This document shows, piece by piece, positions 1-64,000 of a DNA stretch of 64,000 bases. How positions within the stretch are numbered: the stretch's first letter is position 1; each line of letters starts with the position of its first letter. Location of the stretch: contig CALKJO010000009.1 of NCBI GenBank assembly GCA_937995825.1, positions 310,001 through 374,000 on the forward strand. The letters are read 5' to 3'. The translations under genes and the position numbers were made by a program. The notes beneath the pieces were generated by a model. The model was not told the DNA's origin. It ran no database searches and saw nothing but the letters and a program-made list of their open reading frames with translations. This DNA is from an uncultured Anaerolineae bacterium. GTDB lineage: Bacteria; Chloroflexota; Anaerolineae; Aggregatilineales; Phototrophicaceae.

Positions 1-2
1 TC

Positions 3-110
3 ACCGAAGACCCGACTCGCGAAAATGGTCTGCGCGTGCTGATGGGTCCGTTCTCAATTTACAACATCGAGAATATCTACGCAGCGGTGGGCATGGAAGC
101 GCCAGAATAG
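3..110 (+). CDS. C-terminal end of an unidentified protein (partial)
   Basis: An open frame enters from the left edge and ends at a TAG at 108-110, giving 35 codons of a C-terminus that finishes in Met-Glu-Ala-Pro-Glu. A strong terminator-like hairpin follows 25 bases later, which supports this being a real gene end. The visible tail has no motif I recognise (it contains a Gly-Pro-Phe-Ser-Ile-Tyr-Asn-Ile stretch), so I assign no function. The upstream part lies outside the window. Confidence 0.6.
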
Positions 111-135
111 CAGCCCCCGGTTCATGGGAGACGAG

Positions 136-167
136 AAGGGGTGTGCGGGTAACGCGCATCCCTTTTT
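136..167 (+). terminator. Rho-independent terminator after the leading partial gene
   Basis: A 12-base-pair stem (136-147 with 153-164, two G-U pairs) closes a five-base loop and is followed by five T residues at 163-167. It lies between the stop of the partial gene and the radical SAM gene, so it separates the two transcripts. Confidence 0.75.
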
Positions 168-229
168 GTTTGCCATTTTGAAGGATGTTTGCCACAATCA
201 GGCTCAATGTCTCCGCAGAGTGAGCCGCT

Positions 230-1726
230 ATGATGCGTCCAACCGTGCTTTTCTACAATCCGATCAGCACCTCTCCAGGTAAGCAGCGCTTGCCAATGTC
301 GCTGCTGGCGGTTGCGTCGGTGATCGCTGCTGATTACGACTTCATCCTGATCGACGGCAATTTGACCGACGATCCCGCGCGCGACATCATCGACCATGCG
401 CAGCGGACAGGCGCAAAGCTGCTGGCGTGTTCGGTCATGCCGGGTCCGCAGCTTCGCCAGGCGGTTCCGGTGTGCAAGCGCGTCAAAGCGGCGCTGCCCG
501 ATCTGACCATCCTGTGGGGTGGGTATTTCCCGACTCAGCATGGCGAAGTCGTGCTGACCAGCGACTGCGTGGATTTCATCATCCAGGGGCAGGGCGAAGC
601 CCCGTTCCGCAAATTCGTGGACACGCTGCATCGCGGTGGATCGCTGGAGGATGTGCCGTCGCTCGGCTGGCGCACCGACAGTGGCGCGGCGCGCATCAAT
701 CCACGCGCGCCGTATGTGCCGCTGAATAATCTCCCCTGGTATCCTTACGACAAGATCGATACTACGCAGTACATTGGCAAGAGCTATCTTGGAAATCGCG
801 TGTTGTCGCACAACACCAGCTTCGGCTGTCCGTTTGCCTGCAATTTCTGCGCAGTGGTTGCGCTGGCGAACCGCCGCTGGCTGCCGGAAAGCGCCGCGCG
901 CGTCGCCAGCATCGTCGGGCATCTTTATGACACCTATGGCATCGACGGCATGGAATTCCACGACATGGACTTCTTCGTCAGTGAGGAGCGCACGGCTGAA
1001 ATCGCGCGCCGGCTGATCAGTAAGGTCGATGACAATTTCTCATGGTGGGGACTGGGGCGCGTCGATACCCTGACCGAATACAGCGATGAAACATTTGCGC
1101 TGATGCGGCGCTCCGGCTGCAAGATGGTCTTCATGGGCGCAGAGTCCGGCAGCGATGAAATGCTCAAACGCATGAACAAAGGCGGACATTCCAGCGTCGA
1201 TAAGACGCTGGCAATGGTCGAACGCATGAAACATTTCGATATCGTGCCGGAACTGTCGTTCGTCATGGGCAATCCGCCCGATCCAGTCGATGACATCGAC
1301 AACACCATCGCCTTCATCCGCAAGATCAAGCGGATCAACCCCGCAACCGAGCTGATTCTGTATATTTACACTCCCGTTCCACAGGAAGGCAGCATCCTGC
1401 TCGATGAGGCGCAGAAGCTCGGCTTTCGTTTTCCAGAGACGCTCGATGAATGGGCGAGCGAGGCATGGGCAAAGTTCGCGCTGCGGCGCGATCCCGGCGT
1501 CCCGTGGGTCAAGGACAAGGTGCGCCGGCGCGTCCGCAACTTCGAGGCGGTGATCAACGCCTACTACCCCACTGTGACCGACATCCGGCTCAAGACCCAC
1601 TATCGCCACCTGCTCAAGGCGCTGTCCAGCTGGCGTTATCAGCTTCGCTTTTACGATTTTCCGTATGAGCTGAAAGCGCTTCAGCGGCTCATCCACTACC
1701 GCCGCCCGGAGACCACCGGCTTCTAG
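230..1726 (+). CDS. B12-binding domain radical SAM protein
   Basis: A 498-residue protein of the cobalamin-binding/radical SAM class. The first 140 or so residues form a Rossmann-like B12-binding region, here without an obvious DxHxxG histidine motif. The radical SAM core follows, with the cluster motif CxxxCxxC at Cys200, Cys204 and Cys207. The C-terminal 100 residues are basic and helical. Such enzymes perform radical methylations or rearrangements, often on lipids, hopanoids, pigments or peptides, and the sequence alone does not tell which. The gene stands alone between a terminator and a promoter-like region. Two adjacent ATG codons (230, 233) are possible starts; neither has a strong ribosome site. 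Family assignment is firm, substrate unknown. Confidence 0.85.
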   Translation: MMRPTVLFYNPISTSPGKQRLPMSLLAVASVIAADYDFILIDGNLTDDPARDIIDHAQRTGAKLLACSVMPGPQLRQAVPVCKRVKAALPDLTILWGGYFPTQHGEVVLTSDCVDFIIQGQGEAPFRKFVDTLHRGGSLEDVPSLGWRTDSGAARINPRAPYVPLNNLPWYPYDKIDTTQYIGKSYLGNRVLSHNTSFGCPFACNFCAVVALANRRWLPESAARVASIVGHLYDTYGIDGMEFHDMDFFVSEERTAEIARRLISKVDDNFSWWGLGRVDTLTEYSDETFALMRRSGCKMVFMGAESGSDEMLKRMNKGGHSSVDKTLAMVERMKHFDIVPELSFVMGNPPDPVDDIDNTIAFIRKIKRINPATELILYIYTPVPQEGSILLDEAQKLGFRFPETLDEWASEAWAKFALRRDPGVPWVKDKVRRRVRNFEAVINAYYPTVTDIRLKTHYRHLLKALSSWRYQLRFYDFPYELKALQRLIHYRRPETTGF

Positions 1727-1735
1727 CCTTCTGGA

Positions 1736-1765
1736 TTGGTAATACTGACACACTTACGCTATACT
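1736..1765 (+). promoter_or_regulatory. Probable sigma-70-type promoter of the cytochrome gene
   Basis: TTGGTA at 1736-1741 and TATACT at 1760-1765 are separated by 18 bases. The element lies in the gap after the radical SAM gene and about 50 bases before the ATG of the cytochrome lipoprotein. The -10 hexamer TATACT recurs before several other genes in this window. Confidence 0.45.
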
Positions 1766-1816
1766 TTGAGATAAATGTCACAAAGTCACATCCTGCAAGA
1801 GAGGACACGAGCTATC

Positions 1817-2467
1817 ATGAAGCCCTATATTCTGTGCGCACTGGCGCTGTTGGCGGCAGTGGGCGCATCAGCGTGCGGATCGGTCGCAACGCCTGAATGG
1901 GCGGCTGAAGCGCAGGCAACCCGCGTCGCACAGGTCGCCACCAGCGACTACCTGACTTCTATCGCGCCAACGTTCACGCCGACACCTACGCCAACGTTCA
2001 CCCTGACCCCGACGTTAACCCCGACGGAGACGCCAGTCCCAACAGACACCCCCACACCGCTTCCGCCGACCGAAACACCCATCCCCCCGACCCCAGAACC
2101 CGACACCGACCCTGTGGCGGTCGCGCTGGCAGCGGGCAATCCTGCCAACGGGCAAGCGGTCTTTCAGGCGCAGCATTCCCTTCCGGATGGGAGCGCGTGG
2201 GCATGTCAGTCGTGCCATTCGGTCGATCCCAGCGGCTTGCGCCTGATCGGACCCGGTCTGTGGAACGTCGCCAACCGCGATTATCTGGACGAGGTCGGGC
2301 AGCCTGCTCCGGAATACATCCGCAGCTCGATTCTGCACCCGCAGGATTACATCGCCCCATTTGGCGATATCGGCTGGGCGCTGAACATGCCCGCTGGCTG
2401 GGATGTCGTCCTCAGTGAACAAGATTTGACCGATCTCGTTGCCTATCTGCTGACGCTGCAAAGCTAA
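1817..2467 (+). CDS. Lipoprotein cytochrome c, single heme
   Basis: A 216-residue exported electron-transfer protein. An N-terminal hydrophobic signal ends in a lipobox-like Ala-Ser-Ala-Cys with Cys20 as the likely lipid-modified residue. A long Thr/Pro-rich linker (about residues 50-100) holds the C-terminal domain away from the membrane. That domain carries one heme motif CxxCH at residues 130-134 and a candidate axial Met191, so it is a monoheme class I type cytochrome. I chose ATG 1817 over the upstream in-frame ATG at 1775 because it gives a proper signal peptide and has a GAGAGGA-type ribosome site. The gene appears monocistronic. The partner oxidoreductase is not in view. Confidence 0.85.
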   Translation: MKPYILCALALLAAVGASACGSVATPEWAAEAQATRVAQVATSDYLTSIAPTFTPTPTPTFTLTPTLTPTETPVPTDTPTPLPPTETPIPPTPEPDTDPVAVALAAGNPANGQAVFQAQHSLPDGSAWACQSCHSVDPSGLRLIGPGLWNVANRDYLDEVGQPAPEYIRSSILHPQDYIAPFGDIGWALNMPAGWDVVLSEQDLTDLVAYLLTLQS

Positions 2468-2558
2468 CGCTGCAGGGGGCGGGATATGCCAGCTTTCCCG
2501 TCCCATCCTCATCTGCTGAGACGAAACAGGATCATTTTTCGCGCATGATGAAGTGTGT

Positions 2559-2564
2559 TATACT
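2559..2564 (+). promoter_or_regulatory. Candidate -10 element for argF
   Basis: TATACT lies 40 bases before the argF ATG in the only AT-rich part of the 137-base intergenic space. No convincing -35 hexamer is present at 16-18 bases upstream, so the call rests on the -10 alone. Confidence 0.3.
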
Positions 2565-2604
2565 CATTCTAGTACGCGCTGGTTCCGCGTGATTGTTAAT
2601 TCAT

Positions 2605-3522
2605 ATGCGGCATTTCATCGATCTAACCGATTGGTCTGGTCAAGAATTACGGGACATACTGACGTTAGCTCAGCAGTTGAAAGCAGAATGGTCAAACGGC
2701 GGGAACGCACCTTTGCTGCGCGGTAAAACGCTTGCCATGATCTTTCAAAAGCCGTCGCTGCGCACGCGGGTTTCGTTTGATGTCGGGATGCAGCATCTCG
2801 GCGGCAGCGCTATCATGCTCGGACCCGACGAGATCGGCTTAGGCAAACGCGAAAGCGTCGCCGATACCGCGCGGACACTCTCCGGTTACGTGCAGGCGAT
2901 CATGGCGCGCGTCTTTGCGCATCAGGATGTCCTTTCGCTGGCGGATAATGCCTCTGTTCCGGTGATCAACGGGCTGAGCGACACACAACATCCTTGTCAG
3001 GCAATGGCGGATATGCTGACGATCCTGGAGCATTTCGGTCGGATTGAGGGCGTGCAGATCGCCTACGTCGGCGATAGCAATAATGTCGCTGTCTCGCTGG
3101 CGCAGGCAGCCGCTCATCTCGGGGGACATGTCCGCATCGCGTCGCCGCCCGGATATATGTTTTCGGAGGAGACGCTGAGCGCCCTCGATGAGATGGCGCG
3201 GAAGCACGGAGGCTCGCTGGCTGCTTTCTACGATCCGGTGGAGGCGGTGCGGGGTGCGCAGGTTATCTATACGGATACTTGGGTCAGTATGGGACAGGAA
3301 GCGGAGACGGCGATCCGGCGGCCGATCTTTCAGCCTTATCAGGTCAATCGTGATTTAGTTCGTCACGCCGACCGAGATGCGATCATCATGCACTGTCTGC
3401 CAGCGCACCGAGGACAGGAAATTACGGATGATGTGGCAGACAGCCCACAGTCCGTTATCTTTCGGCAGGCAGAAAACCGACTGCACGCTCAGAAGGCGAT
3501 CTTGGTCACACTGCTCCAGTAG
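2605..3522 (+). CDS. argF: Ornithine carbamoyltransferase
   Basis: Transfers the carbamoyl group of carbamoyl phosphate to ornithine to make citrulline in cytoplasmic arginine synthesis. The 305-residue protein has the family landmarks: the carbamoyl-phosphate loop Ser-Leu-Arg-Thr-Arg at residues 51-55, His-Pro-Cys-Gln at 129-132 and the ornithine-side His-Cys-Leu-Pro at 263-266. Length is normal for an anabolic enzyme. The frame extends upstream to a TTG at 2593, but ATG 2605 gives the usual N-terminus (Met-Arg-His-Phe). No clear ribosome site precedes it. The gene is followed after 31 bases by the TPR gene and no terminator is seen, so the two may be co-transcribed. No other arginine genes are nearby. 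Confidence 0.93.
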   Translation: MRHFIDLTDWSGQELRDILTLAQQLKAEWSNGGNAPLLRGKTLAMIFQKPSLRTRVSFDVGMQHLGGSAIMLGPDEIGLGKRESVADTARTLSGYVQAIMARVFAHQDVLSLADNASVPVINGLSDTQHPCQAMADMLTILEHFGRIEGVQIAYVGDSNNVAVSLAQAAAHLGGHVRIASPPGYMFSEETLSALDEMARKHGGSLAAFYDPVEAVRGAQVIYTDTWVSMGQEAETAIRRPIFQPYQVNRDLVRHADRDAIIMHCLPAHRGQEITDDVADSPQSVIFRQAENRLHAQKAILVTLLQ

Positions 3523-3553
3523 GAAGTCAGGCTAAGCGACGGAGACAGAATCA

Positions 3554-5800
3554 ATGCCTGGGAGTCAGGAAGCCTATGAACAAGCGATGAACGCGGGGCA
3601 TAACGCAGCCTGGGAACAGGACTGGCTGGTTGCAGTCGCCGCGTATGGGAAAGCCGTTCAGGAATTTCCCAACGATCCAGAGGCGCACATCCATCTGGGT
3701 CTAGGTCTGCTTGAGCTGGGTCGGCTGGAAGATGCGCTCAAGGTTTACACCCGCGCCAACCAGCTTGCGCCCGATGACCCGATCCCGCTGGAAAAAAGCG
3801 CCGATGTGCTGGAACGTATGGGACGCCTGCGCGAAGCGGCGCAGCAGTATATCAATGTCGCTGAGGTCTATTTGCAGCAGCGCGATCTTGAGAAAGCTGT
3901 TGCCAATTGGGAACGCGCAACGCAGCTCACGCCGGGGCTGGTGGCGATCCACGCGAAGCTGGCGCAGGCTTATGAGCGCCTGGGCGATAAGAAACAAGCG
4001 ATCCGCGAATACCTGACGCTGGCGTTCAACTTCCAGAAAAACAACGACAGCGAGCGCGCCATTCGCGCAGCGCAGCGCGCGCTGCGCCTGGAACGCAGTA
4101 ATCCTCAGGTTTTGAACACATTGCGCGCGCTCGAATCCGGTACACCGATTCAACCGCCCAGCAATACCAAAACGCCGCCGCCAAGCCGCGCCGTCTTCGA
4201 CCGCGACGCGCGCTCGTCCGCGCTGGATAAGGTGGATGACGCCAAGCGACAGTCCGCTCAAACAGCATCTGACCCCAATGGGCTGATGGGGGAGGCGATG
4301 AACGACGCTCTGGGCGCGCTGGCAATCTACGTGATGGAGCAAAGCACGGCGTTCAGCGCCTCATCGGACGTGCTTCAGGGCATGGAAGCGCAGCGCCAAG
4401 GGCTGCTGGATGAAGCCATCCAAGCTTATGAACGGGCAGAGAGTCGCATTCGCCATCCCGCTCTGAAAATGAATCTGGGCGGACTGCTGGTGATGAAAAA
4501 TCGCCCTGATGAGGCACTCAAGCATCTGGGTGAAGCCGCTGCGTCACCCGCTTTCGCAGCCGGGGCGTATTACGCTCTGGGAGTCGCTTATTTTCAATTA
4601 AAGCGCCACAAGCAAGCGGCAAAATTCCTACTCGAAGCGCTGCAAACGTTAGCTCAGGAAAGCGCCGCCTCGACAGAAAGTCCGCTCTTCGATAACCTAA
4701 ACACGATTGTCGCTGGCGCAACTGAAGAGGCTCAGTCTAAGATCAATGCGCGCTTTATCGAGATAATGCAGGGCAAGGATTGGCGCACCCGCATCAGCGA
4801 GACGCAACGTCAGCTTGAAGAGACACTGCGCGAACAGGGTGAAAAAGGCCTGATCGACATCCTGACGGCGCAGCACAGCGATAAGCTGACCGAGTCGATT
4901 GCCCTGATCGACCGGTATGTGCGGCGCGGCTTGTTCACGCTGGCAATGGATGAAGCACATCACGCTGTCGAATTCTCGCCGAATTACCTGCCCGTGCATG
5001 TGCGCATGGCGGAGATCATGATCAAAGAGGGTCGCGTCCGCAACGCGATCACCAAGTACAACACGATTGCGCGCGCTTACCTTGCGCGCGGTGAGAACGC
5101 GCGCGCCGCTGAAATCCTGACGAACGTCTTGGAGATGGCGCCGCTGGATGTGTCGGTGCGCGAAAGTCTGATCGATCTGCTGGAAACGGAAGAGAAGTGG
5201 AGCGAAGCCCTCGATCAGTATATCGAGCTGGCGCATACCCATCAGCAGTTGGGCAACTTCGACCAGGCGCGCGAGACCTATGTCTTGGCGGAGCGGCTCG
5301 GCGCGCGCGTCAATGCCAATGTGGATAAGATGGTCAAGATCAAGCACGCGATTGCCGACATTGACCTTCTGCGCACAGACTTTCGTAAAGCGCAAAAAGC
5401 CTATGAGGAAATCCTCCAGCTCGTTCCCGATGATGAGCGCGCCCATCGCCAATTGATGGAGCTGCATTACCGGCAAAAGAACACCGTTGAAGCGACACGC
5501 CGGCTGGACAAACTGCTCGGCATTTACGCACGGAACAAGCAGATTACACGGATTACCCAGCTGCTTGAAGAACTGGTTGCTCAAGAAGCTAACGATACAG
5601 CCCTGCGTTCGCGCCTGGCAGCGATCTATCAGCAGCTCGGCCGCACCAAGGATGCCATCGCGCAGCTTGACGCACTCGGTGAAATCCAGCTTGAAGCCGG
5701 CATGCACGCGGAAGCCGCCAACACTATCCGGCGAATCATTATGCTCAAACCCGATCATGTTGAGGATTATCGCAAGCTGCTAGCGCAACTGGGCGGATGA
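3554..5800 (+). CDS. Large tetratricopeptide-repeat protein
   Basis: A 748-residue, almost entirely helical protein without signal peptide or membrane segment. TPR-type 34-residue units with the Gly/Ala/Tyr/Pro pattern are visible at about residues 15-190, 240-360 and 450-745, with a low-complexity Pro/Lys linker near 195-215. It should serve as a cytoplasmic scaffold. Its stop codon overlaps the start of cdaA by four bases, which suggests translational coupling to the cyclic di-AMP genes, so it may organise or sense for that module. This link is an inference from gene order. No enzymatic domain is visible. Confidence 0.85.
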   Translation: MPGSQEAYEQAMNAGHNAAWEQDWLVAVAAYGKAVQEFPNDPEAHIHLGLGLLELGRLEDALKVYTRANQLAPDDPIPLEKSADVLERMGRLREAAQQYINVAEVYLQQRDLEKAVANWERATQLTPGLVAIHAKLAQAYERLGDKKQAIREYLTLAFNFQKNNDSERAIRAAQRALRLERSNPQVLNTLRALESGTPIQPPSNTKTPPPSRAVFDRDARSSALDKVDDAKRQSAQTASDPNGLMGEAMNDALGALAIYVMEQSTAFSASSDVLQGMEAQRQGLLDEAIQAYERAESRIRHPALKMNLGGLLVMKNRPDEALKHLGEAAASPAFAAGAYYALGVAYFQLKRHKQAAKFLLEALQTLAQESAASTESPLFDNLNTIVAGATEEAQSKINARFIEIMQGKDWRTRISETQRQLEETLREQGEKGLIDILTAQHSDKLTESIALIDRYVRRGLFTLAMDEAHHAVEFSPNYLPVHVRMAEIMIKEGRVRNAITKYNTIARAYLARGENARAAEILTNVLEMAPLDVSVRESLIDLLETEEKWSEALDQYIELAHTHQQLGNFDQARETYVLAERLGARVNANVDKMVKIKHAIADIDLLRTDFRKAQKAYEEILQLVPDDERAHRQLMELHYRQKNTVEATRRLDKLLGIYARNKQITRITQLLEELVAQEANDTALRSRLAAIYQQLGRTKDAIAQLDALGEIQLEAGMHAEAANTIRRIIMLKPDHVEDYRKLLAQLGG

Positions 5801-6663
5801 TGATCGCGCAAGATCTGATCTGGCTCGCTGAGACACTCACTCCCAAAGCGGTCATCGACATCCTTCTAGTGGCGCTGGTCTTTTACTTTGCCAGCTTCTT
5901 TATCCGAGGCACGCAGGTCATCACAGTGCTGCGCGGCGCGATCATCGCGCTTGGCACTGCAGCCCTGATCGCCAATATCTTCCAGCTCAACGCGCTGCGC
6001 CAGCTCATCGACACCCTTCTGCCGCTGCTGGCGGTCGCGCTGCCGGTGATCTTTCAGCCCGAACTTCGCCGAGTGATCGAGCAGCTAGGGCGCGTCGGCG
6101 TCAATCCGAATCAGCTTCCCGCCGACCAGCGGCTTCGCATCATTGAAGATATCTGTCAGGCTGCTGAGCGCTTGTCAGAACGGCGGCACGGCGCACTGAT
6201 CGTCATAGAGCGCCGCAGCAGTCTGCGCGACTATGTTCGCACTGGCGTCAGGCTGGACAGCGTAGTCAGTCCTGAACTGCTTCTGACCATCTTCTGGCCC
6301 AAAACCGAACTCCACGACGGCGCAGCAATCATCGATATTTCGGGGCGGATCGCCTCTGCCGCCTCAGTGCTGCCGCTGTCGTCCAATCGCAACCTAACCA
6401 CGCCCAAACTGGGAACACGCCACCGCGCCGCTATCGGCATCACCGAAGTCAGCGATGCGATCTGCGTAGTCGTCTCGGAAGAGACCGGGCGCATCTCGAT
6501 CACCAATGCCGGACGGCTGATCCCGCGTCTGGATGGTAAACGTTTAAGAACTATCCTGACTGCCTTCTACGGCGTGGACAACAGCAGCGCGGACTCGTGG
6601 TGGCGGCGCACGCGTGAGCAGCTTCGCGCCATCTCCGCGCGCTTAACGCGGCGCAGCGCCTGA
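5797..6663 (+). CDS. cdaA: Membrane diadenylate cyclase (CdaA type)
   Basis: Makes cyclic di-AMP from two ATP. The 288-residue protein has an N-terminal region of about three transmembrane helices (residues 15-80) followed by a DAC catalytic domain. Both signature motifs are intact: Asp-Gly-Ala at 174-176 and Arg-His-Arg at 208-210. It starts with ATG 5797 overlapping the TPR stop by four bases (a second ATG follows at 5800) and its own stop overlaps the start of the YbbR gene. The cdaA-cdaR pairing is the conserved arrangement known from Firmicutes and others, where cyclic di-AMP controls potassium and osmolyte transport and the cell wall. The usual third partner glmM is not adjacent here. 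Confidence 0.93.
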   Translation: MMIAQDLIWLAETLTPKAVIDILLVALVFYFASFFIRGTQVITVLRGAIIALGTAALIANIFQLNALRQLIDTLLPLLAVALPVIFQPELRRVIEQLGRVGVNPNQLPADQRLRIIEDICQAAERLSERRHGALIVIERRSSLRDYVRTGVRLDSVVSPELLLTIFWPKTELHDGAAIIDISGRIASAASVLPLSSNRNLTTPKLGTRHRAAIGITEVSDAICVVVSEETGRISITNAGRLIPRLDGKRLRTILTAFYGVDNSSADSWWRRTREQLRAISARLTRRSA

Positions 6664-7943
6664 TGCAGCCCCGTCCGCCGCTTCAAAAAACCATTCTCGA
6701 TAATGTTTTCTGGTTTCTGATCGCGCTCGGATTATCGATTTTCGTCTGGGTGACGGCAACCACCCAGTCCGATCCGATTGAAACCTGGCGCATGGTCGAG
6801 CGCGTGCCGATCCGCTTCACGCCCGACTCGGGATTGTTGATCACCAATCAAAATGAATTGACCACCAGCGCACAGGTGCAGCTTCGGTCGCCGCGCTCGG
6901 TACGCCAGCTTATGAGCGGAGAGGATGTCCAAGTCTGGGCTGACCTAGCCGGACTCGGTCCCGGAGAATACACTATCCCGCTTTACGCTCGGGTCGCGCC
7001 TGAACGTCGGGCGACTGTGATCAATATTTCCCCCAGCCAGGTGACAGTGACGCTTGAGCTGGAAGCCTCGCAGCTCAAAACGTTGGAGTCCCAGGTAACT
7101 GCCGAGCCAGCGCCGATCGTTCGCGTAGACGGAATTCGTTTAGACACCCTTCAAGTCTTGATCACAGGTCCTGCCAGCCGCGTCGAGCAGGTCGTGAAAG
7201 CGGTCGTTCCGCTTGACCTGTCCAACGCGCGTTCTACCTTTGAAACCGACGTTCGCCCGATCCCTGTCAATCTCGAAGGGCAAACCGTGACTGGCGTCAA
7301 CTTGAATCCGTCAGTGATCCGCGTCACGGTTGAGATCAGCGCCCGATCGGATGTACGCGAGCTGCGCGTCCTGCCCGACTTGATCGGACAGCTCCCTGAT
7401 GGTTATGTCTTATCGCCCAACTTCGATTATGAGCCAACCAGCATCATCGTCAGCGGACCCAGCGAAGTGCTGGCGGCTCTGCCAGACACGCTTCTGACCA
7501 CCCCGATTGACCTGAGCGGGCGTCGACAGGACTTTGTGGTTGAGGTCACCGCACAGCTTCCCGATCCCCGCCTGCTGATCCTCTCAGGGCGCACCATCCG
7601 AGTATCCGTCGGCGTGACCGCGCCAACAACAACACGCCAGTATGATCGCATCCCGATTGAAATTATCGGACTGCGGGATGGATTGACCGTGCAGCTCCTT
7701 CCACAGGAGGTCACCGTCCTGATCACGGGGTCACAGCCGCTGCTGGCGAGTCTAACCTCGAGCGGCATTCGCGTTGTGGTCGATCTGGGCGCACTAACCG
7801 CTCCCGGAACCTACCGAGTTGAGCCGCTGGCGTCGATTGATGCCAACGGCGGACTGAGCATCTCAGTCCTTCCCGATGAAATCGATGTGCAGATCAGCAC
7901 AATGGCAGAGTCGACTCCTAAAATCGAAAGGATGGGCAGATGA
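6663..7943 (+). CDS. cdaR: YbbR-repeat regulator of diadenylate cyclase (CdaR type)
   Basis: A 426-residue protein with a single N-terminal membrane anchor (about residues 10-30) and an extracytoplasmic part built of about four YbbR-like beta repeats (roughly 45-130, 135-225, 235-320 and 325-410). In characterised systems CdaR binds CdaA through the membrane and modulates cyclic di-AMP output. It shares the base G at 6663 with the cdaA stop and overlaps the next start by four bases, so the run is one translationally coupled operon. The repeats are recognised by their recurring Val-Ser-Gly-Pro and Val-x-Val-Thr-Val-Glu-type edges. Confidence 0.88.
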   Translation: MQPRPPLQKTILDNVFWFLIALGLSIFVWVTATTQSDPIETWRMVERVPIRFTPDSGLLITNQNELTTSAQVQLRSPRSVRQLMSGEDVQVWADLAGLGPGEYTIPLYARVAPERRATVINISPSQVTVTLELEASQLKTLESQVTAEPAPIVRVDGIRLDTLQVLITGPASRVEQVVKAVVPLDLSNARSTFETDVRPIPVNLEGQTVTGVNLNPSVIRVTVEISARSDVRELRVLPDLIGQLPDGYVLSPNFDYEPTSIIVSGPSEVLAALPDTLLTTPIDLSGRRQDFVVEVTAQLPDPRLLILSGRTIRVSVGVTAPTTTRQYDRIPIEIIGLRDGLTVQLLPQEVTVLITGSQPLLASLTSSGIRVVVDLGALTAPGTYRVEPLASIDANGGLSISVLPDEIDVQISTMAESTPKIERMGR

Positions 7944-8998
7944 ACGTGAACGATGACATCAATCGGGCGCAGCACAGCCTTGATCTGCGCCAGTTCATAG
8001 ACATGCGCGCTTCCACGCTCCCTAATGGGATGCGCATCATCGACGCTTACAACCTCAGCGGGCTGCATTTCACCCTGCTGCCAGATCGCGGCATGGACAT
8101 CTGGTCAGCGCATTACAAAGGCATTCCGCTCACCTGGATCGCCCCCGGATCGCCTTTTCCGCCAGATGAAGGCGCCTCTTGGCTGACTCAGTTCAACGGC
8201 GGACTGTTGACCACCTGCGGCTTGCAGCACGTAGGCCCGCCCGAAACGGATGAGCAAACGGGCGAATACCGAGACCTGCACGGTCGTTTCACCCGCCTTC
8301 GAGCTTTCAATGCCAGAACCACTTTTGACACAGACTCTGCTGAGGCTTACGGTGAGCTGAGCGAGTCGAGGCTGTTCGGGGCGCAGCTCCACAACAAACG
8401 CTGTTATCGACTTAAGCTAGATGAGGCGTCGATTACAGTCAGCGACCAAATCACCAATCAGGGTGATATGCCCACCCCGCTAATGCTGCTTTATCACGTC
8501 AATGTCGGCTATCCGCTGGTGCGCGAAGGGGCGGAGCTGATCACGCCGCACGTGCGCGTCATCCCGCGCGACGACGCCGCGCGCGCCGGCTTTGAAACCT
8601 GGAACCGTTACCAGGCGGCAAGTCCGAGCTGTGCCGAGCAGGTCTTCTTCCATCATCTCACGATGGATCGCGATGGCATGACCGAGATCGCGCTCGTTAA
8701 CGGGGAAATTGGGCTGCTGCTCCAATGGGACGCCGGAGTGATGCCCTATTTCACCCAATGGAAGAACACGCGCCAGGGCATCTATGTCTGCGGTATCGAG
8801 CCGGGCAACTGCATTCCCGAAGGGCAGAACGCGGCGCGCCGATCCGGTCGGCTTGCGTCGCTCGCGGCGGGCGAACAGCTCAGCGCCAGCTTGAAAATGT
8901 CCATTCTCGCTGATTCCGCAGCGATTGAAGCGGCGCGGTCACGTATCAGCGCGCTTCAGCGCGATGGAACGCCCATCGTCGGATGCAAGCTGGACTGA
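7940..8998 (+). CDS. DUF4432 / aldose-1-epimerase-like protein
   Basis: A 352-residue soluble protein of the galactose mutarotase-like superfamily. The N-terminal part has the Pro-Asp-Arg-Gly-Met-Asp-Ile signature typical of DUF4432 proteins, followed by Thr-Cys-Gly-Leu near residue 92 and a C-terminal Glu-Pro-Gly-Asn motif near 287. The fold usually binds hexoses. No activity can be assigned safely. It starts at ATG 7940 overlapping the cdaR stop by four bases and has an AAAGGA-like ribosome site, so it is co-transcribed with the cyclic di-AMP genes. That association is unusual and may simply be operon hitchhiking. It converges on the ABC permease gene with only nine bases between. Confidence 0.8.
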   Translation: MNVNDDINRAQHSLDLRQFIDMRASTLPNGMRIIDAYNLSGLHFTLLPDRGMDIWSAHYKGIPLTWIAPGSPFPPDEGASWLTQFNGGLLTTCGLQHVGPPETDEQTGEYRDLHGRFTRLRAFNARTTFDTDSAEAYGELSESRLFGAQLHNKRCYRLKLDEASITVSDQITNQGDMPTPLMLLYHVNVGYPLVREGAELITPHVRVIPRDDAARAGFETWNRYQAASPSCAEQVFFHHLTMDRDGMTEIALVNGEIGLLLQWDAGVMPYFTQWKNTRQGIYVCGIEPGNCIPEGQNAARRSGRLASLAAGEQLSASLKMSILADSAAIEAARSRISALQRDGTPIVGCKLD

Positions 8999-9007
8999 AA
9001 ATACGCG

Positions 9008-10015
9008 CTAGCGGTAGCGCAGCCTGGGATCGACCAGCGGATAAAGCAGATCGACGATCAGATTCATCAGCACGTAGATGAACGCAACAACGATGATCGT
9101 CCCCTGCACCACCGGATAATCGCGGCGCAGAATCCCATCCAGCAGCAGCCGTCCGACGCCGGGCCAGGAGAACACGCGCTCTGTGACCACCGCGCCGCCG
9201 AGCAGCGCGCCGAACTGCAAGCCTTGCAGGGTGATGACGGGGATGATCGCGTTGCGCAGGGCGTGCCAGTAAACGACACGGCGCTCACGCAGCCCTTTTG
9301 AGCGCGCTGTGCGCACATAATCAACACGCAGCACATCCAGCATGGCGGAGCGCGTCAGCCGCGCCACGAATCCGGCGGAAGTCAGCCCGATTGCCAGCGC
9401 TGGCAGCGTCAAGTGCTGCAAAAAGCTGCCTAATGCTGTCCAGTTGCCAGTGATAATACAGTCGATGATCATGAAATTGGTGATCGTCTCGTAGGCGATC
9501 CCCGCTCGGATGCGCCCGCTGACCGGCGCCCAGCCGAGATTGACCGAGAAGATCACGATCATCACAATCGCGATCCAGAACCAGGGGATCGACACGCCCA
9601 AAACGGCAAATGTGCGCACACTGTAATCCAGCCAGCGCGAGCGCGTCGCTGCCGAGATCACGCCCGCAATCACGCCAATCACTGTGCTGATCACCAGCGC
9701 CACCAGCGCCAGCTCAATCGTCGGCGGGAGCCGCTCGAACAGCAGGCGCGACAGCGGCACGCCCGAACTCATCGACACACCGAAATCACCGCGCACCAAG
9801 CTGCTCATGAAGGCGGCATACTGCTCATGGATCGGGCGATCCAAGCCCCATTCGGACAGCGCGCGTTCCATCGCTGCGCGGTCGAGCATCTGATTCGCCA
9901 CACTCTGAATCGGGTTTCCAGGGACGATGCGCAGCGCCAGAAAAGTCAGCGTCGCCGCCGCCCACAACACCACCGGCAGCCAGATCAGGCGCTCCAGGAC
10001 ATAGCGCAGGCTCAT
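9008..10015 (-). CDS. Oligopeptide/dipeptide-type ABC transporter permease (DppB/OppB family)
   Basis: A 335-residue inner-membrane protein with six predicted helices. The first lies at residues 9-29, followed by the large external loop with the Arg-Ile-Val-Pro-Gly-Asn-Pro motif usual for DppB-like permeases. The EAA coupling loop is in the Arg-Thr-Ala-Arg-Ser-Lys-Gly-Leu segment. It is the last gene of a three-gene minus-strand operon and overlaps the DppC-like gene by four bases. It forms a heterodimer with that protein. Substrate could be peptides, nickel, opines or sugars; the family does not settle this. Confidence 0.88.
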   Translation of the reverse strand: MSLRYVLERLIWLPVVLWAAATLTFLALRIVPGNPIQSVANQMLDRAAMERALSEWGLDRPIHEQYAAFMSSLVRGDFGVSMSSGVPLSRLLFERLPPTIELALVALVISTVIGVIAGVISAATRSRWLDYSVRTFAVLGVSIPWFWIAIVMIVIFSVNLGWAPVSGRIRAGIAYETITNFMIIDCIITGNWTALGSFLQHLTLPALAIGLTSAGFVARLTRSAMLDVLRVDYVRTARSKGLRERRVVYWHALRNAIIPVITLQGLQFGALLGGAVVTERVFSWPGVGRLLLDGILRRDYPVVQGTIIVVAFIYVLMNLIVDLLYPLVDPRLRYR

Positions 10016-10866
10016 CGCGCTCCTCTCATCGCTGGATCGAGCCGGTCGCGCAGCCCGTCGCCAAGAAAATTAACACTAAGAATGGTGAGCGTGATCGCCG
10101 CGCCGGGGAAAAAGCCGACGTGCGGGGCATCGAAGATCAGCCGCTGCCCATCGCTGACCATCAATCCCCAGTCTGGGATCGATGGATCGACGCCCAGACC
10201 GAGAAAATTCAGCGCCGATGACAGACTGAACGCGACCGCCAGCATCGCCGTCGTCTGAACGATCATCAGCGGCGCAAGATTGGGCAGCACATGGCGCAGG
10301 ATCAGCCAGATGCCATATCCGCCCAATGACCGCGACGCCAGGATGAACTGCTCTTCCATGATCTGGATCGTTCGGGCGCGCGCGATCCGCGCAAAATTTG
10401 GGATCATCGAGAAGATGATTGCCACAATGGCATTGACCAGCCCTGCCCCAAGCGATGCCACGATCAGAATCGCCAGCAGCACCGCCGGAAAGCTGAGCAT
10501 GATGTCCATCAAGCGCATCAGCACATTGTCGGCGCGCCCGCCGGCGAATCCTGCCGCAACGCCGACAGAACCGCCGATCAGCAGTGCGCCCGCTACCGAC
10601 GCAAAGCCCGTGATCAGGATGGTTCGGCTTCCATATAGAACACGCGCCAGCACATCGCGCCCAAAATCATCCGTCCCGAACGGATGCGCCAGCGAGGGAG
10701 GCTGAAAGCGGGCGGTGATGGTGATTTTGTTTGGATCATAGGGCGTCAGAAAAGGCGCAAACACTGCGGCGAAGATCACCAGCGCGAAGAAGCCCCCACC
10801 CAGAATCGGCAGCAGGTCGATCTGGCGTCGGCGTTTGACAGCGGGAAGCGGCGCGGCAAGTTCCAT
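10012..10866 (-). CDS. Oligopeptide/dipeptide-type ABC transporter permease (DppC/OppC family)
   Basis: A 284-residue permease with an N-terminal membrane helix (about residues 18-40), the Thr-Pro-Tyr-Asp-Pro-Asn motif that is typical of DppC-like proteins, then the transmembrane domain with the Gly-Thr-Asp-Asp-Phe-Gly-Arg-Asp signature at about residues 63-70. The EAA loop is near Arg-Ala-Arg-Thr-Ile. It is translationally coupled to the following DppB-like gene by a four-base overlap and lies downstream of the binding-protein gene across a hairpin. No ABC ATPase gene is adjacent, so the energising subunits must be encoded elsewhere. Confidence 0.88.
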   Translation of the reverse strand: MELAAPLPAVKRRRQIDLLPILGGGFFALVIFAAVFAPFLTPYDPNKITITARFQPPSLAHPFGTDDFGRDVLARVLYGSRTILITGFASVAGALLIGGSVGVAAGFAGGRADNVLMRLMDIMLSFPAVLLAILIVASLGAGLVNAIVAIIFSMIPNFARIARARTIQIMEEQFILASRSLGGYGIWLILRHVLPNLAPLMIVQTTAMLAVAFSLSSALNFLGLGVDPSIPDWGLMVSDGQRLIFDAPHVGFFPGAAITLTILSVNFLGDGLRDRLDPAMRGAR

Positions 10867-10876
10867 GATATTCGGT

Positions 10877-10909
10877 GAGGTGACCCATCCTAAGTAGATG
10901 GATCACCTC
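10877..10909 (-). promoter_or_regulatory. Intercistronic hairpin between binding protein and permeases
   Basis: A 13-base-pair stem (10877-10889 with 10897-10909, one G-U pair) with a seven-base loop sits between the binding-protein stop and the first permease start. It is not followed by a T run on the minus strand, so it is more likely an mRNA-stabilising or partial termination element that raises the amount of binding protein over permease. Confidence 0.5.
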
Positions 10910-10916
10910 AATAGGA

Positions 10917-12536
10917 TCAGGCAAAGGTCACGCCGCTGAGATTGACGCGCCCGGACGACGCGCTGTCGGACGGCACGTTCGCCAGACTGCGCGAATAGAA
11001 CACTGGCGGCGTCAGATAGGCGAGATAGACGTACATCATCTCGTCAATCGCCAACTGCTGAATCTGGCGGTAGATTTGAATGCGGGCGGCGGGGTCTTGT
11101 TCAGCGATGCCTGCGTCGATCAGCGCGTCCATCTGCGGCGCGCTTGCCAGCGTCTCATGGTAAGTGAGCGCGCCGGGCGAGGTGACCGAATGCAGGATGG
11201 TCGCCTTGTCGTTCGGGTCGGGGACGAAGGTCGAGCGCTGATTCAGCCCCAACTGCATGTTGCCATCGCCGGCTTTGCCCCAGAAGGAACCGGGATCGAG
11301 CGGATCAAGCGTAACATTAAAGCCCACTCCATCCAGATCGGCTTTGATCAACTGCGCCATTAGAGGCCAGAAGCGGTTGTTTTCATAAGACAGCTCGATG
11401 TTGATCGGCGTGCTGAAGCCGCTGGCAGCAATATGCTGTGCGGCAAGCTCCAGATTCTGCGTGCTGATCGCGCGGAATGAGTCATCGAAGCCGAGATCGG
11501 TCGGAGACAGGATCGACGACGGCAGCTCGCCGAAGCCATTGAGCGCGCCGATGATCAGATTTTCGCGGTTAATGGCGTAGTTGATCGCATAGCGAATGTC
11601 GCGGCTGCCGGTCAGTTCAAGCGAGCAGTTGCAGCCCAGGAAGAGATCGACAAACGGCGATCCGACATCGACCGCGACCGTGTCTGAATTGCGCAGCCGC
11701 GGGACAGCTGTGAACGGCGCATAGAGCGTGAACTGCACTTCGCCCGCCTCCAGCGCCGCCAGTATCGACGCTTCATCGGGGTAGGCGCGGATGACCAGCG
11801 TATCGACTGCCGGACGACCGCCGTAATAGCCATCGAAGGCGCGCAGCACCGCCTCCTGACCGGGGACGAAGCGCTCCAGCGCGAACGGACCCGCCATGAC
11901 CATCTGCGTGCCAACATTGGTTCCAAAAGCATCGAGCGCCGCCGGGCTGATCGGCATCGCTGACGGGCGCGCCAGTCGGTGAAGCTGAGTTGCGTCTGGG
12001 GCATTCAGCACGATTCGGACGGTCGTATCGTCAAGCGCCTCAATCGAGGCAAAATTGGTCGATCCATGGCTGGATGCCATGTACAGACCGGGGATATAGC
12101 TCGGATCAGTGTCGTCGGTCATGCGGGTGAAGCTGCGCACCACCGCCGGTGCGGTCACTGGCGTGCCATCGTGAAAAGTCGCGCCCGCACGGAGCGTGAA
12201 CGTATAGGTTAGACCGTCGTCTGAGATCGTCCACGACTGCGCCAATCCTGGCATCGGCTCGCCGCTGACGAAATTCGAGCGGATCAGCCCTTCGCCGATG
12301 TTATCCGTGACATGGATGCTGCCAAATCCGTTCCACAAGCCGGGTTCGAGCGTTTCCCCCATCGACTCAGCAGCAAAGACCAGCACTCCGCCGTTTGCCT
12401 GCGCAGCGGCGGCGAGCGCCTGCGGCGTCATCTTGGCGGCTTTGGCGAGCGGCGCAAGCGCGAACAGCCCAGCAGCACTGACGCCGCTTTGCAGCAGTTG
12501 ACGACGACTGATTCTCTGTTGGTTACGATGAGCCAT
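10917..12536 (-). CDS. ABC transporter substrate-binding protein, family 5, Tat-exported
   Basis: A 539-residue periplasmic or surface solute-binding protein of the SBP_bac_5 type that delivers a ligand to the two downstream permeases. The N-terminus has a twin-arginine signal (Ser-Arg-Arg-Gln-Leu-Leu) followed by a short hydrophobic stretch ending in Ala-Lys-Ala. No lipobox Cys is present, so attachment is not by lipid. The mature part has the expected family features, including Trp-Thr-Ile-Ser-Asp-Asp-Gly and Phe-His-Asp-Gly-Thr-Pro-Val near residues 106-130. Its start has a GAGGGAG ribosome site and an upstream TATAAT. Ligand unknown: peptides are usual but nickel, glutathione or glycans occur in the family. 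Confidence 0.88.
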   Translation of the reverse strand: MAHRNQQRISRRQLLQSGVSAAGLFALAPLAKAAKMTPQALAAAAQANGGVLVFAAESMGETLEPGLWNGFGSIHVTDNIGEGLIRSNFVSGEPMPGLAQSWTISDDGLTYTFTLRAGATFHDGTPVTAPAVVRSFTRMTDDTDPSYIPGLYMASSHGSTNFASIEALDDTTVRIVLNAPDATQLHRLARPSAMPISPAALDAFGTNVGTQMVMAGPFALERFVPGQEAVLRAFDGYYGGRPAVDTLVIRAYPDEASILAALEAGEVQFTLYAPFTAVPRLRNSDTVAVDVGSPFVDLFLGCNCSLELTGSRDIRYAINYAINRENLIIGALNGFGELPSSILSPTDLGFDDSFRAISTQNLELAAQHIAASGFSTPINIELSYENNRFWPLMAQLIKADLDGVGFNVTLDPLDPGSFWGKAGDGNMQLGLNQRSTFVPDPNDKATILHSVTSPGALTYHETLASAPQMDALIDAGIAEQDPAARIQIYRQIQQLAIDEMMYVYLAYLTPPVFYSRSLANVPSDSASSGRVNLSGVTFA

Positions 12537-12555
12537 ATCATTACTCCCTCAAACA

Positions 12556-12561
12556 TTATAG
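12556..12561 (-). promoter_or_regulatory. Candidate -10 element of the ABC importer operon
   Basis: Read on the minus strand the hexamer is TATAAT, 19 bases before the ATG of the binding-protein gene. No good -35 hexamer is found at normal spacing. The short leader leaves just room for the GAGGGAG ribosome site. Confidence 0.4.
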
Positions 12562-12761
12562 TGAAACAGAAGTGTAGGCAGCACAAAATAGACGCACATC
12601 AGCATATATGGATGATTCTATCCTATCGCAGTTGTACAATCCTGACAAAAAATCGCGTATCAACAATCTCACTTTTTCATCGAGTGATCTAAACAAATGT
12701 CTTAGTAGAACATGTGAGATAATTGAAATTCAACAGGTTGTACACAAGAGGATTTCTACCC

Positions 12762-13166
12762 ATGTCATATTTACCCTATGTTCTGCTGAGCGGCGGCTGG
12801 AACTGCGATTATTTTGAACTCATCCCAACGCTCTATGAGTTTATGGAGACGCACCCGGTTCCGCTGCTGCGAAGCTGGACATTTGATAAGCGCATGAATG
12901 AGAACTGGGCGGCATGGATTTGGCGCACGTTCGATCTGCCGCCCATTGACGATATATGCCTGAACTATGTGCTGCACATCAGTCGGACGCCGGACAAAGC
13001 CGAGCTGCATTTGAATGGACGCAGTCTTGGCGTGGTTCGCGCACCGTTCGAAGCCGATGTCACTGACATGGTGACGCTGGAAGAGAATCGGATTGCCTTT
13101 CGCGTGCCGTGCGACGCTCAAGGTCAGTTTGGCGACATTCGGCTGCGCGCCGTGCCATGCCGGTGA
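12762..13166 (+). CDS. Small galactose-binding-like (jelly-roll) domain protein
   Basis: A 134-residue protein with no signal peptide. The segment with Phe-Asp-Leu-Pro, then Tyr-Val-Leu-His-Ile, Ala-Glu-Leu-His-Leu-Asn-Gly and Phe-Glu-Ala-Asp-Val-Thr matches the sugar-binding jelly-roll domain found at the N-terminus of family 2 glycoside hydrolases, in which the ligand strand reads leu-x-leu-asn-gly. No catalytic domain follows, so this is a stand-alone carbohydrate-binding-like module. I prefer ATG 12762, which has AGAGGA ten bases upstream, over the in-frame ATG at 12723. It is transcribed away from the ABC operon. Function not known; binding of a glycan is an inference. Confidence 0.7.
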   Translation: MSYLPYVLLSGGWNCDYFELIPTLYEFMETHPVPLLRSWTFDKRMNENWAAWIWRTFDLPPIDDICLNYVLHISRTPDKAELHLNGRSLGVVRAPFEADVTDMVTLEENRIAFRVPCDAQGQFGDIRLRAVPCR

Positions 13167-13187
13167 ATGCCGGAGGCAGTCATTGGA

Positions 13188-13216
13188 TTGACGCACTCTA
13201 GCGCTACAGTTACAAT
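13188..13216 (+). promoter_or_regulatory. Promoter of miaB
   Basis: TTGACG at 13188-13193 and TACAAT at 13211-13216 are separated by exactly 17 bases; each matches five of six consensus positions. The element lies 29 bases before the miaB ATG. It is the best-formed promoter in the window. Confidence 0.65.
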
Positions 13217-13245
13217 ACGTCACGGTCATCAGATGGAAAAACGTT

Positions 13246-14643
13246 ATGCGCTATCACATTCTCACTTTCGGCTGTCAAATGAACACAGCGGACTCGCAGC
13301 AGCTTGCGTCTGAGCTGGAGCGGCTGGGCTGCTTGGCGGTGGACAACCCTGATCAGGCGGACATTGTGGTGGTCAACACCTGCGTCGTGCGTCAGCAGGC
13401 GGAAGAACGCGCGCTCAATCGCCTCTATCTGCTGCGCGACGCTAAACAGCGTGACCCGAACAAGGTGATCGGCGTCATGGGCTGCATGGTCGGCGTGCGC
13501 GACTCGCTGGCGCTGCGCAAGAAACTGCCTTTTGTGGATGTCTTTCTGCCGCCGTCTGAGCCGCAGCCGATGGTGGAATTCCTCAAAGCGCGCATGACTG
13601 AGCATGAACTCCGCGAGATTGAAGCGCGCGATCGCGCGCGCCGCGATGCCTTTCAGGACGGCGACTTTGCCGACAGCGCGCTCATCCTGCCAGCCCATGA
13701 GCAGGGCAGGCTGATCAGCGCCCACGTGCCGGTCGTCTACGGCTGCTCGCACGCCTGCACCTTCTGCATCATCCCCTTCCGGCGCGGCATTGAGCGCAGC
13801 CGCAGCGTCGGCGAGATCGTCGCCCACGTGCGCAGTCTGGCGCGCCAAGGCGTCAAAGAGATCACGCTGCTCGGTCAGATCGTGGATCGCTATGGCAAGG
13901 ATATCCCCGACGGACCCAATCTGGCGCAGCTTTTGCGCATCCTCGACGGCATCGGCACAGAGATCGGCATCGAGCGCATCCGCTTCCTGACCAGTCATCC
14001 CAACTGGATGACGGATGAACTTCTGGACGCGGTGGCAGAACTGCCGCGCGTCATGCCGCATATCGAAGTGCCTGTGCAGGCGGGCGATGATACCGTGCTT
14101 GCGAACATGAAGCGCGGTTACACCGCCGACGATTACCGCCGATTGATCGAGCGCATCCGCCAGCGCATCCCACAGGTCGCTATCAACACCGATATCATCG
14201 TTGGCTTCCCCGGTGAAACGGATGCGCAGTTCCAGCGCACCTATGACCTGCTGGCAGAACTCAAGCTTGACAAGGTGCATCTGGCGCGCTACAGCCCGCG
14301 CCCTGGCACAGTGAGCGCGCGGCGCATGGATGATGATGTGCCGGAAAGCGAGAAAAGACGCCGCCATGAAGCGCTTGAGGCGCTGCAAGAGCGCACGCTG
14401 GCGGAGCTCAACAGCCGCTATCTGGGCGAGACTGTGCAGGTGCTGGTCGAAGATCAAGTCAGAGGCAAATGGCGCGGGCGCACCCCTCAGAATAAGCTAG
14501 TCTTTTTTGAAAGCGCCGGCGATCTTCGTGGCAGACTGATGAATGTGCAGATCACCTGGACGGGTCCGTGGAGTCTGCAAGGGCGTATCCCCCTGTCAGC
14601 AGACGCACGTGAGGACGCACCATTGATTGTGCTGGCGAGTTAG
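13246..14643 (+). CDS. miaB: tRNA-2-methylthio-N6-dimethylallyladenosine synthase
   Basis: Adds the 2-methylthio group to i6A37 in tRNAs that read UNN codons, using two iron-sulfur clusters and S-adenosylmethionine. The 465-residue protein has the UPF0004 N-terminal domain with cluster cysteines Cys10, Cys46 and Cys80, the radical SAM motif CxxxCxxC at Cys167, Cys171 and Cys174, and a C-terminal TRAM RNA-binding domain (about residues 390-460). Among methylthiotransferases the Phe-Gly-Cys-Gln-Met-Asn start and the Gly-Ile-Glu-Arg-Ser-Arg segment point to MiaB rather than RimO or MtaB. It appears monocistronic with its own promoter. Confidence 0.9.
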   Translation: MRYHILTFGCQMNTADSQQLASELERLGCLAVDNPDQADIVVVNTCVVRQQAEERALNRLYLLRDAKQRDPNKVIGVMGCMVGVRDSLALRKKLPFVDVFLPPSEPQPMVEFLKARMTEHELREIEARDRARRDAFQDGDFADSALILPAHEQGRLISAHVPVVYGCSHACTFCIIPFRRGIERSRSVGEIVAHVRSLARQGVKEITLLGQIVDRYGKDIPDGPNLAQLLRILDGIGTEIGIERIRFLTSHPNWMTDELLDAVAELPRVMPHIEVPVQAGDDTVLANMKRGYTADDYRRLIERIRQRIPQVAINTDIIVGFPGETDAQFQRTYDLLAELKLDKVHLARYSPRPGTVSARRMDDDVPESEKRRRHEALEALQERTLAELNSRYLGETVQVLVEDQVRGKWRGRTPQNKLVFFESAGDLRGRLMNVQITWTGPWSLQGRIPLSADAREDAPLIVLAS

Positions 14644-14755
14644 GTCATGCAGACATCCTCACTGAAACTCGTAGGTTTGCGTGAATACCAATGTCAACCA
14701 AGCCTGGAATGCGCTCAGCATAAAAGCTTGATTTTGTGTTTATATCCTGGTGACG

Positions 14756-14761
14756 TATACT
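14756..14761 (+). promoter_or_regulatory. Candidate -10 element of the V4R gene
   Basis: TATACT lies about 73 bases before the V4R ATG in a 190-base intergenic space. No -35 hexamer stands out at 16-18 bases. The remaining intergenic sequence shows no other clear element. Confidence 0.3.
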
Positions 14762-14833
14762 TGGTGCAGCAGCGCCTGGCACAGACGTTTTGGCTGTGCA
14801 ACACACCTTCGCACAATTGGAGGACCTGGCACG

Positions 14834-15472
14834 ATGCCGCGTGAGCGAAGCGGATATTATTATCCCAATAAATTTGCCCGTCTTGCCATCGAGGCGATGG
14901 AAGAGATCATGGGCAAGAACGGTCTCAACGCTATTCTCAATCTCGCCGGGATGCCGCAGTATGTGGACAATTACCCGCCGGACAACCTGGATAAAGCCTT
15001 CGACTTCAGCGATTTCACCGCGCTCAACATTGCCCTAGAAGAGATGTACGGGCCGCGCGGCGGACGCGGGCTGGCGCTGCGCGCCGGACGCGCCATCTTT
15101 GCCGGCGGACTGCGCTCCTTCGGCGCGCTGGCAGGTGTCGGTGACCTGGCGTTCAAAGTGCTGCCGTTGAATGCTAAGCTGCGCGTCGGTGTCCCGGCGA
15201 TGGCAAATATCTTCTCACAGTTCTCCGATCAGATTTCCAACGTCTATGAAGAGGGCAGCGACAAAATCATCTACACGATGGAGCGCTGCGCGCTCTGCTG
15301 GGGACGAAGCGGCTTGGATCGCCCCGTCTGCTACATGGGGCAGGGTTTGCTGCAAGAAGGGCTGCGCTGGGTGTCCGGTGGACGCGAATTCAAGGTCGAT
15401 ATGTCCACCTGCATTGCCAAAGGCGACGACATGGGGCGCTATGTCATTTACAAGGAACCGATCAGCGGATAA
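14834..15472 (+). CDS. V4R-like (4-vinyl reductase type) small-molecule-binding protein
   Basis: A 212-residue soluble protein. The C-terminal half has the V4R pattern: Cys-Ala-Leu-Cys near residue 154, a further Cys before Tyr-Met-Gly-Gln-Gly, a Gly-Gly-Arg-Glu-Phe-Lys-Val strand and a Cys-Ile-Ala-Lys-Gly-Asp-Asp turn, where the usual last cysteine is Gly. V4R domains bind hydrophobic ligands, and in chlorophyll synthesis they accompany vinyl reduction; most copies in non-phototrophs have unknown ligands. ATG 14834 is chosen because GGAGGA precedes it by ten bases; a longer frame from 14750 has no support. A strong terminator follows, so the gene is a single transcription unit. Confidence 0.75.
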   Translation: MPRERSGYYYPNKFARLAIEAMEEIMGKNGLNAILNLAGMPQYVDNYPPDNLDKAFDFSDFTALNIALEEMYGPRGGRGLALRAGRAIFAGGLRSFGALAGVGDLAFKVLPLNAKLRVGVPAMANIFSQFSDQISNVYEEGSDKIIYTMERCALCWGRSGLDRPVCYMGQGLLQEGLRWVSGGREFKVDMSTCIAKGDDMGRYVIYKEPISG

Positions 15473-15497
15473 GCATATCTGCCGCTGCGCCTCTCAG

Positions 15498-15534
15498 ACA
15501 GCCTCGCGCCTCAGCCGTGCGAGGCTGTTTTTTT
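15498..15534 (+). terminator. Rho-independent terminator of the V4R gene
   Basis: A perfect 10-base-pair stem (15498-15507 with 15519-15528) with an 11-base loop is followed by seven consecutive T residues at 15528-15534. It begins 25 bases after the V4R stop codon. Confidence 0.9.
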
Positions 15535-15559
15535 ATTCGCGCTCGTTTACATCCTGATG

Positions 15560-15565
15560 TACAAT
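15560..15565 (+). promoter_or_regulatory. Candidate -10 element of the lipoprotein-polA operon
   Basis: TACAAT lies 40 bases before the lipoprotein ATG and directly after a strong terminator, where a new promoter must exist. No good -35 hexamer is visible. Confidence 0.3.
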
Positions 15566-15605
15566 TGTGCGTTAGATTTTGTTAATGTCTGCTGAGGATG
15601 ATCCA

Positions 15606-16757
15606 ATGGGTTCTCGTCTCTTGCTCCCGTTGATGGCGCTGACGACGCTGCTCATGAGCGCCTGCAATCTATCGAGCAGCAGCAACGCGACGCTGCAGCC
15701 GCTCACGCAGCCCGCTTCCAGCCGTCCCGTTGTAACCATCACTGCGCCACGCAGCGGCGACACCTTTCCGATCAATGAGGAAATCCTCATCAGCGCGACA
15801 GCCGCTGATCCCGTCGGGATCACCCGCGTTCAGTTGATTGTCAACGGGCAGATCAGCAAAACCGTGACCGCCAACGGCGAGACCAACTTCTCCGCCCTGC
15901 TCGATTTCATCCCGCGCCAAGCAGGAACCGTGACAGTGCAGGTGATCGCGTATCGCTCATCCGTCGCCAGTGACCCCGCGCAGATACAGCTCACCATCGG
16001 ACAGTTGACCCTCGTCAGGACGCCCTCAGCAACGCCGCAGATCATCGTCCCGACATCGGTTTTCCCAACCGCCAATCCGGCGAATCCACTCTGCCGCGTG
16101 CGGACAGTTTCCAACGTCAACCTCCGTCCAGGACCGGGAACCACTTTCACACCTGTGCTTGCCGTCATGCCAAGCGGAACCGAAGCGCCAATTATTGGGC
16201 GGCTGTCCGATAATACCTGGTGGAACATCCGCTTTGCTAACCTCACTGGCTGGGTCAGCGCGAATGTAGTGCAGGTGCTGGGCAACTGCTTCAACATTCC
16301 GGTGATCGCGCCGCCTTCGCCGCCTGCAACCCCCGTCACTTTCCAGCCGCCGACCAGCGCGCCGACCGCCACACCAATACCGACCGCTACACCAGGTCTG
16401 CCCGATCTGCTTGTCACCGGGCTGACGATTGTCGGCTCGCCCAATCTATCGCTCAGTCTGGAGGGGACGCCGGTCTCGATCACGTTCTCCACCGTGATCA
16501 CCAACAACGGCGGCGGCGGAACTGGTCAGTTCACAAACAGCGTCCTGATCATGCCAGATAACATCACGCAGGAGATCGGCGTCGTCGGCGCGCTCGGACC
16601 GGGTCAGAGCGTTGTCCAGGAATTCACGCTGACTTTCATCACCGCTGGACAGCGCACGATTCAGGTTCGGGCGGACAGCGGCAGTCAGGTGACCGAGATG
16701 AGTGAAGTCAACAACACCGGTCAGATCAATGTGACGATCCTGCCCCCACCGCTGTGA
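15606..16757 (+). CDS. Lipoprotein with Ig-like, SH3b and CARDB domains
   Basis: A 383-residue surface lipoprotein. The signal peptide ends in a lipobox Leu-Met-Ser-Ala-Cys (Cys20). An Ig-like beta domain follows (about residues 40-135), then a bacterial SH3 domain (about 160-225, with Asn-Leu-Arg-Pro-Gly-Pro-Gly and Gly-Trp-Val), a Pro/Thr-rich linker (about 235-265) and a C-terminal CARDB-type beta domain (about 268-380) with the Pro-Asp-Leu-Leu-Val start. Such parts bind peptidoglycan or surface glycans and proteins. ATG 15606 is preceded by GAGGATG; the upstream in-frame ATGs would disrupt the signal. It is 13 bases before the next gene, so they probably share a transcript. Confidence 0.85.
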   Translation: MGSRLLLPLMALTTLLMSACNLSSSSNATLQPLTQPASSRPVVTITAPRSGDTFPINEEILISATAADPVGITRVQLIVNGQISKTVTANGETNFSALLDFIPRQAGTVTVQVIAYRSSVASDPAQIQLTIGQLTLVRTPSATPQIIVPTSVFPTANPANPLCRVRTVSNVNLRPGPGTTFTPVLAVMPSGTEAPIIGRLSDNTWWNIRFANLTGWVSANVVQVLGNCFNIPVIAPPSPPATPVTFQPPTSAPTATPIPTATPGLPDLLVTGLTIVGSPNLSLSLEGTPVSITFSTVITNNGGGGTGQFTNSVLIMPDNITQEIGVVGALGPGQSVVQEFTLTFITAGQRTIQVRADSGSQVTEMSEVNNTGQINVTILPPPL

Positions 16758-16770
16758 GCGAGAGAGCGCC

Positions 16771-19212
16771 ATGATCACTTATGTTCTGATGATCCACCGC
16801 CAGCTTGCTTTCGCTGTCACTTTCAAACAAGCATTGGAGCGCGCAGGCGCGTTTCAAGTGCATCCCTTCACATCGCCTGACGATGCCATCGCCTACCTGA
16901 AAGACAATACACAGGACATCGCGCTGGTCGATTTCGGGTTTCCAGACGCGCCGTCGATCATTGTGGCGCTGCGCGCTCAGCAGCCTGATCTTGCTATCAT
17001 CGCAGCGCCAGCGCAGCCGGACAACGTGATGCGCGCGCTCAATTTACAGGGCGCGGTCAATGCGCGCTTCACTGCGCGTGAAGTGCTGCCGCTGCTCAAC
17101 GAGATCATGCTGATGCGCACAGGGCGCAGCAGTCAGCCATCAGGCGCAACTGTGCCGCTGCCCACCGGCGATCTGCCAGAACTGCCAACGACACAGCCGA
17201 AAAAATCGTCTGATGACGAAAGCCTAACGTCGCTGGTCGATAAGCTGTCGCGTCTACGTGAAGCGCCGCAGCACAAGCCGCTCACCCCGCGCCAAGAGCG
17301 CTTCGTCGAGTTCGTCCTCAACGATGGCATGGACGACATCTTCAGCGACATTGCCGAGAGAAAGCGCGCAGCGCCGATCAAGCCGGAAAATGTGCCGCCA
17401 CCATCGATACCGGAGTCGCCGCACGCCCCAGCAGACCGGCTTGCAGAAGAAGAACCGGAACTTCCAGCGTTTGATGAAAACGGCACGGTCAGCGACCTGG
17501 TCACTAGCGTCACCGACAAAAGCTTTCGCAATGTCATATCGATCATGCGCGGTGAGGATGAGCGGGTCGAAGAGGAGTCGAGCGGTATCCTGCGTTTCAG
17601 CGCTGAAGACATGGCAGGCGCCTTTTCGACCCAACGAGAAGATGCGCCGCCGCAGCCGGACAGGCTGCCCGAACGCAAATTCGAGTATGACTTTGATGAG
17701 ATGACTGCGCCGCAGGACGGTGACGCAGCGACAAAGCTGAAGACTGAACTGGATCGCGATCTGGAGCAGTATCTGGCATCATTGGAAGTGAACACGCCAG
17801 CGGTCGATGAACCGGTCAGCGAGCGCTTCCCATTCGAACGTCCGCCGCAGTTTTCGGACATGGACACGCCAGCGCGCATCATCCTTGAACAGACCCTCGG
17901 CGACTCGACGCAGATTGACTCGTTCTCAGTCTCGGAGCTGATCGCCAGCATCGAGGCGCAGCTCCCTGAAAACCGTCCGAAGGTGCAGCCGCTCCCATCA
18001 TGGCTGTTGGAGAGCGAGCAAAAAGCCGAGGATGTCGCGCGGTTCATCGAGGAACCGGATTTCCTGCCGGACACGCTGCCCGAAGCCGACCTGCTCGACG
18101 CTGTACAGCCACCTGAGTCGCTGCCCGAAAGCCCAGTCACCGAGCGTTTCAGCGATCAGGCAACCGTCATCTCTCAGCGTCAGCGGCTCGAGTCCGAGAC
18201 GATGGACGATGCCACCGAATGGCTTCAGCCCACTTCAGAAGTCTTCCCCGAAGCACCCTGGCTTGAGGAACCGCCCGCAGCCCCGATGCCCGTTGAAGCC
18301 GTGCCGGAGGCTCCGAAAGCCGCTGATGCAGCGAGCGGCGCTTTCACGCTAGCAGAACCGATCAGCGATCCGCATATCGCGCAGCTTGCGCTCAGCCTGA
18401 CTCAGGTCTCGCTTGAATTGACGGCACAGGCGGCACTGCTGGCGCGCAGCGGGCGAATCGTCGCCTATGCAGGCTCGATGGATCGCGTCGATATGGATGA
18501 GCTGCGCCGCGCGATTAATGACGATTGGGAGGCGCAGCCCCGCCAGGCACGCATCCGCATGGTGACGATTGAGAACGCGGGCAAGGAATACATGCTGTAT
18601 TCCAAGCTGACCGATGACGGCTTTACTCTCTCGCTGATCTTCACGGGCGCAACACCGCTGCGCGACATCCGCAAGCAGAGCAAGCGTCTGCTCGATGCGC
18701 TGGAAGCCGTGCCTGATCAGCCTGCAGGAACGACCGCTCCAGAAGACGCGCCAACGCAGGATGCGCCCAAAGGTGTGACTGAGCTGCCGACCGAAGAGGC
18801 GCTCACCCCAGAGGAACGCGCCGCTATCAGCGCGGCAGCCAACGCCAATAGCGAGATGATGACGGCATACGCGGTGGTCTGGCTGCTGCGCGATCCCGCG
18901 AGCAGTCTGGACGTGGCGACCAGCAGCGCGATCATCAGCGGGATGAACATTCAGCTCACTGAGCGCGCCTGGCAAATCCAGGATTTACAGGCAAAAGAAG
19001 ACTTTGTATATCTGCTGGCGAACATTCCGGGCGACATCCCGCCGTATGAAATCGTGCGCGACCTCAAACGGCGCTCCGCCGAGATCGCGCACCGCCAGAA
19101 TCCCACGCTGAAACCGGATACGCTCTGGGCGGATGGCTATCTGGTCGTCACGCCGGGGCGTCAGCTCGATGCAGACGAGATTCAGCAGTTCATCAACTTC
19201 GAACGGATGTGA
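16771..19212 (+). CDS. Receiver-like / Roadblock-like protein ending in a dead IS200-type transposase fold
   Basis: An 813-residue cytoplasmic protein. Residues 1-120 resemble a response-regulator receiver; the Asp in Leu-Val-Asp-Phe is kept but the acidic pair is missing. Residues 125-530 are acidic, Pro-rich and probably disordered. Residues 534-647 resemble a Roadblock/LC7 domain. Residues 680-813 follow the order of the IS200/IS605 Y1 transposase: a start like Tyr-x-x-Val-Trp, an Asp-x-Val-x-Leu-Leu strand, the Pro-x-Glu-Ile-Val-Arg-x-Leu-Lys helix, Leu-Trp-x-x-Gly-Tyr and a final helix. All three catalytic positions appear changed: the HUH pair reads Phe745-Val-Tyr747 and the last-helix Tyr is Phe807. 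The domain is thus expected to be inactive, perhaps a nucleic-acid or protein-binding module. The gene overlaps or abuts polA. Confidence 0.65.
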   Translation: MITYVLMIHRQLAFAVTFKQALERAGAFQVHPFTSPDDAIAYLKDNTQDIALVDFGFPDAPSIIVALRAQQPDLAIIAAPAQPDNVMRALNLQGAVNARFTAREVLPLLNEIMLMRTGRSSQPSGATVPLPTGDLPELPTTQPKKSSDDESLTSLVDKLSRLREAPQHKPLTPRQERFVEFVLNDGMDDIFSDIAERKRAAPIKPENVPPPSIPESPHAPADRLAEEEPELPAFDENGTVSDLVTSVTDKSFRNVISIMRGEDERVEEESSGILRFSAEDMAGAFSTQREDAPPQPDRLPERKFEYDFDEMTAPQDGDAATKLKTELDRDLEQYLASLEVNTPAVDEPVSERFPFERPPQFSDMDTPARIILEQTLGDSTQIDSFSVSELIASIEAQLPENRPKVQPLPSWLLESEQKAEDVARFIEEPDFLPDTLPEADLLDAVQPPESLPESPVTERFSDQATVISQRQRLESETMDDATEWLQPTSEVFPEAPWLEEPPAAPMPVEAVPEAPKAADAASGAFTLAEPISDPHIAQLALSLTQVSLELTAQAALLARSGRIVAYAGSMDRVDMDELRRAINDDWEAQPRQARIRMVTIENAGKEYMLYSKLTDDGFTLSLIFTGATPLRDIRKQSKRLLDALEAVPDQPAGTTAPEDAPTQDAPKGVTELPTEEALTPEERAAISAAANANSEMMTAYAVVWLLRDPASSLDVATSSAIISGMNIQLTERAWQIQDLQAKEDFVYLLANIPGDIPPYEIVRDLKRRSAEIAHRQNPTLKPDTLWADGYLVVTPGRQLDADEIQQFINFERM

Positions 19213-19214
19213 CA

Positions 19215-22079
19215 ATGGCAGAACGCCCGATGCTCTATCTGCTGGATGGTCACGCGCTCGCTTATCGCCATCACTTCGCCATGATCACGCGCCCGCTGAC
19301 CCAAGCCAGAACGGGCGAGATCGTCAGCGCAGTTTTCGGGTTCAGCCGCACACTGCTCGAACTGCTAGAGCGTGAGCGCCCGTACTATCTGGCAGTCGCC
19401 TTCGATGAAGGACTCACCGGGCGCGATCAGCTCTACCCTGACTACAAAGGCACACGCGAAAAAATGCCCGATGATCTGGCGGCGCAAATGAGCCGGATTC
19501 AGCAGGTAGTGCGCGCTTTCAACATCCCGATTCTATCCTTGCCCGGCTATGAAGCCGATGATGTCATGGGGACGATTGCAGCGCAGGCGGAAAAGCAGGA
19601 TGTGTTCACGCGCATCGTCACCGGCGACCGCGACCTGCTTCAACTGCTGACCGCGCATATCAGCGTGCGCTTCTCGTCCACAAAAGCGGGCGCAGGCGAT
19701 GAGGTCTATGAGCCGGAGCGCTTTCGCGCCGAATATGGCTTTGAGCCGATCCACCTCACCGATTACAAAGGCTTAGTCGGCGATACGTCGGACAATATCC
19801 CCGGCGTGCGCGGCATTGGCGATAAGACCGCGCGGACGCTGCTTCAGCAATATGGCGATCTAGAGCGGATTTACGAAAATATCGATCTGATCAAAGGGGC
19901 ACTTCGGCAAAAACTGATCGATGGGCGTGAGCTGGCATTCCTGAGCCGAGAACTGGCGACGATCCATCGGGACGCGCCGATCACGCTCGACCTCAATGCC
20001 TGTGTCGCTCATGAATTCGATCACGCGGCGGTCGAGGCGCTGTTCCGCGAGCTGGAATTCGGCAGCTTGTTCAAATCCCTTGATCGGCTGCGCGAAAGAC
20101 AGACTCAGCCAACGTCACAACCTGCCGCTCAGATGGAGCGCGAACAAGCAAAGATAGAACGGACGCAGCAGTTGAACCTGTTTGAGATGGCTGTGCCGGT
20201 CGATCCGCTGCCTGGCACGACCACCGTGATCGTGGACACACCGGACAAGCTGCGCGCTCTGACAGCGCGGCTTGAGACGGCGGCGATGATCGCGTTCGAC
20301 ACCGAAACCACCAGCACAAGCCATGTCTTCGCCGATCTAGTCGGCATTTCGCTGGCGGTCGATGCACAGACCAGCTATTACATCCCGCTGGGACATCGCA
20401 AAGGCGCTCAACTGCCCATCGAAGCTGTGCTAAACGCGCTGCGCCCTACTATGACAAACCCCAATATCCCAAAGGCGGCGCACAATGCGCTGTTCGACTT
20501 CGCCATGCTGCGGCGTTACGGGCTGGAAGTCGCGCCGATTGGCTGCGACACAATGGTTGCAAAATGGCTGCTCGACCCGAATGATGGCGAAAATGTGCGC
20601 GGCAATCTGGGGCTGAAGCGGCTGGCGCGCATCGAACTGAACATCGACATGACACCCATTGAACGGCTGATCGGCGCGGGCAGGAACCAGATCACGATGG
20701 ATCAGGTCAGCATCGAATGCGCAGCGAATTATGCCGCTGCCGATGCCTTGGTCACATGGCAGCTTGTCCCCAAGATGACCGAAAAGCTCGCCGCAGAGCC
20801 GCAGCAGGAGCGCGATCCGCTGTGGGGAACGGACAACCCGCCGACCCTGACCGACCTGTTTCACACGCTTGAGCTGCCGCTGATCCCGGTGCTGGCGTCA
20901 ATGGAGCTGACCGGCGTCCTGCTCGATACGGCGCACCTGGCGAAAATGAGCCGTGAGCTTGGCGAGTCGGTCGCCGCGCTGGAGCGCGAGATTCACGCGC
21001 TGGCGGGCAAAACTTTCAACGTCAACAGCCCGAAGCAGATGAATGAAGTGCTGTTTGAGCATCTCAAACTGAAAGCCGAAGGCGTTCGCAAGACTTCGCT
21101 CGGCTTTTCAACCGCCGCCGATGTGCTGGAAAATCTGCGCGGCGCGCATCCAATCGTCAATAAAATCCTCGAATACCGCGAGCTGGTCAAGCTGAAAGGG
21201 ACGTATATTGACGCGCTTCCCAACCTGATCAATCCGGTCAGCGGGCGCGTCCACACCAGCTACAACCAGACTGGAACCAGCACCGGACGCATTTCCAGCA
21301 GCGATCCGAATTTGCAGAATATCCCGATCCGCACTGAGACCGGTCGCGCTGTGCGCGCCGCGTTCATCGCGCCGGAGGGCTGGCGGCTGCTGTCGGTCGA
21401 TTACAGCCAAGTCGAGCTGCGCATCCTAGCGCATATCAGCCAGGAGCCAACGCTGCTGACCGCCTTTGCCGAAGGTCAGGACATTCACGCCGCAACCGCC
21501 GCTGTCATTTACAACGTGCCGACGACGGCGGTCACCAAAGAACAGCGCATCTTCGCCAAGCGGGTCAATTTTGGGATTCTCTACGGCATGGGCGCGTTTC
21601 GGCTGGCGCGCGACAGCGATCTGACGCTGGCGGAAGCGCGTAAGTTCATCGAGACCTATTTCGAACGGCTGCCCGGCGTCCAGCGCTATATCGAAGGCGC
21701 TAAAGCGCTGGCGCGGTCGCAGGGCTACCTGACGACGCTCTTCGGGCGGCGCAGGCGCTTCCCCGGCATCCACTCGTCGCGCGCCAGCGATGTCGCGGCG
21801 GCAGAGCGCGAAGCGATCAACATGCCGATTCAAGGGACAGCGGCGGACATCATGAAACGCGCTATGATCGATCTCTATGCAGCGCTGCAAAAAAGCAACC
21901 GCCGCGCCCGCCTGCTCTTGCAGGTGCATGACGAATTGGTGCTGGAAGTCCCTGAGGAAGAACTCGCAGACACCGCGGCGCTGGTGGTGCGCGTGATGGA
22001 GAATGCCGCGGCGCTGGCTGCGCCGCTGAAGGCGAATGCCCAAGCAGGGGTCAACTGGCGCGATGTCGCGCCGCTGTGA
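19215..22079 (+). CDS. polA: DNA polymerase I
   Basis: Repair and Okazaki-fragment polymerase. The 954-residue protein has all three domains. The 5'-3' FEN-type nuclease spans about residues 1-290. The 3'-5' exonuclease (about 335-520) has its three motifs intact: Asp362-x-Glu364, Asn-x-x-Phe-Asp and Tyr-x-x-x-Asp, so it should proofread. The polymerase domain (about 550-954) has motif A Asp729-Tyr-Ser, motif B Arg-x-x-x-Lys-x-x-x-Phe-Gly-x-x-Tyr-Gly and motif C His-Asp906-Glu. ATG 19215 is two bases after the preceding stop; a GTG at 19209 overlapping that stop is an alternative. Coupling to the upstream signalling gene is likely. Confidence 0.95.
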   Translation: MAERPMLYLLDGHALAYRHHFAMITRPLTQARTGEIVSAVFGFSRTLLELLERERPYYLAVAFDEGLTGRDQLYPDYKGTREKMPDDLAAQMSRIQQVVRAFNIPILSLPGYEADDVMGTIAAQAEKQDVFTRIVTGDRDLLQLLTAHISVRFSSTKAGAGDEVYEPERFRAEYGFEPIHLTDYKGLVGDTSDNIPGVRGIGDKTARTLLQQYGDLERIYENIDLIKGALRQKLIDGRELAFLSRELATIHRDAPITLDLNACVAHEFDHAAVEALFRELEFGSLFKSLDRLRERQTQPTSQPAAQMEREQAKIERTQQLNLFEMAVPVDPLPGTTTVIVDTPDKLRALTARLETAAMIAFDTETTSTSHVFADLVGISLAVDAQTSYYIPLGHRKGAQLPIEAVLNALRPTMTNPNIPKAAHNALFDFAMLRRYGLEVAPIGCDTMVAKWLLDPNDGENVRGNLGLKRLARIELNIDMTPIERLIGAGRNQITMDQVSIECAANYAAADALVTWQLVPKMTEKLAAEPQQERDPLWGTDNPPTLTDLFHTLELPLIPVLASMELTGVLLDTAHLAKMSRELGESVAALEREIHALAGKTFNVNSPKQMNEVLFEHLKLKAEGVRKTSLGFSTAADVLENLRGAHPIVNKILEYRELVKLKGTYIDALPNLINPVSGRVHTSYNQTGTSTGRISSSDPNLQNIPIRTETGRAVRAAFIAPEGWRLLSVDYSQVELRILAHISQEPTLLTAFAEGQDIHAATAAVIYNVPTTAVTKEQRIFAKRVNFGILYGMGAFRLARDSDLTLAEARKFIETYFERLPGVQRYIEGAKALARSQGYLTTLFGRRRRFPGIHSSRASDVAAAEREAINMPIQGTAADIMKRAMIDLYAALQKSNRRARLLLQVHDELVLEVPEEELADTAALVVRVMENAAALAAPLKANAQAGVNWRDVAPL

Positions 22080-22722
22080 CTAAGGCTGATCTTCGAGCCG
22101 CGCCCTGACGAAAGCTGCAATTTCGGCAAGATCGGGCGCTTTCTTCGACCAAACACGCTTAACAGGCAGGACAAATCCCGGCAGAAGCGGCGTTGAATAA
22201 CTCCCGTTTTGATCGGGGAACTGCCGCGCATATTTGCCCTGTTCATTCAGCCGATAGAAACTGCTGATTTCGCTATCCGGGTTAAACAACCAGTATTCGG
22301 TGACTCCAGCCACTTCATACTCAAGGAATTTGACGCGGTAATCGCGCTCTGCGCTCTCTAGGGACACGATCTCAATGCAAAATGTCAGCAGCGCCTTCAA
22401 CGTGCGTGTCTTTCACGCGGTCTTTATTCGCATTCAGAACGACCATTAGATCGGGTTCCCGATTTCTGTCCTGCGCAGTCATCTTCAGCAGGAATGGCTG
22501 CGTAAATACCTGCCCGATCTCGCGCAGATTGAAATAGGCGGTGAGATATGCCCAGAGGTGGCTGTTGGAAAAATAATGCGCCAGGGTTACCGGAGACGTT
22601 TTGATCAGTTCGCCTTCAACCCACTCGTAACCCTGCTCAGCATACGCTGCCAGATACACTGCCTCACTGACATAGCGCGAGGTCTGCTGATCGGCTGAAG
22701 CGCGCAGATCGTGAAGAGTCAT
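22080..22722 (-). pseudogene. Uma2/DUF820-family nuclease-like gene with a frameshift
   Basis: Two overlapping minus-strand frames form one Uma2-type protein. The first (from ATG 22722) holds residues up to Arg-Glu-Pro-Asp-Leu and Glu-Gly-Ala-Ala-Asp-Ile; the second continues with Ile-Glu-Ile-Val-Ser and the Tyr-Arg-x-Lys-Phe-x-Glu-Tyr motif that carries the Lys of the PD-(D/E)XK-like fold. Dropping one base from the four-base A run at 22379-22382 joins them into a 213-residue protein with no other lesion. So this is a recent frameshift or a sequencing error. Uma2 genes are common and multicopy in Chloroflexota and cyanobacteria with unsettled function. It converges with polA with no gap. Confidence 0.8.
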
Positions 22723-22734
22723 CCTGGTTTCCTC

Positions 22735-24579
22735 TTACCCTCCGGGCGGACGGAGAAAATAAGCCTCATCGCCTGGCTCATCGTCAAGGGGATTGTCCTC
22801 AAATGCCGGCGCAGAACGACGCGGGGCAAAGGTTTCCGGGTTGAGCATCGACAGGCTTTCAGGTGAGGTCAGCGGCAGCGTGAAGTAAACCGCTGTCCCT
22901 TTGGTCACGTCGCTCTTGATCTGAATCCGCCCCCCATGCGACTCGATGATGTCTTTGGCGACAGTCAAGCCCTGACCCGTCCCCGGAACGCGGATCGCGC
23001 GCCCGTTCTGCGCGATGGGATTGCCCCTGAAAAAGCGTTCAAAGACCTGTGGCAGTTCATCCGGTGCAATCCCCACGCCGTTATCGCGGATGCGCAGACG
23101 CGCCATGCCATCCTCTTCACCCTTGATCTCCAGTGAGACCGTGCCGCCAGGAGGCGTATACTTGATCGCATTATCAATCAGGTTGCCGATTGCCCAGCGC
23201 AGACGGCGCTCATCTCCCAGCACATACAGCCCACTGCGCTCAACCTGAACTTGCAGCTTGAGATTCGCTGCCTGCGCCACCTGCCGCCACTCGTTGGCAA
23301 CCGCCCAGATCAGCGTTTCCAGTGGAATCGCCCGCTGCACGCGCTTAAGCGCCCGTGTGTCGATGTCCGCGCTCAGTTCACGCATCTCGACGATCAGCTT
23401 TTGCAGCGCGACCGCGTGGCGCGCGATCTCTTTGGCAAATGAGGACAGCGCGCCCAACTCGCTCACAGAGCGCGTCTGCGTCACTTCCGCCAGCGGACGC
23501 TGCACTTCCTCGGACATGCGTTTCAACAGCGCTTCGCGAGCGCGCTCACGGCGCACATCATCGGTGATGTCGCGCAGCAGCGCCACCTTGCCGACCCGCT
23601 GATTAGAAAATGAGGTGACCGCCGCAACCTGCGCGCTCAGCATCCGCCCATTGACTTCAACGCGGGTCGGGTTGCCAAGCGCATACAAGCCCGGCGCAAG
23701 CGCCGGTCCGAGCGTGTCGGTAACTACTGACGTCAGCTCTTCCACGCCGCCGCCGCGCAACCCATGCGAACCGAGCAGTTCTTTAGCGCGTTCGTTGGTG
23801 AAGACGACGCGCCCATCCGAGTCCTGCACAATCACCCCATCCGGCAGCATTTCAAGGACGGCGGTCAGATGCGCGATCTCGCGCCGCTGCCGCCGCAGCG
23901 ATAGACGCAGCGAGTCGTGGTGCTTCTGTACATACTCCGTATAGCGATCCAGCGCCCAGCCTATTGCGCCGATCTCATCGCTCGGAGTCATGTTGGTGCG
24001 CGCAATCGAGCCGCCGTTCGCAAGCGCCTCCGCTGTACGGCGCACACGGTTAGCGCGCCCGATCACGCGCCATTCCAGCAGCAGCACCGCCGCGATCACG
24101 ACGAGACCCGCCGCCAGCCCTGCCATCAATGCACTTGTGCTGCGGGCGGCATCGGCATGGGGAAGAGCGGACTTCGGCAGCAGCACGCGGATGCTTCGTC
24201 CACCGTCAAGCGGAATCGTCGCGCTCAGATAGGCAGACTCATCAAGGATCGGAGGAGCATTTTCCGCAGTGTGCAGCGTCCACGCTTCAGGCGCGCCATC
24301 ACGACCAAACAAGATCAGCTCGATTACGCCGGACGGCTTCAGATCATTGAGAATGAGCGCAGCCTCAGGCGGCAGGAATGCCAAGCGCGTTTCCACTTCC
24401 GACCGATAGCCAGCCAGCAGATTCTGCGCCAGATCGCTGGACAGGTTGGGAGTCAGGTTGTAAGTGATCAGCATGACTGCGATGATCGCCGCGATCACCA
24501 GCGGTATCAGCAGTTGCCAGCGCAGCGAGACATCAACACCGTCACGCTTCTGGGCTCGGGTAGGCTGTTGTTCGCTCAT
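22735..24579 (-). CDS. Membrane sensor kinase with Glu in place of the phospho-acceptor His
   Basis: A 614-residue membrane protein: helix one (about 20-40), an external sensor region (about 42-145), helix two (about 150-172), HAMP (about 175-225), a PAS domain (about 245-340), a dimerisation region and a HATPase domain (about 430-575). ATP-site motifs are intact (Asn-Leu-Ile-Asp-Asn, Asp-Asn-Gly-Val-Gly-Ile, Gly-Thr-Gly-Gln-Gly-Leu). The H-box reads Met-Ser-Glu-Glu-Val-Gln-Arg-Pro-Leu, with Glu357 where the phosphorylated His belongs. The soluble kinase at 39.4 kb is a clear paralog with a normal H-box. The protein may be a pseudokinase or act through a partner. ATG 24579 has an AGGAT site; the longer TTG frame is less likely. 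Confidence 0.82.
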   Translation of the reverse strand: MSEQQPTRAQKRDGVDVSLRWQLLIPLVIAAIIAVMLITYNLTPNLSSDLAQNLLAGYRSEVETRLAFLPPEAALILNDLKPSGVIELILFGRDGAPEAWTLHTAENAPPILDESAYLSATIPLDGGRSIRVLLPKSALPHADAARSTSALMAGLAAGLVVIAAVLLLEWRVIGRANRVRRTAEALANGGSIARTNMTPSDEIGAIGWALDRYTEYVQKHHDSLRLSLRRQRREIAHLTAVLEMLPDGVIVQDSDGRVVFTNERAKELLGSHGLRGGGVEELTSVVTDTLGPALAPGLYALGNPTRVEVNGRMLSAQVAAVTSFSNQRVGKVALLRDITDDVRRERAREALLKRMSEEVQRPLAEVTQTRSVSELGALSSFAKEIARHAVALQKLIVEMRELSADIDTRALKRVQRAIPLETLIWAVANEWRQVAQAANLKLQVQVERSGLYVLGDERRLRWAIGNLIDNAIKYTPPGGTVSLEIKGEEDGMARLRIRDNGVGIAPDELPQVFERFFRGNPIAQNGRAIRVPGTGQGLTVAKDIIESHGGRIQIKSDVTKGTAVYFTLPLTSPESLSMLNPETFAPRRSAPAFEDNPLDDEPGDEAYFLRPPGG

Positions 24580-24786
24580 TGCGTTATCATCCTGAAGCAA
24601 GCTTATTTACGGAGTTTGAACAATCATACCACAGCACGAACAGGCGGGCATGACTGCCAAGAGTCATATTAACGCTCTTCCCGATAAACCTTCACGGCAT
24701 GTTTACCCGAATATGAGAAAAATTTAGCATCATGTTTGTTACGATTGACCGCTGGCATTCTAATTGGCTCAAAAACGAGGCAGAGC

Positions 24787-25521
24787 ATGAGCGAAATCAC
24801 CCTTACCGGACGCGCCGATCTGCATATCCATACGACAGCAAGCGATGGCATTCACACGGTTCGACAGGTGCTTGATCATACTGCACGCATGAACACGCTG
24901 GATGTAATCGCTATCACCGATCATGACTGTCTCGATGCCAGTCTATGGGCATATCATCATCGCCACCAGTACGCATTCGACATCGTGCCAGGTCTGGAAG
25001 TGACTTCGGTCGATGGGCATGTGCTGGCGCTTTGGGTCACAGCGCCGATTCCAAAATTCCTGTCCCTGAAAGAAACCGTCGCCGCGATCCATGAACAGGG
25101 CGGGATCGCAGTGCTGGCGCATCCTTTAGAACTGACCATTGCTCCGCACACCGTCTGGCGCTACTTGACGCAGCCCGAGGTGTTATTAGATGCGGGCGTG
25201 GACGCAGTGGAGATATTCAACGCAGGCGCGTTCACCGTCGGCTGCAACCAACTGGCGAAAATCGCGTATCGAAACGAACAGATTCCTCAGTTGGGAGGCA
25301 GCGACTCGCACATGTGCGCCACGATTGGCAAAGGGGTCACACGCTTTCATGGACGCACAGCAGCAGAACTGCGCGAGTCAATTGCGAACGGATTAACGTC
25401 TGCTGAGGGAATGCGATGGGGAATAACCGCTTATTTGAGGCTTTCGCGCAGTTTCATCCGGCGCAAGCTGACCGAATCTTCAACGGAGAAGCAGCGCTCC
25501 GTCCACCAGACGCCAGCGTGA
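24787..25521 (+). CDS. PHP-domain metal-dependent phosphoesterase
   Basis: A 244-residue cytoplasmic hydrolase. The PHP metal ligands are visible: Asp-Leu-His-Ile-His near residue 12, Thr-Asp-His-Asp near 46, a Glu after Val-Pro-Gly-Leu, Ala-His-Pro near 118 and Ser-Asp-Ser-His near 175. The family includes histidinol-phosphatase and the nucleotide phosphoesterase YciV/RNase AM. The short form with this motif order matches stand-alone PHP phosphoesterases, but the substrate cannot be told. ATG 24787 follows GAGGCAG and replaces a longer frame from 24736. Its stop overlaps the GTG start of the glycosyltransferase by four bases. Confidence 0.85.
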   Translation: MSEITLTGRADLHIHTTASDGIHTVRQVLDHTARMNTLDVIAITDHDCLDASLWAYHHRHQYAFDIVPGLEVTSVDGHVLALWVTAPIPKFLSLKETVAAIHEQGGIAVLAHPLELTIAPHTVWRYLTQPEVLLDAGVDAVEIFNAGAFTVGCNQLAKIAYRNEQIPQLGGSDSHMCATIGKGVTRFHGRTAAELRESIANGLTSAEGMRWGITAYLRLSRSFIRRKLTESSTEKQRSVHQTPA

Positions 25522-26750
25522 AACTGGCTCCGGTTCAACGCGTCGCGATTTTCGCCGAAGCTTTCCTACCGAAAGTGGACGGCGTTTCAAAAACTGCCTA
25601 TCTGACGATGCGCTACCTGCGTCAGACGGGTCGCGATGTGATTGTCTTTGCGCCGGACATCGCGCCGCCTTTTGTCGATGATACGCCGGTCGTGGCGCTT
25701 CCGTCGCTAGGAGTGAGCGTCGCGCCAGAGACACGGCTGGCGCTGCCGCATCCAATGGTGGTGCAGCACCTCAACGACTTCAAGCCCGATTTGATCCATC
25801 TGTTCAGTCCGGCGCTGCTGTCTGTAAGCGGAATGCTGTACGGGCGGCAGAGTCATCTTCCGGTGATCGCCAACTATCAGACCGATGTGCCAGCCTATGC
25901 GCGCGCGTATGGCTATCATTTCATGGTCGATCTGTCGCGCAACTGGCTGCGCTATATCCACAACGGCTGCCACCTGACATTAGCACCCTCCAACTGGACG
26001 ATGCAGCAGCTGCAATCCTGGGGCTACCGCCGGCTGCGCCGCTGGGCGCGCGGCGTCGACACGCGGCGCTTCAGCCCGAGCCGCCGCAGCGATGCGATGC
26101 GCGCCCGTTTGCTGGCAGGACGCGATCCGGACTCGCTGCTGTGCATCTACGTCGGGCGGCTGGCGACTGAAAAACAGGTCAATCTGCTCCATGAGACCGC
26201 TAAAACACCCGGCATCGCGCTGACCATCATTGGGGATGGCGCGCTGCGGACAGAACTTGAAAAACAGTTTGCCGATACCGACACCCATTTCACCGGCTAT
26301 CTGTTTGGCGATGATCTGGCTGATGCCTATGCCAGTGCCGATGTCTTCATGTTCACCAGCCCGACAGAGACCTTCGGTCAGGTAGTGCAGGAGGCGATGG
26401 CATCCGGTCTGCCGACGGTCGTAATCGATCAGGGCGGAGTCACCGATTTAGTCAAACACGGCAAAACTGGGATGCTCTGTCCTGCAGACCCGACAGCATT
26501 CGCCCATGCCGCTGCCCTACTGCGTGACAAGCCGCACTTACGCCAGGAAATGTCCGCCGCAGCCCGCAGCGCCGCTGAAGCCGTCCCCTGGGAGGTGATC
26601 ATGGCGCAGTTGGAAACGCATTATGCCGAAGCCGTTCGGCTCAATGAGCGTTTTGAGCAGATCTACGCGCCGAACCCGATGCCGCCGCTGATGCAAGCGC
26701 TCTGGCAGCGCGGGCATGAGTTGATCGAAGGCATCACGCATGGCAGATAG
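25518..26750 (+). CDS. GT4-family glycosyltransferase
   Basis: A 410-residue retaining glycosyltransferase of the GT-B fold. The N-terminal half begins with the usual acceptor-site sequence Glu-Ala-Phe-Leu-Pro-Lys-Val-Asp-Gly-Val; the C-terminal half has the donor-site pattern Glu-Thr-Phe-Gly-Gln-Val-Val-Gln-Glu-Ala. The first region is typical of enzymes that transfer mannose or glucose to lipids (PimB/MgtA-like). I chose the GTG at 25518, which overlaps the PHP stop by four bases and starts just before the family N-terminus; an in-frame ATG at 25416 would overlap the PHP gene by more than 100 bases. The last 11 bases overlap mgsA. Acceptor unknown, lipid suspected. Confidence 0.85.
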   Translation: MKLAPVQRVAIFAEAFLPKVDGVSKTAYLTMRYLRQTGRDVIVFAPDIAPPFVDDTPVVALPSLGVSVAPETRLALPHPMVVQHLNDFKPDLIHLFSPALLSVSGMLYGRQSHLPVIANYQTDVPAYARAYGYHFMVDLSRNWLRYIHNGCHLTLAPSNWTMQQLQSWGYRRLRRWARGVDTRRFSPSRRSDAMRARLLAGRDPDSLLCIYVGRLATEKQVNLLHETAKTPGIALTIIGDGALRTELEKQFADTDTHFTGYLFGDDLADAYASADVFMFTSPTETFGQVVQEAMASGLPTVVIDQGGVTDLVKHGKTGMLCPADPTAFAHAAALLRDKPHLRQEMSAAARSAAEAVPWEVIMAQLETHYAEAVRLNERFEQIYAPNPMPPLMQALWQRGHELIEGITHGR

Positions 26751-27129
26751 CACGGTGGAGCGTAAAACCGTCGCGCTGATCGCGCACGACAACAAAAAGC
26801 CAACCATGATCGACTTTGGACTCAAGCACCGCGATGTGCTGAGTCGGTATGAACTGGTCGCGACCGGGACAACCGGCACGCTGCTGAGCGAGCAGGTCGG
26901 CTTGAACATACGGCGGGTGTTATCGGGTCCGCTGGGCGGAGATGCGCAGATCGCGGCGATGGCGGCGCAAGGCGAGATCGAGGCGGTCTTTTTCTTTATC
27001 GACCCACTGGACAAACATCCACATGATCCGGACATCAATACGCTGCTGCGCATCTGCAACGTGCATAATGTCCCGCTAGCGACCAACCCAGCGACCGCGG
27101 AATGTGTGCTGGTGGCGCTGGATCGGTGA
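26740..27129 (+). CDS. mgsA: Methylglyoxal synthase
   Basis: Converts dihydroxyacetone phosphate to methylglyoxal and phosphate, a bypass that relieves phosphate limitation in glycolysis. The 129-residue protein shows the full family set: Ala-His-Asp-Asn-Lys-Lys at 15-20, Ala-Thr-Gly-Thr-Thr-Gly at 41-46, Gly-Pro-Leu-Gly-Gly-Asp with catalytic Asp68, Asp-Pro-Leu and Pro-His-Asp-Pro-Asp, and the Ala-Thr-Asn end. It starts within the end of the glycosyltransferase gene (11-base overlap), so it is its operon partner. The stop directly abuts the convergent aminotransferase gene. Confidence 0.93.
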   Translation: MADSTVERKTVALIAHDNKKPTMIDFGLKHRDVLSRYELVATGTTGTLLSEQVGLNIRRVLSGPLGGDAQIAAMAAQGEIEAVFFFIDPLDKHPHDPDINTLLRICNVHNVPLATNPATAECVLVALDR

Positions 27130-28230
27130 TCACCTGAACGCCGCGCGGAGCGCGTCCGCGACTTGTGCCTGTGCCTCCGCGCTGATATGCGGCGACATCG
27201 GCAGGCTCAAGACTTCTTCAGCAGCGCGCTCCGCTTCTGGAAAATGCGCGCCCCGCCCGCTGTAAATCGGCAGCTTGTGCAGCGGAACCGGATAGTAAAC
27301 CATTGTGCCGATCCCAGCTTCAGCAAGCTGGCGCTGCACAGTGTCGCGCCGCCCATCCGCGATCCGAACCGTGTACTGATGGTAAACATGGTGCGCGTAA
27401 TCCGCTTCGAATGGCAGAGTCAGTCCATCGATGCCAGTGAGCAGGTTGCGGTAGCGGTCGGCGGCGGCGCGCCGTCCATCGCAGAAGGCGTCGAGATAAG
27501 GCAGTTTGACACGCAGCAGCGCCGCCTGCAGCGCGTCAAGACGGGAATTATAGCCGATGATCTCGTTGTAATATTTTTTGCGCGCGCCGTGGGCACGGAG
27601 CATTTTCGCCATCTCGGCAACCTCATCGCGGTCGGTCACGATCATGCCGGCATCACCGAACGCACCCAGGTTCTTGGATGGGAAAAAGGACAATGCCCCG
27701 GCATCGCCCATCGTGCCGAGCTTGCGCCCGCGATAACGCCCACCAAACGCCTGCGCCACATCCTCCAGCACGCACAGACGATGGCGCGCCGCGATCTCCA
27801 GCAGAGCATCCATGTCAGCAGCGTGTCCGTAGAGATGCACCGGGATGATCGCCCGCGTGCGCGGCGTGATCGCCGCTTCAACCTGCGCGGGATCGAGATT
27901 GAACGTGCGCGGATCGATGTCCGCAAAGACCGATGTCGCCCCAAGCGCCTCCGCCGACTCGGAAGTGGCGATGAAGCTGAACGGCGTGGTAATCACCTCA
28001 TCGCCCGGCTGCACGCCGAGCGCTCGCAGCGCGATCAGCAGCGCATCCGTCCCACTGTTGACCCCAACCGCATATTTCACACCGAGATAAGCGGCGATCT
28101 CCGCCTCAAACGCCGTCACCTCCGCGCCCATGATGAACTGACCGGAGCGCATCACCCGCTCAAAAGCGGCATTCAGATTTTCCCACAGCAGATCGATCTC
28201 CGGCGCGAGGTCGAGAATCGGGATGTTCAT
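27130..28230 (-). CDS. wbpE: Sugar-nucleotide aminotransferase, DegT/DnrJ/EryC1 family (WbpE-like)
   Basis: A 366-residue PLP enzyme of the DegT family with the Schiff-base lysine Lys186 in Ser-Phe-Phe-Pro-Ser-Lys-Asn-Leu-Gly. Together with its neighbours it matches WbpE/WlbC, which aminates C3 of UDP-2-acetamido-2-deoxy-3-keto-glucuronic acid using glutamate. It is the third gene of a minus-strand operon with the dehydrogenase and acetyltransferase and overlaps the latter by four bases. The specific substrate rests on the gene set, since many DegT enzymes are alike. It abuts the convergent mgsA with no gap. Confidence 0.85.
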
Positions 28231-28811
28231 GGCTGCTCCACCCGCTTAACCTGTTCATCATTCAGTTCATATGCTCGTCCACACGCGGCGCAGACGGCGC
28301 GTTCCCCTTCAAAGTGCAGCGTTTCGCCGCATTCGCAGACCCAGCCGATGCGCCGCGCCGGAACCCCCGCCATCAGCGCATATGCCGGCACGTCCTTCGT
28401 CACGACTGCGCCAGCGGCGATGAACGCCCATTGATGGATCGTCACGCCGCAGACAATCGTCGCATTCGCGCCGATGCTTGCGCCGTGCTTCACCCGCGTG
28501 ATCTGATAATCGGCGCTGGTGTTGCGCGGAAACGCGGAACGCGGCGTTTTCACGTTGGTGAAGACCATGCTGGGTCCGCAAAAGACGTAATCCTCCAAGA
28601 TGACGCCTTCGTAAATCGAGACGTTGTTCTGAATCTTCACCCCATCCCCGATAACGACACCGTTGGCAACAAAGACATTCTGCCCAAGTGAGCAGTTCTT
28701 CCCGATCACCGCGCCGGGCATGATGTGGCAAAAGTGCCAGATGCGCGTCCCCGCGCCGATCTGCGCGCCCTCATCGATGTAAGCCGACTCGTGAGCTGAA
28801 TAATCGTTCAT
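28227..28811 (-). CDS. wbpD: Sugar-nucleotide N-acetyltransferase, left-handed beta-helix (WbpD-like)
   Basis: A 194-residue hexapeptide-repeat acetyltransferase. The start with [16 protein letters not shown] matches WbpD/WlbB, which acetylates the 3-amino group of UDP-GlcNAc(3NH2)A with acetyl-CoA. Left-handed beta-helix turns run through about residue 150. The last 40 residues carry two Cys pairs (Cys-Glu-Cys-Gly and Cys-Ala-Ala-Cys-Gly) that look like a zinc ribbon, a tail also known in relatives. It overlaps both neighbours by four bases, so the three genes are translated together. Confidence 0.87.
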
Positions 28812-29758
28812 CCGCCGCCTTTCAGGATCGGGTGAAGCCCATCGGGATTGACAGCAGCCTCCGCATGGCGAATCTGATACACCAATTCCAAAGAGGGGCG
28901 CGCCGTCTCGATGCCGAAGCCCTTTCCAGCGAGAACCTGCTCATACACTCTCGTATGGAGATCGCCAAAGCCTTCGGAAAACTCGACTTCCTGACCGTCA
29001 ATCGTCAGCGAACGGAAGGCATAGCCGCCGTTGACGCGCACTGCCTCCGGCAGATCGCGCTCATCCACCGACAAAAACCAGCGCACGCGCGCGCGCGCCA
29101 GATCGACCACACCCGCCATCTTATCTCGCTGCGACAGATGCACTTCGCTGCGCTCAACTTCGCCGAACAGCCACAAGAGCAGGTCGAAAAAGTGGATGCC
29201 GATGTTCATCGCCAGCCCACCGGACTTCTCCTCATCGCCCTTCCATGAAATGTGATACCAGCGCCCCCGCCGCGTGATGTAGGTCAGCACCACGTCGGCG
29301 CGTTCACGGGCTGGCTCAGCCTCCAGCTTCGCCTTAAGCGCCATCAGCGCCGGATGCAGCCGAAGCTGCAGGACTGTATTCACCCGCTTGCCCGTTTTCG
29401 CCTCCAATTCCTGCAGCGATTGCAAATTCCAGGCGTTGATCACAAGGGGTTTTTCGCAGATCGCGTGCGCGTTGGCGTGCAGGGCAAGGCGGATATGCGA
29501 GTCGTGCAGATAATTGGGCGAACACACGCTGACGTATTCGACCGCCTGCTCAGGTTGAGTGATGCGCAGCTTCTCAAGGAAGCGCTCGAAGCGCTCATAA
29601 GACACAAAAAAATGCGCGTCGGGAAAATAGCTGTCGAGAATCCCGACCGAGTCGTTAGGGTCGAGCGCGGCGATCAGCGTGTTGCCAGTGTCCCGAATAG
29701 CTTTGAGATGGCGCGGCGCGACGAAGCCGCCGACGCCAATCAGCGCAAAATGACTCAC
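28808..29758 (-). CDS. wbpB: UDP-N-acetylglucosaminuronate 3-dehydrogenase (WbpB-like Gfo/Idh/MocA)
   Basis: A 316-residue NAD-dependent oxidoreductase. The N-terminus, [14 protein letters not shown], is characteristic of WbpB/WlbA, and the Cys-Glu-Lys-Pro motif of the Gfo/Idh/MocA family is near residue 98. It would oxidise C3 of UDP-GlcNAcA, the step before WbpE and WbpD. The product, UDP-GlcNAc(3NAc)A, is a surface-polysaccharide or N-glycan precursor. The UDP-GlcNAc 6-dehydrogenase needed first is not in the window. It begins at a GTG with GGAAGG upstream and is the first gene of the operon. Confidence 0.86.
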
Positions 29759-29792
29759 AGTGAACCTTCCCGTCTACACCCATTGTTTTTAA

Positions 29793-29963
29793 TCATTCTA
29801 AAATGTATATGCGGCGAAAATGCATTGTGATGAGTATTTTGCTGGCAGGCATACCTCGGAAGTGCGTATCACCAGGCTTTGACTCGACTGTGATCGCGCC
29901 GTGATGCTGGTTGATGATGCGGTAGGCAATATCCAGACCCAAGCCAGTGCCTTTGCCTCTGCG
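29793..29963 (-). pseudogene. Relic of a sensor-kinase C-terminus
   Basis: Directly after the membrane-protein stop, a minus-strand frame without a start encodes the G2 box and end of a histidine-kinase ATPase domain: [13 protein letters not shown], then Asn-Gln-His-His-Gly-Ala-Ile and Ser-Lys-Pro-Gly-Asp-Thr. This matches the tail of soluble kinases of the cyclic-nucleotide/CBS-linked type. It then runs on through a non-family tail to a TGA at 29793-29795. About 35 codons are recognisable; the rest of the kinase is gone, so this is a deletion scar, with the membrane-protein gene now joined to it. Confidence 0.65.
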
Positions 29964-29964
29964 A

Positions 29965-30936
29965 TCAGCCCTTGCGCTGCCCCTGCCAGACAGCCAAAAT
30001 CAGCACGCCGTCCGCCAGCGCCGCCTGAATCAGCGAAAACAACATCAACGCCAATCCCATGAACACGCCATACGGGATGGTTGCCCAGATTTCACCATAC
30101 CGCCCAAGATACAGAAATGACAAGCCCCAATCGCCGACCGCGCCGTTGATGGCGACCGCTGCCCAACCGCCGCCATCGCCCACTCCGACGAGCCGCCCTT
30201 CCATATACGTGCGCGCCAGCACCCCCAGCCCGATGATCAGCCCCAGCCGCACCAGAATGTAGAGCGCCTGCGCGAGCGTATTCAGCGTTCGTCCTGGAAA
30301 AGTCGCCGCGATCAGCAGCCCGAACGCCGCGTCGAAGCCGATCGCGGTCAGCGGCAGCAGCACGACTGCCGTCATCAGAAACGAAAGCAGCATGACCGCG
30401 ACCGCCAGCGAGATTGACGGCGTAATGCCATTGATCAGCAGATCGAGGTAGCGCCCCTGGAAGGCGGTCAAGTCCCACAGCATCGCCGCGATCAGGACCA
30501 TGCGCATGAACAGCAGCAGTCCGATGGCAGATCGCAGGCGGTAAAAGACCGATGCCCAGCGCGCGCGCATCGCCAGCTCCGCGCCGTTGGGCGTGGCGCG
30601 CAGATTGTCCCAATTCTGACGGCGAATCTCCTCACCAACTGTCCCCGCTGTCTGTGTGAGCGCTGCAACGCTCAAGATCGCTTGAATCGCCAGTAGCGGA
30701 ATATAAACCAAATTGTTCAGCGCGTCGGTCGGGTTCTGTCCGGCGGGCTGGCTGCCAAAATTCGTTGCCACCATGACTCCGATCAGCCCCAATACGCCCA
30801 GGACAACCACGTTGATCAGCGCGCGCAGCAGCCGCGTGCCGCGCGAAGCGGGCGGGCGTCTGCCCATTTCGTAGCGCAGCACTGGGTGATCGCGCCTTGC
30901 CCATGCAGGAAGTTGTCCAATTACACGTTGCAACAT
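29965..30936 (-). CDS. Polytopic membrane protein, ABC-2 permease-like
   Basis: A 323-residue integral membrane protein with about six hydrophobic helices, near residues 34-60, 75-100, 140-165, 175-205, 215-240 and 285-315. A cytoplasmic basic stretch with Asn-Leu-Arg-Ala-Thr-Pro after the second helix resembles the coupling segment of ABC-2 type permeases, but I see no firm family signature and no ATPase nearby. ATG 30936 overlaps the AddA stop by three bases, so it is the last gene of the regulator-AddBA operon. The function is unknown. Confidence 0.6.
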
Positions 30937-33900
30937 CACGAATCATCCTTGATCAGATCGCCGATGCAGGGTTCGAGCCGTGCGAGAGCGTCCTGCCATT
31001 CGTGCGTTTCGACTTTCACCGTGTCCATGCCTCGGATGTAATGAATATAGACCTCCGGGATGAGATTGGTCAAATGCACTTCGTTCAAGACCTGCATCGC
31101 TGCCGCTGCATAGACGCCCACTTGCAGCCAGTAGCGCTGCGCATGATGCCGCGTGGAATGAGGATAATGCCTCAGATCGGCGGTCTTGTAATCGACCACC
31201 TGCCAGCGCCCCTCGACCGTCTGAAACAGCACATCGATCACGCCGTGAATTTCGCGCTTCTCCGTGCGATAGATGAATGGAAGCTCACGAAAGATCGGAT
31301 TTCCCAGGCTCATCGCCCGACGGATGCGCTGCTGAACATCCGCGCTCAGTGCTTGTTCGAATAAGCTGAGCGCCTCCAGCAGCGCCCGCTCACGGGCGCT
31401 GGCTTCAACGATGCCCAGTTCCCAGGCGTGTGCTTCGAGCGCCCGCCGCACTTCAAGGCTGCTCAGATTCGGTGTCCACCAGCGCAGAGCGCGATGCACC
31501 AGCTCTCCGATGATCCGTTTCGTGACCCACCGTCCAGTATCCTGAATCGGCTCGACGCCGACCGGCGCGGCGCGCAGCACCTCATTACGCCAGCGTTGGC
31601 GATAAAAGCGGCGCTGTTCCTCGCTCTCGGCGTTGAGCGCGCAGCCCAGATCGGCGATCTGCGACGCCGACAGCGTGCGGACAAACGTCGTCATGGGCGC
31701 GGACACCGGCGCGATCAGCGGCGGCGGCTCCCCAGCGCCATCCATTAAGAGCGATGATGTCTCAGCGTCGATAGGATGGGCAAGAGCGGCTGGATCAGCG
31801 GATGCATCATATCTTTCATCGGTTTCAGGCTCGCCGAAGGCATCGATCCACCAAGCCAGCGCGCCGCCGTAAGTGATTGCGCCATCCTGCCTCTGCGCCG
31901 CCAGCCCACTGATCAGCAGGACATCGGCAGCCCGCGTCGCCGCCACATAGAACAAGCGGCGCGACTCCGCTTCCTCACGGTCAGCATCGTGGCGCTGCGC
32001 AAGCCGCAGTGACGGCGGCGCGATCACCTTGTCCTGCTCCGGATCGTAAACACGGCAGGCAGGCGGCTCAGGATGGATCAGGGACGAGTCGCCGCGATCC
32101 GACTTTCCGCCCTGATCCGCCAGCACGACGACCGGGAACTCTAAGCCCTTACTCGCATGGATGGTCATCAGTCGGATCGCCCCCTCCGCGTCGAGCGCCG
32201 CTTCCCCCTCGCGGACTTCGAGTGCGCTCAGATCAGCGAGATGGCGGCTGAACGCGCCAAGCGTCACATGCCCGCTTTCCCAAGCGCGATGCAGCAGCTT
32301 TTCGACGTTCGCGCGCCGCCGCGCCCCATCTGGCAGCGCCGTCAGCGTCGCCAGATAACCCGTGCGCGCCAGCGCCTCCGTCATCAGTTCGTAAATCGTG
32401 ACGCGCCCGGCGCGCTCGCGCAGAGTCCGCAGTGTTTCAGCCGCGAAACGCATGTCCGGTGACGTGTCCTGAAGGAGCGCGCTCCACATCGTGAGTCCTG
32501 AATGACTCGCCAGCCTCAGCAGATGGTCATCGGTCAGGTTGAACAGCGGTGATTTCAACGCCGAAGCCAGTGCCAGCGAGTCGCCCGGCGCATACAGCGC
32601 GCGCAGCAGATTCAGCACATCCCAGACTTCCTGGCGGTCGAAGTAGCCGCGCCCCGCCAGCGTGACGAACGGCAGACCAGCGTCTTTCAGCGCCGCCTCA
32701 TACGCGGTGACATGCGTCATGGTGCGCAGCAGAATAGCCATATCCCCAGCGGTGACAGGGCGATAAGCTCTCAGCGCCTTGTCATAGATCGGGCGCGCCG
32801 ACTTGACCTGAGCCATGATCCACGCGGCGATCTGCCGCCCTTCACGGTAGCGCAGCGCAGCAGCGCGCTCATCCTCAGCCTGTCCGCGAGCCGGATAGAC
32901 GCCAACCCGCAGCGCGACCGACGGCAGATGAGATTCATACCGGCGCTGCGCGCTCATCGGTTCGCCGAATTCGACCTGATAAAGCGCTTCTTCGTCTTCG
33001 CGCACCAAGACTTTGGAAAACAACGTGTTGAAGCGGCTGATCAGATCGCTGTGCGTCCGGTACGAATGCGACAGCATGATCACCGCGCCGCCCGCCGCCT
33101 CAATCGCCCGCTGCGCTGTCTCGAATACGGTCACATCTGCGCCGCGAAAGGCGTAGATGCTCTGCTTAGGATCGCCGACCAGAAACAATCCGCCCGGTCG
33201 GGCGAGCGCCGCGATGATCTCCCACTGCGCGCGGTTCGTATCCTGAAATTCATCGACCAGCAGATGCGCAAATTCCGCCCGCCAGCGCGCGCGCACATCC
33301 TCATCGCGCAGCAGATGGCGCGCCAGGCGTTCGAGGTCGTCGAAGTCGAGCGCGCTTCGGTCACGTTTTGCCGACGCATAAACCTCCCGCGCGCGATCCA
33401 GCGCCCGCTTCCACAGCGGCAGCAGATCGGCGGCGCGCTGATCGCCGGGTGTGTTCGGCGGCATCCCGACGCGCTCCAGCAGCGCCTTAATGTCCTCACG
33501 GATGAACCTGAGGATCGCTTTTGCATCGTCCAGTGCGTCTCGACCGCCCCATGCAGTCGCGCTGCCCACATTGAGCCTGATATCGATCTCGCTCAACCGT
33601 GCGCACGCCTCCGCCAGCGTTGGCGCATTGAACGCCGCGCGCAGTTGATCCCGCGCTTCCAGCCAGATCGCCCCCAATTTGTCTGTTTCGGGGGCAGAGT
33701 CTGCCCCTTTAAACGCTTCAACCGCCTTTGAGCCTTTCAGCCGGTTGAGTTCGCGCCCTGCCACTCGCTCCCACAGTTGCTCCCATAAAACGCGGGGATC
33801 GCCGTCTAGGTTGAGCGGCTCGCCCGCCATGCCATCGATCAGGGCTGATCGCAGCGCGAGCGAGCCGTATTCATCAAACAGCGCCAGCGCCGGATCGTTT

Positions 33901-34343
33901 TCAGCGGCAAGCTGCTTCAGCGTTAGATCGAGTGCCTCCTTGCGCAGGAGCCGCGCGTCGCTCTCCTCCAGCACAATAAAATCGGGATCGACGCGCGCCT
34001 CTGCGGCGTTGGCGCGCAGCAGCGCCGTGCAAAGCGCGTGAATGGTCATGATGCGGGCGCTGTGGAGCACGCCGATCCGCTCCGACCAACGCGCGCGCTC
34101 CACGTCGTCCGCCGCCGCAGCCCACTTTTCATCGAGCCGCAGCCGGACGCGCTCGCGCATTTCCCGCGCCGCCTTGTTGGTGAACGTGATCGCCACGATC
34201 TCGCTGACGGCGTGCGTCTCTAAAAGCGCAGCATAACGCTCCACCAGCACATGTGTCTTACCTGAACCTGCCCCCGCAACCACGATCACATCGCGATCAT
34301 GCGTGTAAATGGCGCGGCTCTGCGCGTCACTCGCCAATGTCAT
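30936..34343 (-). CDS. addA: AddA-like UvrD/REP helicase with C-terminal nuclease
   Basis: A 1135-residue superfamily 1A helicase-nuclease that acts with AddB on double-strand DNA ends in recombination repair. Walker A is Ala-Gly-Ala-Gly-Ser-Gly-Lys-Thr at residues 23-30 and the DExx motif reads Asp-Glu-Phe-Gln-Asp-Thr. Further SF1 motifs include Leu-Ser-His-Ser-Tyr-Arg-Thr and Ser-Lys-Gly-Leu-Glu-Phe-Pro. A PD-(D/E)XK nuclease lies near residues 1020-1070, with Gly-Val-Ile-Asp and Val-Val-Asp-Tyr-Lys-Thr. I chose ATG 34343, which gives Met-Thr-Leu-Ala-Ser and overlaps addB by 17 bases; a frame extended to 34448 adds an unlikely N-terminus. The operon order is addB-addA. Confidence 0.9.
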   Translation of the reverse strand: MTLASDAQSRAIYTHDRDVIVVAGAGSGKTHVLVERYAALLETHAVSEIVAITFTNKAAREMRERVRLRLDEKWAAAADDVERARWSERIGVLHSARIMTIHALCTALLRANAAEARVDPDFIVLEESDARLLRKEALDLTLKQLAAENDPALALFDEYGSLALRSALIDGMAGEPLNLDGDPRVLWEQLWERVAGRELNRLKGSKAVEAFKGADSAPETDKLGAIWLEARDQLRAAFNAPTLAEACARLSEIDIRLNVGSATAWGGRDALDDAKAILRFIREDIKALLERVGMPPNTPGDQRAADLLPLWKRALDRAREVYASAKRDRSALDFDDLERLARHLLRDEDVRARWRAEFAHLLVDEFQDTNRAQWEIIAALARPGGLFLVGDPKQSIYAFRGADVTVFETAQRAIEAAGGAVIMLSHSYRTHSDLISRFNTLFSKVLVREDEEALYQVEFGEPMSAQRRYESHLPSVALRVGVYPARGQAEDERAAALRYREGRQIAAWIMAQVKSARPIYDKALRAYRPVTAGDMAILLRTMTHVTAYEAALKDAGLPFVTLAGRGYFDRQEVWDVLNLLRALYAPGDSLALASALKSPLFNLTDDHLLRLASHSGLTMWSALLQDTSPDMRFAAETLRTLRERAGRVTIYELMTEALARTGYLATLTALPDGARRRANVEKLLHRAWESGHVTLGAFSRHLADLSALEVREGEAALDAEGAIRLMTIHASKGLEFPVVVLADQGGKSDRGDSSLIHPEPPACRVYDPEQDKVIAPPSLRLAQRHDADREEAESRRLFYVAATRAADVLLISGLAAQRQDGAITYGGALAWWIDAFGEPETDERYDASADPAALAHPIDAETSSLLMDGAGEPPPLIAPVSAPMTTFVRTLSASQIADLGCALNAESEEQRRFYRQRWRNEVLRAAPVGVEPIQDTGRWVTKRIIGELVHRALRWWTPNLSSLEVRRALEAHAWELGIVEASARERALLEALSLFEQALSADVQQRIRRAMSLGNPIFRELPFIYRTEKREIHGVIDVLFQTVEGRWQVVDYKTADLRHYPHSTRHHAQRYWLQVGVYAAAAMQVLNEVHLTNLIPEVYIHYIRGMDTVKVETHEWQDALARLEPCIGDLIKDDS

Positions 34344-37300
34344 CGCGCTCACTCCTCCCGCGCACCGCAATCCGGCACAGCCGCGCATAGTCGCAGTGCG
34401 CGGCGCACTTCCTCCCTTCGCGTCCATTCGGTTCAGCGCTGAAGTCACCGCGCTGCGCCGCGCCGATGATCCGCGTCAGCCGCGCCCGCGCTCCATCGAC
34501 CAGACCGCCGTAGTCCGCTGTCAGCGCGCCGCTAAGCTTGCGATTGGGAATATGCAGAAATGCTGCGCCCGCAGTCGGCAGACGCAGCGCGCGCTCCGCC
34601 GCCAGCATGTAAACCCATAACTGCACGTTCCGCCCTCGCTTAAGCTGAGCGACCGAGTATGCTGACATGCCGGAGCCACTTTTGTAGTCGATCAGCACAT
34701 ACCGATCCCCAATGCGGTCGATCCGGTCAATGACGCCGCGCACATGCAGCGTTTCGCCCTCGATCAGCGGCAGATCGCCTTCAAATGCCTGTTCCGTTGC
34801 GTGGATGTCGCGTCCTGTGCCAAATTTTTTACTGAGCGCGCCATCGCCGCCGAAATCATCCCGGATCAGCGCGTCAAGCTGCCTGAGCATGATGGCTTGG
34901 TCACCGTGCCAGGTGGCGGATGGGCGAAAGCCGTATTTTTCGGGCGCAGCGGCGAACACTGCTCGCGCCACATCTTCCAACGCCGCTAACGCGGTATCCA
35001 GATTGTCAGGTTGGATTGTGACGCTATCGGCTGCCAGCCGCTTATAGACTCTGTCCAGAATGTCATGCAGCACGCTGCCGCGCTGCCAGACATCGATGCC
35101 GGCTTCCGGCGTTCGGACGGCTTCCAGACCCAGAAACCGATGCGCAAAGAAGCGATACGCGCACGTCCCCAGTTCGTTGAGCTGGCTGGCGCTCCATGTT
35201 CGGTCAGCCATCCCCTTTGCCGCCAACGCGATCAGATCAGCATCATACAAGCGACCATCATTCGCCCACCCTGCGATCCGCGCTGACTCAGCCGCGCGCG
35301 CCCACTCAAGCCGCTGCCACCAGTCGGGATGCGCGCTCGTCAGCCAGGCGCGGATCGGGTGAGAGGCATTCTCTGCTGCTGCCGCCGCAACCGCTGCTTC
35401 TTCGAGCGTCGCGGCATCCTCTGGGAATGGAGCGGCGCTCGGGGCGACGCGCGTCAGCGGCAGATCATCGAACAACTGCTGCACCGCCCGCCAGAGATGA
35501 CTCGGCGGCAGCAGCCCGCCATCGGCGGTATACGGACGGGACAGGGTGAGCGACTCCGACGCCAGATTGATCAGTTCATAAAAAACGCCTTCATCATCGG
35601 CGATCTCTGACCGCAGCCCGATCCTGACGCCCGCAGCGATCAATGCCTGACGCTCGCGCTCAGTCAGCAGGCGATCCTCTGGAAGCGGCGCGGGAAATCC
35701 GCCCTCCCTCATACCCAGTACGTAAACATGGGCATGAGGCAGACCGCGCGCGTCGCTAGCTGTCGTGACCAAGACGCGCCCATCGCGCGCCGACCGCGCA
35801 TCGACCGCCGCCGACTTGACCGCCGACCGAAACAGCGTCACAAAACTCGACCGCGTGTAGACGCGGGGAATGCCCAGCGCGGCGAACAGCGTCTCCGCCT
35901 CCAGCATCGCGGCGAGCCGCCGCTTGAGCGCGCTGACTGCTGCCAGATCGCGCGCGGCAGTCTCTGAATTGGCGCGAATCTGTTCCGGCAGCGACAGCGT
36001 GTAGGCAGCGACGGGGATCGGCTCAGCGCCCTCCTCCATCTCAGGGGCTTCGAACCCGATCAACCCGTCCAGCCACATCACATAGTCGGCAAGCGTACCG
36101 CTTTCCGGTGGAGTCACGGCGTTGAAAAACGCATTGAGCGCTTCACGTATGCGCGCTGTCAGCGCATGGTCAGACGACTTCATCCGTTCGCTGCCCTCAG
36201 CATACAGCGCTGCAGGAACCGACGCACTGAGCGCGGCATCCCACTCATCGCGCCCGCTGATAACCAGCGCGCTAACCGCCTCCAGCGCGTCCACCTCATC
36301 CGCGTCCAGCCCGATGACGGAAAAATACGGCGAGCGCAGCGCGTCCAGCACCTCATTACGGCGAAAACCGCTCACGTGCAGCTCAAGAAGCTGGCTCAGC
36401 GCGATCACCGCCGGATTCGTCCGAATCGGGTCGCCATAGTGCAGCAGCAGCGGCACACCGTAGGCGCGCGCTGTCTCCGCAAGCAGCGGCGCGTACTTTG
36501 CATACTCGCGCAGGGCGATCATGATGCGCTCAGGGGGCGCGCCGTCCAACAGCCGCCGCTTGATCTGCTTCATGACGGCCTGAACCTCGTGCTGGGCATC
36601 GGGCGCTTCGATCAACTGGATCGCCCCATCTGCGCTTGCCATTTTGGGCGCGCCGTGCCGCATCAAATGCGCGCTCAGGTGGCGCAGGGCGATGGAGCGC
36701 CGCGCATGCGCTGCATCCGCGAGCATCTCCGCTTGTAAATCCACAGCTTCACGGTCGAACTCCTCATCTAAACGCTTGCGCGCGCGCTCAAAGCGCCGCC
36801 CCACCGTCGCCGCGCGCGCCGCATCGGTCTCCGTGAGGGTGATCAGTGTGTCTTTGACATGGACGGACAGCGCCGCCAGCAAGCGCGCCTGTACAACGTT
36901 GAACTGATCGTATCCGTCGACCACCAGCAGCTCAACATCGTTTGCCAGCCTTGACCACGCCGGATCATGCAGAAGATTGAGCGCCAGCCAGCCCTCGCCT
37001 TCACGATCCACAATATCGTAGGCGATCAGGTGTTCCTGATAGGCGCGGTAGATTGCCGCCAGTTCGCGCAGCTTCGGCGGCATCCCAGACACCGCCGCGT
37101 CCACGACATCCGGGTCGACCAGATTCTGCTTCAATTCGTAAATCAGATCACCAACAGCGCGGATCAATCCCGGCGCGCCCGCAATCGGGCTGAGGATCGG
37201 CAGCGCGCCAGCCGCGGACTGCGTCTCCAGAATGTGACGCAGCAGTCCATCGCGCACGATTTCGTCAATGCAGTGATGCAGGCTGCCCGCCATCGCCAGG

Positions 37301-37524
37301 ATTTGCCGGTAGAGGGTGTAAAAATTGAAGAACTCGATATTGAAGAGAGTCCGACCAGGCAGTTGATCGGTCAAGCGCTGGCGAAAATCGACGATCTGCC
37401 GTTCAGTCGCCAGCAGCGCCCAGACTTTTGCCAGCGGCTTCTCCCGCTTCAGTGCCAGAATCCGCGCCTGCGCAATCTGGGTCTTGCCAGCTCCAACGCG
37501 CGCCTGAACCAGCGCCGCCGTCAT
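34327..37524 (-). CDS. addB: AddB-like helicase-related nuclease with iron-sulfur cysteines
   Basis: A 1065-residue partner of AddA. The N-terminus has a P-loop Arg-Val-Gly-Ala-Gly-Lys-Thr at about residues 9-15, as in AddB. A C-terminal PD-(D/E)XK nuclease has Gly-Val-Ile-Asp-Arg-Ile-Asp followed by Leu-Ile-Asp-Tyr-Lys-Ser-Gly near residue 943. One Cys near residue 790 (Thr-Cys-Ala-Tyr-Arg-Phe-Phe) and three near 1035-1050 (Cys-x3-Cys-x5-Cys) fit the 4Fe-4S staple of AddB-type nucleases. It shares four bases with the upstream NERD-like gene. AddB versus a more distant PD-(D/E)XK helicase is judged by partner and architecture. Confidence 0.88.
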   Translation of the reverse strand: MTAALVQARVGAGKTQIAQARILALKREKPLAKVWALLATERQIVDFRQRLTDQLPGRTLFNIEFFNFYTLYRQILAMAGSLHHCIDEIVRDGLLRHILETQSAAGALPILSPIAGAPGLIRAVGDLIYELKQNLVDPDVVDAAVSGMPPKLRELAAIYRAYQEHLIAYDIVDREGEGWLALNLLHDPAWSRLANDVELLVVDGYDQFNVVQARLLAALSVHVKDTLITLTETDAARAATVGRRFERARKRLDEEFDREAVDLQAEMLADAAHARRSIALRHLSAHLMRHGAPKMASADGAIQLIEAPDAQHEVQAVMKQIKRRLLDGAPPERIMIALREYAKYAPLLAETARAYGVPLLLHYGDPIRTNPAVIALSQLLELHVSGFRRNEVLDALRSPYFSVIGLDADEVDALEAVSALVISGRDEWDAALSASVPAALYAEGSERMKSSDHALTARIREALNAFFNAVTPPESGTLADYVMWLDGLIGFEAPEMEEGAEPIPVAAYTLSLPEQIRANSETAARDLAAVSALKRRLAAMLEAETLFAALGIPRVYTRSSFVTLFRSAVKSAAVDARSARDGRVLVTTASDARGLPHAHVYVLGMREGGFPAPLPEDRLLTERERQALIAAGVRIGLRSEIADDEGVFYELINLASESLTLSRPYTADGGLLPPSHLWRAVQQLFDDLPLTRVAPSAAPFPEDAATLEEAAVAAAAAENASHPIRAWLTSAHPDWWQRLEWARAAESARIAGWANDGRLYDADLIALAAKGMADRTWSASQLNELGTCAYRFFAHRFLGLEAVRTPEAGIDVWQRGSVLHDILDRVYKRLAADSVTIQPDNLDTALAALEDVARAVFAAAPEKYGFRPSATWHGDQAIMLRQLDALIRDDFGGDGALSKKFGTGRDIHATEQAFEGDLPLIEGETLHVRGVIDRIDRIGDRYVLIDYKSGSGMSAYSVAQLKRGRNVQLWVYMLAAERALRLPTAGAAFLHIPNRKLSGALTADYGGLVDGARARLTRIIGAAQRGDFSAEPNGREGRKCAAHCDYARLCRIAVRGRSERDDIGE

Positions 37525-38288
37525 AAAATATCGCCGTACAGCGCGCGAACAACCGCGTCGGCTTTCGGTTTGTCCAGTTCTGCCTGGATGAGATAAGTGC
37601 GCTGCAAGGTCTGCCAGAGTTCGGGAAGCTGCGTGACCGGCAGTTTAGGGTTGATCAGGCGTTCAATCTGCGCAGACGGTGGATTGCGCATCAGCACCAC
37701 CACTCCATACATCGGCACGCCGCTTAGATTGCGACTCTGAAGATAAGCGGCGACCTTATCCATGTCCGCCTGGGTCTGGCGAGTCGGGCTGAAAGACAGC
37801 GGCGCGACCTCCGGCGCGCCCGTCGGCGTTCGCCCTTTCACCCGCATCCAGTTTTCGCCCTCGTTGATGAACGATCCTACTCCATCAAACAGCCGAAAGA
37901 TCAGTACCCCTGGCGGACCAACCAGCGCGGCATCGACATAACCGATTGCCAGCTTGCTGATATTGCGGATCAAGGTGTAGTCGTCATTGAGATACGGACT
38001 CAACAGTCGACCGATCTCAATGGCAAGATCGTTGTCCACTTTCCAGGTGAAAGCGCGCACGCCCAACGCTAGCGCTGCGACGATCATGATGACGCCGGCA
38101 AAGAGCGCCAACCCGCGCACAAGGTTATACACGCCAAAGCCGGGGTTTTCGACCGCAACCAGCGGCACAGCATTGAATAGAATGCCGACTGCCAGCGCGA
38201 AAATCCCCGCAGCGCCAACCACAAATGCCAGCGTTTTGACCTGATTCGCGCGGCGCACCAGCGACCGCGATGGCGCAACATTTCGCAT
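37521..38288 (-). CDS. Two-helix membrane protein with a NERD-like domain
   Basis: A 255-residue protein with two membrane helices (about residues 17-38 and 55-80) and a cytoplasmic part. The segment from Asp-Tyr-Thr-Leu-Ile-Arg-Asn to Val-Gly-Pro-Pro-Gly-Val-Leu-Ile-Phe follows the nuclease-related NERD pattern of a Asp-x-x-Leu-Val-Gly-Pro-x-Gly-Val strand. The Glu-x-Lys catalytic pair expected after it is absent (Phe-Arg-Leu-Phe in its place), so nuclease activity is doubtful. It overlaps addB by four bases and follows the response regulator by eight, so it is made with the AddAB enzyme. A membrane-bound DNA- or protein-binding role is possible but not shown. Confidence 0.65.
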   Translation of the reverse strand: MRNVAPSRSLVRRANQVKTLAFVVGAAGIFALAVGILFNAVPLVAVENPGFGVYNLVRGLALFAGVIMIVAALALGVRAFTWKVDNDLAIEIGRLLSPYLNDDYTLIRNISKLAIGYVDAALVGPPGVLIFRLFDGVGSFINEGENWMRVKGRTPTGAPEVAPLSFSPTRQTQADMDKVAAYLQSRNLSGVPMYGVVVLMRNPPSAQIERLINPKLPVTQLPELWQTLQRTYLIQAELDKPKADAVVRALYGDIL

Positions 38289-38296
38289 TGCTGTTC

Positions 38297-38827
38297 CTAC
38301 CCTTTTCCATCTTTGGGCAGCGGCGGCGGCAGTTCACGCACGGCAAGCGGTTTTGTATCCCCTTCTAGTTGACTCCGACTGGCGGCTGGCACGCTGACCG
38401 CTTTAACAGCGGCTTGCCGAGCGCGCCGCGCCGCCAGCACCTCTTCTAAATGCTGCTTCAGCTCACTGAAGCGTGGCAGCGGCTTATACAGCAGGTCATC
38501 CGCTCCAGATTGAGCCATGATTTGTTGGCTCACCTCATCCGTGAGACGGTATGCTGTGATCAGGACGATTGCCATATCTTTAAGCTGGCTGCTCTGGCGA
38601 AGGCGCGCTGCCACTATTTCGCCCTGCACCACGCCGGGCAGTCGAATGTCCACCAGCGCCAGCTCCGGCTTTTCGCCTTTCGCCCGTCCTCTATCGACAT
38701 CCTCAATCCAGGCAATAGCTTCCTCGCCATCTACAAAAGCGATCCCGCTGACGCCCCACAGCTCGAACATCGCAAGAAGCACTTCATAAATGCCAGGTTC
38801 ATCTTCAACCACCATCCAGGTTGACAA
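38297..38827 (-). CDS. Response regulator receiver protein heading the addBA operon
   Basis: A 176-residue protein with one receiver domain (about residues 1-125) and a Lys/Pro-rich tail, without DNA-binding domain. The acidic pair Glu-Asp-Glu, phospho-acceptor Asp in Leu-Val-Asp-Ile-Arg-Leu-Pro and Lys-Pro-Leu-Pro are intact. The TTG at 38827 is the best start: AGGAG lies eight bases before it, and it gives Met-Ser-Thr-Trp-Met-Val-Val-Glu-Asp-Glu, parallel to the divergent paralog. A GTG at 38836 is too near the ribosome site. It is first in a run with the NERD-like gene and addBA. The cognate kinase is probably at 39.4 kb. Confidence 0.85.
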   Translation of the reverse strand: MSTWMVVEDEPGIYEVLLAMFELWGVSGIAFVDGEEAIAWIEDVDRGRAKGEKPELALVDIRLPGVVQGEIVAARLRQSSQLKDMAIVLITAYRLTDEVSQQIMAQSGADDLLYKPLPRFSELKQHLEEVLAARRARQAAVKAVSVPAASRSQLEGDTKPLAVRELPPPLPKDGKG

Positions 38828-38863
38828 CCGACACACTCCTTACTTACCAGCTCGCCTTGACTG

Positions 38864-38877
38864 AGAATATATATTCT
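38864..38877. promoter_or_regulatory. AT-rich 14-base palindrome in the divergent promoter region
   Basis: The sequence AGAATATATATTCT is a perfect palindrome. It lies 36 bases upstream of the minus-strand regulator start and contains TATATT and TAGAAT-like -10 hexamers for that direction. It could be a promoter core or an operator. Confidence 0.4.
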
Positions 38878-38890
38878 AACCGATTTCCTA

Positions 38891-38961
38891 CCCAAACCTT
38901 TGATCCAGTTTCGATTGCGGATGCACACTCCGTGTATACTTAAAATTGTACAAGGTTTGGG
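38891..38961. promoter_or_regulatory. Inverted repeat pair flanking the divergent regulator promoters
   Basis: CCCAAACCTT at 38891-38900 is repeated exactly as its complement AAGGTTTGGG at 38952-38961. The left copy overlaps the -35 region of the minus promoter, the right copy lies just downstream of the plus-strand -10 at 38935. The spacing, 61 bases centre to centre, is close to six helical turns, which fits a looped operator. Confidence 0.4.
38935..38940 (+). promoter_or_regulatory. Candidate -10 element of the plus-strand regulator-kinase operon
   Basis: TATACT lies 54 bases before the GTG start and between the two arms of the inverted repeat. The preceding bases give TG next to the hexamer, similar to an extended -10. 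No clear -35 hexamer. Confidence 0.35.
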
Positions 38962-38994
38962 GTTGGTTTTCGATTATGTTTGCGGAGGTCAGGC

Positions 38995-39402
38995 GTGACC
39001 TGGTTGATCGCGGAAGATGAAGCTGATATTCGCACGCTGATTGCCACGATGTGTCAGGTCTGGGGGCATCCCACAGTGACTTTCGAGAACGGTCAGAAAG
39101 TCTGGGAGTGGCTGGACACGATTGAACACAGCGGTGAGCATTCGCTCCCCGAACTGGTGCTGATGGACATTCGAATGCCCGGAAAAAAAGGGAATGAACT
39201 TGCCCACCGGATGCGCTCGATCCCAGCGCTTAAGCAGACGCCGATCGTCCTGATGACCGCGTTCTCGCTGTCGGATCAGGAACGCAGTGACATGATGAGC
39301 AACGACGGCGTGGACTACATCCTCAGCAAGCCCCTGCCTGAATTTGAAGTCCTGCGGCAGACTCTCCACCGCATCCGCGATAGCAAGCAGAAAAGCAGCT
39401 AA
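38995..39402 (+). CDS. Single-domain response regulator
   Basis: A 135-residue receiver with the acidic cluster Glu-Asp-Glu-Ala-Asp near residue 6, phospho-acceptor Asp in Leu-Met-Asp-Ile-Arg-Met-Pro near 56, the Thr in Leu-Met-Thr-Ala-Phe and the Lys in Ser-Lys-Pro-Leu-Pro. It has no output domain, so it works by phosphotransfer or protein binding. GTG 38995 is the start, with GGAGGT five bases upstream. It is divergently arranged to a clear paralog at 38.3-38.8 kb. It is six bases before the histidine-kinase gene, its likely partner. Confidence 0.88.
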   Translation: MTWLIAEDEADIRTLIATMCQVWGHPTVTFENGQKVWEWLDTIEHSGEHSLPELVLMDIRMPGKKGNELAHRMRSIPALKQTPIVLMTAFSLSDQERSDMMSNDGVDYILSKPLPEFEVLRQTLHRIRDSKQKSS

Positions 39403-39407
39403 TCAGC

Positions 39408-40628
39408 ATGACCAGCCTGCCTATCCCACCCCATCCGCAGATCGTCAGCAGCGCGCTCTTTCGAGTCAACAGCCTCGGCTCCGCGTCTGAAAAGCTGTTC
39501 AGCCGTCTATATCGCGGCATTAGCAGCCGGGCGCGCCGCGCACCACAGCCGCATCCGCCGATGCCCGATCCAGCGTCCGATGAAGAACTCCGGCGGCTGC
39601 AAGCCGTCCTAGCCGCGCTCGACGACGGGATTGTGATGCAGGATAATGAAGGGCGCGTTGTGCTGATCAATGCAGCGGCGCGCGCGCTGCTCGGCAGCAT
39701 CAAGAGCTTCTGGCAGAGCGAGCTTGGCACCTTGTTCGCCAGCTACCGTTCGATTGCCGCCGCAGAAGCGGGCGTTTCGCCGCTCAGTGAACCGACCCGC
39801 GTACAGGTCAACAACCGGATCATCGGCGCGCGGCTCGGCGCGGTTGCGGATGAAGATGGAACCCGCCTCGGCACGCTGATGGTGCTGCGAGACATCACCA
39901 AAGACGCGCTGTCCGAGCGCCTTAAAGATCGCTTCGTCACCGCCATCACCCATGAGCTGCGCACGCCGATGACGGTGATCAAGGGCATCAGCGAAGTGCT
40001 GATCGCGCAGTCCGAGAACGGAGCGCCTTCATCGCCCAAGCTGCTGCAAACGCTCAGCCGCAACGTCGATGTGCTGGATCGCATGATCGTAGAACTGCTC
40101 GACATTTCCGAGCTGAACGACGAAAACTTCACAGTCGAAAAAGTGCCGCTCAATCTGGAAGAGCTGATCTGGAATGTCATTCGGGGGATGCGCCGTGACA
40201 TCGCGCGCGCTGGGCTGGACGTGACCGTCATGATCCGCGACACGAAAGCGCTGCACATCCCTGGCGATGCCGGGCGGCTGCGCTGGGCGATAGGACATCT
40301 GCTGCAAAATGCGGCGCGCTACACTGAGCCTGGCGGGCATATTGTCGTCACCGCTTTCATCGGAACCAATCGGCACAGCGCGCGCTATGGCATGGTGCAG
40401 GTGGCTGACACTGGCGTCGGGATCGCCGAACGCGACCTGCCGCATATCTTTGAACGGTTCTACCGAGGCGAAGCGCGCACACCATCGGGCAAACTGATCG
40501 ATCCGCGCGGACTCGGTCAGGGGCTGTTCATCGCGCGGAAGATTGCCGAGGCGCACGGCGGCTATATCAGTGTAAGTTCAAAGATCGGTCAGGGCAGCGT
40601 GTTCACGATGGCGCTGCCGACGATCTAG
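39408..40628 (+). CDS. Soluble PAS histidine kinase
   Basis: A 406-residue cytoplasmic kinase without membrane helices. A PAS domain (about residues 60-165) is followed by a HisKA domain with the phospho-acceptor His182 in Thr-His-Glu-Leu-Arg-Thr-Pro, and a HATPase domain (about 290-405) with Gln-Asn-Ala-Ala-Arg-Tyr-Thr, Asp-Thr-Gly-Val-Gly-Ile and Gly-Leu-Gly-Gln-Gly-Leu. It is co-transcribed with the receiver six bases upstream. Its domains align closely with the His-less membrane kinase at 22.7-24.6 kb. Signal unknown; a PAS ligand or redox state is likely. Confidence 0.9.
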   Translation: MTSLPIPPHPQIVSSALFRVNSLGSASEKLFSRLYRGISSRARRAPQPHPPMPDPASDEELRRLQAVLAALDDGIVMQDNEGRVVLINAAARALLGSIKSFWQSELGTLFASYRSIAAAEAGVSPLSEPTRVQVNNRIIGARLGAVADEDGTRLGTLMVLRDITKDALSERLKDRFVTAITHELRTPMTVIKGISEVLIAQSENGAPSSPKLLQTLSRNVDVLDRMIVELLDISELNDENFTVEKVPLNLEELIWNVIRGMRRDIARAGLDVTVMIRDTKALHIPGDAGRLRWAIGHLLQNAARYTEPGGHIVVTAFIGTNRHSARYGMVQVADTGVGIAERDLPHIFERFYRGEARTPSGKLIDPRGLGQGLFIARKIAEAHGGYISVSSKIGQGSVFTMALPTI

Positions 40629-40645
40629 CTTCCCTAGGAGTATTT

Positions 40646-41710
40646 ATGCAGACTCGTTCACCCATTCCGGTCACCATTCTGACTGGGTTTTTAGGCGCTG
40701 GCAAAACCACTCTGCTCAATCGACTGCTAAATGCCGACCACGGCTTGCGCGTCGCCGTGCTGGTCAACGACTTTGGGGCGATCAATGTCGATGCACAGCT
40801 TGTCGTCGGCATCGAGGACGATGGCAGCATGATCACGCTGCAAAATGGCTGCATCTGCTGCACGATCCGCGACGATCTGCTCAAGACCGCCATCGACCTA
40901 ATGCGCCGCCTCGATCCGCCAGAATACATCATCATCGAGACCAGCGGCGTCAGCGATCCGGCGAGCGTCGCCAGCACATTTTTGCTGCCAGAAATCCGCT
41001 CATTGGTGCGCGTTGACGGCATTTTGACGGTGATCGATGCAGAGCAGGCGCGGACGCTCGAAAATGAGCTGTATTTTTTGGCGATGGAGCAGATCGGCGT
41101 TGCAGACATCGTCGTGCTGAACAAGATCGATCTGGTTAACAAGGCGCAGCGCGCCGAATTGCACACCTGGATTCGCAGCATCAGCGACAAAGCCCGCATT
41201 TACGACACCTGCTACGGCGATGTGCCACCTGCGCTGCTGCTGGGCGTTGGCGTGTATGATCCGGCGGCGCTGGCAGGACGACCAACACCGGACATCCACG
41301 TCCATGAGGCAGGCAAGCATTACCCTGATCATGACCATGATCACAGCCTGGTGTTTGATACCTGGAGCTGGACAAGCGATCAGCCGCTATCGCTTAAGGC
41401 GTTGAAGAAAGTGATCGAAAATCTCCCGCTATCGATCTACCGAGCAAAGGGCTTCGTCTTTCTGGCAGAAGCGCCGGATAACCGCGCTGTTCTGCATGTG
41501 GTCGGCAAGCGCGTCAGCCTGACGTTTAGCGAGTCTTGGGGAGATGCCAAAGCGCATACGCAGATCGTATTCATCAGCACGCACGGCGGCATCGATACCG
41601 ACGATCTGCGGGCGCGCTTTGAACGTGCGCTCGCGATTAACCAGCCCGCGTCTGAGCTGGAGCGAGTCAGGGATCAGGTGATCGGCTGGCTGCGCGGCAG
41701 GCGCGGCTGA
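40646..41710 (+). CDS. CobW/COG0523 G3E-family GTPase
   Basis: A 354-residue metallochaperone-type GTPase. Walker A Gly-Phe-Leu-Gly-Ala-Gly-Lys-Thr is at residues 14-21, the metal-binding Cys-Ile-Cys-Cys near 70-73, Asn-Lys-Ile-Asp gives guanine specificity, and the CobW C-terminal domain follows. Between the domains lies a His-rich loop (His-x-His, then His-Asp-His-Asp-His) suited to zinc or cobalt. Metal could be zinc, cobalt or iron. The B12-dependent mutase genes are close by on the other strand, which hints at cobalt, but this is inference. It has an AGGAG site and follows the kinase by 17 bases. Confidence 0.85.
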   Translation: MQTRSPIPVTILTGFLGAGKTTLLNRLLNADHGLRVAVLVNDFGAINVDAQLVVGIEDDGSMITLQNGCICCTIRDDLLKTAIDLMRRLDPPEYIIIETSGVSDPASVASTFLLPEIRSLVRVDGILTVIDAEQARTLENELYFLAMEQIGVADIVVLNKIDLVNKAQRAELHTWIRSISDKARIYDTCYGDVPPALLLGVGVYDPAALAGRPTPDIHVHEAGKHYPDHDHDHSLVFDTWSWTSDQPLSLKALKKVIENLPLSIYRAKGFVFLAEAPDNRAVLHVVGKRVSLTFSESWGDAKAHTQIVFISTHGGIDTDDLRARFERALAINQPASELERVRDQVIGWLRGRRG

Positions 41711-41714
41711 TCAG

Positions 41715-42740
41715 TTATTCGTCGAACAGCTCGCCGACGCTGCGCCCTTCATGCGAGCGCATGATCACCTCGCCGAGCATTGGCGCTACCGACAAGATGG
41801 TCATATTCGGCAGGCGCATCTGCGGCGGCAGCGGCAGCGTATCGGTAGTGATGATCTCCTTGAAGCCAACCGCACCCAGCCGCGCCAGCGCGCTTCCGGC
41901 AAAACCGGCGTGGGTGAACGCCAGATATAGGTCATGCGCGCCTTCTTGTTTCAGCAAATTCGCTGCATTGACGACCGAGCCGCCGGTCAGCACCTCGTCA
42001 TCGACCAGCAGGACGTTTTTATCGCGCACATCGCCGATCAGCGCCAGCGCCTCCGACTTGGAGTCGTTGCCCCACCGCCGCTTTTCAACAATCGCCAGCG
42101 GCGCTTCAAGTCGAAGCGCCCAGTTACGGGCTTTTTTGGCAAACCCCAGATCGGTCGAGCAGACCACCAAGTTTTCGATCTGCCTATCCGCGACGTAATC
42201 GCTGAGCAGATGGAACGCAGTCAGCGCATCGCCCGGAATATTGAAAAAGCCTTGAATCTGACCCGCGTGCAGGTCAATCGTGATATAGCGATCTGCGCCC
42301 GCCACTTCGATCATATTCGCTAGCAGCCGCGCAGCAATGCCCACGCGCGGCTGATCCTTTTTATCTGAGCGCGCATACGGCATATAGGGGATCACAAGAT
42401 TGATCCGCCCAGCGGAGTCGCGCTTGAGGGTGTCGATCATGATCAACATCTCAAAAATGTGATCGTGAACAGGCGAGACCATTGACTGCACCAGATAGAC
42501 ATCCTGACCGCGCACACTCTGATTTAGACGGATGAAAATGTTTTCGTTGGGAAACACCGTGCGGGTGTATTTGCCCGTCTCAATGCCGAGATGCGCCGCA
42601 ATCGCGGAACCCAGCCCGTCCGAATTGTTGCCGCAGAACAACAATACACGCCCGAACTGCCCACCGCCGTTTTTTGCGGCATTCTGATGCGGCTCGGGTT
42701 TAATTTTTGTACCCGGAACTTTTGTCAAGACTTCAGCCAT
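41715..42740 (-). CDS. prs: Ribose-phosphate pyrophosphokinase
   Basis: Makes PRPP from ribose 5-phosphate and ATP for nucleotide, His and Trp synthesis. The 341-residue protein has the Asp-Leu-His-Ala-Gly-Gln-Ile-Gln-Gly-Phe-Phe motif, the Tyr-Ala-Arg-x-Asp-Lys-Lys ATP loop, and a PRPP loop that reads Val-Asp-Asp-Glu-Val-Leu-Thr-Gly-Gly-Ser in place of the common Asp-Asp-x-x-Asp-Thr-Ala-Gly-Thr. That change suggests a divergent branch, with the two Asp kept. ATG 42740 has GAGAGGGG upstream; ATG 42785 overlapping the meaB stop would add a 15-residue Arg-rich leader. It is last in the mutase-MeaB operon and converges on cobW with four bases between. Confidence 0.88.
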   Translation of the reverse strand: MAEVLTKVPGTKIKPEPHQNAAKNGGGQFGRVLLFCGNNSDGLGSAIAAHLGIETGKYTRTVFPNENIFIRLNQSVRGQDVYLVQSMVSPVHDHIFEMLIMIDTLKRDSAGRINLVIPYMPYARSDKKDQPRVGIAARLLANMIEVAGADRYITIDLHAGQIQGFFNIPGDALTAFHLLSDYVADRQIENLVVCSTDLGFAKKARNWALRLEAPLAIVEKRRWGNDSKSEALALIGDVRDKNVLLVDDEVLTGGSVVNAANLLKQEGAHDLYLAFTHAGFAGSALARLGAVGFKEIITTDTLPLPPQMRLPNMTILSVAPMLGEVIMRSHEGRSVGELFDE

Positions 42741-42781
42741 TGCATCGCCCCTCTCGCCCGCATACGCACGCGCTCTATGCG

Positions 42782-43798
42782 TCATCGCTCTGAATGAGAT
42801 TGATCTATCATCATCGTCGTCTCAGCCAGCATCCGGCTAACGGCTGTATAAGGATCGATGGCGCGTGACTGCACCTGATCGATCACTGCCCCGATCTCAC
42901 CCATTGACAGCTGATCTAAAAGCCGCTCAAGCAGTCCATCGCGCAGGCGATGGAGCAGCTCCAGCTCAAGCTGTCTGCGCTCGATCTGCTCCCAATGCCC
43001 ATTTGAACGCAAGTATGCTCTATGCGCATCAAGCGCTTCGATCACCGCGCCGATGCCGCGCCCCTCAGACGCCACTGTCTGCACAATCGGCGGCATCCAG
43101 TCCGACAAGACGGTGTTCTCAACCCTATCCTCAACGGTGAAATCAGCGCGAAGCCGCTCACGTGCAGCGGCATGACCCAGCTCCAGCATCGTCCGCAGCG
43201 CCCGCACCGTATTTTCCGCGCCCGGTCGATCTGCCTTATTCACCACCAGCACATCCGCGATTTCGAGAATGCCCGCTTTAATCGCCTGCACGTCATCCCC
43301 CAGCCCCGGCACCTCCACCACCAGTACCGTCTGCGCCAGCCGTGCGATCTCAATTTCACTCTGACCCGCGCCGACCGTTTCGATCAGGACAAAATCAAAG
43401 CCCGCCGCGTCCAGCGCGCGCGCCATATCGCGCGTCGTCCGCGCCAATCCGCCCAGACCGCCCCGCGATGCCATGCTGCGGATGAATACGCCGGAGTCGC
43501 CCGCCAGATCGCGCATTCGCACGCGATCCCCCAGAACTGCCCCGCCGGTAAATGGGCTAGACGGATCGACAGCCAGCAGCGCCACCGTCCGCCCACGTTC
43601 ACGCAGGGCGCGTGTGAGCGCGCTCACCAGCGTGCTTTTGCCCGTCCCAGGCGCGCCAGTCACGCCGATCAGATGCGCCCGACCAGTGTACGCATAGAGC
43701 GCGGTCAGCATCGCTACAGCATCAGTATCCTGATTTTCAATCCTAGTCAGCAAGCGCGCCAGCGCCCGTCGATCTCCGTTGAGCAAGCGAGCGAGCAT
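42782..43798 (-). CDS. meaB: MeaB/ArgK-type GTPase chaperone of methylmalonyl-CoA mutase
   Basis: A 338-residue G3E GTPase that protects and reloads methylmalonyl-CoA mutase with adenosylcobalamin. Walker A is Gly-Ala-Pro-Gly-Thr-Gly-Lys-Ser at about residues 43-50, then Val-Asp-Pro-Ser-Ser-Pro-Phe-Thr-Gly-Gly-Ala, Glu-Thr-Val-Gly-Ala-Gly-Gln-Ser and Asn-Lys-Ala-Asp. It follows the B12-binding mutase subunit with no gap, the normal genetic partner. The C-terminal dimerisation arm is present. Earlier naming as an arginine transport kinase is wrong. Confidence 0.93.
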   Translation of the reverse strand: MLARLLNGDRRALARLLTRIENQDTDAVAMLTALYAYTGRAHLIGVTGAPGTGKSTLVSALTRALRERGRTVALLAVDPSSPFTGGAVLGDRVRMRDLAGDSGVFIRSMASRGGLGGLARTTRDMARALDAAGFDFVLIETVGAGQSEIEIARLAQTVLVVEVPGLGDDVQAIKAGILEIADVLVVNKADRPGAENTVRALRTMLELGHAAARERLRADFTVEDRVENTVLSDWMPPIVQTVASEGRGIGAVIEALDAHRAYLRSNGHWEQIERRQLELELLHRLRDGLLERLLDQLSMGEIGAVIDQVQSRAIDPYTAVSRMLAETTMMIDQSHSER

Positions 43799-44215
43799 TC
43801 ACACGTCCTCAAGGGTCGGTTTGACATTAACGAGCTGGCGGATGAACGCAGCAATCTCTTCTGTACGCGCGCCCGGACCGAAAATGCCAGCTGCGCCCAG
43901 CTCACGCAGCGGCGCGTGGTCAGCTTCAGGGATGATCCCGCCCAGGATCAGCGGCACGTTGTCCAAGCCCTGCGCCGCCAGCGCCTCCCGAACACGCGGC
44001 ACGAGCGCCATGTGCGCCCCGCTAAGGATGCTCAAGCCGACCACATCGACATCTTCCTGAAGCGCTGCCTCCGCGATCATCTCTGGCGTCTGGCGAAGCC
44101 CTGTGTAGATGACTTCCATCCCCGCGTCGCGCAGCGCGCGCGCGATGATCTTCGCCCCGCGATCATGCCCGTCCAAACCGGGCTTGGCGATCAATACCCG
44201 TATCGGTCGCGTCAT
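43799..44215 (-). CDS. mcmA2: Methylmalonyl-CoA mutase, B12-binding small subunit
   Basis: A 138-residue cobalamin-binding protein equivalent to the C-terminal domain of methylmalonyl-CoA mutase. The Asp15-x-His17-x-x-Gly20 motif supplies the lower axial His for cobalt; Ser-Ile-Leu-Ser-Gly and Gly-Gly-Ile-Ile-Pro complete the nucleotide-tail site. It pairs with the catalytic large subunit encoded at 59.9 kb on the other strand. It is immediately upstream of meaB with its own promoter-like sequence. Confidence 0.93.
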
Positions 44216-44263
44216 CAGTTTTCCCTCGTCAGGGCGACTCCCTCACTGTTCTTTGATACTTGT

Positions 44264-44291
44264 ATTATAGCGTAGAAACAGCTTCCGTTAA
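44264..44291 (-). promoter_or_regulatory. Promoter of the mcmA2-meaB-prs operon
   Basis: On the minus strand TTAACG (44291-44286) and TATAAT (44269-44264) are separated by 16 bases, about 50 bases before the mcmA2 ATG. The -10 is perfect and the -35 matches four of six positions. Confidence 0.5.
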
Positions 44292-44409
44292 GGGAAATTA
44301 AACCAAAGCCAAACAAACGCGCGCAGCGGATTGTGCAGCCTCTATGTTACAATCAGCATGAGAAGGGGCTGACTCTCAGCCTATTCATATATATTGACCG
44401 AGCGGAACC

Positions 44410-47400
44410 ATGAGTGCAACCAGTCCACGCAGACTTTTATCAGCGAGATTGCCCTCTGCGAAAGCGCCGCTTCGCAGCAGAACCCAAGCCAGCGCAGCGC
44501 TGCTGCTGCTCGCTATCGGCGCATTGACTCTCGCTGCGGCGGCATACCTTTCGCTCGCGCTCGATTGGCGCAGCACGCCGTTTCTGGGTGCGCTGGTGAC
44601 GCGCGCGCAGGTCATCGATGGCAGCATCCCGATTGAGCGCAATGCCTGGACGGCGCTTGCCGGAGGGATGCAGCGCGGTGACCGGATCGTCAGCATCGAT
44701 GGTGTCGTCCTGGAGACAATACCGGGCGATTATAACAGCGCGCGCGCGACGCTGCGCGCGGCACTGCGCGCGCGCAGCACTGGCGATACCGTAGAAATCG
44801 GCTTCACGCGCCCTGTAGAAGGCGCAGAACGCGCTCCCATCAATGGGCGAGAGGTTTGCGATGCGCCGTTAAATGGAGTGGCATCATGCCGAGTCCTGAT
44901 CGCCCTTTCCAGGCTGCCGGACACGGACTTTGCCGCGCTGTTTATTGTGCCGTTTGTCTGCGGCATTCTGACCGCCGGAATTGGCGCGCTGGTGCTGGCG
45001 CTGCGTCCGCGCTCCACCGCTGCACAGACGGTCAGCGCGACCAATTTTCAGATCGCGCTGTTCATGTTCGGTCTATTCGATATGAATACGACCCATCAGT
45101 TCCCCTGGCTCTGGATCGCCTCGGCAGTCGGGCTTGGCGGCACGCTGGTCACGCTCGCGCTGATCTTTCCATCTCCCATTCCCGCCGTCCATCGCCGACC
45201 GATCCTGCGCTTCCTGCCGCTGCTGATTGCGCTCTTGATCGGCGTCGGGCTGATTGCGCTGCATCTGACAGCGTCCACCCCCGGCTTGGTCACAGCAGCG
45301 CTCTGGGGCGCGGCGATCAGCGCCGAGACCGGAGCATTTATCTTTCTGATCATCATGCTGCGGCGGCGCGCCCGCGCAACCTCACTGCTCGTCCGCGACC
45401 AGACCAACGCGATGATCATTGGCATCGGCTTCGCGCTGGGCGTAGCGATCCTGTGGCTGGTGAACATCATCGCTTCAGCACTCACCGGATCAACGCTTAT
45501 CCCGCTGAACACTTCCGCAACCATGCCGCTCTTCGTCATGCCGGCGCTGGCAATGGGTTATGCGGCGCTTCAGTATCAGGCGACCGACACCGACCGCGCA
45601 CTCAGTCAGCTAATCACATATGGGCTGCTGCTGGTCGGGTTGATCGCCGGCTATTTTCTGCTCGTGTTCAGCGCAAGCGTGATCGCGCAGCGCACGATTG
45701 GCGCAGACGATCCCATTCTGATTGCCGTGCTGATCTTTCTGATGGCGTCGCTGTTTGTGCCGGTGCGCTCGCAGGTGCAGGCGCAAATTGACCAGATTTA
45801 CTTCCGCCGCCGCCTGAACTACCAGGCAAAAGTGGAGGCATTTGCGCAGAAGCTCGGCGCGCTGGTCGAATTCAATGATATCGTCCGCGAGTATAAGCGC
45901 GAGATCAACAAGACTCTTCAGCCCAGCGGCGTTTACGTCTTCCTCCCCAATCGACAGACGGGCGAATACGCTGAAATAGGCGGCTCTGGCGCGTCAACCG
46001 ATGTGCGTTTCACCCAGGACAGCCCGATTGTTCAATATTTTCTAAACTATGATGAGCCGCTGTTTCTAGAGCAGGGCATCCCCTGGCGTCCTGAGCTGCT
46101 GGCGGAGCGGTCGCGGCTGATGATCCTCGATGCAGCCGCACTCTATGAGCTGCGCGGGGCGAACCAGGCGAACGGCTTTGTCGTGATCGGATCGCCGCAA
46201 AGAGGGAGTGACCGCCGCGATCGCAGCTACACCTACGAAGAACTGCGCTTCGTCCAAAGCCTGACCAGCCAATTGAGCGTGTCCGTCGAGCGCGCCCAGG
46301 TCATCGAATCATTGGAGCGGCGCGTCCGCGAATTGGACGTGCTGAGCCAGGTCAGCCAGGCGGCAAATTTCACCATTGCATTTGACGATCTGCTTGAACT
46401 GATCAACACGCAGACAACCCGCCTGATTGAGGCGACTCACTTTTATATCGCGCTCTACGATGAGGATCAGGACGAATTGTATTTCGCCTTTTTCTTGGAA
46501 GATGATGTTCGCTATCACGACAAGGAAAATCAGCGTTGGCTGCTCGGACGTGATCTCTACAGTGAGATCATCCGCCGGCGTCAGGCGATTTGTATTCCCT
46601 CCTTCACCCAGGCAATGTGGGAACGCGGCGCGCCAGTGGTGTTTGAGGACGACAATCTGAAAGGCTGGATGGGCGTGCCGCTGATCGCGGGCGCGCGCGC
46701 GCTCGGCGTGCTGGCTGTTGGAACCACCCAAGCCAAGACCTACAGCGACGATCAGCTTAAAATGCTGCAAGACATCGCGGCGCTGGCGGCGACCTCGCTC
46801 GACAAATCGCGTTTGTTTCAAGAGACCAACGCCCGCGCCCGCCAGCTTGCGGCGCTCAACGACATCAGCCGGCGGTTAGTGGCTGCAGAAGCCAACATCG
46901 ACAAGCTGCTGGAACTGATCACCGCCAGCGCAACCGACATTCTCGACGCCGAAGCCGGATCGCTGCTGCTGACCGCTGAAGACGGCTCCGGCGATCTGGA
47001 ATTCAAGGTCGCCATCGGCGGCAGTGGCGGTGACTTGATCGGGCTGCGCATCCCTGCCGGTCGCGGATTGGTCGGCGAAGTCGCCTTGACTGGACAGCCG
47101 ATCATAGTGAGCAATGCCGCGACCGATCCGCGCTGGAGCGGTGAACTCTCCAAAGGTTCATTCCACACGACCAGCGTGCTGGCAGCGCCGCTGTCGGCGC
47201 AGAACCGCGTGATCGGCGTGCTTGAGGTTCTGAACAAGAAGAGCGGTCGCGGTTTCACCAATGATGACACCGAACTGCTGTCCACATTCGCCGGGCAAGC
47301 CGCCGTCGCGATTGAAAATGCCCGCCTGTTCCGGCTCACCGATGAGCAGCTCAGCGCGCGCCTGACCGAGCTGGAGACGCTGGAACGCATCGACGTGGAG

Positions 47401-48597
47401 CTGAACCGGTCGCTGGATTTGACCAAAGTCGCTGAAATTACCGTGCGCTACGCTATCGCCAATTCTCCGGCAACGGCGGGCGTGCTTGGCTTGGTCGAAG
47501 ACGATCCCGCGCGCCTTGAGATCGTCTACAAACAAGGTTACAGCGATGAAGATGTGCCGGAAGGTTCGACTCCGAACGTATGGATGCTCGACCGAGGCAT
47601 CCTGCGCCGCGTCATGCGCACGCGCCAACCCGATCTCGTGCCGGACGTGACCATCGACCCGGATTACCAGCCCATGCTGCGCGGCAGCATCAGCCTGGTC
47701 ACGCTGCCGATGCTGTCTGGCGGGCGGGTCGCCGCTCTGCTGATTCTGGAAACCGACCGTGAACCGCGTATGCGCCTGGCGGACATGCCATTCTTACAGC
47801 GTCTTGTGGAACACGCCACGATTGCCATTGCCAATGCGCGCCTGTACGCTGACCTAGCGCGCGCCAATAACTCGAAGAGCGAGTTTGTCAGCTTTGTCGC
47901 GCATGAACTCAAAAACCCGCTCGCATCCGTCAAAGGCTATGCCAGCGCGATGACCATGGCGGGCGAGATCAGCGAGACTCAGCGCGGATTCCTCGAAACC
48001 ATCATCCGTAACGCCGAGCGGATGCGCAGCATCGTCGATGACCTCAACGATGTCACGCAGTTAGAGACCAACAAAATGCGCATCACGCTGAAACCCTGCG
48101 ATTTCAGCGTGATCGTGCAAGAAACGCTCACAGCGTTCGAAAAGCGGATCGCCGACAAGCACCAGACACTTACGGTTGAAATGCCGGACACGCTGCCACT
48201 CATCATGGGGGATCAGACTCGGCTGATCCAGGTGCTGACTAATTTGATCAGCAATGCCCATAAGTACACCCCTGAGGGCGGTCAGGTCGGCGTGGCGGTT
48301 AAAATCTTGAACAACCGGCGCGACAGCAAAGGCAAAGCGCTTGGCGCGGCGCTCCAGGTTGCTGTCTCTGACACGGGGATCGGCATGAGCAAGGATGAAC
48401 TGGCGAAGCTGTTCACCCCTTATTTCCGCACCGAGCGCGCTAAGGACATGGACGAAGGCACCGGACTGGGCATGACGCTGACTCGCGGTCTGATCGAGCA
48501 GCATGGAGGCGAAATCTGGGTCGAGAGCGAGATCAATGTCGGCACGACCTTCTATTTCACCGTGCCGCTCGCTCCAGAGGGAGAAACCGTCCCCTGA
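44410..48597 (+). CDS. Large membrane sensor histidine kinase with PDZ-like and four GAF-like domains
   Basis: A 1395-residue kinase. After a first membrane helix (about 35-58) comes an external PDZ-like segment (about 75-140, with Gly-Asp-Arg-Ile-Val-Ser-Ile-Asp-Gly). Roughly eight further helices occupy about 175-450. Four GAF-like sensor domains follow (about 480-630, 640-800, 808-980 and 987-1145). The HisKA box has the phospho-acceptor His near residue 1163 in Ala-His-Glu-Leu-Lys-Asn-Pro; the HATPase domain (about 1260-1390) is intact. A Cys pair in the external loop may be disulfide-linked. No receiver gene is adjacent. It stands alone and ends opposite trxA. Signal unknown; GAF domains suggest small-molecule or redox sensing. 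Confidence 0.87.
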   Translation: MSATSPRRLLSARLPSAKAPLRSRTQASAALLLLAIGALTLAAAAYLSLALDWRSTPFLGALVTRAQVIDGSIPIERNAWTALAGGMQRGDRIVSIDGVVLETIPGDYNSARATLRAALRARSTGDTVEIGFTRPVEGAERAPINGREVCDAPLNGVASCRVLIALSRLPDTDFAALFIVPFVCGILTAGIGALVLALRPRSTAAQTVSATNFQIALFMFGLFDMNTTHQFPWLWIASAVGLGGTLVTLALIFPSPIPAVHRRPILRFLPLLIALLIGVGLIALHLTASTPGLVTAALWGAAISAETGAFIFLIIMLRRRARATSLLVRDQTNAMIIGIGFALGVAILWLVNIIASALTGSTLIPLNTSATMPLFVMPALAMGYAALQYQATDTDRALSQLITYGLLLVGLIAGYFLLVFSASVIAQRTIGADDPILIAVLIFLMASLFVPVRSQVQAQIDQIYFRRRLNYQAKVEAFAQKLGALVEFNDIVREYKREINKTLQPSGVYVFLPNRQTGEYAEIGGSGASTDVRFTQDSPIVQYFLNYDEPLFLEQGIPWRPELLAERSRLMILDAAALYELRGANQANGFVVIGSPQRGSDRRDRSYTYEELRFVQSLTSQLSVSVERAQVIESLERRVRELDVLSQVSQAANFTIAFDDLLELINTQTTRLIEATHFYIALYDEDQDELYFAFFLEDDVRYHDKENQRWLLGRDLYSEIIRRRQAICIPSFTQAMWERGAPVVFEDDNLKGWMGVPLIAGARALGVLAVGTTQAKTYSDDQLKMLQDIAALAATSLDKSRLFQETNARARQLAALNDISRRLVAAEANIDKLLELITASATDILDAEAGSLLLTAEDGSGDLEFKVAIGGSGGDLIGLRIPAGRGLVGEVALTGQPIIVSNAATDPRWSGELSKGSFHTTSVLAAPLSAQNRVIGVLEVLNKKSGRGFTNDDTELLSTFAGQAAVAIENARLFRLTDEQLSARLTELETLERIDVELNRSLDLTKVAEITVRYAIANSPATAGVLGLVEDDPARLEIVYKQGYSDEDVPEGSTPNVWMLDRGILRRVMRTRQPDLVPDVTIDPDYQPMLRGSISLVTLPMLSGGRVAALLILETDREPRMRLADMPFLQRLVEHATIAIANARLYADLARANNSKSEFVSFVAHELKNPLASVKGYASAMTMAGEISETQRGFLETIIRNAERMRSIVDDLNDVTQLETNKMRITLKPCDFSVIVQETLTAFEKRIADKHQTLTVEMPDTLPLIMGDQTRLIQVLTNLISNAHKYTPEGGQVGVAVKILNNRRDSKGKALGAALQVAVSDTGIGMSKDELAKLFTPYFRTERAKDMDEGTGLGMTLTRGLIEQHGGEIWVESEINVGTTFYFTVPLAPEGETVP

Positions 48598-48604
48598 GCG
48601 AGTC

Positions 48605-48631
48605 AAAAACGGGCGGCGTCGCTGCCGCCCG
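48605..48631 (-). terminator. Rho-independent terminator of trxA
   Basis: An eight-base-pair GC stem (48610-48617 with 48624-48631) with a six-base loop is followed, on the minus strand, by five T residues. It lies between the convergent kinase and trxA stops. Confidence 0.8.
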
Positions 48632-48643
48632 CCGAGCTTAGAC

Positions 48644-48973
48644 TCAGCTCAGGTGCGACTCAAGCTGTTGAAGGATCCGCTGCTTGGGCTGATACCCCGT
48701 GATGCGAGCAACCGGTTCGCCGCCTTTAAAAAGCAGCAGCGTTGGAATGCTCATGATGCCGTAGCGCATCAGCACGTCCTGATTGCTGTCCGCATCGACC
48801 TTGCCCACCTTCATCTTATCGCCATACTCCTCGGCAAGCTGCTCGACAATCGGGGCAATCGCTTTGCAGGGACCGCACCAGGTCGCCCAGAAATCGATCA
48901 GCACCGGCATCTCGGATTTCAGGACATCCATCTCGAAAGTCGCCTCAGTAATCTCAACGGGCTTATGACCCAT
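48644..48973 (-). CDS. trxA: Thioredoxin
   Basis: A 109-residue cytoplasmic disulfide reductase with the active site Trp-Cys33-Gly-Pro-Cys36, a buried Asp before it and the cis-proline motif Ile-Pro-Thr. It serves ribonucleotide reductase and repair enzymes. ATG 48973 has AAGGAG nine bases upstream; a TTG at 48979 would be too close to that site. It is monocistronic with its own terminator, divergent from hrcA. Confidence 0.94.
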   Translation of the reverse strand: MGHKPVEITEATFEMDVLKSEMPVLIDFWATWCGPCKAIAPIVEQLAEEYGDKMKVGKVDADSNQDVLMRYGIMSIPTLLLFKGGEPVARITGYQPKQRILQQLESHLS

Positions 48974-49012
48974 TCCCAACTTCTCCTTGATCTCTCGATT
49001 GATGCATCAGCA

Positions 49013-49041
49013 TAGGCACAATCAGACCAGAATGCTATAAT
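49013..49041 (+). promoter_or_regulatory. Promoter of hrcA
   Basis: TAGGCA at 49013-49018 and a perfect TATAAT at 49036-49041 are 17 bases apart, 34 bases before the hrcA ATG. No CIRCE palindrome (TTAGCACTC-N9-GAGTGCTAA) overlaps it. Confidence 0.55.
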
Positions 49042-49075
49042 CAAAGCAAATTGTCGTTCATGGTTTCAGAACGTT

Positions 49076-50158
49076 ATGAGCACAGACGAAACCAACCTGC
49101 CAGAACTTACACGCCGACAGGAAGAAATCTTATCGCTGATCGTGCGCAGTTATGCCCAGCGCCCCGAACCGGTTGCCTCGAAGAATCTGGTTGAACGTTA
49201 CAACCTCACCATTAGCTCAGCGACGATCCGCAATGAAATGGCTGTGCTGGAAGAATTGGGCTATATCGTCGCGCCGCACACGTCCGCCGGTCGCATTCCG
49301 ACGCCCAAGGGCTACCGTTATTTCGTGCAGCGCCTGATCAACGCCGATACGCTCACCCCCTCTGAACAGTCGCACATCAGCGCGCGCCTGCAAAGCCTGC
49401 CGCTAGCGACGGAGAGCTGGCTGCGATTGGTGGCATCGGTGTTGGCGCGCACCGCGAAGACCGCCGCCCTCGTCACCCCGCCGATTGCCCAGACCAGCAA
49501 ATTCAAACATATTGAGCTGATCGCGATTCAAGGTCGGCTGGTGCTGATGGTGCTAGTGCTGCACGAGGGCGCAGTTCATCAACAGATGCTGACTCTAGCG
49601 GAGCCTGTCCCACAGACGACGCTCAGCAGCGCTGCCACACGCATCAACACGCTGTGCCTGGATGCCACCGCCAACGAAGTCCGCATTAAAAGCGTCCAGC
49701 TCCAACTGCTAGAGCGCGAAGTCGCCGAACTCGCTGCTGATCTGATGGATCGCGCCGATTCCAGTCAGGCGAGGTTGGTTTATCGCGAAGGACTGAGCGA
49801 GATGATCGGCGCGTTTGAGACCAGCGAAGGCGCGCAGCAGGCGGTTCGCGTGCTTGAGGAGTGCGCTATCCTCAACATGATCCTGTCCGATGTGCTGACG
49901 CCGCTGATGAATCAGGTGCAGGTTTTGATCGGCGCGGAAGGCAAATGGGAAGAGCTTAAACACCTGAGCATGGTGCTGAGCCGCTACGGTGTGCCGGGTC
50001 AGATCAGCGGTGCAGTCGGTGTTTTAGGTCCTACCCATCTCAATTACGGGCGCGCGATCAGCGCTGTCAGCTACGTGTCTAACGTGATGACGAATATGCT
50101 GGCGGCGGCATACGAGGCTGCGCCGTCGGAGTCGGGCGGCGCGCCAGAAGACCCGTGA
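49076..50158 (+). CDS. hrcA: Heat-inducible transcription repressor
   Basis: A 360-residue repressor of class I heat-shock genes. A winged helix-turn-helix lies at about residues 10-85 (Thr-Ile-Arg-Asn-Glu-Met and Ser-Ala-Gly-Arg-Ile-Pro-Thr), followed by the GAF-like and insertion domains; the Arg-Tyr-Gly-x-Pro-Gly and Gly-Pro-Thr-His-Leu-Asn-Tyr motifs near the end are characteristic. Length is normal. It precedes grpE-dnaK-dnaJ but is separated by an antisense transporter gene whose last 80 bases overlap its end. No CIRCE operator is visible at hrcA, grpE or dnaK, so its targets in this genome may be elsewhere or use a divergent site. Confidence 0.92.
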   Translation: MSTDETNLPELTRRQEEILSLIVRSYAQRPEPVASKNLVERYNLTISSATIRNEMAVLEELGYIVAPHTSAGRIPTPKGYRYFVQRLINADTLTPSEQSHISARLQSLPLATESWLRLVASVLARTAKTAALVTPPIAQTSKFKHIELIAIQGRLVLMVLVLHEGAVHQQMLTLAEPVPQTTLSSAATRINTLCLDATANEVRIKSVQLQLLEREVAELAADLMDRADSSQARLVYREGLSEMIGAFETSEGAQQAVRVLEECAILNMILSDVLTPLMNQVQVLIGAEGKWEELKHLSMVLSRYGVPGQISGAVGVLGPTHLNYGRAISAVSYVSNVMTNMLAAAYEAAPSESGGAPEDP

Positions 50159-50999
50159 CCAGCGTCAGCCCAACCATGATCGCGCCGAAGCCGATCATCT
50201 CATTGATGTGAATCACCTCGCCCAGCACAACTGCGCCCCACAAACTGCTGAAAACCGGAACCAGAAAGGTCACGCTGGCGGTTGCGGTTGCGCCTGATGC
50301 GCCCAGCAGCCGAAAATAAATCAGGTAGCCGACTGAAGTGGACAGCAGACTCAGCGCCAGCATCGCTGCAAGCGCGGCGGGAGTCGGCTCGACCTGCGGC
50401 GGATTGGCGAGCGCCAGCGGCAGCACCCCAATGCCGCCGAGTAAAAGCTGACCGACCGAAGTGCTGATCGGATCGGCGCTCTGAAATACTTTCTTGCTGT
50501 ACACCACGCCGCAGGCATAGCTAATCGAGGCAGCAGTCAGCATCCCCGCGGACAGCAGCCCGACCGTATCCAGCGGCGTCGGCTGCCAACCGACGATGAT
50601 GCCGACTCCACTCATCCCACAGACCAATCCGATGATCTTCGCAGCCGTGAGCCGCTCTTTCAGCCAGAGCGCCGCAACCACCGCTGTGAAGATCGGCGTA
50701 GTGGCGTTGAGCATGGCGGAAAACGACGCCGTAAGATTGAGCGCGGCGGTTGAGATCAGCGAGAATGGCAGAGCGCAGTTAATCAGCCCGGCGATCAGGT
50801 AGTGCTGCCAGTGTTCACGCCAGGGAATCGCGCGGTGCATTCCCACCGCAACCAGAAAGAGCGCGCCGCCGCCGAGCAGCAGCCGTAAAAACACCAGCGG
50901 AAACGGGCGCAGAACCGGCGACGCCACTCGAATGAACAGGTAAGATGCGCCCCAAATCGCCCCCAATACAAACAACAGTGCCACATCACGCGGTTTCAA
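50079..50999 (-). CDS. EamA/DMT-family transporter
   Basis: A 306-residue membrane protein with ten predicted helices in two EamA repeats (about residues 8-138 and 150-285). The first repeat starts with Trp-Gly-Ala-Ser-Tyr-Leu-Phe-Ile-Arg, a usual DMT motif, and has Ala-Ala-Leu-Trp-Leu-Lys-Glu-Arg-Leu at its end. Substrates in this family include amino acids, nucleosides and drugs. It lies antisense between hrcA and grpE, and its last 80 bases overlap hrcA. Confidence 0.88.
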   Translation of the reverse strand: MKPRDVALLFVLGAIWGASYLFIRVASPVLRPFPLVFLRLLLGGGALFLVAVGMHRAIPWREHWQHYLIAGLINCALPFSLISTAALNLTASFSAMLNATTPIFTAVVAALWLKERLTAAKIIGLVCGMSGVGIIVGWQPTPLDTVGLLSAGMLTAASISYACGVVYSKKVFQSADPISTSVGQLLLGGIGVLPLALANPPQVEPTPAALAAMLALSLLSTSVGYLIYFRLLGASGATATASVTFLVPVFSSLWGAVVLGEVIHINEMIGFGAIMVGLTLVTGLLARRPTPTAQPRMPPPAYSSSR

Positions 51000-51144
51000 G
51001 ATCGCTGTCTGCTTTCCATAACAACTGAATACATGCGCTCTATGTGCGCTTCCTAATCATCGCCTATAGTGGGCTGCTTCGTCTAGTGCCTCCGCCGAAA
51101 ATGGATAGGGCTATCTTTATTTCTATGCTTTGTTAACGTGATTC

Positions 51145-51150
51145 TATAAT
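51145..51150 (+). promoter_or_regulatory. Candidate -10 element of the grpE-dnaK operon
   Basis: A perfect TATAAT lies 54 bases before the grpE GTG. No good -35 hexamer exists at 16-18 bases upstream. The 205-base space between the antisense transporter and grpE is AT-rich near this element and holds no CIRCE-type inverted repeat that I can find. Confidence 0.4.
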
Positions 51151-51204
51151 TGGTTGGCTACACTTGGAACGATTACAGGGACAATTCATCGAGGAGAAAA
51201 CGGG

Positions 51205-51768
51205 GTGAGCGAACAGGACATGATTCGATCCGACGCCGCCGAAACCACAGCGGCGGCGGAAGGAACCGCCGAGTCGCCCGCGCCGGAAGCAGCGAATGGG
51301 GCATCAGAAAACGTGAGTCGAGAACATTTTGAAGCTGTCCAAGCGCAGGCGCAGCAGTATATGGAGGGCTGGCAGCGCGAGCGCGCTGAATTTGCCAATT
51401 TCAAGCGCCGTGTCGAGCGCGAACGCACCGAGACCTACCAGCACGCCAGCGCCGATGTCATCAAGCAGCTCCTGCCCATCATCGACGACTTTGAGCGCGC
51501 GCTGGCGAACATCCCGGAGGAACTAAGTGACAATCCCTGGGTGAGCGGCATCAGCATGATCGGCAAAAAGTTCGAACGCCTGCTTGAGCATTTCAGCGTC
51601 ACCGCAATCGATCCGACCGGTCAGCCATTCAACGCTGAACAGCATGAAGCCGTCATCGTGGATGAATCGGAGACGGTCGAGAGCGGGCATGTGATCGAGA
51701 CGCTCCGGCGCGGCTATGTCGTCGGAGAACGTGTGATCCGCCCAGCCTTGGTGCGCGTCGCCCGCTGA
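51205..51768 (+). CDS. grpE: Nucleotide-exchange factor GrpE
   Basis: A 187-residue DnaK cochaperone that drives ADP release. A disordered Ala/Glu-rich N-terminus leads to the long coiled-coil helix (about residues 35-90, with Ala-Asn-Phe-Lys-Arg-Arg) and the C-terminal beta domain with the Pro-x-Gly-Gln-Pro-Phe-Asn-x-x-x-His-Glu-Ala motif. GTG 51205 has GAGGAG eight bases upstream and is preferred to an in-frame ATG at 51154, which has no ribosome site. It is followed by dnaK after 52 bases. Confidence 0.92.
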   Translation: MSEQDMIRSDAAETTAAAEGTAESPAPEAANGASENVSREHFEAVQAQAQQYMEGWQRERAEFANFKRRVERERTETYQHASADVIKQLLPIIDDFERALANIPEELSDNPWVSGISMIGKKFERLLEHFSVTAIDPTGQPFNAEQHEAVIVDESETVESGHVIETLRRGYVVGERVIRPALVRVAR

Positions 51769-51820
51769 CATGCGGCTTGATGGATGAACCCAAACAAACA
51801 ACGAGGAGACAGAGGGTAAC

Positions 51821-53731
51821 ATGGGACGTATTATCGGAATTGACCTGGGGACAACAAACTCCGTCGTCGCGGTGATGGAAGGGGGCGAAGCCGTCGTCAT
51901 TCCGTCGTCCGAAGGCGGGCGGTTGATCCCATCGGTGGTGGCGATCAACCCCAAGACCAACGAACGTCTGGTCGGCAAGGTCGCCCGCAATCAAGCGGTG
52001 ATGAATCCGGAAAACACGATCTTCTCGGTCAAGCGCTTCATGGGGCGCAAATTTGACGACCCGGAAGTGCAGAAAGCGATGAAATTGGTGCCGTACAAGG
52101 TGAGCGCGGCGCCGAATGGCGATGTGCGCGTTCACATGGGCGGGCGCGAATACAGCCCGCCGGAGATCAGCGCCATGATCCTGCAAAAGATCAAGGCGGA
52201 TGCCGAAGCCTATCTCGGCGAGACCGTCGATCAGGCGGTGATCACCGTCCCGGCGTATTTCAATGACGCGCAGCGCAACGCTACGAAAGACGCGGGACGC
52301 ATTGCGGGGCTGGAAGTCCTGCGCATTATCAATGAGCCGACCGCGTCGAGCCTGGCTTACGGCTTGAACGAGAAGAAGAACGGGATCATCGCTGTCTATG
52401 ACCTTGGCGGCGGCACATTCGATATCTCCATCTTGGAAGTTGGCGACGGCGTGTTTGAAGTCCGCAGCACCAACGGCGACACTTATCTGGGCGGCGACGA
52501 CTTCGACCAGATCATCATCAACTGGCTGGCGGACGAATTCAAGAAGGATCAGGGTATCGACCTGCGCAATGACCGCCAGGCGCTTCAGCGGCTCAAAGAA
52601 GCAGCAGAGAAAGCCAAGATCGAGCTGTCCAGCACGCTGACAGCGGATATCAACCTGCCATTTATCACGGCGGATGCATCCGGTCCCAAGCATCTGCACA
52701 TGTCGCTGACGCGTGCCAAGCTGGAGAGCATGACCAAACATCTGATCGACCGCAGCATCGAGCCGTGCCGCGCCGCGCTCAAGGACGCGGGGCTGGATGT
52801 GAAAGACATCGACACGGTGATCCTAGTTGGCGGCATGACACGGATGCCGGCGGTGGTTGAAGCAGTCAAGAACTTCTTCGGCAAAGAACCGAGCAAGGGC
52901 GTCAACCCTGATGAAGTGGTCGGCATCGGCGCGGCGATCCAGGCGGGCGTGCTGCGCGGCGATGTCAAGGACATCCTGCTGCTCGACGTGACCCCGCTCA
53001 CGCTGGGCGTGGAGACGCTCGGCGGCGTGATGACCCCGCTGATCGAGCGCAATACCACCATCCCGACTAAGAAAAGCCAGGTCTTTTCGACCGCTGCTGA
53101 CAGCCAGAGCCAGGTCGAGATTCACGTCCTTCAGGGCGAGCGCCCGATGGCAGCGGACAACAAATCGCTCGGTCGCTTCATCCTGGATGGCATTCCGCCC
53201 GCGCCGCGCGGTGTCCCCCAGATCGAAGTCACCTTCGACATCGACGCTAACGGCATTCTGAATGTCAGCGCCCGTGACAAAGCGACAGGACGCGAGCAGA
53301 AGATCACCATCACCGCCAGCAGCGGCTTGACCGAGGCGGAGATCGAGCGCATGGTGAAGGATGCCGAGGCGCACGCAGCGGAAGATGCTAAGAAGCGCGA
53401 ACAAGCGGAAGTCAAGAATCAGGCGGAGGCAGCCGTTTTCCGCACCGAGCAGTTCTTGCGCGAATACAACGACCGCCTGCCTGCTGAAGGCAAGCAGGAG
53501 GCGGAAAAGAAAATCAGCGCCGTGCGCACAGCGCTTGAAGGCAGCAACCCAGAAGCGATCCGCAGAGCGACCCACGACCTTGAGCAGTATATCCAGACCC
53601 TCGGCGCACAGATGTACAGCGCCGAAAACCCGACGGGTGCGGCTGGCGCCGCCGGCGGCGCGAGCACTTCCGCCAACGGCAAGGGCAAATCTGGTGAGGA
53701 TGTGGTGGACGCAGAATTCACTGAAGCATAA
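51821..53731 (+). CDS. dnaK: Chaperone DnaK (Hsp70)
   Basis: A 636-residue ATP-driven chaperone. The nucleotide-binding domain begins with [10 protein letters not shown] and has Asp-Leu-Gly-Gly-Gly-Thr-Phe-Asp near residue 193 and Val-Gly-Gly-Met-Thr-Arg-Met-Pro near 334. The substrate domain (about 385-500) and helical lid follow, ending in a Gly/Ala/Ser-rich tail and a final acidic motif Asp-Ala-Glu-Phe-Thr-Glu-Ala, the bacterial counterpart of the EEVD end. GAGGAG precedes the ATG by about 15 bases, GAGGG by six. Confidence 0.97.
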
Positions 53732-53755
53732 GCCTACCCAGACCAGCTAACCGCA

Positions 53756-53785
53756 AAAGGGGCATGGCGTTATCCATGCCCCTTT
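53756..53785 (+). terminator. Hairpin between dnaK and dnaJ, probable partial terminator
   Basis: A perfect 12-base-pair stem (53756-53767 with 53774-53785) with a six-base loop. The stem ends in AAA/TTT and only three T residues follow, so it may weaken rather than stop transcription into dnaJ. Confidence 0.6.
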
Positions 53786-53849
53786 CACGATGAGTGCAGA
53801 CGAATCTCATTAATCCGCAGGATGCATTAAAAAGGCGCTGGATAACGCA

Positions 53850-54995
53850 ATGGCACGCGACTACTATGACGTACTCGGCGTCCCTCGGACTGCCGACAAA
53901 ACCGAAATCAAGCAGGCATTCCGCAGGCTGGCGCGCGAATATCATCCTGATGTCAGCAAACATTCGGACGCCGAAACCAAATTTAAGGAAATCAACGAAG
54001 CCTACGAAGTCCTGTCCGATGATGACAAGCGCGCGCGCTATGACCGCTTCGGTCATGCTGGAGTCGGCGCTGCAAGCGGCTTCGGCGGTAATGCCGCCGG
54101 TTTCAGCGGCTTTGAGGAAATCTTCGAGGAGTTTTTCTCGAACTTTGGCGGTGTCCGCTCAACGCGGCGGCGCGGACCCAAACCAGGCGCAGATCGCCGC
54201 GTCGATATCACACTGACATTTGAAGAAGCCGTCTTCGGCATTGAGACGGAGGTCGATTACGAACGGCTGGAAGTCTGCGAGACCTGCGCAGGCAGCGGCG
54301 CAGCCCCCGGCACAATGCCCATCCGCTGCCCGCAGTGCAACGGCACTGGTGAAGTTCGTCAAGTGACGCAGTCATTTCTAGGTCCGATGGTGCAGGTCAT
54401 GACCTGCCCGCGCTGCAACGGGCGCGGCGAAGTCGTCACCACCCCATGCAACACCTGCAGAGGCACGGGACGGGTGCGTAAGCGCGTGACGCGCATGGTA
54501 CAGATTCCGCCGGGCGTCCGTGAAGGGCTGCAAATTCAGGTACGCGCGGAAGGCGACGCGGGCGATAACGGCGCGCCGAATGGCAACCTCTACATCATCG
54601 TCCATGTGCAAGAACATGAATTCTTCAAGCGCAAGGATAACGACATCATCCTGGACGTGAATATCAACGTCGCGCAGGCAGCGCTCGGCGACAAGATCGT
54701 TGTGCCAACGGTCGATGGCGAAGTTGAGCTGGTCATCCCGCCCGGCACGCAGACTGGCAAGGTTTTCCGGATGCGCGGCAGAGGCGTGCCGCGCCTGCGC
54801 ACCGATGGCAGCAATTCCGGTCGCGGCGATCAACTGGTCTATATCAATGTCGAAATTCCCGCCAAACTGACCGACGAACAGCGTAGACTGTTTGAGCAGC
54901 TTGCCAGGACATTAGGACATGACGTGCAGCCGCAGCGCAATGGCAAAGGCTTCTTCGACAAGGTGATGGACTTCTTCCAGGGAGATCAGACTTGA
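53850..54995 (+). CDS. dnaJ: Chaperone DnaJ (Hsp40, type I)
   Basis: A 381-residue cochaperone that stimulates the DnaK ATPase. The J domain (residues 4-70) has the essential His-Pro-Asp. A Gly/Phe-rich region follows, then four Cys-x-x-Cys-x-Gly-x-Gly zinc motifs (about 140-220), then the two C-terminal beta domains. All four zinc pairs are intact. It overlaps prmA by four bases. Confidence 0.96.
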   Translation: MARDYYDVLGVPRTADKTEIKQAFRRLAREYHPDVSKHSDAETKFKEINEAYEVLSDDDKRARYDRFGHAGVGAASGFGGNAAGFSGFEEIFEEFFSNFGGVRSTRRRGPKPGADRRVDITLTFEEAVFGIETEVDYERLEVCETCAGSGAAPGTMPIRCPQCNGTGEVRQVTQSFLGPMVQVMTCPRCNGRGEVVTTPCNTCRGTGRVRKRVTRMVQIPPGVREGLQIQVRAEGDAGDNGAPNGNLYIIVHVQEHEFFKRKDNDIILDVNINVAQAALGDKIVVPTVDGEVELVIPPGTQTGKVFRMRGRGVPRLRTDGSNSGRGDQLVYINVEIPAKLTDEQRRLFEQLARTLGHDVQPQRNGKGFFDKVMDFFQGDQT

Positions 54996-55906
54996 GCCGC
55001 TGGCTTGAAGTGGGGCTGAGCGTCGATGGCGAAGCCGCCGAAGCGGTCGCGGAACTGCTTTCACGCTACGGCTATCAAGGAGTCGCAGTTGAGCATGAGG
55101 GCATCCCGCCCGACAAGCTCGACGAAGCTGAAATCCCGCCTGCCAGCCGCTTCACCGTCCGCGCTTACCTGCCTTTCGATGCGCAGCTTGACGAGACGAA
55201 AGCCCAGCTTGAGCAAGCGCTCAGTTACATGAACATGATCTATCCGATGCCGCAGCCTGTTTACCGACCGGTCGATGAGGCAGATTGGGCGGAAGCATGG
55301 AAAGCGCACTATCACCCTGTCCGCGTCGGTCAGCGGCTCATCATCCGCCCCGTGTGGATCGAGCGCTCGCTCGCGCCGGACGAAGTTGAGATCGCGCTCG
55401 ATCCGGGCATGGCGTTCGGCACAGGCACGCATCCGACGACCCAGCTCTGCCTTGAGGCGCTAGAGGCACGAACATTGGACGGTCTGAGCATCCTCGATCT
55501 GGGCTGTGGATCGGGCATCCTAGCGATTGGCGCGGCGAAGCTGGGCGCGGCGCGCGTGCTGGCGGTCGATAACGATCCGGTCGCGGTCAAAGTGGCGTGT
55601 GAAAATGTCGCGCAGAACGGCGTCCATGACCGAATCGCCGTTCAGGAAGGTTCGCTGGCGGAGGTGATCGCCGCTGGCGAGCAGTTTGACGTGCTGGTCT
55701 GCAACATCCTTGCGCGGACGATCATCGCCATGTGCGCCGAAGGGCTTGGCAACACGGTTCAACCCGGCGGACATGCCATCTTCAGCGGCATCATCGTCAG
55801 TCAGGCGGACGATGTCGAGGCCACGCTGCGTACAGCCGGACTGCCCCCAACTGCCCGTCGTCAGATGGGCGACTGGGTGGCAATTGAGGCAGCGCGCCCA
55901 GCCTGA
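54992..55906 (+). CDS. prmA: Ribosomal protein L11 methyltransferase
   Basis: A 304-residue SAM-dependent methyltransferase that trimethylates ribosomal protein L11. The N-terminal substrate domain (about 1-95) begins with Trp-Leu-Glu-Val; the class I core has Asp-Leu-Gly-Cys-Gly-Ser-Gly-Ile-Leu-Ala at about 169-178, and the Phe-Gly-Thr-Gly-Thr-His-Pro-Thr-Thr motif usual for PrmA. The start is a TTG at 54992 that overlaps the dnaJ stop, with GGGAG upstream. Linkage of dnaJ and prmA is conserved in many bacteria. Confidence 0.92.
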   Translation: MSRWLEVGLSVDGEAAEAVAELLSRYGYQGVAVEHEGIPPDKLDEAEIPPASRFTVRAYLPFDAQLDETKAQLEQALSYMNMIYPMPQPVYRPVDEADWAEAWKAHYHPVRVGQRLIIRPVWIERSLAPDEVEIALDPGMAFGTGTHPTTQLCLEALEARTLDGLSILDLGCGSGILAIGAAKLGAARVLAVDNDPVAVKVACENVAQNGVHDRIAVQEGSLAEVIAAGEQFDVLVCNILARTIIAMCAEGLGNTVQPGGHAIFSGIIVSQADDVEATLRTAGLPPTARRQMGDWVAIEAARPA

Positions 55907-55980
55907 ACATTGCCATTATCAACAAGATCGTCAATAATAGACCATCTTGTTCACACGGCTCAGGACGCCACGTACAATTT

Positions 55981-56838
55981 ATGCAGATCATCACTGACAG
56001 CGCCGCCGACCTTTCGCCCGCTGACATTTCCACTTGGGGCATCCACGTTGTACCTCTTTACATTCAGTTCCCCGATGGCGAAGTCACTGCCAACAGCATC
56101 ACACCGGACGAATTCTATGCCCGCCTGACCGCGATGGTTCCGCAGGTTCCCACCACGTCGCAGCCCGCTATCGGCGAATTCTTGCGGATTTTCGAGAAAG
56201 CGGCTTCCGATCAGACGGACATCCTGGCGATCCATATCTCATCCGGCTTGAGCGGGACGTACAGCGCCGCCTCAACCGCCGCCCGTCAGATGGGATATGG
56301 CGGCGTGCAGGTGGTCGATACCATGACGCTGTCGTGCGGTCAGCGCTTTCAGGTGCTTGCCGCTGCGCGGGCTGTCAAAGCGGGTTGGGACTTGGCGCGC
56401 ATCCTCGACCTGCTGGCAGCCGTCCGCCGCGAAACCGAGGTGATCTACACACTGGAGACGCTGGAATATCTGGCGCGCGGCGGGCGCATTGGGCGGGTGC
56501 AGGCGCTGGCGGGATCGCTGCTCAAGATCAAGCCAATCATCCGCGTGGACAAAAGTGATGGCAAATATAGCACGCTGGGTCGCTCGCGCACCATCCGCCA
56601 GTCGATGGAGTCAATGGCGAGCCATTTTGCGTCCCTTTACGGGAATAAACCCGTCTGGGTGACCGTGTGTCATGGGCAGATGCGCGAACAGGCTGGCGCG
56701 TTCGACGCTATGCTGCGCGAACGCCTGAATGTGGCGCAGTCAGACCTGATCCAGATTTCGCCTGTTCTCGGCGTCCACACAGGTCCGGGAATCCTCGGCG
56801 CAGGGGTGGTGACGATGGAAGCGTTTCAGGGACTTTAG
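55981..56838 (+). CDS. DegV-family fatty-acid-binding protein
   Basis: A 285-residue soluble protein. The DegV N-terminus Thr-Asp-Ser-Ala-Ala-Asp-Leu and the Ser-Gly-Leu-Ser-Gly-Thr-Tyr motif near residue 88 bind the carboxylate of a fatty acid; FakB proteins of this family present it to the kinase FakA for phosphorylation. No fakA is adjacent. The ATG is only two bases after a TACAAT sequence (55973-55978), so the transcript may be nearly leaderless, if that hexamer is used. Confidence 0.9.
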   Translation: MQIITDSAADLSPADISTWGIHVVPLYIQFPDGEVTANSITPDEFYARLTAMVPQVPTTSQPAIGEFLRIFEKAASDQTDILAIHISSGLSGTYSAASTAARQMGYGGVQVVDTMTLSCGQRFQVLAAARAVKAGWDLARILDLLAAVRRETEVIYTLETLEYLARGGRIGRVQALAGSLLKIKPIIRVDKSDGKYSTLGRSRTIRQSMESMASHFASLYGNKPVWVTVCHGQMREQAGAFDAMLRERLNVAQSDLIQISPVLGVHTGPGILGAGVVTMEAFQGL

Positions 56839-56850
56839 CCAGCGGTTCGC

Positions 56851-56856
56851 TATAAT
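56851..56856 (+). promoter_or_regulatory. Candidate -10 element of the acyl-CoA dehydrogenase operon
   Basis: A perfect TATAAT lies 36 bases before the dehydrogenase ATG in the 54-base gap after degV. No convincing -35 hexamer at normal spacing. Confidence 0.4.
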
Positions 56857-56892
56857 GGTCGTAGAATCAGGGATTATTGGAGACATTACGCC

Positions 56893-58080
56893 ATGCTTGA
56901 GACCGCTGATCAGCCGATCATCCCGCATCTGACCGAAGAACACCGGCAGCTGCAGCGGCTCGTCCGTGAGTTTGCGCAGCGCGAGATCGCTCCGATTGCG
57001 GGGGCGCTGGATGAGTCAGGCGAATTTCCGACCGATACCATCCGCAAGCTCGGCGCGATGGGTCTGATGGGGATCGAAGTCGCTGAGGAATACGGCGGCG
57101 CAGGCATGGACACGCTGGCGTATGCGCTGGCGATGATCGAGATCGCCAAAGCCGATGCTAGCCACAGCACTATCATCAGTGTGAACAATTCCCTGTACTG
57201 CCACGCGCTCGACCGCTTCGGCACAGAAGCCCAGAAACAGCGCTATCTTGTGCCGGTGGCGTCGGGCGAGAAGATCGCCGCATACAGCCTGACCGAGCCG
57301 ATGTCTGGCAGCGATGCCGGCACAATGGCAAGCCGCGCTGTGCTTGATGAGTCGGGCAAGTACTATGTGATCAACGGGCGCAAGTCGTGGGTGACCAGCG
57401 CGCCGGTGGCGGATGTGGTGCTGCTGTTCACCATGACCGATCCAGCGCTCAAACACAAGGGCGTCAGTGCCTTTCTGATCGACACCGACCGCCCAGGTTT
57501 CATGCGCGGCAAAACAGAACCCAAGCTTGGCATCCGCGCCAGCGCCACCAGCGAGATCGTCTTTGAGGATTACCGCTGCCCAGTCGAGAATCGCCTCGGC
57601 GCGCCGGGTGACGGCTTCAAAATCGCTATGACCGTGCTGGACGCAGGGCGGATCGGCATCGCAGCGCAAGCGCTCGGCATCGCGGAAGCTGCCTATGAAG
57701 CGGCGCTCACGTATGCACGCCAGCGCCATGCCTTTGGCAGCCCGATTGGCAGCTTTCAGATGATCCAGCAGAAGATTGCCGACATGAAGACGCGGATTGA
57801 AGCCTCGCGCCTGCTGATCTATCAGGCGTGCGCCGCCAAAGAGCGCAGCAAACTCACCGGCGAACGCTACACGACCGAGGCGAGCATGGCGAAGCTGTTC
57901 GCCAGCGAAACAGCGGCATTCGTGACCGATGAAACACTGCAAATTCACGGCGGTATGGGCTATAGCAAAGAACTGCCGATTGAACGCTACTACCGCGATG
58001 CGCGCATCACCCGCATTTATGAAGGAACCAGCGAGATTCAGCGGATGGTGATCGCGCGGCATGAACTGAGTCTGCGCTGA
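56893..58080 (+). CDS. Acyl-CoA dehydrogenase
   Basis: A 395-residue FAD enzyme that oxidises acyl-CoA at the alpha-beta bond. The N-terminal helical domain has the usual start; the middle domain carries Ala-Tyr-Ser-Leu-Thr-Glu-Pro-Met-Ser-Gly-Ser-Asp-Ala-Gly; the C-terminal domain has the catalytic base Glu377 in Ile-Tyr-Glu-Gly-Thr-Ser-Glu-Ile-Gln. The Glu position is that of short/medium-chain and butyryl-CoA enzymes. GGAG precedes the ATG by about ten bases. Chain length cannot be decided. Close linkage to the mutase and carboxylase genes is consistent with branched- or odd-chain degradation. Confidence 0.93.
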   Translation: MLETADQPIIPHLTEEHRQLQRLVREFAQREIAPIAGALDESGEFPTDTIRKLGAMGLMGIEVAEEYGGAGMDTLAYALAMIEIAKADASHSTIISVNNSLYCHALDRFGTEAQKQRYLVPVASGEKIAAYSLTEPMSGSDAGTMASRAVLDESGKYYVINGRKSWVTSAPVADVVLLFTMTDPALKHKGVSAFLIDTDRPGFMRGKTEPKLGIRASATSEIVFEDYRCPVENRLGAPGDGFKIAMTVLDAGRIGIAAQALGIAEAAYEAALTYARQRHAFGSPIGSFQMIQQKIADMKTRIEASRLLIYQACAAKERSKLTGERYTTEASMAKLFASETAAFVTDETLQIHGGMGYSKELPIERYYRDARITRIYEGTSEIQRMVIARHELSLR

Positions 58081-58082
58081 TC

Positions 58083-58559
58083 ATGTCGATCATCGGCTAT
58101 CACGCGCCTGCCCTGCGCGCCATCGCCGAATCGCTCGCGCTCGACTCTGTCGCGCAGATCGCTAGGCAGCCTGGCGTGCAGGCGGTCTATCGCATCACCG
58201 TGCTGATCCACGATGGACGGGCAAGCAGCGCTGCCACGACTATGAAGCGAGTCGGTCAGGGCGTCATTCTTGAGCTGGCGTATCAGCGCGCGCTCGACGG
58301 CACACGTCTGGTGCGAACACTTCCCATCGCGCGCTATGAGCGCTTTGTCTGTGCGCTGTCTGAATTGGACTTCGATCATCTGCCCGATCAACCCGATCTG
58401 CCCGACCGCCCGACCGCCGATCTCTGGATGGTCGAGCGCGCTGCTGGATCATTTCGGCGCGCGGTCATTGTTGCGCCGGCGCTGGCGCAAGGCAGGCATC
58501 TCCGTCTGGTCGATGCCGTGCGAACCTATCTGCCTGAGGCGCTGCGCGAATTACCCTGA
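58083..58559 (+). CDS. Hypothetical protein, 158 residues
   Basis: A soluble 158-residue protein that I do not recognise. It has a beta-rich centre (Tyr-Arg-Ile-Thr-Val-Leu-Ile near residue 40 and Gln-Gly-Val-Ile-Leu-Glu-Leu-Ala near 63), a Trp-Met-Val-Glu-Arg strand and a C-terminal helix, and no cysteine motif or membrane segment. It begins two bases after the dehydrogenase stop and is followed 16 bases later by the CYTH gene, so the three form an operon. Base composition matches its neighbours. Confidence 0.6.
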   Translation: MSIIGYHAPALRAIAESLALDSVAQIARQPGVQAVYRITVLIHDGRASSAATTMKRVGQGVILELAYQRALDGTRLVRTLPIARYERFVCALSELDFDHLPDQPDLPDRPTADLWMVERAAGSFRRAVIVAPALAQGRHLRLVDAVRTYLPEALRELP

Positions 58560-58575
58560 TTATCAAGGATGACTG

Positions 58576-59190
58576 ATGCTGAGCCACTACTTGGAAACTG
58601 AAGTCAAGCTTTACGTCCCCGATCTCGCCCGGGTGCGCGCCCGGTTGGAGACGCTGGACGCCCGCGTCACCGCGCCGCGCATTCTGGAGCGCAATGTCCG
58701 CTACGACACACCGGACATGGCGCTGCGCGCGCGCGCCGCCATCCTGCGACTGCGCCAAGACACGCGCATCCGGCTGACTTACAAAGACGAAGCCGAGTCT
58801 AATGCGCAGCTTTCAACGCTCGGCAAAACGCGCTTTGAAGCGGAAGTCACGGTCGATGATTTTGATGCAATGCAGACCATCCTGATCAAGCTCGGTTTGG
58901 AGCCGACACAGGTCTATGAGAAATACCGCACAACCTACGCGCTGCACGGCTGCGAGATCGTCCTCGATGAGATGCCATTCGGCGGCTTCGTCGAGATCGA
59001 AGGTAGCGACACAGCGATTGAAGCGGTCATGGGCGCGCTCGATCTACGCGATGCACCGCGCTATAACGTCAGCTACATGGTGCTGTTCGAACGGGTCAAA
59101 CACGCCCTCAAGCTGCCGTTCAACGACCTCACGTTCGCCAATTTCGACGGGATACACGTCCCACAAAGCGCGTTCGATCCAGCGTCGTGA
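58576..59190 (+). CDS. CYTH-domain protein (class IV adenylate cyclase/thiamine triphosphatase-like)
   Basis: A 204-residue protein of the CYTH superfamily with the Glu7-x-Glu9-x-Lys11 signature at the N-terminus and alternating basic and acidic strands inside the tunnel (Arg-Leu-Arg, Arg-Leu-Thr-Tyr-Lys, Phe-Glu-Ala-Glu-Val, Glu-Lys-Tyr-Arg and Val-Glu-Ile-Glu-Gly). Members are adenylate cyclases, thiamine triphosphatases or inorganic triphosphatases; this one matches the CyaB-type branch in general length, but activity is not decidable. The stop abuts a convergent membrane-protein gene with no gap. Confidence 0.87.
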   Translation: MLSHYLETEVKLYVPDLARVRARLETLDARVTAPRILERNVRYDTPDMALRARAAILRLRQDTRIRLTYKDEAESNAQLSTLGKTRFEAEVTVDDFDAMQTILIKLGLEPTQVYEKYRTTYALHGCEIVLDEMPFGGFVEIEGSDTAIEAVMGALDLRDAPRYNVSYMVLFERVKHALKLPFNDLTFANFDGIHVPQSAFDPAS

Positions 59191-59772
59191 TCATCGATCC
59201 ATCTTGATGCGCTTCATGCTGTTGCTGTCGCGGAACTGAAACAGAAATCCAAGCGCCCCCAGCACCAGCCAGACGATGAAACCGAACGTCGTCTGGGTGA
59301 AGCCATCTTCGGTGGTGACGATCAGTCCCAGCGTCGGAAAAATGAGCGCCAATCCGCCGACCAGACTCGCCGCGCCGCTGAAGGCGGTTGAAGCGACGAC
59401 CACCAGCTTTTGCAGCACCAGCGCGATCAGCCCGCCAGCCACCACTCCGATGATGACCGCCAGCAGCATCAGCCCGCCCTGCTCCAGACCGATCAGCAGC
59501 CCCAGCGCGATGCCCAGCACCGCGCCGAGCAGCGCCCCCGCGACGAAAATCCCGATGCGAAACAGCGCATACAGCAGCAGCCCACCAATGACCGCGCCAA
59601 TGATCGCAAACACTAAACTGCCTGCACCCGCCGAATAACCGAGCGCGCCGCCGATCAGCACGCCGGCAACTGTCAGTGTAAAGCGGAACACCCGCCAGCC
59701 AAAAAAGCACGCGATCAATCCGTACAGAATCGCCAGCAGCCCGCCAACCAATAACGTCGAATCTGCGTTCAT
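59191..59772 (-). CDS. Glycine-rich polytopic membrane protein (DUF4203-like)
   Basis: A 193-residue protein that is nearly all membrane: about seven short hydrophobic helices rich in Gly, Ala and Leu, with Trp-Arg-Val-Phe-Arg-Phe near residue 26, and a basic C-terminus. The Gly-rich helix packing resembles DUF4203/TMEM198-type proteins, whose role is unknown. It is divergent from the mutase gene and convergent with the CYTH gene. Confidence 0.6.
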   Translation of the reverse strand: MNADSTLLVGGLLAILYGLIACFFGWRVFRFTLTVAGVLIGGALGYSAGAGSLVFAIIGAVIGGLLLYALFRIGIFVAGALLGAVLGIALGLLIGLEQGGLMLLAVIIGVVAGGLIALVLQKLVVVASTAFSGAASLVGGLALIFPTLGLIVTTEDGFTQTTFGFIVWLVLGALGFLFQFRDSNSMKRIKMDR

Positions 59773-59789
59773 CGCTGTCCTTTTCGATA

Positions 59790-59795
59790 TATAAT
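59790..59795 (+). promoter_or_regulatory. Candidate -10 element of the mutase-carboxylase operon
   Basis: TATAAT lies 69 bases before the mutase ATG in the 91-base divergent space; a second AT-rich stretch (TATATAT near 59804) lies closer. No clear -35 hexamer is found, and either could be used. Confidence 0.35.
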
Positions 59796-59863
59796 CACTG
59801 CTCTATATATTGTGACGGAAGACGGGTGCGCGCGCAAAGTGCCGCGCTCAGAAGAGATGAACC

Positions 59864-61525
<1,662 letters not shown>

Positions 61526-61894
61526 AAACGCGCCTGCCGCCGCTGATCGCGGCATTGGTGGCGTTTCATCAGGCGGCAAATGCCATCCGCGCGCTGCGCC
61601 TGCCCCTGGATGTGAGCCTGTCCGCGCCGCTGGAATTTCTCGCCTCGCTCATATGGTCGGGTGGCTTTGCGCTGCTGGCTTGGCGGCAGCGTGCGCGCCC
61701 GATCTGGCTAGCGCTGCTTGGCTTTGCCGCCTACAGCGCAGCGCGGATCGTCATTTTTGCCCGCGCCGACTATGATCGCGGGCGTATCCCCCTATTGTTG
61801 GTTATCATCGGGCTGATTATGATTGTGCTGACCTTGTTCGCGGCGCGTTCTCGATCCCACAGCGCGACCGCGCCGCCTATGGAGTGATCATTTT

Positions 61895-63445
61895 ATGAGC
61901 GTAAACCCCAAAATCGATTACCTGCGCGCCCTGCGTGAACAAAGCCGTCTCGGTGGCGGTGAAGAACGCATCAAGCGCCAGCACGATGCTGGACGCAATA
62001 CGGCGCGCGAAAGGCTCGATATCCTGCTCGATCCGGGCAGCTTCCGCGAGATCGACGCCTTCGTCATGCATCGGTCGCGCGATTTCGGGCTGGACAAGCA
62101 GCGTTTCCTCGGCGATGGAGTCGTCACCGGCTGGGGGACGATCAACGGGCGGTTGGTCTATGTCTATTCGCAGGACTTCACCGTCATGGGCGGCAGCCTC
62201 AGCCAGACGCAGGCACAGAAGATCATCAAGATCATGGAGATGGCGATGAAAACCGGCGCGCCCGTCATCGGGCTGAACGACAGCGGCGGTGCGCGCATTC
62301 AGGAGGGCGTCATCAGCCTCGGCGGATATGCAGACATTTTTCTGCAAAATACGCTCGCCAGCGGCGTCATCCCGCAGATCAGCGTGATCATGGGTCCGTG
62401 TGCAGGCGGCGCCGTCTACAGCCCTGCCCTGACCGACTTCATCTTCATGGTCAAAAACACCAGCTACATGTTCGTCACCGGTCCCGACGTGGTCAAGCAG
62501 GTCACCCATGAGGACGTGACCTTTGAGGAACTCGGCGGCGCAAGCGTTCATGCCAGCAAGAGCGGCGTCTGCCATGTCGTCGGTGAAAACGAAAACCACA
62601 CGCTGCTGCTGGTGCGCGAGTTGTTCGGCTATCTGCCACAGAATAATATGGAAGACCCGCCGTTTGTGCCAACTCAGGATGATCCGCTGCGCGCCGATCC
62701 CGAACTCGATTCCATCGTGCCGGACAGCCCGAACAAACCTTACGACATGAAAGATGTGATCCACCGCGTGGTCGATGAGGGCGCATTTTATGAGATTCAT
62801 ACCGACTATGCGCAAAATATCGTCGTCGGCTTCGCGCGGCTGGGCGGTCACAGCATCGGCATCGTCGCCAATCAGCCGATGGTGCTGGCGGGCGTGCTGG
62901 ACATCGCCGCCAGCGAAAAAGCGGCGCGCTTCATCCGGCTCTGCGACTGCTTCAATCTCCCGATCATCACCTTTGTCGATGTCCCCGGCTATATGCCCGG
63001 CACAGTGCAGGAACACAACGGCATCATCACCAGCGGCGCAAAGCTGCTCTACGCCTACTGCGAAGCCACCGTCCCCAAACTGACAGTGACGACGCGCAAA
63101 GCCTACGGCGGCGCATACTGCGTCATGAGCAGCAAGCACATTCGCGGCGATCTCAATCTCGCCTGGCCCAGCGCCGAGATCGCGGTCATGGGACCCGAAG
63201 GCGCAGTCGAGATCATCTACCGGCGTGATCTGAAAGAGGCGGATGATCCGGCAGCGCGCAAAGCCGAACTCGCCGCTGAGTATCGCGAACGGCTCGCCAA
63301 CCCGTATGTCGCCGCTGAAAACGGCTATATCGATGATGTGATCGAGCCGCGCGAGACTCGTGCTCGTCTGATCAACGGGCTGGAGGTCTTCCAGAACAAG
63401 CGCGACAGCAATCCGCCGAAAAAGCACGGCAATATCCCGCTGTAG
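61895..63445 (+). CDS. pccB: Acyl-CoA carboxylase carboxyltransferase subunit (propionyl-CoA type)
   Basis: A 516-residue carboxyltransferase that moves CO2 from biotin to propionyl-CoA (or acetyl-CoA) to yield methylmalonyl-CoA. Two crotonase-like domains are seen: the N-terminal one has Ser-Gly-Gly-Ala-Arg-Ile-Gln-Glu-Gly and [10 protein letters not shown], the C-terminal one Val-Asp-Val-Pro-Gly-Tyr-Met-Pro-Gly and Arg-Lys-Ala-Tyr-Gly-Gly-Ala-Tyr. Length is right. Its place after the mutase supports a propionyl-CoA substrate. It is followed after nine bases by the biotin carboxylase gene. Confidence 0.93.
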
Positions 63446-63454
63446 GGAGACGGC

Positions 63455-64000
63455 ATGATGGAACTGACCAATATCAAGAAAGTCCTGATCGCCAATCGCG
63501 GCGAGATCGCCGTGCGCGTGATCCGCGCCTGCCGCGATCTGGGCATCGCCACTGTCGCCGTCTACTCCGACGCCGACCGCGCCAGCCTGCACGTCCGCTA
63601 CGCCGATGAAGCGGTGCGCATCGGCGCGCCGCCCGCCCGCGAAAGCTATCTGCGCATCGACGCCATCATCGATGCGGCGCGCAAGACCGGCGCGGACGCG
63701 GTGCATCCGGGTTATGGGTTCCTTTCCGAACGCGAGGACTTCGCGCAGGCATGCGCCGATGCAGGCTTGATCTTTATCGGGCCTACGCCGAACGCGATTG
63801 CCACAATGGGCGACAAGCAGATGGCGCGCCAGACCGTCAAGCAAGCCGGCGTCCCGGTTGTGCCGGGGACAGAGCCAGGGCTGCGCGACGAGGAGCTTTA
63901 CGCTGTCGCCGCGCAGATCGGCTTTCCGCTGATGGTCAAGGCGGCGGCGGGCGGCGGCGGCAAAGGGATGCGCGCTGTCCGCCGCGCTGAAGACCTCCCC
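63455..64000 (+). CDS. pccA: Acyl-CoA carboxylase biotin carboxylase subunit (partial)
   Basis: The first 182 codons of a biotin carboxylase run off the right edge. The N-terminal domain shows [10 protein letters not shown], His-Pro-Gly-Tyr-Gly-Phe-Leu-Ser-Glu and Gly-Asp-Lys near residue 107, and the ATP-grasp Gly-rich loop Ala-Ala-Gly-Gly-Gly-Gly-Lys-Gly-Met begins near residue 166. It partners with the upstream carboxyltransferase. Whether it also carries the biotin carrier domain cannot be seen. ATG codons at 63455 and 63458 follow AGGGAG. Confidence 0.93.

Follow-up and report, generated by a model that had tools for sequence, protein, structure and literature searches.

We found that the C-terminal domain of an 813-residue protein encoded next to polA in the window (the whole stretch of DNA that was analyzed, 64,000 nucleotides) is homologous, as judged by profile comparisons, to the Y1 transposases (TnpA) of IS200/IS605 elements. 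This domain is catalytically dead, is fused to signaling domains, and is shared by many families of the same class of Chloroflexota. The features of the gene are:

16771..19212, + strand: whole gene, 813 aa (receiver-like domain, acidic linker, Roadblock domain, linker, dead Y1 domain)
16771..17115, + strand: degenerate receiver-like domain, residues about 1–115 (Pfam and NCBIfam matches below cut-off; alignment of relatives)
17116..18366, + strand: acidic, proline-rich linker of 417 residues (composition)
18367..18717, + strand: Roadblock/LC7-like domain, residues 533–649 (profile match to MglB chains)
18865..19209, + strand: catalytically dead Y1 (IS200/IS605 TnpA) domain, residues 699–813 (Pfam, NCBIfam, and profile comparisons)
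19003..19011, + strand: former HUH motif, now Phe745-Val746-Tyr747 (residue reading, alignment)
19189..19191, + strand: former catalytic Tyr, now Phe807 (residue reading, alignment)
19201..19203, + strand: site of the third metal ligand, which is Gln in TnpA and Glu811 here (residue reading, alignment)

A transposase parentage had been proposed for the C-terminal segment (positions 18811–19212, which are codons 681–813 plus the stop codon), and the profile matches that support it are far above chance. The Pfam model PF01797 (Y1_Tnp, cut-off 23) matches the tail alone at 41.6 bits (E = 1.6e-10) and the whole protein at 36.7 bits; this gene is its single match in the 3.49-Mb assembly. The NCBIfam model for IS200/IS605 transposases matches with E = 1.6e-9 and 38.1 bits, which is under its strict cut-off of 55. 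When a profile of 30 tails (A1) was compared to solved structures, the first eight matches were Y1 transposases (from 2f4f with E = 3.4e-14 to 2vhg with E = 4.4e-7), and the next match was an unrelated protein (E = 0.011). Profile-profile comparison with ten genuine transposases gave a probability of 99.4% and E = 1e-21 over 113 columns. As for the suggestion that the fold-defining residues remain, both PYEIVRDLK and LWADGY are present, and Trp786 and Tyr790 (in LWADGY) are common to the window's domain and the transposases, but PYEIVRDLK is not characteristic of transposases. At the column of residue 766, all 27 of our comparison transposases have Lys, and the 46 fused copies that we aligned have Lys (11) or Arg (12) in about half of the cases; the window's protein has Lys. 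Tyr700, Trp704, Leu713, Trp734, Trp786, and Tyr790 are mostly kept in the fused set. Across families, the identity of the domain to the window's copy is 26–66%, and 8 columns are invariant in an alignment of 30 sequences.

The layout of receiver-like, Roadblock, and dead Y1 domains is present in 11 family groups (f codes), of which f1, f3, f4, f6, f7, and f8 belong to the window's own order and f9, f12, f15, f20, and f121 lie elsewhere in the class. The window's protein has Phe745-Val-Tyr747 at the HUH motif and Phe807 at the nucleophile, just as originally read. The two His and the Tyr occur together in none of the 46 fused copies (from 45 genomes), as compared to 23 of the 27 comparison transposases, so the catalytic loss is not the local decay of one gene. 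(One comparison transposase from another class, L060, has Arg-Val-Tyr at the HUH motif and looks dead.) In the window's own order (n = 28), 24 copies lack both His and have Phe for Tyr, one has Tyr without His, and three have the first His only. Gln, the third metal ligand in TnpA (PMC6006769, in excerpt), is kept in 8 of those 24, so the Tyr---Gln signature of subclass 1.1 (same excerpt) persists as Phe---Gln in 8 of the 28. In the other families (n = 18), nine copies have Tyr without His, five have the second His, one has the first His, and three have none of these. By family, the first His remains in f20 and f7, the second His in f15 (whose five members match the Y1 profile weakly, at 14 to 33 bits), and the Tyr in most copies from f9, f12, and f121. 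The original prediction that all three catalytic residues were replaced by aromatic ones is thus correct for the window's protein but is not a rule for the class, as other families keep the Tyr or one His. Such differences between families would follow from the capture of an intact enzyme whose residues were then lost by different routes.

We looked for matches in 41 genomes (including the window's own). Some part of the protein is matched in 39 of them, and in 38 the match includes the Y1 region; in one (G038) the receiver part alone is matched, and two (G025 and G032) have no match. Profile A1 matched 81 of 400 genomes from the phylum, and the matching frames of 430 aa or more were all from the same class except for one of 580 aa in G268, which is interrupted by a stop codon. 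In the class, 146 of 395 genomes matched a wider profile (A4), transposases included; at least 73 of the 395 have, among the matches listed, a frame of at least 430 aa that matches Y1 with E of 1e-14 or better. There are also relatives without the Y1 domain, from f17, f19, f107, f125, f129, f132, and f134, in which no more than about 50 residues follow the Roadblock domain.

In a tree of the Y1 domain with 79 rows, one branch (support 97/93; 100% of 200 bootstrap trees) parts the 27 transposases from 46 fused and 6 free-standing dead sequences. (The alignment is short, at 114 columns, and several of the inner forks have weak support.) Four transposases from the PDB, when added in a quick tree, fell on the transposase side (97) but not as one group, so they do not root the tree. 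In a tree of the Roadblock domain, 15 of the 16 rows without Y1 cluster together (99/94). The exception, G272, groups with two rows from f12, suggesting that Y1 was lost later; all three rows have long branches. (Both trees leave out rows with under 70 aligned residues, and near-duplicate loci of one genome were left out: L001, L032, L033, and L034 in one set and L001, L006, L009, and L011 in another.) Over these 114 columns, the Y1 tree is consistent with a single capture of the Y1 fold, as we infer here, or the dead sequences could group through shared relaxation instead. The Roadblock tree is unrooted, so we favor a gain of the Y1 domain over a loss on grounds of plausibility.

The ratio dN/dS for the Y1 domain (Nei-Gojobori) was defined in 10 of 12 pairs and was 0.03–0.32. 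These ratios are rough, as dS was above 1 in 7 of those 10 pairs, but the three pairs with dS below 1 gave 0.08, 0.21, and 0.32. In all 9 pairs with both values defined, dN/dS was higher in the linker that precedes the Y1 domain. By these ratios, the Y1 domain is under purifying selection. The idea that a transposase was domesticated is supported by this selection together with the retained fold core and the lost catalytic residues.

The other domains were expected to be a degenerate receiver and a Roadblock-like domain, and we found support for both, although for the receiver all of the matches are below cut-offs. Response_reg (PF00072) matches with E = 0.014 and 15.9 bits, as compared to a gathering score of 30.2, and NCBIfam's CreB model matches with E = 1.9e-6, which is also below its cut-off. 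PF00072 has a better match in the relative L032 (Chloroflexi bacterium OLB15), at 27.5 bits versus 30.2, which is still below the cut-off. By eye, in an alignment of relatives, the receiver of the window's family has Asp54, and its acidic pair and conserved Lys are gone; among the Y1-less relatives, the receivers seem close to canonical, and L142, a member of this group, has matches to receiver models with E as low as 1.7e-10. The linker at 17116..18366 is 21% Asp or Glu, 9% Lys or Arg, and 12% Pro, and it contains a PLPSWL motif. For the Roadblock domain, a 38-member profile (A5) was compared to solved structures, and the top eight matches were MglB chains (E = 6.9e-5 to 0.018); the next match had E = 0.6. 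The Pfam Roadblock model (PF03259) matches neither the window's middle domain nor any of 28 members, and the other Pfam matches were noise. We also considered a separate Y1 product from an internal start (there are two Met just upstream of the domain) and rejected it because few relatives have Met there, by eye.

The neighbors of the gene are:

13246..14643, + strand: radical-SAM protein with UPF0004 and TRAM, MiaB-type by its domain set (Pfam; neighbor family 2)
15579..16757, + strand: Big_7, SH3_3, and CARDB protein (Pfam; neighbor family 4)
19209..22079, + strand: polA, DNA polymerase I with 5'-3' exonuclease, 3'-5' exonuclease, and polymerase A domains (Pfam)

With the GTG as its start codon, polA would share 4 bases with the upstream gene; there is also an ATG 6 bases after the GTG. 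Among 70 assessable fused genes, 43 are followed by polA at a distance of up to 1 kb, on the same strand, 2 more have it within 5 kb, and 25 have none within flanks of 1.5–7.7 kb. (These counts use one entry per genome from collected loci, not a random draw. G024 and G014, which are fused, and G641, which is Y1-less, were excluded because of short flanks, and G280 was scored as non-adjacent, although what looks like the start of polA lies some 1.4 kb downstream.) However, polA is also within 1 kb in 6 of 15 Y1-less relatives, so the link goes with the receiver-Roadblock gene and is not evidence about the Y1 domain. The polA neighborhood that drew attention to this gene is therefore real and often conserved, but the role in DNA maintenance that it hinted at cannot be inferred for the Y1 module, and we dropped the adjacency as a sign of such a role. 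The neighborhood may reflect co-expression only. The order of methylthiotransferase, unknown gene, Big/SH3/CARDB gene, this gene, and polA is found whole in two loci (L090 and L092) and in part in four others (L089, L091, L093, and L107), and a neighborhood that is repeated across many genomes speaks against mobility. We recognized no GTPase beside the fused gene in the part of the neighbors that was scanned or read. The window's genome has three matches to PF03259 and five to PF00025, four of them above the cut-off. The PF00025 matches need not be MglA-like, because the model matches in 13 of 14 control genomes.

In f9, the dead Y1 domain also occurs by itself: eight genomes have eleven copies, as short proteins, at ten loci. 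None of the 11 has both His and the Tyr (the first His is kept in 2, the second His in 2, and the Tyr in 7). At 6 of the 10 loci, an Mrr-like gene and then a TPR-related gene lie beside the dead Y1 gene; in contrast, among 40 neighborhoods of fused genes (8 of them from f9), none has an Mrr-like gene and 6 have a TPR-related gene. Pfam finds Mrr_N and Mrr_cat in the three Mrr-like proteins that were scanned, and the rest were identified by similarity. Pfam finds TPR in the TPR-related proteins of L164, L207, L213, and L214 but not in those of L208 and L212. In five of the six Mrr loci (L207, L208, L212, L213, and L214), a sensor kinase and a LuxR-type regulator follow (Pfam-checked), and the sixth (L164, with one flank covered) has a LuxR-type regulator upstream. 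The other four loci have a hybrid kinase and an OmpR-type regulator (one locus), a chemoreceptor gene (two), or, at the end of a contig, genes for a TPR-related protein and a PAS protein (one). The catalytic motif of Mrr is D...QxK. In an alignment of the six Mrr-like proteins, the motif is intact in two, has Arg for Lys in two, and has lost both Asp and Lys in two. Thus, the dead Y1 lineage adjoins signaling genes in both its fused and its free-standing forms, although signaling genes are common anyway. The Mrr-type neighbor could point back to nucleic acid.

We propose that the protein is a dimeric signaling scaffold and that its dead Y1 domain, captured once, is a dimerization or docking module for a protein partner, which from the sequence comparisons seems probable to us. 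Roadblock domains form dimers. Also, the TnpA of insertion sequences acts as a dimer (PMC6006769, in excerpt) and Roadblock proteins regulate small GTPases (PMC4316618, in excerpt), so a dimeric signaling scaffold is the simplest reading. The Y1 fold need not dimerize, because TnpA-REP from E. coli appears to be monomeric (PMC6006769, in excerpt). In our proposal, a receiver-Roadblock gene would have captured the Y1 fold once, and G272 would have lost it later. The receiver-like and Roadblock parts would take the input, perhaps from a kinase or perhaps from a small GTPase; the acidic linker would be a tether; and the dead Y1 domain would be the contact surface that hands the signal on.

A less likely explanation, but one to take seriously, is that the domain still binds structured single-stranded nucleic acid and has lost cleavage alone, so that hairpins at forks or gaps would be sensed and reported via the Roadblock and receiver domains. 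Y1 transposases do bind hairpins (PMC6006769, in excerpt), an Mrr-like protein adjoins the free-standing relatives, and polA is adjacent in 43 of 70 fused genes, although, as discussed above, polA adjoins Y1-less relatives as well. The charge of the domain cuts both ways. The mean net charge is +4.7 for the transposases (n = 27), −6.6 for the fused copies from the window's order (n = 28), and +0.7 for the other fused copies (n = 18, range −7 to +7); the window's domain is at −5. Ten columns that have Lys or Arg in the transposases (residues 708–710, 720, 728, 766, 771, 774, 788, and 806) are mostly not basic in the fused set, but basic residues are kept or gained at 707 (mostly Arg, with Lys/Arg common), at 797 (Arg gained), and at 812 (Arg common). 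The loss of many conserved basic residues and the acidity of the domain disfavor, in the window's order, the hairpin binding that was first suggested. Outside of that order, the domain is about neutral and may still bind hairpins.

It is improbable, in our view, that the same receiver-Roadblock gene captured Y1 transposases several times and that each was inactivated separately. This would account for the different catalytic remnants by family (f20 and f7; f15; f9, f12, and f121), for the 3 label changes on the tree for the fused group alone, and for f15 and f121 having different neighbors in the Roadblock and Y1 trees (at weak forks). However, the dead sequences are all together against the 27 transposases (or 31 with the PDB chains), the fused and free-standing copies from f9 are on one branch (100/99), and the remnants are equally explained by one intact capture with mosaic loss. 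We give very little credence to the domain being a functionless, decaying remnant. Families have diverged greatly (26–66% identity to the window's domain), and one fused copy of the 46 (G030:C1) is split between frames, with a second copy in G030 that is whole; but dN/dS (0.03–0.32) is close to that of the Roadblock domain and below that of the linker, and 8 columns are invariant among 30 sequences. It is just as hard to believe that the domain is still an endonuclease with a changed active site: Tyr is kept in 10 of 46 fused copies, but both His are missing in 37 of 46 and one or more in all 46, and the window's domain lacks both His, the Tyr, and the Gln ligand.

The dimeric scaffold, which we prefer to these alternatives, has a broader form that may well be correct but that we would put slightly short of an even bet. 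One ancient capture may have given this Chloroflexota class a general signaling module. In many families, it would form the output end of the polA-linked receiver-Roadblock scaffold, and it would also act by itself as an adaptor, in operons that encode a sensor kinase, a LuxR-type regulator, a TPR-related protein, and an Mrr-like protein (often without its catalytic residues).

To our knowledge, the host uses of IS200/IS605 TnpA (the RAYTs) retain the chemistry of cleavage. TldR, the dead derivative that is known, stems from TnpB: it is an RNA-guided DNA binder and does not have the TnpA Y1 fold, and we know of no fusion of TldR to a receiver or Roadblock domain. Like the window's domain, TldR is an IS605-type protein that lost catalysis, and it was reused in regulation. 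TldRs are described as RNA-guided transcription factors (PMC13418256, in excerpt). RAYT/TnpA-REP is likewise a chromosomally fixed Y1 protein that is a host gene, but its HUH-Y core is intact (PMC6006769, in excerpt), while the core is gone in the window's domain. The IS200/IS605 TnpA proteins (Y1, subclass 1.1 of PMC6006769, in excerpt) share with the window's domain the match to PF01797 and core residues such as Trp786 and Tyr790. They are short, free-standing proteins of about 150 aa and are often multicopy, whereas the window has an 813-aa fusion with one PF01797 match: a single-copy domain, joined to signaling domains, without the HUH motif or the Tyr and with many basic residues lost. 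MglB and related Roadblock/LC7 regulators of MglA-type GTPases match the window's middle domain, but MglB is a small protein (136–192 residues in the matched chains), and the window's Roadblock domain is part of a larger protein, with a receiver-like domain on one side of it and a dead transposase on the other. The receiver-linker-winged-helix protein of Group 3 MglA systems (PMC4316618, in excerpt) is similar in its receiver-like N-terminus, its variable linker, the DNA-handling ancestry of its C-terminus, and its tie to Roadblock systems. However, its C-terminus is a winged helix and its Roadblock protein is separate, while here there is a Y1 fold and the Roadblock domain is fused. In the open-access literature (titles and the openings of abstracts), none of the matches listed reports a dead TnpA domain or a fusion of TnpA to signaling domains. 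A survey of TnpA-Y1 proteins threw out unusually long proteins as fusions or errors (PMC6006769, in excerpt), so such fusions may have been removed at that step. The domestication of transposases is already known, but a dead TnpA as a signaling module would, from these comparisons, be new.

A dead TnpA that is fixed in a signaling protein across many families of one class would represent a new fate for a very common transposase. It is also a case of an enzyme fold in which catalysis was lost along separate paths in separate lineages, with the body of the fold still under selection. Annotations should be treated with caution, as chromosomal signaling genes may be labeled as transposases: a dead member from f9 scores 57.2 against the NCBI model for IS200/IS605 transposases, which is above the cut-off of 55. 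If the broader form of our proposal is true, then a fold that rearranges DNA has been turned into a dedicated signaling adaptor, which perhaps couples the state of the DNA to kinase or GTPase signaling.

Genomes of family f9, elsewhere in the class, encode the dead Y1 domain (an IS200/IS605 TnpA-type domain without the intact HUH histidine pair and catalytic tyrosine) as free-standing proteins (loci L162-L166 and L207-L215). Mrr-like and TPR-related genes adjoin the free-standing protein in 6 of 10 f9 loci, and a sensor kinase and a LuxR-type regulator come after in five of these six. Four of the six Mrr-like neighbors (L163/L214, L165/L212, L207, and L208) no longer keep their own catalytic residues intact: lysine is changed to arginine in two of them, and aspartate and lysine are both replaced in the other two. 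At these loci, then, two dead DNA enzymes are neighbors.

Locus L060 (genome G212, from another class) encodes a free-standing Y1-like protein with Arg-Val-Tyr at the HUH position. It is possibly a second dead Y1, outside the class of the window.

Among the 46 fused receiver-like/Roadblock/Y1 copies, the acidic linker is variable except for a short motif, PSWL, which recurs with similar surroundings in six copies from families f1 and f8 and may be a docking motif. Genome G030 has two copies of the fused gene (L095 and L096) with identical Y1 domains; the copy on contig C1 is split, with the receiver in one frame and Roadblock-Y1 in another. Two features of the window are:

17116-18366, PSWL-bearing linker (also in G009, G700, G031, G037, and G688)
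22080-22722, minus strand, two short overlapping frames 3' of polA

Read by eye, the latter frames resemble a single candidate Uma2-type (DUF820) gene broken by a frameshift.

Finally, a dead fused member (L054, positions 286-1884, plus strand) scored 57.2 bits against the NCBIfam IS200/IS605 transposase cut-off of 55. Such a score above the cut-off is a likely source of mis-annotation.
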